Shown here: in pieces, positions 1 to 22,204 of the stretch
Position numbering within the stretch: the stretch's first letter is position 1
Layout of the letters: each line of letters opens with the position of its first letter
Virus record (IMG/VR): IMGVR_UViG_3300012920_000313
Location: 1 to 22,204 of that record
Source: a virus
Direction: 5' to 3' (one strand)
DNA length: 22,204 nt
Made by a program: the position numbers and the translations under genes
The notes under the pieces: model-generated
What the model saw: the letters and a program-made list of their open reading frames with translations, nothing else
Databases searched by the model: none
Told to the model about the DNA's origin: nothing

Positions 1-99
1 ATAGTCATGGACACAGTAGAAGACCTCAAGAAGAAAGAGGGTGGAGACATTTATGCCGAAGAATTACTTTCATGTTGGAAGAGAATAGTAAAGGGTTGA
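1..99 (+). CDS. C-terminal end of an unidentified protein (cut by window start)
   Basis: An open frame runs in from the left edge and ends with TGA at 97-99, giving about 32 residues that end in ELLSCWKRIVKG. The next gene starts at base 100, directly after this stop, so the two are probably co-transcribed. The visible part is charged and looks helical, with no motif I recognise. The true start lies outside the window. An internal ATG at base 7 exists, but there is no reason to take it as the start because the frame stays open upstream. Confidence 0.5.
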   Translation: MVMDTVEDLKKKEGGDIYAEELLSCWKRIVKG

Positions 100-315
100 A
101 TGTTTGTTGCTGTAATATTAGTTTGTTCTATGTATGCTAATCCAAAATGTGTGGAAGTTTACGATACGATAAAGCCATATGGTTATGAGAAGCTTGAAGA
201 TTGCCAAAACAGAATTTTTGAAATGGCAGTTGGAATAAGAAGCACAATACCTGTTCCACATTCAATGGAGATGAAATGTTTAAAGAAGGAGAATAAGAAT
301 GAACGATCAACTTAA
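100..315 (+). CDS. Small Cys-containing protein with hydrophobic N-terminus
   Basis: A 71-residue protein of unknown function. The first 14 residues (MFVAVILVCSMYAN) are hydrophobic and could be a signal peptide or membrane anchor, though they lack a basic N-region. Three further cysteines follow (in PKCVEV, EDCQNR and MKCLKK), so the mature part could carry a disulfide if exported. The C-terminus is Lys/Glu rich. It starts immediately after the stop of the preceding frame and overlaps the next small gene (start 299) by 17 bases, consistent with a tightly coupled operon. Small proteins with a hydrophobic start and spaced cysteines are frequent in marine phage genomes, but I cannot assign a role. 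Confidence 0.6.
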   Translation: MFVAVILVCSMYANPKCVEVYDTIKPYGYEKLEDCQNRIFEMAVGIRSTIPVPHSMEMKCLKKENKNERST

Positions 316-460
316 AGAAGAAGAAATTAAAGAACATTGCTCTCCGAGATGTCCAAGATGCCAAGGAGTTTTGAGAACAATTGAAGTTCATGGACACACT
401 CAATGTGTTGTCTGTAACATGGTAGTCGAAGACTGCTGCCAAGGATCACCACAAAAATGA
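299..460 (+). CDS. Small zinc-ribbon-like protein
   Basis: A 53-residue protein beginning MNDQLKEEEIKEHCSPRCPR. Two CxxC knuckles are visible, C18-x2-C21 and C36-x2-C39, the normal arrangement of a zinc ribbon, followed by a CC pair at residues 46-47. A GAAGGAG-like ribosome binding site sits a few bases before the ATG at 299. The stop (458-460) overlaps the ATG of the next gene (457) as ATGA, which supports both genes being translated. Small phage zinc ribbons often bind nucleic acid or modulate host polymerase, but nothing here fixes the target; function is unknown. Confidence 0.7.
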   Translation: MNDQLKEEEIKEHCSPRCPRCQGVLRTIEVHGHTQCVVCNMVVEDCCQGSPQK

Positions 461-708
461 GTGACAATGTTTTAAAATTTCCGTATAAATTAAAAAGGAC
501 ACAATTGCCATTAGAAAGAGTCTGCGATATGGCAAAAGTAAAATTGGACAAAGCAGTTATTGCAGGCGTAACTGACCAGGGTCAAGTTCAATTAATGACA
601 ACTTTCCAAGACCCTGCCGAAGTCCTTTATTATTTAGAAATGGCTAAGACAGGACTAATGCAAGGCATGGTATTAATGGAAGAGGGAGAGATAGATGAAG
701 AAGAGTGA
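457..708 (+). CDS. Small conserved-looking phage protein with DNVLKFP motif
   Basis: An 83-residue protein of unknown function. The N-terminus has a short motif, DNVLKFP (residues 3-9), also found in closely related form (DNVIEFP) in the protein encoded just downstream. The middle looks like a small alpha/beta fold (VIAGVTDQGQVQLMTT, then DPAEVLYYLEMAKTGL), and the C-terminus is strongly acidic (EEGEIDEEE). Its ATG overlaps the preceding stop (ATGA), and its own stop at 706-708 overlaps both a downstream ATG frame (695) and a GTG start (705) in GTGA, so it lies in a translationally coupled run. No catalytic residues are apparent. Confidence 0.7.
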   Translation: MSDNVLKFPYKLKRTQLPLERVCDMAKVKLDKAVIAGVTDQGQVQLMTTFQDPAEVLYYLEMAKTGLMQGMVLMEEGEIDEEE

Positions 709-880
709 CAAAAAAAACGTACACAATAAAGTTAGAGATAACGTCATCGAGTTTCCCAAATCACCCCCACCTAGCGATGGCGGTAGCGAGACAGATGTGG
801 AAAGTGGGGAGGGACTCACATTCTATTTCACTCCAGATTGGGACACCAGTGGAGACGATCCAGAAGATAGCGAAGCTTGA
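695..880 (+). CDS. Small acidic protein overlapping another frame
   Basis: A 61-residue frame starting MKKSDKKNVHNKVRDNVIEF. It has a good ribosome binding site (GGGAG at about 684-688, six bases before the ATG) and the DNVIEFP motif (residues 15-21) resembling DNVLKFP of the preceding protein. The C-terminal half is acidic and Pro/Gly/Ser rich (PKSPPPSDGGSETD, then TPDWDTSGDDPEDSEA). Nearly all of it (705-880) is shared with a second, +1-shifted frame encoding an HTH-like protein. Third-position G+C is raised in this stretch and falls again after the stop at 880, as expected if both frames are constrained. An alternative is that this frame is the start of one gene broken by an extra C in the run at 764-768. 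Confidence 0.5.
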   Translation: MKKSDKKNVHNKVRDNVIEFPKSPPPSDGGSETDVESGEGLTFYFTPDWDTSGDDPEDSEA

Positions 881-1094
881 AAACTGGAAACGAGAAGAAA
901 GAAATACTATTGATTCTCATGTAGGTTATTGGGGACCTTTTTTAACTGAGGAAGAATCATTAGAATTGTGTGATGAAAAATTTGAAGATGACCCTAGGGC
1001 ATTGAAAGAAAAGAAAACTATGTGGAGAGAAAAATATACAGTTCATTCGTCAGCAAGTTCAAGTTTAGCTTGGACTGAAGATACTTACGAATAA
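705..1094 (+). CDS. HTH-like DNA-binding protein (start uncertain)
   Basis: A 129-residue frame whose GTG start lies in a GTGA overlap with the previous stop. Residues 38-61 (DSHSISLQIGTPVETIQKIA and the following KLENW) fit a helix-turn-helix of the kind seen in small terminase or resolvase-like regulators, with IG at the turn and the xxETIQKIAK recognition helix. The rest (residues 62-129) is charged and ends SLAWTEDTYE. From 880 onward codon use is ordinary for this AT-rich genome, so that half is convincingly coding. The first 176 bases overlap the 695-880 frame. The start could instead be ATG at 777 or 795, but neither has a visible Shine-Dalgarno, or translation could enter from the 695 frame by a frameshift near the CCCCC run at 764-768. 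Confidence 0.6.
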   Translation: MTKKTYTIKLEITSSSFPNHPHLAMAVARQMWKVGRDSHSISLQIGTPVETIQKIAKLENWKREERNTIDSHVGYWGPFLTEEESLELCDEKFEDDPRALKEKKTMWREKYTVHSSASSSLAWTEDTYE

Positions 1095-1103
1095 TTTTTT
1101 TCT

Positions 1104-1132
1104 TTGACATATAGGAAAAACTGTGATTTAAA
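1104..1132 (+). promoter_or_regulatory. Sigma70-like promoter
   Basis: A perfect -35 box TTGACA (1104-1109) is followed after 17 bases by TTTAAA (1127-1132), a four-of-six -10 match, preceded by TG at 1124-1125 in the extended -10 position. It sits in the 58-base gap between the HTH-like gene and the gene starting at 1153, and a GGAAGGA ribosome binding site follows. It probably drives the helicase/nuclease operon using host RNA polymerase. Confidence 0.6.
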
Positions 1133-1152
1133 TATAAAAAAAGGGAAGGAAC

Positions 1153-1488
1153 ATGTTAGTTATTATAGAATCACCATTCCGAGGTGGTATAAAATTCGGA
1201 CAACAACAAAATGTAACATATGCAAGATTATGTCTTCATGATTCGTTGATGCGTGGAGAGTCACCCTTTGCATCTCACTTACTTTATACTCAAGTTCTTG
1301 ATGAATCAGACATCAAACAAAGAACAATGGGAATGAAAAGAGCATTCAAGTGGTATAGACATGCGAACCTCATGGCAGTTTACCAGGATCATGGTGTTAC
1401 TGAGGGCATGAGAAAAGGTATTCGTGTTGCGAAATACTACAACATCAAAATAGTTTACAGAACTTTATCGCTGCAGGTTGATAGATGA
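1153..1488 (+). CDS. DUF7768-like (nucleoside deoxyribosyltransferase-like fold) protein
   Basis: A 111-residue protein. The sequence VIIESPFRGG, then YARLCLHDSLMRGESPFASH, LYTQVLD, VYQDHGVTEGMRKGI and YRTL matches the pattern I know from the DUF7768 family of phage and bacterial proteins, whose fold is thought to resemble nucleoside 2-deoxyribosyltransferases. The order of conserved blocks (beta strand plus SP-R-G near the N-terminus, a central RGE-PFASH block, and D-G-GM-GI near the C-terminus) is complete at normal length. The biochemical reaction of this family is not established. A strong GGAAGGA site precedes the ATG and the stop overlaps the next ATG (ATGA at 1485-1488). Confidence 0.7.
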   Translation: MLVIIESPFRGGIKFGQQQNVTYARLCLHDSLMRGESPFASHLLYTQVLDESDIKQRTMGMKRAFKWYRHANLMAVYQDHGVTEGMRKGIRVAKYYNIKIVYRTLSLQVDR

Positions 1489-1664
1489 GCAACGAAAAAG
1501 ATAAAAGACTTGAAGACGTTATAAAAGAAGAACAGTATTGGCGACAAAAACAATACGACTACGAATGGGAAAGTGATTATCTCAATGCGAAGTTTTGTAG
1601 AGATCAAGCAAACTATTATAAGAACTTAATTAAAAAAGGAATACTTTGGGAGCCGAAATTTTGA
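1485..1664 (+). CDS. Small charged, Tyr/Lys-rich protein
   Basis: A 59-residue protein starting MSNEKDKRLEDVIKEEQYWR. It is almost entirely helical in appearance, rich in Glu, Lys, Tyr and Trp (QYWRQKQYDYEWESDY), and could form a short coiled coil. No known domain is recognised. It starts in an ATGA overlap with the preceding stop and overlaps the TTG start of the downstream helicase by 19 bases, so its translation may be coupled to the helicase. Confidence 0.6.
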   Translation: MSNEKDKRLEDVIKEEQYWRQKQYDYEWESDYLNAKFCRDQANYYKNLIKKGILWEPKF

Positions 1665-3103
1665 ATTTTAAATATAAAACAAAACCATATCAGCATCAAA
1701 AAGAAGCACTAGAAAAAAGTTACAAGGAAAAGAACTTTGCTTATTTCATGGAGATGGGGTGTGGCAAATCAAAAGTATTGATTGATAACATAGCTTGGTT
1801 ATATGAAAAAGGTAAAATTGATTGTGCTATAATCGTAGCACCAAAAGGTGTGTACATGAATTGGAAGAATAGTGAAATACCTATTCACATGCACAACAGT
1901 ATTCGACATGAAGTATATGTTTGGAAATCAAACTTAGGCAAGAAAGACACAGAAAAGCTCCGTGAATCGGTGACCGACAGACAAAGACTTAGAATCATTC
2001 TCGTCAATGTCGAGGCTTTTGCAACAAAGAAAGTGTTACAATATTTAGAAAAGGTTGTGCATAGAAGTAATGTTTTGTTAGCCGTTGACGAATCAACCAC
2101 AATAAAAAATCACAAAGCAAAAAGAACAAAAGCTCTTATACAATTTGGTGAGGTTGCGAAGTATAAAAGAATATTAACAGGTGCACCAATAACAAAATCG
2201 CCTCTTGACTTATACTCACAGTTCTTGTTTCTTGATTCGAAGATCTTGGGTCACAACTCTTATTGGTCTTTTCAAGGACGCTATGCCGTGATTAAAAGTG
2301 TCAAGATGGGTGCACACTCGTTTAATCAAGTCGTAGGCTATAGAAATTTAGAAGAGATGAAAGACAAGATGGATTGGTGTACCTATCGTACAACCAAAGA
2401 AGAGGCTTTGGATCTACCTCCGAAAATTTATACAACAAGACAAGTGGATATGACACTCGAACAATCAAGACATTATGATAGTTTGAAAGAAACATCAGTT
2501 GCTCTTTTGAACTCTGGAGAAATGGTTTCTGCTCCAGAGGTCATGACTCGTTTACTAAGATTACAACAATTATTATGTGGGTATCTTGTTACAGATAATG
2601 GAGAGATACAAGAAGTGCCAAACAATCGTATGAATGTTTTGATGGAAACAATCGAAGAGATGGAAGGTAAAGTTATTATATGGTCAAGGTTCAGACATGA
2701 CATTATTAAGATAACAGAAAAGTTAAAACAGACTTACGGATCAGACACAGTAGTCAATTACTTTGGGGATACGTCTATGAAAGATAGACAAGATGCAATT
2801 GAAAAATTTCAAAATTTGAAAAGTAATGTGAAATTTTTCATATCTAATCCACAAACAGGTGGCATGGGTATCACACTTCATGCAGCTGCAAATGTTATTT
2901 ATTATTCCAATGATTTTAATTTAGAGTCTCGTAAACAATCAGAAGATAGAGCACATAGAGTAGGTCAACACAAACCAGTTTTGTATGTTGATTTGATGTG
3001 TCCAAAGACAGTAGATGTACACATTGTAAAAACATTACTATCAAAAAATAAATTAGCTAACATAACTTTAGGAGAAAGGGTATTGGAATGGCTGAAAGTT
3101 TAA
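1646..3103 (+). CDS. SNF2-family DNA helicase/ATPase
   Basis: A 485-residue superfamily 2 helicase of the SNF2 type. Visible motifs, in order: Q-motif region PYQHQKEAL (14-22), Walker A MGCGKS (37-42), Walker B DEST (148-151), motif III LTGAP (177-181), C-terminal lobe with VIIWSRF (343-349), motif V GGMGITL (405-411) and motif VI QSEDRAHRVGQ (431-441), the SNF2 hallmark. It would translocate on duplex DNA using ATP. Phage members are linked to replication or recombination. The start is TTG at 1646, chosen for the AAAGGA site just upstream; an in-frame TTG at 1661 is less well placed. The 3' end overlaps the nuclease-like gene by 16 bases, suggesting the two act together. Confidence 0.9.
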   Translation: MGAEILNFKYKTKPYQHQKEALEKSYKEKNFAYFMEMGCGKSKVLIDNIAWLYEKGKIDCAIIVAPKGVYMNWKNSEIPIHMHNSIRHEVYVWKSNLGKKDTEKLRESVTDRQRLRIILVNVEAFATKKVLQYLEKVVHRSNVLLAVDESTTIKNHKAKRTKALIQFGEVAKYKRILTGAPITKSPLDLYSQFLFLDSKILGHNSYWSFQGRYAVIKSVKMGAHSFNQVVGYRNLEEMKDKMDWCTYRTTKEEALDLPPKIYTTRQVDMTLEQSRHYDSLKETSVALLNSGEMVSAPEVMTRLLRLQQLLCGYLVTDNGEIQEVPNNRMNVLMETIEEMEGKVIIWSRFRHDIIKITEKLKQTYGSDTVVNYFGDTSMKDRQDAIEKFQNLKSNVKFFISNPQTGGMGITLHAAANVIYYSNDFNLESRKQSEDRAHRVGQHKPVLYVDLMCPKTVDVHIVKTLLSKNKLANITLGERVLEWLKV

Positions 3104-3624
3104 GAAGAAAAGCAATAAAAATAAATAAGAATATCAGAGGTGAAAAACTAATTGGATCGGCGGGTGAAGCATTCACGCTTTTTAGTTTGAACATGATGGG
3201 TGTTGAGTGCGATCTTGTGAAACAAGATGGAACAGATATCGTGGCGACTAAATCAATAGATAGTAATTTATTGGTTGCACAAAGAATAGAAGTGAAGACG
3301 GCAACATTTATTTCAGATAAAAATTTGTATAGCTTTTCAATATCAAAAGGTGGAGACAAAAGACCATACTCAAAAGAAGATTGTGATATCTTGGCTCTGT
3401 GTGCCGTGAGACAAAAAGCAGTTCTTTTTTTTAATGTTGAAAAATTTCAAGATAAAGTAACAAAGAAAATTCATCTGAATGATTTTATGAGAGAAGAATA
3501 TATGAAACAAAGTTGGCAATCTTCTTTGTACGAAAGTCAGAAACATACTTTTAATCTTCTTAAAAGAGAACGTAAGAATGTAGGAGAGTTAAAAGTAAAT
3601 GCAGAAGTTGTAAAAAAGATATAA
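3088..3624 (+). CDS. PD-(D/E)XK-like nuclease
   Basis: A 178-residue protein. The N-terminal half fits the PD-(D/E)XK core: an early helix with Glu (GSAGEAFTL, E27), then GTDIVA (D50) and RIEVKTA (E68-x-K70), the order and spacing of a Hjc- or restriction-endonuclease-like metal site. A later block (CDILALCAV, then KAVLFFNV) looks like the following core strands. The C-terminal 70 residues are basic and helical and may bind DNA. It overlaps the SNF2 helicase gene, so a helicase-nuclease partnership in recombination, branch resolution or host DNA degradation is plausible. The family call rests on the motif only; the specificity is unknown. Confidence 0.65.
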   Translation: MAESLRRKAIKINKNIRGEKLIGSAGEAFTLFSLNMMGVECDLVKQDGTDIVATKSIDSNLLVAQRIEVKTATFISDKNLYSFSISKGGDKRPYSKEDCDILALCAVRQKAVLFFNVEKFQDKVTKKIHLNDFMREEYMKQSWQSSLYESQKHTFNLLKRERKNVGELKVNAEVVKKI

Positions 3625-3632
3625 GTTTTTAT

Positions 3633-3661
3633 TTGACAGAGTGGGTATAGTTGTGATAGGT
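3633..3661 (+). promoter_or_regulatory. Possible promoter (TTGACA with weak -10)
   Basis: A perfect TTGACA occurs at 3633-3638, just after the nuclease stop. The region 17 bases downstream contains TGTGATAGG, a poor -10 match. The same TTGACA-N12/13-TGTGAT layout occurs in the promoter at 1104-1132, which is the main support. It lies about 60 bases upstream of a perfect TATAAT (3695-3700). Confidence 0.35.
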
Positions 3662-3669
3662 GTTTTATT

Positions 3670-3712
3670 AGATATAAATTTAACAACGACTATCTATAAT
3701 AGATTTATATCT
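3670..3712 (+). promoter_or_regulatory. Operator-like inverted repeat around a TATAAT box
   Basis: Perfect 10-base inverted repeats AGATATAAAT (3670-3679) and ATTTATATCT (3703-3712) flank 23 bases that contain a perfect -10 box TATAAT (3695-3700). The -35 region is weak. One arm would cover the -35 zone and the other the transcription start, the usual geometry of a repressor operator. The ribbon-helix-helix gene at 3881 is the obvious candidate ligand. AT-rich arms can also arise by chance, so this is moderate evidence. Confidence 0.45.
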
Positions 3713-3731
3713 TGTAAAGATAATAGCATGA

Positions 3732-3864
3732 CAGGGTGGTTTGCGTGATGCGATCACCCTGACATTAAAAGTGGAGAGGGTATGTTCCTGGTTTTATTTC
3801 CCATGTGCTACAGCATGGTTTTCTTTTCCAGGTTTCTCCTGTGTCCTCTTCACCTTTAATGTTA
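3732..3864 (+). ncRNA. Long folded leader RNA or small RNA candidate
   Basis: Non-coding sequence with dense complementarity. A first hairpin pairs CAGGGTG (3732-3738) with CACCCTG (3755-3761); an alternative is GTGAT/ATCAC around GCG (3745-3757). Directly adjacent, 3762-3779 pairs with 3845-3862 in an 18-bp stem with one A-C mismatch and one G-T pair, extendable by two pairs. Inside are CCTGG (3787-3791) with CCAGG (3828-3832), a symmetric 9-by-9 pyrimidine-rich internal loop, and CCATG (3801-3805) with CATGG (3814-3818). The ribosome binding site of the next gene (3871-3877) lies just outside. It may be a regulatory 5' leader, a free small RNA, or a DNA-level cruciform. Confidence 0.5.
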
Positions 3865-3880
3865 ACAGAAAGGGAAGATA

Positions 3881-4048
3881 ATGGATCCAAGTAAGTGGAA
3901 ATCAGTTGCAGTTCCAATAAGTGTTTGGACTAAACTAAAAGAATTAGCCGATAGAAATGATAGATCTGTTGGCGGAACGATTTCATTTCTCACAAAAAGA
4001 GAATATGAAAAAACGGTTGACAGTAAGCAAGCTCAAAGAGTAAGCTAA
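3881..4048 (+). CDS. Ribbon-helix-helix-like DNA-binding protein
   Basis: A 55-residue protein starting MDPSKWKSVAVPISVWTKLK. The pattern of a short strand (KSVAVPIS), a helix (VWTKLKELADRND), then RSVGGTISFLTKREYEK fits the Arc/MetJ ribbon-helix-helix fold at the normal size of such regulators. It would act as a dimer binding operator DNA. It has a good AGGGAAG site, follows a folded leader and an operator-like inverted repeat, and is followed by a strong hairpin. This arrangement suggests an autoregulated early repressor or timing regulator, but the regulated targets cannot be read from the sequence. Confidence 0.65.
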   Translation: MDPSKWKSVAVPISVWTKLKELADRNDRSVGGTISFLTKREYEKTVDSKQAQRVS

Positions 4049-4070
4049 TCGTTCAAGCGTAAAATCCTCC

Positions 4071-4108
4071 GAGTGAGAGTAATTTGACGACACTCATTAC
4101 TCTCACTC
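4071..4108 (+). terminator. Perfect 13-bp hairpin after the RHH gene
   Basis: GAGTGAGAGTAAT (4071-4083) and ATTACTCTCACTC (4096-4108) are perfect inverted repeats separated by 12 bases. The stem would be very stable for this AT-rich genome. It lacks a clear U-tract (TTAACAAAG follows), so it may be an attenuator, RNA-processing site or mRNA-stabilising structure rather than a simple intrinsic terminator. The next gene starts 46 bases downstream. Confidence 0.55.
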
Positions 4109-4154
4109 TTAACAAAGCCGAAGGGCATAAACTTTAAAGAAGAAAGGAAGAACC

Positions 4155-4721
4155 ATGAGTGATGTGTTTTCACTATTTGAAAAAGAGGCTGCTAATCCTC
4201 AGTCATTTGAAATTAGCGAAGATAAGACGAAGAACCTTTCGTCTCTAGTTCGGTTATCTATAGATGTTGAAAAGCAAATAAAAGATACCGAAGACTATCT
4301 TAAAGACTTAAAGCAAAAGAAGAGAACCATTGATGAGGAAGACATTCCGTCATTGATGGAAGAACTCGGTGTGGAAAGTCTACAGGTAGATGGCAGTAAA
4401 GTATCCGTAGACAAGTTTGTGTCTGCTCGTATACCAGAGTCTAGAAAAGATGAAGCTTTTAGTTTTCTTAGATCTATTGGTGAGGGCGACATAATTAAGA
4501 ATGAAGTTGTTGTCGGATTTAATATGGGTCAAGACAATGTAGCGGGAGCCGTGATTGACGATCTTACAAAGCAAGGTCTAAATCCTGTACAAAAAACTCA
4601 CATACATCCAATGACTCTGAAGACTTGGGCGAAGAATAGAATTGATAATGGTCAAGAAATTGATTTCGATCTATTTGGAGTTTATCAAGGTAATCGTGCA
4701 AAAATCAAAGGAGGTCAATAA
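4155..4721 (+). CDS. Coiled-coil protein of unknown function next to SSB-like gene
   Basis: A 188-residue protein. Residues about 28-60 are a likely coiled coil (SLVRLSIDVEKQIKDTEDYL and on through DLKQKKRTIDEED), followed by a small alpha/beta part (SLMEELGVESLQVDGSKVSV) and a second domain ending in DLFGVYQGNRAKIKGGQ. Proteins with this coiled-coil plus GVESLQVDGxKVxV layout are common in phage replication modules, but I know of no demonstrated activity. It has an AAGGAAG site, and its stop overlaps the ATG of the SSB-like gene (TAATG at 4719-4723), so the two are translationally coupled and probably work together on single-stranded DNA. Confidence 0.65.
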   Translation: MSDVFSLFEKEAANPQSFEISEDKTKNLSSLVRLSIDVEKQIKDTEDYLKDLKQKKRTIDEEDIPSLMEELGVESLQVDGSKVSVDKFVSARIPESRKDEAFSFLRSIGEGDIIKNEVVVGFNMGQDNVAGAVIDDLTKQGLNPVQKTHIHPMTLKTWAKNRIDNGQEIDFDLFGVYQGNRAKIKGGQ

Positions 4722-5503
4722 TGGACACAGCAATTGCACCAAAGAAAAAGACTGAGGTTGTTGTATCAGAACTCGACAAGTTACTTGAAGAGGACTCTGG
4801 TGCAGGTCTTGAGAATTTTACAACCGAAGATATGCAGATTCCTTTTATTAGGATTCTGCAAGCATTGTCACCACAACTTAATAAACAAGACAGTTTGTAT
4901 ATTAAGGGAGCCGAACAAGGTGATATATTCAACACTGTAAATCAAGAGATTTACAAAGCAGATGAGGGAGTTATCGTTGTACCAGCATATTTTGAAAAGA
5001 AGTTCTTGGAGTTTGCTCTACGTTCTACGGGTGGTGGTTTCATTCGAGAGCTTAGTCCTACTGACGGTGATATTAACTTGACTACTCGTGAGGGTACGAT
5101 TGAAACATTGCCAAGTGGAAATGAACTCGTAAGAACTCATCAACATCTTGTTATTGCAAAAGGTGCAAATGGTGAGATGGCTCCAGCTGTTCTTGATATG
5201 AAGAAGACACAGTTAAAAGTATCAAGAAGATGGAATACTTTGAAGAACGGTATTCGTTTACCATCAGGTAAACCTATGCCTCTTTATGGTACGGCTTGGA
5301 GACTTACAACAGTTTCCGAGAGTAATGATCAAGGGACATGGTATAACTACAAACTTGATCGTGTTACGGAAATCACAGAAGAGATACAAGATATGATGCT
5401 AGAGGCTCGTAACATGTATCAAAGTGTGAGAAAGGGTGAGGTTAAAATGGCTGCAGCCTCTGCCGATGAAATGGCAGATAAAGGTGACGAAGCACCGTTT
5501 TAA
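4721..5503 (+). CDS. Putative single-stranded DNA-binding protein
   Basis: A 260-residue protein. The central part (QIPFIRILQALSPQLNKQDS at 39-58, GDIFNTVNQEIYKADEGVIV at 67-86, then FLEFALRSTGGGFIRE) matches a family that is usually annotated as phage DNA-binding or SSB-like. The C-terminus is acidic and ends DKGDEAPF, like the acidic, Phe-ending tails of T7 gp2.5 and bacterial SSB (IPF) that recruit replication partners. The primase encoded next ends in EEAPF. It is coupled to the upstream coiled-coil gene and closed by a terminator. The SSB role is inferred from the tail, size and position; no OB-fold can be proven by eye. Confidence 0.55.
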   Translation: MDTAIAPKKKTEVVVSELDKLLEEDSGAGLENFTTEDMQIPFIRILQALSPQLNKQDSLYIKGAEQGDIFNTVNQEIYKADEGVIVVPAYFEKKFLEFALRSTGGGFIRELSPTDGDINLTTREGTIETLPSGNELVRTHQHLVIAKGANGEMAPAVLDMKKTQLKVSRRWNTLKNGIRLPSGKPMPLYGTAWRLTTVSESNDQGTWYNYKLDRVTEITEEIQDMMLEARNMYQSVRKGEVKMAAASADEMADKGDEAPF

Positions 5504-5511
5504 TTAAAGTT

Positions 5512-5555
5512 GGGGTCACACATGTATCCTCCAAGTGTGTGACCCCTTATTATTT
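5512..5555 (+). terminator. Intrinsic terminator
   Basis: GGGGTCACACA (5512-5522) pairs perfectly with TGTGTGACCCC (5536-5546), an 11-bp GC-rich stem with a 13-base loop, followed by the T-rich stretch TTATTATTTT. It lies nine bases after the SSB-like stop and just before the primase gene, so it would limit or attenuate transcription between them. Confidence 0.8.
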
Positions 5556-5566
5556 TGGAGCGATGA

Positions 5567-7105
5567 GTGAATATAGCAGAAGAATTTTTAAAAGCATTTG
5601 AGGGTTTTAGTCAAGCCCACGGACAAACAGATGTTTCCAACCAAAGAATGAATGGCAAGCAAAAAGCTAAGTCATTCATAGTAAGACAACCATTAACATT
5701 AGAATTAGTACAAGGACATCTTGATGGGAAAAAAGGTGTCGGAGCCATACCAATTAACGAAAACAACAAGTGTAAGTTTGGTGCACTTGACATAGATCAG
5801 TATCCATTAGACCATAATAGTCTCGTTTCCAAACTAAATGAACTGAAAGTTCCATGTATCGTGTGCCGTAGTAAAAGTGGAGGTGCACATATATTTTTCT
5901 TTTTTAAGGAGTGGATGGATGCTAGTGATTTTCGTGACAAAGCTGCAGAGATTGCTGCTGGATTGGGTCATGGTCGTTGCGAGATTTTCCCAAAACAAGA
6001 ACAAGTTTTGGTCGAAAGGGGGGATGTGGGTAATTTTATTAATCTTCCTTATTTTGATCATGCTAAAACCCTCAGATACGCGGTCATTCAAAAGAAAGAT
6101 GAGTATACTGAGGCTACGCTTGAGGAATTTGTTGAGGAAATAAAGAAACAAACTTGCTCACCAAAAGACTTTATGAACATTCCTATTGGTGGGCCAGCAA
6201 ACTTGTTTCCAGGATTTGTGCCATGTCTCCGTGCTTTATTAAGTGTTGGAGTACATGAGGGTGGCAGAAATAAAACTGCTTTTCAGTTAGGTGTCTTTCT
6301 ACAGAAGTCTCGACCTAATGATTGGAAGTCGCAGTTAGAGGAGCTAAATGTAAAGCATTTTTCTCCACCCCTTCCTGCCGCCGAAATCGTGACCATACAA
6401 CAGACGTTAGAGAAAAAAGAGTATCAGTATACATGTAAAGAAGAACCTATGGCTTCTCACTGTAATCAAGGTGTTTGTCGAGGTTTGAAGCATGGTGTTG
6501 GTATGACTTCTATGCCTGCGATAAGTGGCTTGTCAGTTATCTTATCAGAGCCTCGTCTTTGGTTCTTGGATATAGATGGTCGAAGATTAGAACTTACAAC
6601 AGAAGAATTACAGACACCAAGATTATTTCAAAGAGCATGTATGGAACAGTTAAACTTCATGCCACCAAAAATGAAAGATGGTGAGTGGGAGATACAAGTC
6701 AATGGTCTTCTTGAAAACTGTAATGAAATATCTGTGCCAGAGGAATTAACTTACAAGGGTCAGTTCATGTCTTTGTTAGAACTGTATTGTACAGGAAGAG
6801 TGCAAGCACAAAGTTTTGAGGAAGTTGTTTTGGGTAAACCTTTTACAGAAGTAGAAGAATCAAAAACATATTTTAGATTGGAATCTTTAATGGATTTTTT
6901 GAGGAGCCGTAAGTTTGACAGTTACACAAGAGCACAAGTTCAAGAAAGAATAAAAGAGATTAATAGTGGAGATAGCTCTGTTGTTAAAAGATTTCAAACA
7001 TCACAAGGTAAAACAAAAACAATAAGAGTTTGGTGGATACCAGAGTTTGGCGGGGAAATTCAAATGAAACCGATTGAACTACAACAAGAGGAAGCACCGT
7101 TTTGA
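5567..7105 (+). CDS. Archaeo-eukaryotic-type primase (TOTE/PrimPol-like)
   Basis: A 512-residue protein. The AEP core is visible: LDIDQY with D75 and D77 (first catalytic motif), RSKSGGAHI with H108 (sxH motif), CEIFPKQ (139-144) and GNFINLPYF (155-163). A C-terminal extension has GFVPC (C220), EGGRN (231-235) and YTC(290)...HC(299)...C(304), a four-cysteine set that could bind zinc or an Fe-S cluster. The remaining 200 residues show no helicase motif. It would make primers for the phage PolA. The start is GTG 5567, six bases after GGAG; an out-of-frame ATG at 5563 gives only a 12-residue frame. The tail ends in QQEEAPF, like the SSB-like protein. Confidence 0.8.
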   Translation: MNIAEEFLKAFEGFSQAHGQTDVSNQRMNGKQKAKSFIVRQPLTLELVQGHLDGKKGVGAIPINENNKCKFGALDIDQYPLDHNSLVSKLNELKVPCIVCRSKSGGAHIFFFFKEWMDASDFRDKAAEIAAGLGHGRCEIFPKQEQVLVERGDVGNFINLPYFDHAKTLRYAVIQKKDEYTEATLEEFVEEIKKQTCSPKDFMNIPIGGPANLFPGFVPCLRALLSVGVHEGGRNKTAFQLGVFLQKSRPNDWKSQLEELNVKHFSPPLPAAEIVTIQQTLEKKEYQYTCKEEPMASHCNQGVCRGLKHGVGMTSMPAISGLSVILSEPRLWFLDIDGRRLELTTEELQTPRLFQRACMEQLNFMPPKMKDGEWEIQVNGLLENCNEISVPEELTYKGQFMSLLELYCTGRVQAQSFEEVVLGKPFTEVEESKTYFRLESLMDFLRSRKFDSYTRAQVQERIKEINSGDSSVVKRFQTSQGKTKTIRVWWIPEFGGEIQMKPIELQQEEAPF

Positions 7106-7359
7106 CAAGTCGTTGGGCGAGGAAAAGTAAAAGAATGAGAGAGTATAACAATCAATTAAAATTATCTAGGGGTTGTTATGAATGTGGTTATAACGAGAAA
7201 GCTATAAACTTACAATGGCATCATGTTGATCCAACTACAAAATGGAAAGCAGTATCTGAGATTATAAGTCAAGACAGAAATGCAGAGTTAGTGAGGAAAG
7301 AGATAGAGAAATGTGTATGTGTTTGTAAAGCATGTCATGGAAAGTTGGAAATGAAATGA
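7102..7359 (+). CDS. Small HNH endonuclease
   Basis: An 85-residue protein with the HNH/zinc layout C25-x2-C28, a QWHHVDP block (H40, H41, D43), DRNAELVRKEIEKC (58-71) and C75-x2-C78-H79. The two CxxC pairs bind the structural zinc, and the HH plus final H region holds the metal site, as in short phage HNH nucleases. It may be a homing-type enzyme or a nicking partner in replication or packaging. The start is taken as TTG 7102, which overlaps the primase stop and has AGAGGAAG upstream; ATG 7135 is an alternative that would drop 11 basic residues. It is wedged between primase and helicase genes in the same direction. Confidence 0.8.
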   Translation: MTSRWARKSKRMREYNNQLKLSRGCYECGYNEKAINLQWHHVDPTTKWKAVSEIISQDRNAELVRKEIEKCVCVCKACHGKLEMK

Positions 7360-8873
7360 ACGAGACAACTATATTTGGGCCACCTGGAACAGGCAAAACA
7401 ACAACTTTAATTAATATAGTTAAAGAAAAAATACATAAAGGAACGGAGCCAAACAAGATAGGTTTCTTTTCTTTTAGTAAGAAAGCTGCAACTGAGGCAA
7501 GAGATCGTGCTTTTCTTGATCTCGAATTAGACAGTAAAAGTTTAGAATATTTTAGAACGTTACATAGCTTGGCTTTTAGGTGGCTTGGATTAACAACGAG
7601 TGATGTATTTAAAGGATCTGATTTTAATGAACTCGGTAGACTTGTGGGTATAGATTTTAGATCTGCACAAACACTTAATATAGAAGAAGGACCATTATTT
7701 TCTATCGGTGCTGGTGGAGATAAGTATATGTCTATTATTCAAATGGCTAGAGTAAAACAAATACCAGTGTTAGAAGAATTAAAAAACATTGATGATTTTG
7801 CTGTAAGTAAACAACAATTGTTGTTGATTGAAGATACTTTCACAAAATATAAAAAGATGAAAAATAAACTAGATTTTATTGATATGATTGAGAAGTTTAT
7901 TGAAGAAGGAACGAGTCCAAAGTTTGATGTTCTTATTATAGATGAAGCACAAGATTTAGTTCCTTTGCAATGGAAAATGGTCAAAGAAGTTTTAGTTCCG
8001 AACTCAAAAGAAGTCTTTTATGCAGGTGATGATGATCAAGCTATATATGGATGGATGGGTGTAAAGGTAGAAGACTTTTTAAATTCAAGTGAAAATAAAT
8101 TAGTGCTTAAACAATCTTATCGTGTGCCAAGTGATATACACGGAATGGCAGATAGACTTATAAGAAAAGTTAAAATAAGGGAAAGTAAAAAATGGCAACC
8201 CCAAAAAGAAAAAGGATTTGTTTCTTGGTATCGTGATATACTTGATGTAGACTTATCAAGTGGCGAATGGTTAATACTTGCGAGAACAAATTATATAGTA
8301 AACAAAGTCTGTCTCCGACTCAAAGAAGATGGACATCTTTTCTGGCGAGAAGGCACTGGTTGGTCGATTTCCCCAAATGTTTTAAATGGAATAGAGGTAT
8401 GGCTTAAACTATGCAAGAAACAAGATTTGACTTCAGAGGATCTAAAAACTTTTTCAAAATTAATTCACCCAAATATGATAACAAAATCTGGAAGAAAGGT
8501 AATGGCTTCTTTAGAGTCAGATCAAACCTATACTCTTCAAGATCTTGTAGACAACTGCGGGTTGAAAGCGAACTCAGAGACACCGTGGCAATCGGTGTTG
8601 AAGGTATCGGAACAAGAGACGGCATACATAGTTTCTGTTCGAAGGAGAGGCGAGAAGATTCTGACGGAAGCACCGAGGATCCGTGTTTCGACAATCCACA
8701 AAGCCAAAGGTGGAGAGGCGGATAACGTAGCCTTACTACTAGATTCCACAAAAGCTTGCACAGAATATTGGGATCAAGATCCTGAGTACAGAGTTTTCTA
8801 TGTAGGGATGACTCGTGCAAAAAAAACATTACATTTAATAGAATCACAAAATTATTATGGGTTTGAGATATGA
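7356..8873 (+). CDS. UvrD/Rep-like superfamily 1 DNA helicase
   Basis: A 505-residue SF1A helicase. Motifs: Walker A GPPGTGKT (8-15), SFSKKAATEAR (motif Ia region, 39-49), Walker B DEAQD (196-200), motif III GDDDQAIYGW (224-233), motif IV QSYRVP (253-258), motif V STIHKAKGGEADN (445-457) and motif VI YVGMTRAKK (482-490). All helicase motifs are complete, so it should unwind DNA 3' to 5' with ATP. It is shorter than full UvrD (about 700 residues), with reduced accessory subdomains, as common in phages. The start at ATG 7356 is preferred because it overlaps the HNH stop as ATGA and has GGAAA upstream; an in-frame ATG at 7332 would add eight residues. The segment about 8560-8720 is richer in G+C than its surroundings. 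Confidence 0.9.
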   Translation: MNETTIFGPPGTGKTTTLINIVKEKIHKGTEPNKIGFFSFSKKAATEARDRAFLDLELDSKSLEYFRTLHSLAFRWLGLTTSDVFKGSDFNELGRLVGIDFRSAQTLNIEEGPLFSIGAGGDKYMSIIQMARVKQIPVLEELKNIDDFAVSKQQLLLIEDTFTKYKKMKNKLDFIDMIEKFIEEGTSPKFDVLIIDEAQDLVPLQWKMVKEVLVPNSKEVFYAGDDDQAIYGWMGVKVEDFLNSSENKLVLKQSYRVPSDIHGMADRLIRKVKIRESKKWQPQKEKGFVSWYRDILDVDLSSGEWLILARTNYIVNKVCLRLKEDGHLFWREGTGWSISPNVLNGIEVWLKLCKKQDLTSEDLKTFSKLIHPNMITKSGRKVMASLESDQTYTLQDLVDNCGLKANSETPWQSVLKVSEQETAYIVSVRRRGEKILTEAPRIRVSTIHKAKGGEADNVALLLDSTKACTEYWDQDPEYRVFYVGMTRAKKTLHLIESQNYYGFEI

Positions 8874-9154
8874 CAAAAAATAGAGAATACTTTTTAAAAC
8901 AAGCAGAAAAATTAATTAATGGGCCAAGAGCAAAAGACTATGGGCCAGTAAAAAAGAACCATCAAAGAATAGCAGACATTTGGACTATTCTTTTGGACAA
9001 AAAGTTAAAAGAACCCATTACTCCAGAGGATGCAGTAGCTTGTATGATTGGAGTTAAGATAGCAAGACTAGCAGAAGACATTAATAAAGATGATAGTTGG
9101 ATAGATGTTATTGGGTATGCAGCTCTGGGAGGCGAAATAATTAATGACAAATGA
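8870..9154 (+). CDS. MazG-like nucleotide pyrophosphohydrolase (DUF6378-like)
   Basis: A 94-residue all-alpha protein. The pattern RAKDYGP (20-26), NHQRIADIW, EDAVACMIGVKIARLAED (53-70) and SWIDVIGYAAL (75-85) matches DUF6378-type members of the all-alpha NTP pyrophosphatase (MazG) group, where acidic residues hold Mg2+ and the (d)NTP is cleaved to (d)NMP. In phages such enzymes tune the dNTP pool or lower the host alarmone. It starts in an ATGA overlap with the helicase stop and overlaps the polymerase start by 11 bases, so its product is made together with the polymerase. The substrate cannot be told from sequence. Confidence 0.75.
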   Translation: MTKNREYFLKQAEKLINGPRAKDYGPVKKNHQRIADIWTILLDKKLKEPITPEDAVACMIGVKIARLAEDINKDDSWIDVIGYAALGGEIINDK

Positions 9155-11054
9155 ACAATACCATTTATTAGAACAAGATATCAGAGATATCTCGTGGGGT
9201 AATGCCGATTCAGATTGGACACCACCTCAGACAATACCAGACCTATCACAGTATGATACGATAGCCATTGACTTAGAAACAAGAGATGAAAATCTTTTGA
9301 GGCTTGGTCCAGGTTGGTGTAGGAAAGATGGACATATTATAGGAGTAGCCGTAGCGGCAGGAGATAGCTCTTGGTATTTTCCAATAGCTCATTCTGTTGG
9401 CAACATGCCAAGAGGAGCCGTGATGAATTGGTTAAAAGATTTGTGCTCTGATACAAAAAAGACATTTGTTTTTCACAATGCTCTGTACGATTTAGGTTGG
9501 CTTCGAGCAGAGGGAGTAGAAGTAAAAGGTCAAATTAGGGACACAATGATAGCAGCTCCTTTGTTAGATGAAAACAGAAGATATTATAATTTAAATTCTA
9601 TTGCTGGTGATTATTTAAAAATTTACAAAGACGAAAAGATGCTCAAGAGTGCAGCTGAAGAGTTTGGAGTAGATGCAAAATCTGGAATGTGGAGATTACC
9701 ACCTCGTTATGTAGGAGCATATGCAGAACAAGATGCTAGTATAACTTTGAAATTATGGAATGTTCTTCAAGACAGAATTAAATCAGAAGAATGCACGGGT
9801 ATATTTGAGTTAGAATCAAAACTAACTCCAGTGTTATTAGATATGAAAACAAAAGGTGTTCGTGTTGATTTGGATAAGGCAGAAAGAACCAAGAAAGAAC
9901 TTACTTCATTAGAAAAATCTTTACTTGAGGAGATAGCCTCTGAAACAAAAGTGTCTCTTGAACCGTGGGTCGCCACATCTGTAGCAAAGGTCTTTGATGC
10001 TATGGGACTTTCTTATTCTCGCACAGAGAAGTCCGGGGCCCCCGCCTTTACAAAACAATTTCTTGCGAATCACCATCATCCAATTGCAAAGAAGATTATA
10101 AAGATTAGAGAAATAAATAAAGCAAACACTACATTTGTTGATACTATTCTTGAGCATTCTCATAATGGTCGTATACATTGTGATTTTCATCCTTTACGTT
10201 CTGACGGTGGTGGAACTGTTACTGGTCGTTTTAGTTCAAGTAACCCCAATTTGCAACAAATTCCTGCTAGAGACCCTGAAATAAAAAAGTTAATCCGTGG
10301 ACTGTTTCTCCCTGAGGAAAGTCACAAGTGGGGTTCTTTTGATTATGCCTCACAAGAACCAAGATGGCTAGTTCATTATTGTGCTACCTTGACAGGTATA
10401 GATAGACATCCACAGATAGATGATGTGGTAACCATGTATAACGAAGGTCAAGCAGACTTTCATCAAATTGTAGCAGATATCGCGGGCATATCTAGAAAAC
10501 AAGCTAAGACAGTTAATCTTGGTTTGATGTATGGTATGGGTAAAAATAAGTTGGCTAATATTTTAGATTTGTCTATAGAGGAAGCGACTACTTTATTAAA
10601 TAAATATAATGATAAAGTACCTTTTTTAAAATCTATATCAGACAAAGCAACTCAAAGAGCTGCAAGTAGTGGAGTGATTAGAACTTGGTTGGGCCGTAAA
10701 TGTAGATTCAATATGTATGAACCTATATCCTATCAATACAATAAAGCTTTACCAATGAAAGAAGCTATCGATGAGTATGGTGGTAAAGGTAGAATCAGAC
10801 GAGCTTTTACATACAAAGCTTTGAATAGATTAATCCAAGGGTCAAGTGCAGATCAAACAAAGATAGCGATGGTCAAGTGTTACGAACAAGGACTATGTCC
10901 GATGTTAACTGTGCATGATGAACTTTGTTTTAGCGTATCCAACGAAAAAGAAGTGAAGATAATCAAAGACATAATGTCTAACTGTATTCCAGACCTCAAG
11001 ATACCTTTTGATGTTGACTCAGAATTAGGAGACAACTGGGGTGAAGTTGGTTAA
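9144..11054 (+). CDS. polA: Family A DNA polymerase with 3'-5' exonuclease
   Basis: A 636-residue phage PolA. A DEDDy proofreading domain comes first: Exo I DLET (D43, E45), Exo II HNALYD (D116), Exo III YAEQD (Y193, D197). The polymerase domain follows: TVTGRFSSSNPNLQQIP (358-374), motif A FDYASQEPR (399-407; catalytic D400, steric-gate E405), motif B RKQAKTVNLGLMYG (451-464) and motif C VHDE (590-593; D592). The residue aligned with E. coli Phe762 is Leu459. Motif A reads DYASQEPR rather than the common DYSQIELR. There is no 5'-3' exonuclease domain, as usual in phages. It ends the + strand replication module, and its stop overlaps the stop of a convergent gene. Confidence 0.95.
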   Translation: MTNEQYHLLEQDIRDISWGNADSDWTPPQTIPDLSQYDTIAIDLETRDENLLRLGPGWCRKDGHIIGVAVAAGDSSWYFPIAHSVGNMPRGAVMNWLKDLCSDTKKTFVFHNALYDLGWLRAEGVEVKGQIRDTMIAAPLLDENRRYYNLNSIAGDYLKIYKDEKMLKSAAEEFGVDAKSGMWRLPPRYVGAYAEQDASITLKLWNVLQDRIKSEECTGIFELESKLTPVLLDMKTKGVRVDLDKAERTKKELTSLEKSLLEEIASETKVSLEPWVATSVAKVFDAMGLSYSRTEKSGAPAFTKQFLANHHHPIAKKIIKIREINKANTTFVDTILEHSHNGRIHCDFHPLRSDGGGTVTGRFSSSNPNLQQIPARDPEIKKLIRGLFLPEESHKWGSFDYASQEPRWLVHYCATLTGIDRHPQIDDVVTMYNEGQADFHQIVADIAGISRKQAKTVNLGLMYGMGKNKLANILDLSIEEATTLLNKYNDKVPFLKSISDKATQRAASSGVIRTWLGRKCRFNMYEPISYQYNKALPMKEAIDEYGGKGRIRRAFTYKALNRLIQGSSADQTKIAMVKCYEQGLCPMLTVHDELCFSVSNEKEVKIIKDIMSNCIPDLKIPFDVDSELGDNWGEVG

Positions 11055-11254
11055 CCAATTCTGTTGAAAGCTTGACCGAGATCATTGAGAGGATCCTTTT
11101 TTTCTGCAGGCTGTTCATTCTTAAAACACTCGTAGGAGTGTGATAAAATATTAGATCTATCGATTCCAATATCCTTTAATGCCAAGTCATCTAGTGATCT
11201 AAGAGCTTGTGCTGTTCTTGCAACTTTAAATTTGTAAAATAATTTTTCTAACAT
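11051..11254 (-). CDS. DUF1127-domain small protein
   Basis: A 67-residue protein. The segment TAQALRSLDDLALKDIGIDR (residues 14-33, followed by SNI) matches the DUF1127 signature (L-x-x-L-D-D-x-x-L-x-D-I-G-[IL]-x-R-[SD]-[DN]-I). DUF1127 proteins are small, basic, and typical of alphaproteobacteria and other proteobacteria; some members bind or affect RNA or phosphate metabolism in their hosts. Here it is encoded by a phage, convergent with polA and sharing a 4-base stop overlap. AAAGGA lies upstream of the ATG. It sits 186 bases downstream of the structural genes and may have its own promoter (TATAAA region about 11270-11280 read on the - strand). It was probably acquired from a host, with a regulatory role in infection. 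Confidence 0.8.
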   Translation of the reverse strand: MLEKLFYKFKVARTAQALRSLDDLALKDIGIDRSNILSHSYECFKNEQPAEKKDPLNDLGQAFNRIG

Positions 11255-11361
11255 ATCAATAATCCTTTCTATTTATATATAGATTGTTTCTAGTGCAAAG
11301 ATAAGAGAGCTTTTTTGAAACATTTTATTCCAAAAATGGAAAGAATCCACATAAAGGTGGG

Positions 11362-11394
11362 TAGAATAAACGACAGTAAGAGTAGGTTATTCTA
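11362..11394. repeat. Inverted repeat in the gap between DUF1127 and late genes
   Basis: TAGAATAA (11362-11369) and TTATTCTA (11387-11394) are perfect 8-base inverted repeats separated by 17 bases. Nearby is a second small one, TTCCA/TGGAA (11328-11332 and 11337-11341). They lie in the 186-base gene-free stretch 11255-11440, which otherwise shows no gene, tRNA or clear terminator. They could be operator or weak termination signals for the - strand module. Confidence 0.35.
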
Positions 11395-11440
11395 GAGTAT
11401 GATTAGACCTAAAGACATTGTTTCGCCTCTGTATGGCGAT

Positions 11441-11650
11441 TTAAGAGCCTGGTTTTTTTCCTCGAGTTGTCTTTTTTCGCACTGGTTTGCAATATGCGGT
11501 GATTTTAGAGGGCATTCCTTCTGCTTTAGGAATCATTGGTTGATTTGATAATCTTTCTGCAAAATATAAACAACGATCTACACTTTTGAATCTTTGTGTT
11601 TGATTTACGATCTGCGTATCGATCATAAAAACCAAAAGAAATTCAATCAT
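11441..11650 (-). CDS. Small protein with hydrophobic N-terminus, late module
   Basis: A 69-residue protein, MIEFLLVFMIDTQIVNQTQR onward, taken from the ATG at 11650 that overlaps the upstream stop as ATGA; an in-frame ATG at 11668 would add six residues inside the upstream gene. Residues 1-10 are hydrophobic, followed by RFKSVDRCLYFAERLS and an ITAYCKP block with a second cysteine, then a basic tail (RKKTTRGKKPGS). Small proteins with FLLVF at the start and two such cysteines recur in marine phage structural modules, probably as exported or membrane proteins, but their function is unknown to me. Confidence 0.65.
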   Translation of the reverse strand: MIEFLLVFMIDTQIVNQTQRFKSVDRCLYFAERLSNQPMIPKAEGMPSKITAYCKPVRKKTTRGKKPGS

Positions 11651-12288
11651 TCGTCTTTTGCTTTCCAAAAATATTCATCAGTATCGCCAAGTCTAAACTT
11701 CTGTCCATTCTCAACTTGATATTCTATTGTACTAACTTTGAAATCTGGCTGTAATGGTTCGTCTGGTGTAAGCGAATTATCATATACTCTCATTCTATTA
11801 TTTGGGTACAAACAATATTGTCCGTTTTCTAGTTTCAAAAGATTATGTGATTTATGTTCTGCTGGTTTGTGACTTGTGGTGTAATCAACATTATTTATAT
11901 CATCATGATAATTATCTAATGTAGCAATATAGCTACCCTTCAGTGTTCCGTGATCCCTAGTAAGAACTTCAAAGTCCATTGACCCTATGAACTGCTTATG
12001 AAGAGCGACCACGCCATAGTCCATGCAATTCCAAAACTGAAGATTGTAAAGATCCATATCAGGCGTGGGGACAGTTGGGTCAAAAACGAATGCAGAAATA
12101 GGTAGCTTGTCATAAAGAGCACCATAATCAGGAAGGTAAGTTTCAAAATAAAATGCTCTCCCAGGAACAGACTTAGCCGTAACCCAAATGCCTTTAACAA
12201 ATTCTCCGTGACCATCTTCAAGATCCCTTAAATACTCCTTTCTAACCCACACATCTTCGGAAGGTAGGTTACATATCAATGATGCCAT
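11647..12288 (-). CDS. Unknown protein of late module, 213 aa
   Basis: A 213-residue protein starting MASLICNLPSEDVWVRKEYL. It is soluble-looking, rich in aromatic residues and Asp, with likely beta strands (KGIWVTAKSVPGRAFYFETY), a FWNCMDYGVVALHKQF block and a DYHDD-like acidic stretch in its middle. The family seems typical of marine phages, but I cannot name a domain or catalytic residues. It shares one base with the upstream gene and overlaps the downstream one as ATGA, so it belongs to the late operon. It could be a virion accessory or host-takeover protein. Confidence 0.7.
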   Translation of the reverse strand: MASLICNLPSEDVWVRKEYLRDLEDGHGEFVKGIWVTAKSVPGRAFYFETYLPDYGALYDKLPISAFVFDPTVPTPDMDLYNLQFWNCMDYGVVALHKQFIGSMDFEVLTRDHGTLKGSYIATLDNYHDDINNVDYTTSHKPAEHKSHNLLKLENGQYCLYPNNRMRVYDNSLTPDEPLQPDFKVSTIEYQVENGQKFRLGDTDEYFWKAKDE

Positions 12289-12500
12289 CAGTGCATCGTT
12301 TCTTTTGGTAGTATTTGATCCATTTGCATCAAGGGTTGTGAACTCATGGTGTCTATGTAGTCTCCATGAAAGTCGTAATCTCTTGTCACAACTTCTTTTA
12401 CAAGAACATTGTTTACAATTTTTATTGTACTAAATTCTTGTTTGATAATTAAATTACCATGATCGTTGTTCATTGCGTCTTTTAATGGACCTTCTTTCAT
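12288..12500 (-). CDS. Small unknown protein, 70 aa
   Basis: A 70-residue protein, MKEGPLKDAMNNDHGNLIIK onward. The middle (FSTIKIVNNVLVKEVVTRDY) looks like two beta strands and the end is Met/Gln rich. There is no transmembrane segment and no motif I recognise. Its ATG overlaps the stop of the M15 peptidase gene as ATGA (12497-12500) and its end abuts the next start, so it is co-translated with its neighbours. It may be a small accessory to the lysis or structural genes, but this is only positional. Confidence 0.6.
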   Translation of the reverse strand: MKEGPLKDAMNNDHGNLIIKQEFSTIKIVNNVLVKEVVTRDYDFHGDYIDTMSSQPLMQMDQILPKETMH

Positions 12501-12949
12501 GCTATCAATCCTTTTCTATAACCATTTGTTCTATCATAGGTAAGCACATCTTTTCTGTTTTCAATGTCTTTAAAAGATACATGAACCCATCCAGAACTTG
12601 GTTCTCCATTATAGCATTCTAAAATTAATTGATCAAAATCTAAATTATCTTGTATGTGTTTAGCGAGTTCTAAGTTATCAACACCTGGTATTTCTATATC
12701 AGCCGCTTCTCCTTTTGCATGTTGACTATTGGCGTTTGAGCCAATCGCTTCGCACAAGGCAATACTACGATATCCAGAGTTTATCATAATTGGTTTTTCA
12801 AAATGATAACGTATAGGTTCTAACACCTCTTGACATAGTAGCTCCATACTTTCTATGTGGTTATCTCCAGGTGTGTTGTCGATACCTTTTCTTTCTGCTG
12901 TTTGTGATTTTGTAAATTCAGCTAAACTAAAGTTCTTTGATAATCTCAT
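12497..12949 (-). CDS. Peptidase M15-family (VanY-like) endolysin candidate
   Basis: A 150-residue protein. It matches the M15 fold: FSLAEFTKSQTAERKGIDN (7-25), EVLEPIRYHF, PIMINSGYRS (53-62), the zinc site SQHAKGEAAD (H77, D84), LILE (E111 candidate) and WVHVS (H123). These enzymes are zinc carboxypeptidases or endopeptidases that cut peptide cross-links in peptidoglycan. No signal peptide is visible, so export would need a holin or it could act from the virion. It follows directly after the giant internal virion protein (ATGA overlap), so either lysis or entry is possible. No holin or spanin is recognised in the window. Confidence 0.85.
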   Translation of the reverse strand: MRLSKNFSLAEFTKSQTAERKGIDNTPGDNHIESMELLCQEVLEPIRYHFEKPIMINSGYRSIALCEAIGSNANSQHAKGEAADIEIPGVDNLELAKHIQDNLDFDQLILECYNGEPSSGWVHVSFKDIENRKDVLTYDRTNGYRKGLIA

Positions 12950-15900
12950 TGTCTATTCCTTATCTGCATATTTTTTAAGACGCTTTCTGGATCGCCTCCT
13001 AAAAAGTCTGCACCAATATTGACATTCCTGTCAAATATATTTGGATTTATTATCATACCCACTCCTGCAGGTAATGATACTGGACCACTAGGAGGAGACA
13101 CTGGTTGTCCTTGTTGTTGATTAGTAGCAAATATATTAGGCTCTGTAAATCTTTCTAATTCATCAATTGGTATCGGTGGATCAATCTTTTCTGTTTTCTT
13201 TTGTTTAGCAGAAAGCTTCATGTTCATTCTCATGTTTCTGTAACGACCTATTTCAAGAGCTGGATAACCACCTTTTATTCTCAACTCTTTTATTCTTTCC
13301 TTACTTGGAGTATATGAAACATATCTATCATTTACCAAAGAATTTCTTTCTTTTACACCAAGACCTGCTTTCTTAAGAAGCTGTTTTATTTTTCCTTCTC
13401 TCATTCCTAATTTTTTTAGATCAGATATATTCAATTGCATTTCTCTGAATGCAGTAAGTCTTGCGTCATCTGCTCTTCGATAAGCCTCTATAATTTGTGA
13501 TTGACTTGGTTTTTCTAATCTTGTTACTGCATTAAAAATACTAGCAGCCTTGGATCGTGCTTCTTTAAACTCTTGTGCTCTAAAATCTAATAATCTTTCT
13601 CTGTCTATAGTTGTTGTTCCAAGACCAGTCATCATTCTAAAAAGTTCACCAGGCATTGTGTATTCTCTTCCAGTGGTTGGCTCTTTCTTTTTTCCAATAC
13701 CCATACCTCTGATAAAACGACCTGCTTCTATGCCTTTGATAACCTCTGGCTTGCCTCGTTCTATGTAACTTGTAACACCAAGCTCAGCTCCTACTGGCAC
13801 TCTTACTGGGAGAACACCTGGATTCATGGCGTTCATTACATGAATCATAGCTTTTTCAAATTTTCTCATACCAGAATCTTCTGTTGAGTATACTTTAGCA
13901 CCAGATCTTGTTACTCCGTTTCTACCAATAAAAGGAACTTCTTCTGGAAGAACATCAGAGAAAGCGGTAAAGATCATAGACTCATCTAAGAAGGGTTCAA
14001 AAAACTCACCAAATGTTTCCCACATAGCTCGTGTCACAGTTTTTGTAGCGTCTTCATTTAATTTACCACTTGTATCCATAGCAGTTAAAGCAGCTCTCAA
14101 TGGTCTTGTTAACATATCATAAGGATTAGTGTGACTAAAATCTATGACCTCTAAGTTACCTTTTTTATCTCTTCCGACTGGAACAAATTGAGAGTTTCTT
14201 TGATAAGGTGCAGCCATTCTTCTTGCGGCATTTAATTCTTCTTCACTGGTTCCAGTTAAGTTCATTCCTAACTGTTGTATTTGATTACCTAAAAGACTGA
14301 AAGTTGTCAAAGCTCCTCCTAATCTTTTGACACCCATTTCTCTAATTGCAGCTTCGTTACTAGACATCTCTTTTAAACCAGTGTTAATGATGTTAAAACC
14401 AGTTCTCATTATCTCTGCGGGGAATGCAATAAAGTTACCAAGGGGTAACGCTCTTAATGATTTTATGACATCTGGCACAAGATCATAGTTAGGAACTAAG
14501 TTTCTAACCGTATCTGCGGCTCTAGTGTCTAGAGCCTCGTCTGCTAACTTTGCTATCTGTTTTGCGTCCATCTGAGATAAATTTTTTCCTATCTCATTTA
14601 TACGTTTATCTATACTACCTTTAAAGGTATCATCTTCTCTTGCTAACTCTCTTATTAATCTTATGTTGGCTTTTCTTCTACCCTCTATAATTACAGGGGA
14701 TAAAGTTTCTAGAGAACTTTCTTTATAAGCAACTGGATCGTTAGCTTTTAACACAGAGAAATCTTTTGTTATTTCTCTGTTAATCATTTTTCTTTGAATT
14801 TGTCTTAGTTTATTTTTCTCAAAAACATAGTTATATATTTTCCAGACATCGTCACCACCACGATACAATCCTTCAGCTTTTTCTAAAAATCCACCCATGA
14901 TTGGTATGTCGTATACACTCTTAGCTTTTTGTTTGCCAACCTCTACACCAGCTTCTTCTCCTCTAAGAATGGCACTTGTATCGTCAGCCTTGTAGCCTAG
15001 TCCTTGTCTTATGTTTGCATATATTTCACGAAGATTAGCTGAACTTCCAATCACACCTTTCTTTTGTAGGTCTGCTAAAAATGAAATACCATAGCTATCG
15101 TTTGCATCTAATTTTATATTTGATTTTATTACACCGTCTTTTTTAAGCTCTCTGTCTTTTCTTCCAAATATATCATTTAAAACAATTGCTACAGATTCAA
15201 ATATATCAGATCCTTTACCCACATTACCGTTTGCTAATGCAAACATAGATGCAGATGTTACGTTTCTTACTTGTGTGTATGGTGATAAAATTGTTTTTGC
15301 GTATTGAGAAACACCTTTTAATTTTAAGAAAGGTGCATACAAAGCTCTAGCTATATCTGCAACACCACCTTGTTTTGGAACAGCAGCACTTATAGAATTA
15401 AACAATGGTTTTGACATAGCTACTCCAGCCATTGCACCAAAAGGACTACCAGTTATACTTTGAACACTAGCTCCACTTAACTCTCCACCCACTCTTTCTG
15501 ATCCTAATACAACTAAATTTCGTGCATTTACTTCTTTTCTAAAATTTTTAAAAGCTTGAGCAATTTCTTCATCTTTTAAATCAGATACTGTTTCTATAAC
15601 ATCGTTTGGTCTTGCTCTTCTAGCACTAACTACTTTTCTTTCAAGGTACTCGTCAAAAGTTAAAAACATTGGTTTCTTTTCATCAACCTTTTGAAAAGTA
15701 GATTGTATTTCTTTTTCAGACATTCCTCTTGCACGAGCCTCTGCTATTTGACGATCTATCGTTTTGTTTTGTGCTCTAGCTGCTTTATAAGCTTCATTGC
15801 CTTCTCTCATCGCTTTATTAACTGCTTGTCTAAATGTTTTGTAATAAGCATCAGTAGCGATAAATTTAGAAAGTTCAGATACTGTAGCAATGTAAGCTTC

Positions 15901-17682
15901 TCTTGGATCTTTAATTTGTCCAAGTATTTCTCTTTCTAGTTGATTGTCAATTTTTGTTTTATTGATAATCGCAGGATTTATTCTCTCTGCAACAAATCGA
16001 GTAACCATAGGACTTTTATCGAATCCTGCTGCCTTCTTTGCGTTCTCTAGTTTTTTCTGTATATAAAGATCGGCTTGTTTTTCTGTAAGATTATAAGTTC
16101 CATTTTTGTACGCTTGAACATCATCGTCAGAAAGTTTAAATGTTGTAGGGACATCTTTTCCTCTTAGTTGTTTTTGAACATCTTCTATGTTTACAACTGG
16201 AGAATCACCCTCTCCAAACCTAACTCTTCCTTTAATTTTGTCTATTAAAACTCTTCTTGCTTGTCCTGTGATGTTATAATTTTTATTGTTAAATGCTTGA
16301 TATCTTCTTTGCAGATAACCTCCAGCATTTATATTATTCATAACAATATCTTTAAATTTTTGTTGAGTCATTACACCTTCTTCTCCGACCTCTGGCAATC
16401 TTTTGAAGGACTCAGTTTTTAATATTTTTGATGATAAACCATCAATTGTTTTTTTAGCATCTCTAAATAATTTGAGAAGTTCTGGAGATATACCTATTCT
16501 GTCAGCCGATATACTAGGAGTAAACCCAGGTGCTCCTTCTAAAACACTCATGAATTTATTCATTAATTCTGCTTTAGTTAAATTTGAAAGATCTCTATTT
16601 GGTGATTTTGAAAGCTCTTTTCCAATCGCTTTATCTATTCTTTTTAAATTACCTTCTGCAATTTTTATATCTCCCTCAACTGCTGGATCAATTAAAGATC
16701 TCATTTTACCAGTAAGAGGGTCTAATAAACCTCTATTTCTAAGTGCAGAAACTGCTATGCCTATCATAGAATCTAATCCACCTTTTGACTCATCTACTGC
16801 ATATCTTGCAGCAGCTCCCTCAAAATAGTCTCCAGTTTTCTCAATAGCTTTTTTTGGTAGATAAGAAACTGCTTCTGCTATACTTGTGTCTACACCTGGT
16901 AATTTAGCGGCAGTTACTTTTGCAGTTGTGTTAACAAATTGTTTCACTGCAAAAGGTAAAACAGTTGTAGCTATTGCACCCTCTGCACCAATTGCTAATT
17001 TATTAGCTAATCTTCTTTTTGTTTCTTCAAACCCAGTTAGTCCTATTCTTCTGTCTGTTTGAAAAGGACCGTCCTCAAAAAAATCAGAAACAGTTTGAGT
17101 TCCATCTGTTGCAACAATAGCATCTGTAACACCAGCTGCCGTTATTTGAGCAGCCGCTAAATTAAATTTTTGTTTCTTTGTTAGTTTTGCTCCTTTACGT
17201 TGAGCAGCCGCTATTCTTTGAACATTTTTTCTTACAAAAGGTTGAAGAAGTTTGGATCCTCTTGAGATACCAGAAGCTACACCAATTCCAGGAACACCAA
17301 ACTGAACTATACCTTCTGTTATTTTACCAGTCATTCCTGCTGGATCTATACCTAATTCATTTCTAATATTGTTAGCAGTGTCTTTTACAAACTCTGTTTC
17401 AATGTCGGTGATACCAACTGCATCAGTAACTAGCTCACCTAATTCACCAATACCTTGACCAATACCAATTAATCCAGAAAGAACACCTTCTCCCATTTCT
17501 GTGAGAAAGCCTTCATACTTTGGATCTTCATAAGTGCCACCTTGATTATCTACATTTTTAACAGGTTCTGTTTGATTAGTAGATTTTAAGTATTCAGTTA
17601 TTTTTTCTTCAGCTTCTTGATCTGAGAGAGTGGAATCAACTGTGTAGTTTTTCCCACCATAACTATATATTCGAGTAGACAT
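12946..17682 (-). CDS. Giant internal virion protein (1578 aa)
   Basis: A 1578-residue protein, far the largest here. It begins MSTRIYSYGGKNYTVDSTLS, a short alpha/beta start, followed by hydrophobic glycine-rich segments (GEGVLSGLIGIGQGIGELGE near 65, GVPGIGVASGISRG near 130) that could insert in membranes. Later landmarks are QVRNVTSASMFALANGN (about 800-818), YRGGDDVWKIYNYVFEK (about 940-955) and PLGNFIAFPAEIMRTG (about 1080-1095). These blocks recur in giant phage proteins related to internal or ejected virion proteins. No lysozyme or transglycosylase motif is seen. Position next to the 577- and 305-residue proteins suggests a T7 gp16-like role in ejection of DNA and proteins, but homology is not shown. 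Confidence 0.75.
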   Translation of the reverse strand: MSTRIYSYGGKNYTVDSTLSDQEAEEKITEYLKSTNQTEPVKNVDNQGGTYEDPKYEGFLTEMGEGVLSGLIGIGQGIGELGELVTDAVGITDIETEFVKDTANNIRNELGIDPAGMTGKITEGIVQFGVPGIGVASGISRGSKLLQPFVRKNVQRIAAAQRKGAKLTKKQKFNLAAAQITAAGVTDAIVATDGTQTVSDFFEDGPFQTDRRIGLTGFEETKRRLANKLAIGAEGAIATTVLPFAVKQFVNTTAKVTAAKLPGVDTSIAEAVSYLPKKAIEKTGDYFEGAAARYAVDESKGGLDSMIGIAVSALRNRGLLDPLTGKMRSLIDPAVEGDIKIAEGNLKRIDKAIGKELSKSPNRDLSNLTKAELMNKFMSVLEGAPGFTPSISADRIGISPELLKLFRDAKKTIDGLSSKILKTESFKRLPEVGEEGVMTQQKFKDIVMNNINAGGYLQRRYQAFNNKNYNITGQARRVLIDKIKGRVRFGEGDSPVVNIEDVQKQLRGKDVPTTFKLSDDDVQAYKNGTYNLTEKQADLYIQKKLENAKKAAGFDKSPMVTRFVAERINPAIINKTKIDNQLEREILGQIKDPREAYIATVSELSKFIATDAYYKTFRQAVNKAMREGNEAYKAARAQNKTIDRQIAEARARGMSEKEIQSTFQKVDEKKPMFLTFDEYLERKVVSARRARPNDVIETVSDLKDEEIAQAFKNFRKEVNARNLVVLGSERVGGELSGASVQSITGSPFGAMAGVAMSKPLFNSISAAVPKQGGVADIARALYAPFLKLKGVSQYAKTILSPYTQVRNVTSASMFALANGNVGKGSDIFESVAIVLNDIFGRKDRELKKDGVIKSNIKLDANDSYGISFLADLQKKGVIGSSANLREIYANIRQGLGYKADDTSAILRGEEAGVEVGKQKAKSVYDIPIMGGFLEKAEGLYRGGDDVWKIYNYVFEKNKLRQIQRKMINREITKDFSVLKANDPVAYKESSLETLSPVIIEGRRKANIRLIRELAREDDTFKGSIDKRINEIGKNLSQMDAKQIAKLADEALDTRAADTVRNLVPNYDLVPDVIKSLRALPLGNFIAFPAEIMRTGFNIINTGLKEMSSNEAAIREMGVKRLGGALTTFSLLGNQIQQLGMNLTGTSEEELNAARRMAAPYQRNSQFVPVGRDKKGNLEVIDFSHTNPYDMLTRPLRAALTAMDTSGKLNEDATKTVTRAMWETFGEFFEPFLDESMIFTAFSDVLPEEVPFIGRNGVTRSGAKVYSTEDSGMRKFEKAMIHVMNAMNPGVLPVRVPVGAELGVTSYIERGKPEVIKGIEAGRFIRGMGIGKKKEPTTGREYTMPGELFRMMTGLGTTTIDRERLLDFRAQEFKEARSKAASIFNAVTRLEKPSQSQIIEAYRRADDARLTAFREMQLNISDLKKLGMREGKIKQLLKKAGLGVKERNSLVNDRYVSYTPSKERIKELRIKGGYPALEIGRYRNMRMNMKLSAKQKKTEKIDPPIPIDELERFTEPNIFATNQQQGQPVSPPSGPVSLPAGVGMIINPNIFDRNVNIGADFLGGDPESVLKNMQIRNRQ

Positions 17683-19415
17683 TAGTTACCTTTTTTAGTT
17701 GATAAGTCTGCCGCTATTATAGGAATAAACTTGGTTGGATTTTTTGCAAGAGGTGAGCTACCTGGTATTTCATTTTCCTCTTCATCTTTTCTATTAGATG
17801 TAAAATACTCAATCACAGATGGATTTGTAACTTTATTCAAATCAATTTTTGCATTTGGATCTTCTTGAACAGCTTGAAGAAGTAAACTACCTGCTAAGTC
17901 AAATTGAGAATCATTTATTGCTTTTACATATCTATTTTTATCTGCTGTGTTCCAGTTAGCATATATTGTACCATCATTTTTTGAAGGATCTTCATAAACA
18001 ATACCGTCTGCCACAATGGATTTACCAGTACCATCTATTTTCATACTTTGATAATTACTTGGTCTATAACTTCTTACATTTTCTGCTATCTTTCTTGACA
18101 ACTCTAATCCGTCCTGTGTGAAGTTCCATGTTGCGGGGTTCGTAATATCCATTTCTTCTCTTGTATATCCTTCTGCAGGCTCTACCATTCCTCTCATGAA
18201 TGGAACAGATATAGATTTTAAATCCATAATAGAGTTCATCAAAGAAGTTTTTAATTGGTTATCTGAAAGTCTTTCTTTCTGATCAAATTTTTTAAGCTCT
18301 ATTAAATAATTTAAGTTAAATTTTTTCTTTTCATAATCAGCATTTATTACTCTAAGAGCTTCTTCTCTTTTTTGATCAACTTGCATTTTAGAGATATTAA
18401 ATATTTTAAACTTTTTATCTAAATCTAAAGCTTCTTTTGCTAATTGTTCTGACTTTTCAGACTTAAGTAAATTATACATAACAGTTGATGCTCTAGTACG
18501 ATCTTCTCTCAAGTCATCTTTCAGTGCACCAACGTCTGCACCAAATCCTTCAAGTCCTTTTGCTAATCCAAGAGCTACGTTTGATACAGCATCTTTACTG
18601 CCACCAGCGGCAGTGTATAATCCAGCCTTAATTAAATTCATAAAGAAAGCCTGTCTTCTGTCTGCATTAAAGTTTTTATCCAGTTCTCTTGGATCATATC
18701 CTAGTAACTTAATACCTTCATCATACACATCTTCTAAGGTTATTTCTTTTCCTTCTTTGCGTAATGCAGTATCAAGTTCTTGAAGATTAGTATTAAAACT
18801 ACCACCTACAAATTCTGTGTCTTTAAAATCTGCTACGCCTTCTGCAACTTTATTTCCAGCATTTATAACAGCTTGCTTGGCTGCCATCACTTCTTGATCA
18901 CTTTCAAGACCTAATGCTTTTTCATCTTTTTTATAATATTTCTTTAAAATGTTAAGAGTATTCGTATTTTCTTTTTTTATGTCATCACTACTTTTTTCTT
19001 TTTTATCTTCAGTTTTAGTTTCTTTTTCATTTGTTTTATTAACTGAGTCGCCTTCTACAATATCTTGTTCGTATAAAGTAGCTGCATCATCTACTGGTTC
19101 TCCATCTTGTGCATTTTTAGCAAACTTACTTAGTAAATCACCCCCAGTTATAGAACCTGTTTCAAATGTTTTTGCACCAGTATTTCTAAATCCTGTTGTA
19201 TCTGCTCCAAAACTTATGGGTAATTTAAATTTATCTTCTGTAATAACATTCTGTGGTATTACATTTTTCGCACCAGTCAAAACAGGACTAGCACTTGCTG
19301 TTGGTATAAAATTAAAACCACCATTACTAAAGCGTTTCATTAACTCTGGGCCAGAAGCCATGATACCAATAGCTCCACCACCTTTTTTAAACATTGGTCT
19401 GTCGTATACGCTCAC
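17682..19415 (-). CDS. Virion protein, Gly-rich start and charged coiled coil (577 aa)
   Basis: A 577-residue protein. The start is GTG 19415, with AAGGAG six bases upstream and a ten-base gap from the preceding stop; an ATG at 19463 would lie within the preceding gene and is less likely. The N-terminus RPMFKKGGGAIGIMASGPEL is a familiar start in marine phage virion proteins. Residues about 140-185 are a highly charged linker (KTNEKETKTEDKKEKSSDD), and the middle is coiled-coil rich. The C-terminus is NPTKFIPIIAADLSTKKGN. Its stop overlaps the start of the giant protein (TAATG). By size and order it could match T7 gp15, but the sequence gives no proof. Confidence 0.65.
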   Translation of the reverse strand: MSVYDRPMFKKGGGAIGIMASGPELMKRFSNGGFNFIPTASASPVLTGAKNVIPQNVITEDKFKLPISFGADTTGFRNTGAKTFETGSITGGDLLSKFAKNAQDGEPVDDAATLYEQDIVEGDSVNKTNEKETKTEDKKEKSSDDIKKENTNTLNILKKYYKKDEKALGLESDQEVMAAKQAVINAGNKVAEGVADFKDTEFVGGSFNTNLQELDTALRKEGKEITLEDVYDEGIKLLGYDPRELDKNFNADRRQAFFMNLIKAGLYTAAGGSKDAVSNVALGLAKGLEGFGADVGALKDDLREDRTRASTVMYNLLKSEKSEQLAKEALDLDKKFKIFNISKMQVDQKREEALRVINADYEKKKFNLNYLIELKKFDQKERLSDNQLKTSLMNSIMDLKSISVPFMRGMVEPAEGYTREEMDITNPATWNFTQDGLELSRKIAENVRSYRPSNYQSMKIDGTGKSIVADGIVYEDPSKNDGTIYANWNTADKNRYVKAINDSQFDLAGSLLLQAVQEDPNAKIDLNKVTNPSVIEYFTSNRKDEEENEIPGSSPLAKNPTKFIPIIAADLSTKKGN

Positions 19416-19425
19416 TATTATCTCC

Positions 19426-20343
19426 TTATCTTGGTACTGGTGAACCACTAAAGAAGTTACCAAAACCTCCTGCTGATCCTATTGCTCCAAGACCCGCGAT
19501 TCCTAAACCAAGCATCTGTGATGTTCTACTCGGTGAAGGAGTAGATGTTGTTGAATAAGTAGATTGTAATGCTGGAACACCTCTAAAGATATCAGACATA
19601 AAACCAACTTGTTGATAAGGCAGTGCTTGTTCTGCAAGTAAGTTAGCTCTATCAACATCAAGTTGCTTTTGAGCTTGTCCTTGTTGTAGACCACCAATGC
19701 CTAACAATGTATTAATGTCTTGTACACCCATTTGTTGTCCTAGTTGACCTAATCCAGCTTGTGATACACCCAACTGTCCTGACAACTGTGCTTGTCTTAA
19801 CTGTTGTGCTGCTGCTTGTTGTGCCGCTGACTGTGCTTGTGCAAAACCTTGTGATCTTAATTGTGCACCAGTTCTTGCTTGTTGATCCATTGTATCAGCC
19901 GCTATCTGTCCCTGTAACACGGCTTGTCTAGATCCACCAAAAGCACCAGATCCTACTGCACTTGCTTGAGCTTGATTTTGTTGTTGTCTTCCTTTATCTG
20001 CAATGTCTTGTTGAGTTCTTGCAATGACATCTTCCATGTAAGGATCCATGAAATCTTGATAGGAAGTAGGTGTATAATCTGCACCTTGTGCTCCCATAAT
20101 ACCTTGTTGAACAGCTTGACTTCCTTGTTGTAAAAAAGGTTGAAAAGCTCCAACCCCACTAAAAGCATTAAGTATAGCTTGTTTTTGTCCTTGTGATAAA
20201 TCTGCTAACTCTTGTTTAGCAAAAGGCATTTGTGAACCTTCACCTGTTAAGGCTTGAGCACTTGCAAATATATCAGCTAAAAATTGTTCTTGAAACGGTG
20301 CAAGTCTTATGGTTTGTTCTTGTTTTACGTCTTGTGTTGCCAT
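19426..20343 (-). CDS. Gln/Ala-rich virion protein (305 aa)
   Basis: A 305-residue protein very rich in Gln, Ala and Gly. A conserved-looking block SYQDFMDPYMEDVIARTQQD (residues 93-112) is followed by QASAVGSGAFGGSRQAVLQG (125-144), a pattern I associate with a widespread marine phage virion family. A long Gln/Ala helical region follows (QAQSAAQQAAAQQLRQAQLS), and a hydrophobic glycine-rich C-terminus (MLGLGIAGLGAIGSAGGFGN, about 276-295) could insert in a membrane. It sits between the 412- and 577-residue genes with TAATG coupling upstream. Role in the virion or in DNA ejection is inferred from composition and position. Confidence 0.7.
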   Translation of the reverse strand: MATQDVKQEQTIRLAPFQEQFLADIFASAQALTGEGSQMPFAKQELADLSQGQKQAILNAFSGVGAFQPFLQQGSQAVQQGIMGAQGADYTPTSYQDFMDPYMEDVIARTQQDIADKGRQQQNQAQASAVGSGAFGGSRQAVLQGQIAADTMDQQARTGAQLRSQGFAQAQSAAQQAAAQQLRQAQLSGQLGVSQAGLGQLGQQMGVQDINTLLGIGGLQQGQAQKQLDVDRANLLAEQALPYQQVGFMSDIFRGVPALQSTYSTTSTPSPSRTSQMLGLGIAGLGAIGSAGGFGNFFSGSPVPR

Positions 20344-21581
20344 TATGCGACCCTTTCTAATGAAGACATCATATCATACATTCTTGCTGCACCCAAGTCC
20401 CTATCTCCTCCTCCAGCACCTCTTACGGCTTTTGCAGTTAATACGAACTCACCATCGGATAATCTTGCTGGAACGGAATCACTTGTACCCGTCCCTGGTC
20501 CGTTGACCTCTCCTCCATTATTCATGAATAAACTTCCCATTGCACCTATACCACCTAACCTTGATTGACCACTTCCAAACGGTGAACTTCCAGCATTTGA
20601 CACACCTTTGTTAAAAGCAGTGCCAAGTAGCTCTAATGCTTTTGTAGGATCTGTAGGAGTAGTTGAACCTGTTGATCCCATTGGTTTTCCAAATTGATCT
20701 ATTCCGTCACCTTGATCTATAGGCATATAAGCTTGTGTTGGTTGAAAATTAGGACTACTTGGTTGAAAAAAAGACATATCAATGCTAGGAATGTTAGGTC
20801 TAGGAATTGATATATTAGAAAAAGGTGTTCCTCCAAAACCAGAATCTGTTGTTACATCAACACCAAACTTTTCTTGAGCCATGTCGCCAACTTGATCTAA
20901 GAAAGGTTGTATCTGATCTGCTCTATCTTTAATTTCACTATGGAGACCTCTATTAATTGTCTCCCCTAACATATTAAGACCTCCAGAACGCATGGTAACA
21001 ACTTCATCATCGTCATCATTATCTTTTCTTTCTTTTCTTCTATCTTCAAAATATTGTTTTCTTTCTTCTTCATCATCTAAATTATAAAATTTATCTCCTA
21101 TCCTACCATAACCTAATCTTGTTTTTCCTACAGGATAATCAGGCATATCAGATCCAGTTGTTTTCTTTTCTTCTTCACCGCCAAGTAGAGCTAATGTTCC
21201 AAGTCCTCCAAGTGTCGCTATGCCTGGACCAGACTTGGCAAAATCAACAGCTTTATCAAAGAAAGAAGAAGGTGCTTGAGCTTTTTGTATTGCAGTAACT
21301 GTAGGTGAATCTGTTACTTCTGACCCACCAAAAAATCTAGCATCGGCTGTTGCATCACTAGGCATTTTTTGAAATCCTTTACCATATCCACTAAGATATG
21401 CAGTTCCTCCAGCTAAAGCTGCTGCTTTTAACGCTTCTTCTGCATCTCTTCCTGCGGCTAGACTTCCAATACCCGCACCAGCGGCGGCTCCAAAAGGTCC
21501 GCCAAAATACATACCAATTGCACTACCAATTACTGGTGCCGCTTTTTTTAATGTTCTTGTGATATTTTTAAATATTCCCAT
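20343..21581 (-). CDS. Virion protein with glycine zipper and LSDGEFV tail (412 aa)
   Basis: A 412-residue protein. The N-terminus is a glycine zipper (AAPVIGSAIGMYFGGPFGAA at 14-33, then AGAGIGSLAAG), a possible membrane-inserting segment, followed by a second hydrophobic stretch (GIATLGGLGTLALLGG). The middle is acidic (YFEDRRKERKDNDDDDEVV) and Pro/Ser rich. The C-terminal 57 residues carry GPGTGTSDSVPARLSDGEFV then LTAKAVRGAGGGD, a motif found in many marine phage structural proteins. No enzymatic domain is seen. The stop overlaps the next ATG (TAATG). A role in the virion, perhaps during genome delivery, is likely but unproven. Confidence 0.7.
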   Translation of the reverse strand: MGIFKNITRTLKKAAPVIGSAIGMYFGGPFGAAAGAGIGSLAAGRDAEEALKAAALAGGTAYLSGYGKGFQKMPSDATADARFFGGSEVTDSPTVTAIQKAQAPSSFFDKAVDFAKSGPGIATLGGLGTLALLGGEEEKKTTGSDMPDYPVGKTRLGYGRIGDKFYNLDDEEERKQYFEDRRKERKDNDDDDEVVTMRSGGLNMLGETINRGLHSEIKDRADQIQPFLDQVGDMAQEKFGVDVTTDSGFGGTPFSNISIPRPNIPSIDMSFFQPSSPNFQPTQAYMPIDQGDGIDQFGKPMGSTGSTTPTDPTKALELLGTAFNKGVSNAGSSPFGSGQSRLGGIGAMGSLFMNNGGEVNGPGTGTSDSVPARLSDGEFVLTAKAVRGAGGGDRDLGAARMYDMMSSLERVA

Positions 21582-21620
21582 GATTTATCATTCTACCAAT
21601 TATTTCTCTTTTCTTCAATG

Positions 21621-22013
21621 CTAGATTCCACTTATAGCACTTGTTGTTATTCTTGTCTTCGCAAATTCTTGTATACTTGCAACAACATAAAGCCTATTTG
21701 CAAATCCTGCTTGTACTTTTAATATTTCCCCCTCATTTAAAACTAAATCTTTTGTTAATAATTGTACAGTTGTATTAGCTGCTACAGCAGTGGCTTTAAA
21801 TAAATTGAAAGTCGCGGGTGCTGGTGTCACTAAAGTTACTGTAATTGTTTCTGAATTACCAGTATCGTTAGAAACAAGTAAAGAACTTACAACTGAAGCG
21901 TTAAAGTCAGCATCTGTTGGAACAGTATATAAATCTGTGACGTTTGCTGTTGTTAAGTAAACTTTTTCGTTTTTTAAATTCTGTAAATATTGTGGTATAC
22001 CACTAACGAGCAT
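21621..22013 (-). CDS. Small beta-rich virion protein (130 aa)
   Basis: A 130-residue protein with alternating hydrophobic and small polar residues typical of a beta sandwich: KVYLTTANVTDLYTVP (17-32), SSLLVSNDTGNSETITVTLV, LLTKDLVLNEGEILKVQAGF and NRLYVVASIQEF. Such proteins in phages are small head or tail decoration or tail-tip proteins. The ATG at 22013 overlaps the previous stop (TAATG) and has GGGAG upstream. It leads into a 39-base gap before the 412-residue gene. The assignment as structural rests on fold-like pattern and location. Confidence 0.65.
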   Translation of the reverse strand: MLVSGIPQYLQNLKNEKVYLTTANVTDLYTVPTDADFNASVVSSLLVSNDTGNSETITVTLVTPAPATFNLFKATAVAANTTVQLLTKDLVLNEGEILKVQAGFANRLYVVASIQEFAKTRITTSAISGI

Positions 22014-22204
22014 TATCTTCTCCCATCTGGTCGCATGTCAACACGAGGCGTACCTAACTTATACTTAACACCAACACCAGTTGATTCTACTTTTATAGCA
22101 AAAGATCGTCCTCGTACACGATAATCTATTTTATCTGTAAATTGCTCTATTGGAGTTGTCGTGCTTCGTGTTGTATCTTTTGATTCTGTTTGAAGAAAAT
22201 TACC
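22013..22204 (-). CDS. C-terminal end of a phage structural protein (cut by window end)
   Basis: An open frame on the - strand enters from the right edge and ends with TAA overlapping the next ATG. The visible 63 residues contain EQFTDKIDYRVRGRSFAIKV followed by ESTGVGVKYKLGTPRVDMRP and DGRR. The block RGRSFAxKVEST-G-xxxxLG-PR-D-RPDGRR is a C-terminus I associate with large marine phage virion proteins of tail-tube or stabilisation type, but the exact protein is unclear because only the end is visible. Confidence 0.6.
   Translation of the reverse strand, partial: GNFLQTESKDTTRSTTTPIEQFTDKIDYRVRGRSFAIKVESTGVGVKYKLGTPRVDMRPDGRR

Follow-up and report, generated by a model that had tools for sequence, protein, structure and literature searches.

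Structured leader RNAs are already known as a kind from marine phages. The manA and wcaG RNAs are structured candidate regulatory RNAs of marine origin that lie in 5' leaders and were found in phages (PMC2864571). In phage T7, R1.1 is a 60-nt RNA with a 4/5 asymmetric internal loop (PMC6121014). The E. coli pnp mRNA carries a double-stranded leader structure that is degraded for autocontrol, according to a title in the reference list of PMC3997798. The putRNAs of phage HK022 are ~70 nt long, form two stem-loops and lie downstream of the early promoters (PMC9378689).

The leader described here lies in a virus record of 22,204 bases, the whole of which is called the window below. It resembles manA and wcaG (Rfam RF01745 and RF01761) in being a structured marine phage 5' leader, but those RNAs stand before metabolic genes, whereas this leader stands before an RHH-type gene, has no Rfam match and joins no named family. 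With T7 R1.1-type hairpins it shares placement between or before genes of a phage early mRNA and a structured hairpin whose internal loop is asymmetric; the structural traits of the R1.1 kind (imperfect hairpin, asymmetric loop, phage leader) are found here with transcription predicted. The loop of R1.1 is 4/5, whereas the loop here is 2/7 with an invariant pyrimidine strand, and one clade has three tandem hairpins; we treat the resemblance as a likeness and not as membership. The E. coli pnp leader is comparable in its double-stranded structure within an mRNA leader, an analogy drawn from the reference title only. As in HK022 put, one stem has an unpaired region, and in clades A and C (defined below) two stem-loops would stand in an early-type phage leader behind what is a predicted promoter. 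Unlike put, the leader has no conserved 5' hairpin and its number of hairpins varies; the A9-G35 pair and the triplex are features of put.

Results

Genomic context of the leader

The DNA polymerase of the window is 48–54% identical to those of phage 023Pt_psg01, Phage DSL-LC04 and the Pelagibacter phages HTVC023P and HTVC027P. The leader is preceded by genes for an SNF2-type helicase and an ORF of unknown function and followed by the RHH-type gene. Behind RHH come DUF7307 (Pam3 gp33-like), a Pam3 gp34-like gene, an AEP-type primase, an ORF without a Pfam match, a UvrD-type helicase, DUF6378 and DNA polymerase A. The features of the locus are listed in Table 1.

The gene behind the leader appears to be RHH-type on the basis of profile matches that are weak but consistent. 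The protein of the window alone matched MatP_C (E 0.009) and RHH_4 (E 0.06), both below the curated cut-offs. Over 15 relatives, RHH_4 was matched in 10 (best E 0.0013) and MatP_C in 9 (best E 4.5e-5). The AlphaFold model, which is of low confidence, has two helices, and structure comparison returned no useful fold match. A search for the protein in GTDB genomes and the phage collection found none.

The predicted promoter consists of TTGACA and an extended −10-like sequence. TTGACA and TTGTGATA are common to the three clades (A, B and C) that are defined below, and TTGACA stands about 220–250 nt upstream of the RHH start codon. Together, TTGACA at 3633 and GATAGG at 3655 lie about 200–230 nt upstream of the 3' end of the folded element. 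The pattern TTTGACANNNTGGNTANNNTTGTGATA matched 15 IMG/VR stretches, 14/15 of which are contigs of this lineage. L437, also matched by the pattern, has neither an RHH homologue nor a clear match to the covariance model and was taken as chance. The predicted promoter is absent from the listing of a stricter consensus scan. The element ends 7 nt before the RHH ribosome-binding site, and in every case the ribosome-binding site and the gene lie within about 20 nt 3' of it. A short stretch of the AT-rich leader hairpin, CTTGTAAAGATGA, is common to clade A (L001) and L073.

Table 1. Positions of the leader, its parts and neighbouring features in the window
Feature	Position	Strand	Remarks
Predicted promoter: TTGACA (3633–3638), 16-nt spacer, extended −10-like TGTGATAGG (GATAGG, 3655–3660)	3633–3660	+	predicted from sequence
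AT-rich leader hairpin	3664–3718	+	clade A; MFE fold of leader
5' hairpin CAGGGUG..CACCCUG	3732–3761	+	clade A; sequence not kept in clades B and C
Long imperfect hairpin	3762–3862	+	outer helix of 8 + 13 bp; 3/8 loop; stem of 5 bp; 9x9 loop; stem of 6 bp
Conserved core (covariance model R1)	3771–3853	+	58.4 bits, E 8e-16 in this record, the window being one of the sequences from which the model was built; single copy
Asymmetric internal loop, 5' strand GUU	3784–3786	+	G of N-N' pair, then UU
Asymmetric internal loop, 3' strand UUUCUCCU = UUUCUCC + N'	3833–3840	+	UUUCUC invariant in 15/15
RHH ribosome-binding site AAGGGAAG	3870–3877	+	from sequence; unpaired in predicted fold of 3664–3884
Small RHH-type gene, 55 aa	3881–4048	+	behind leader; weak profile matches
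Perfect 12-bp hairpin GAGTGAGAGTAA..TTACTCTCACTC	4071–4108		between RHH and DUF7307
Small hairpin GCC-GAAG-GGC, then AUAAACUUUAA	4117–4137		before DUF7307
Primase leader, 12-bp hairpin with loop GUAUCCUCCAA	5512–5560

Folding of the element

The initial annotation had described dense folding at 3732–3864, and on the plus strand this stretch does fold beyond chance. Its minimum free energy is −54.4 kcal/mol, compared with −30.4 ± 3.6 kcal/mol for shuffles (z −6.74), and 0/200 shuffles folded as well. Folding of the minus strand is weaker (z −5.6). When the 22 kb were scanned on both strands in 133-nt segments with a 15-nt step, the element ranked second among folding regions, and the stretch before the primase gene ranked first. 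The parts that had been described are all present. The 5' hairpin abuts the long stem without a gap; the long stem has 21 pairs (8 + 13) and one mismatch; inside it follow CCUGG/CCAGG, the 9x9 pyrimidine-rich loop and a 6-bp apex, CCATGT/GCATGG. The most conserved part, which had gone unmentioned, is the asymmetric loop that separates CCTGG/CCAGG from the long stem.

None of 4227 Rfam 15 families, among them 6S, tmRNA, riboswitches, manA and wcaG, was matched at gathering score, and the only matches were at chance level (E 0.9–6). This agrees with the earlier observation that the stretch resembles no riboswitch, tRNA or tmRNA. The only terminator-like match is a weak, small hairpin within the element's own apex. 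Two further suggestions of the initial annotation were not sustained. A 6S-like RNA had been considered, but 6S RNA is a free RNA with its own end and a large central bubble, whereas this hairpin lies between a promoter-like sequence and a ribosome-binding site and the sequence runs on into that site and the gene. A switch between alternative pairings at 3732–3761 had also been proposed; GTGAT/ATCAC is broken in 2/5 clade A members (L009 and L084), where CAGGGTG/CACCCTG is invariant. A small coding sequence was rejected as well: the frame of 25 codons that begins with ATG at 3782 is shifted in L009 and L084, and clades B and C have nothing that corresponds to it.

Distribution among relatives

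Relatives were found in IMG/VR by searches with DUF7307 and the RHH-type protein. Those with a long leader fall into three clades: A (the window, L001–L003, L009 and L084), B (L004–L008) and C (L010–L015). All three share one architecture, in which no other hairpin lies between the element and the RHH ribosome-binding site and the gene directly downstream is the same. The shared hairpin has a 13-bp outer helix, an N-N' pair, UU opposite UUUCUCY (the 2/7 loop), an inner stem of 5–6 bp that begins with CC and ends with GG, and a U-rich apex. In clade B the outer helix has 10 bp plus weaker pairs, clade C has an additional UU/UU mismatch below the N-N' pair, and clade A has a second hairpin on top of the 9x9 loop. 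The leader has two stem-loops in clade A, where they abut, two in clade C and three in clade B.

The covariance model found one convincing copy per record in 16/30 related records and none in the other 14. In every case with the flank inspected, the element lies in the RHH-gene leader. Most other relatives lack it; there, TTGACA is only 48–49 nt from the RHH start codon, or a small ORF occupies the space. L030 and L065, both without the element, have small ORFs between the promoter-like sequence and the RHH gene. The spot upstream of RHH seems to accept different inserts across relatives. Other long hairpins stand at the same place in the leaders of L073, L079, L408, L074 and L075; UUUCUC is missing from them, and their matches to the model do not exceed chance. 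In the DUF7307 tree, one starred group unites clades A and B, and a wider one, also starred, takes in clade C and L073/L079 as well and is separate from all other members. A single origin of the element with later loss is possible.

A DNA pattern for elements of the clade B/C type, which does not cover those of the clade A type, matched 30 stretches among all viral contigs, and significant model scores were obtained only in this lineage. A similar pattern of the same coverage matched 5 stretches in GTDB genome contigs, none with a significant model match. The looser DNA patterns GTTCC..GGTTTCTCC and TTTCTCC..ATGGATCC yielded mostly chance hits among the matches listed and were discarded. In the searches made, no copy of the element was found outside this lineage.

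Covariation and the conserved loop

Covariation was assessed with 11 distinct sequences and 19 pairs. Because a MAFFT alignment of the untrimmed elements misplaced the loops, a structural alignment was built from trimmed segments. Standard pairs occupy 93.8% of the cells, compared with 78.3 ± 1.8% in shuffles and 41–49% when the partner is slid by 1–3 columns, in an alignment that leans towards structure because segmentation and trimming (of the apical loops and of a U-U/U-U mismatch in clade C) were done by hand. Both sides have changed in 11/19 pairs (5.8 ± 1.4 in shuffles), 27 cells carry a two-sided change (8.4 ± 2.5 in shuffles), and the covariation score is 0.513, compared with 0.244 in shuffles. 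None of 500 shuffles reaches the paired-cell share, the changed-pair count, the changed-cell count or the covariation score. The count of further pair types is less striking (30/500 shuffles).

The wobble pairs are asymmetric: among the 11 distinct sequences, 21 cells of the plus strand are G-U and none is A-C. In clade B the model scores 68 bits on the plus strand and 22 on the minus strand. Plus-strand G-U pairs without A-C, together with the higher plus-strand score, point to the trace of a plus-strand RNA and not of a DNA hairpin. The functional RNA that the initial annotation had envisaged is strongly supported by these data, with compensatory changes in three clades.

The N-N' pair that closes the loop varies between G-C, C-G and G-U. 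UUUCUC did not change in any of the 15 sequences while the adjacent stems and the apical loops did, in a comparison of only 15 sequences from three related clades. Clade B has two further tandem hairpins upstream (L004 3446–3567, with counterparts in L005–L007). Folded alone, these have 7-nt 3' internal loops in 4/4 distinct sequences, namely UUAGCUC opposite UU or AU and CCUCCUU opposite 9–11 nt. Repetition of a 7-nt loop in the clade B hairpins suggests that this loop is the recognised part.

Other structured leaders in the replication region

The hairpin before the primase gene was found in 41 distinct sequences, with an invariant UCCUCC(A) loop, stems of 10–13 bp and compensation at nearly every stem position; the invariance is partly by selection, because the search required UCCUCC and a start region of the GGAG/GGGG type. 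A U-tract often follows the hairpin, and then UGGAG (35 sequences) or UGGGG (6 sequences), which are complementary to the loop. It looks like a terminator-type hairpin, and its UCCUCCA loop could also pair with the primase Shine-Dalgarno (SD) sequence. A simple pseudoknot would usually need more than the 7–9 nt of the 3' linker.

Before DUF7307, 27 distinct sequences have a hairpin over GAAG with the stems UACC/GGUA, GCC/GGC or GCU/AGC, followed by AUAAACUUUA, in a search whose pattern contained GAAG and AUAAACUUUA. Both the primase and the DUF7307 hairpins also occur in relatives without the RHH-leader element. Pairing of the UUUCUC loop with the DUF7307 ribosome-binding site (GAGAAA) was considered by inspection; it is available in clades B and C, yet phages that lack the element have it too, and it was set aside as uninformative. 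The loop of the hairpin between RHH and DUF7307 shares GACGACACTC with L004, where the stem differs.

Discussion

The folded stretch is, from the sequence comparison, very probably an RNA element kept by selection for a function at the RNA level. The data support selection on both shape and loop sequence, in that compensation maintains the outer helix, the inner stem and the N-N' pair, and the 2/7 loop (UU/UUUCUCY) is maintained in its sequence. The element is likely to act in cis on RHH, since the ribosome-binding site and the gene follow at once and no terminator stands after it. The best explanation, which we favour with moderate confidence, is a leader RNA of the RHH mRNA that acts in cis, is specific to this lineage of marine phages and has a candidate protein-docking loop. 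Transcription from the TTGACA promoter-like sequence would place the element in the RHH mRNA leader, as is likely from its position. Because it lies within the leader and ends just before the ribosome-binding site, it would act on its own mRNA. Docking would take place at the asymmetric pyrimidine loop, which helices hold on either side, and protein docking of some kind on this loop is somewhat favoured. The partner could be a phage or host RNA-binding protein, with the element as its operator, or else an RNase III-type nuclease that is specific for double strands. Binding or cleavage would set RHH translation or stability and possibly also affect the replication genes behind RHH. Against this explanation, the ribosome-binding site is unpaired in the predicted fold, so that no translation switch is visible, most relatives manage without the element, and the inner stem of 5–6 bp in clades B and C is short for a classical RNase III site. 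More tentatively, the leader may represent a new class in which a hairpin module carrying a pyrimidine-rich 3' internal loop of 7 nt can be repeated; each copy would dock one RNA-binding protein of phage or host, and the number of copies would vary from one in clades A and C to three in clade B.

Host RNase III might cut in or beside the asymmetric loop and so create a new 5' end of the RHH mRNA, as at the T7 early sites, and processing of this type holds a minor though appreciable share of our estimates. A phage leader, predicted to be transcribed, whose long imperfect helix contains an asymmetric internal loop would suit it, and there are precedents in T7 R1.1 (PMC6121014) and, going by the title listed in PMC3997798, in the E. 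coli pnp leader. However, the invariant UUUCUC exceeds what such a site should need, and neither the 5–6 bp inner stem of clades B and C nor the three tandem hairpins of clade B fit well. The two abutting stem-loops near the predicted promoter, the stem with an unpaired region and the hairpin with a U-tract before the primase gene in this phage family recall put, in which case the nascent leader would bind RNA polymerase and permit read-through of terminators further down the replication operon. This is unlikely, since conservation of the 5' hairpin does not extend across clades, three hairpins stand in clade B, and relatives without the element have the same operon, often with a better U-tract before primase. 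An RNA that acts in trans as a sponge or antisense RNA, with UUUCUC as its seed, might lie in the leader by chance; UUUCUC is indeed the only invariant unpaired stretch, and clade B repeats such 7-nt loops. The lack of a terminator after the element, the ribosome-binding site and gene so close behind it and the single copy per record make such an RNA improbable.

We give little weight to a metabolite riboswitch. A 5' leader in which covarying helices enclose a conserved asymmetric loop of pyrimidines would fit one, but neither a terminator nor an alternative fold that sequesters the ribosome-binding site was seen, the alternative pairing at 3732–3761 is not conserved, Rfam gave no match, and the gene behind is RHH-type and not metabolic. 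By inspection, RGGAA of each RHH ribosome-binding site can pair with UUUCU, and a neighbouring leader of the same phages has an SD-complementary loop, which would be consistent with a pseudoknot that sequesters the SD sequence. Yet at least one G-U would be required for this pairing, no sequence has the loop changed to the better complement, and in clade A a linker of only about 8 nt would have to span the 21-bp helix, making the pseudoknot very unlikely. The initial annotation had also offered a DNA cruciform at an origin. DNA can form the same hairpin, either as a cruciform or as a single-strand hairpin at an origin or recombination site, and replication genes are near. The 21 G-U against 0 A-C cells on the plus strand, the model scores of 68 and 22 bits, the absence of the element from most relatives and its single copy per record leave a DNA structure exceedingly improbable.

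Among uncultured marine relatives of the Pelagibacter phages HTVC023P and HTVC027P, the RHH leader is a clear case of selected RNA structure, and it has no counterpart in Rfam. It comes with a covariance model ready for use and a recognition loop that is predicted exactly. Together with the covarying DUF7307 and primase hairpins, it suggests that several structured leaders are spread along the replication region in these phages.
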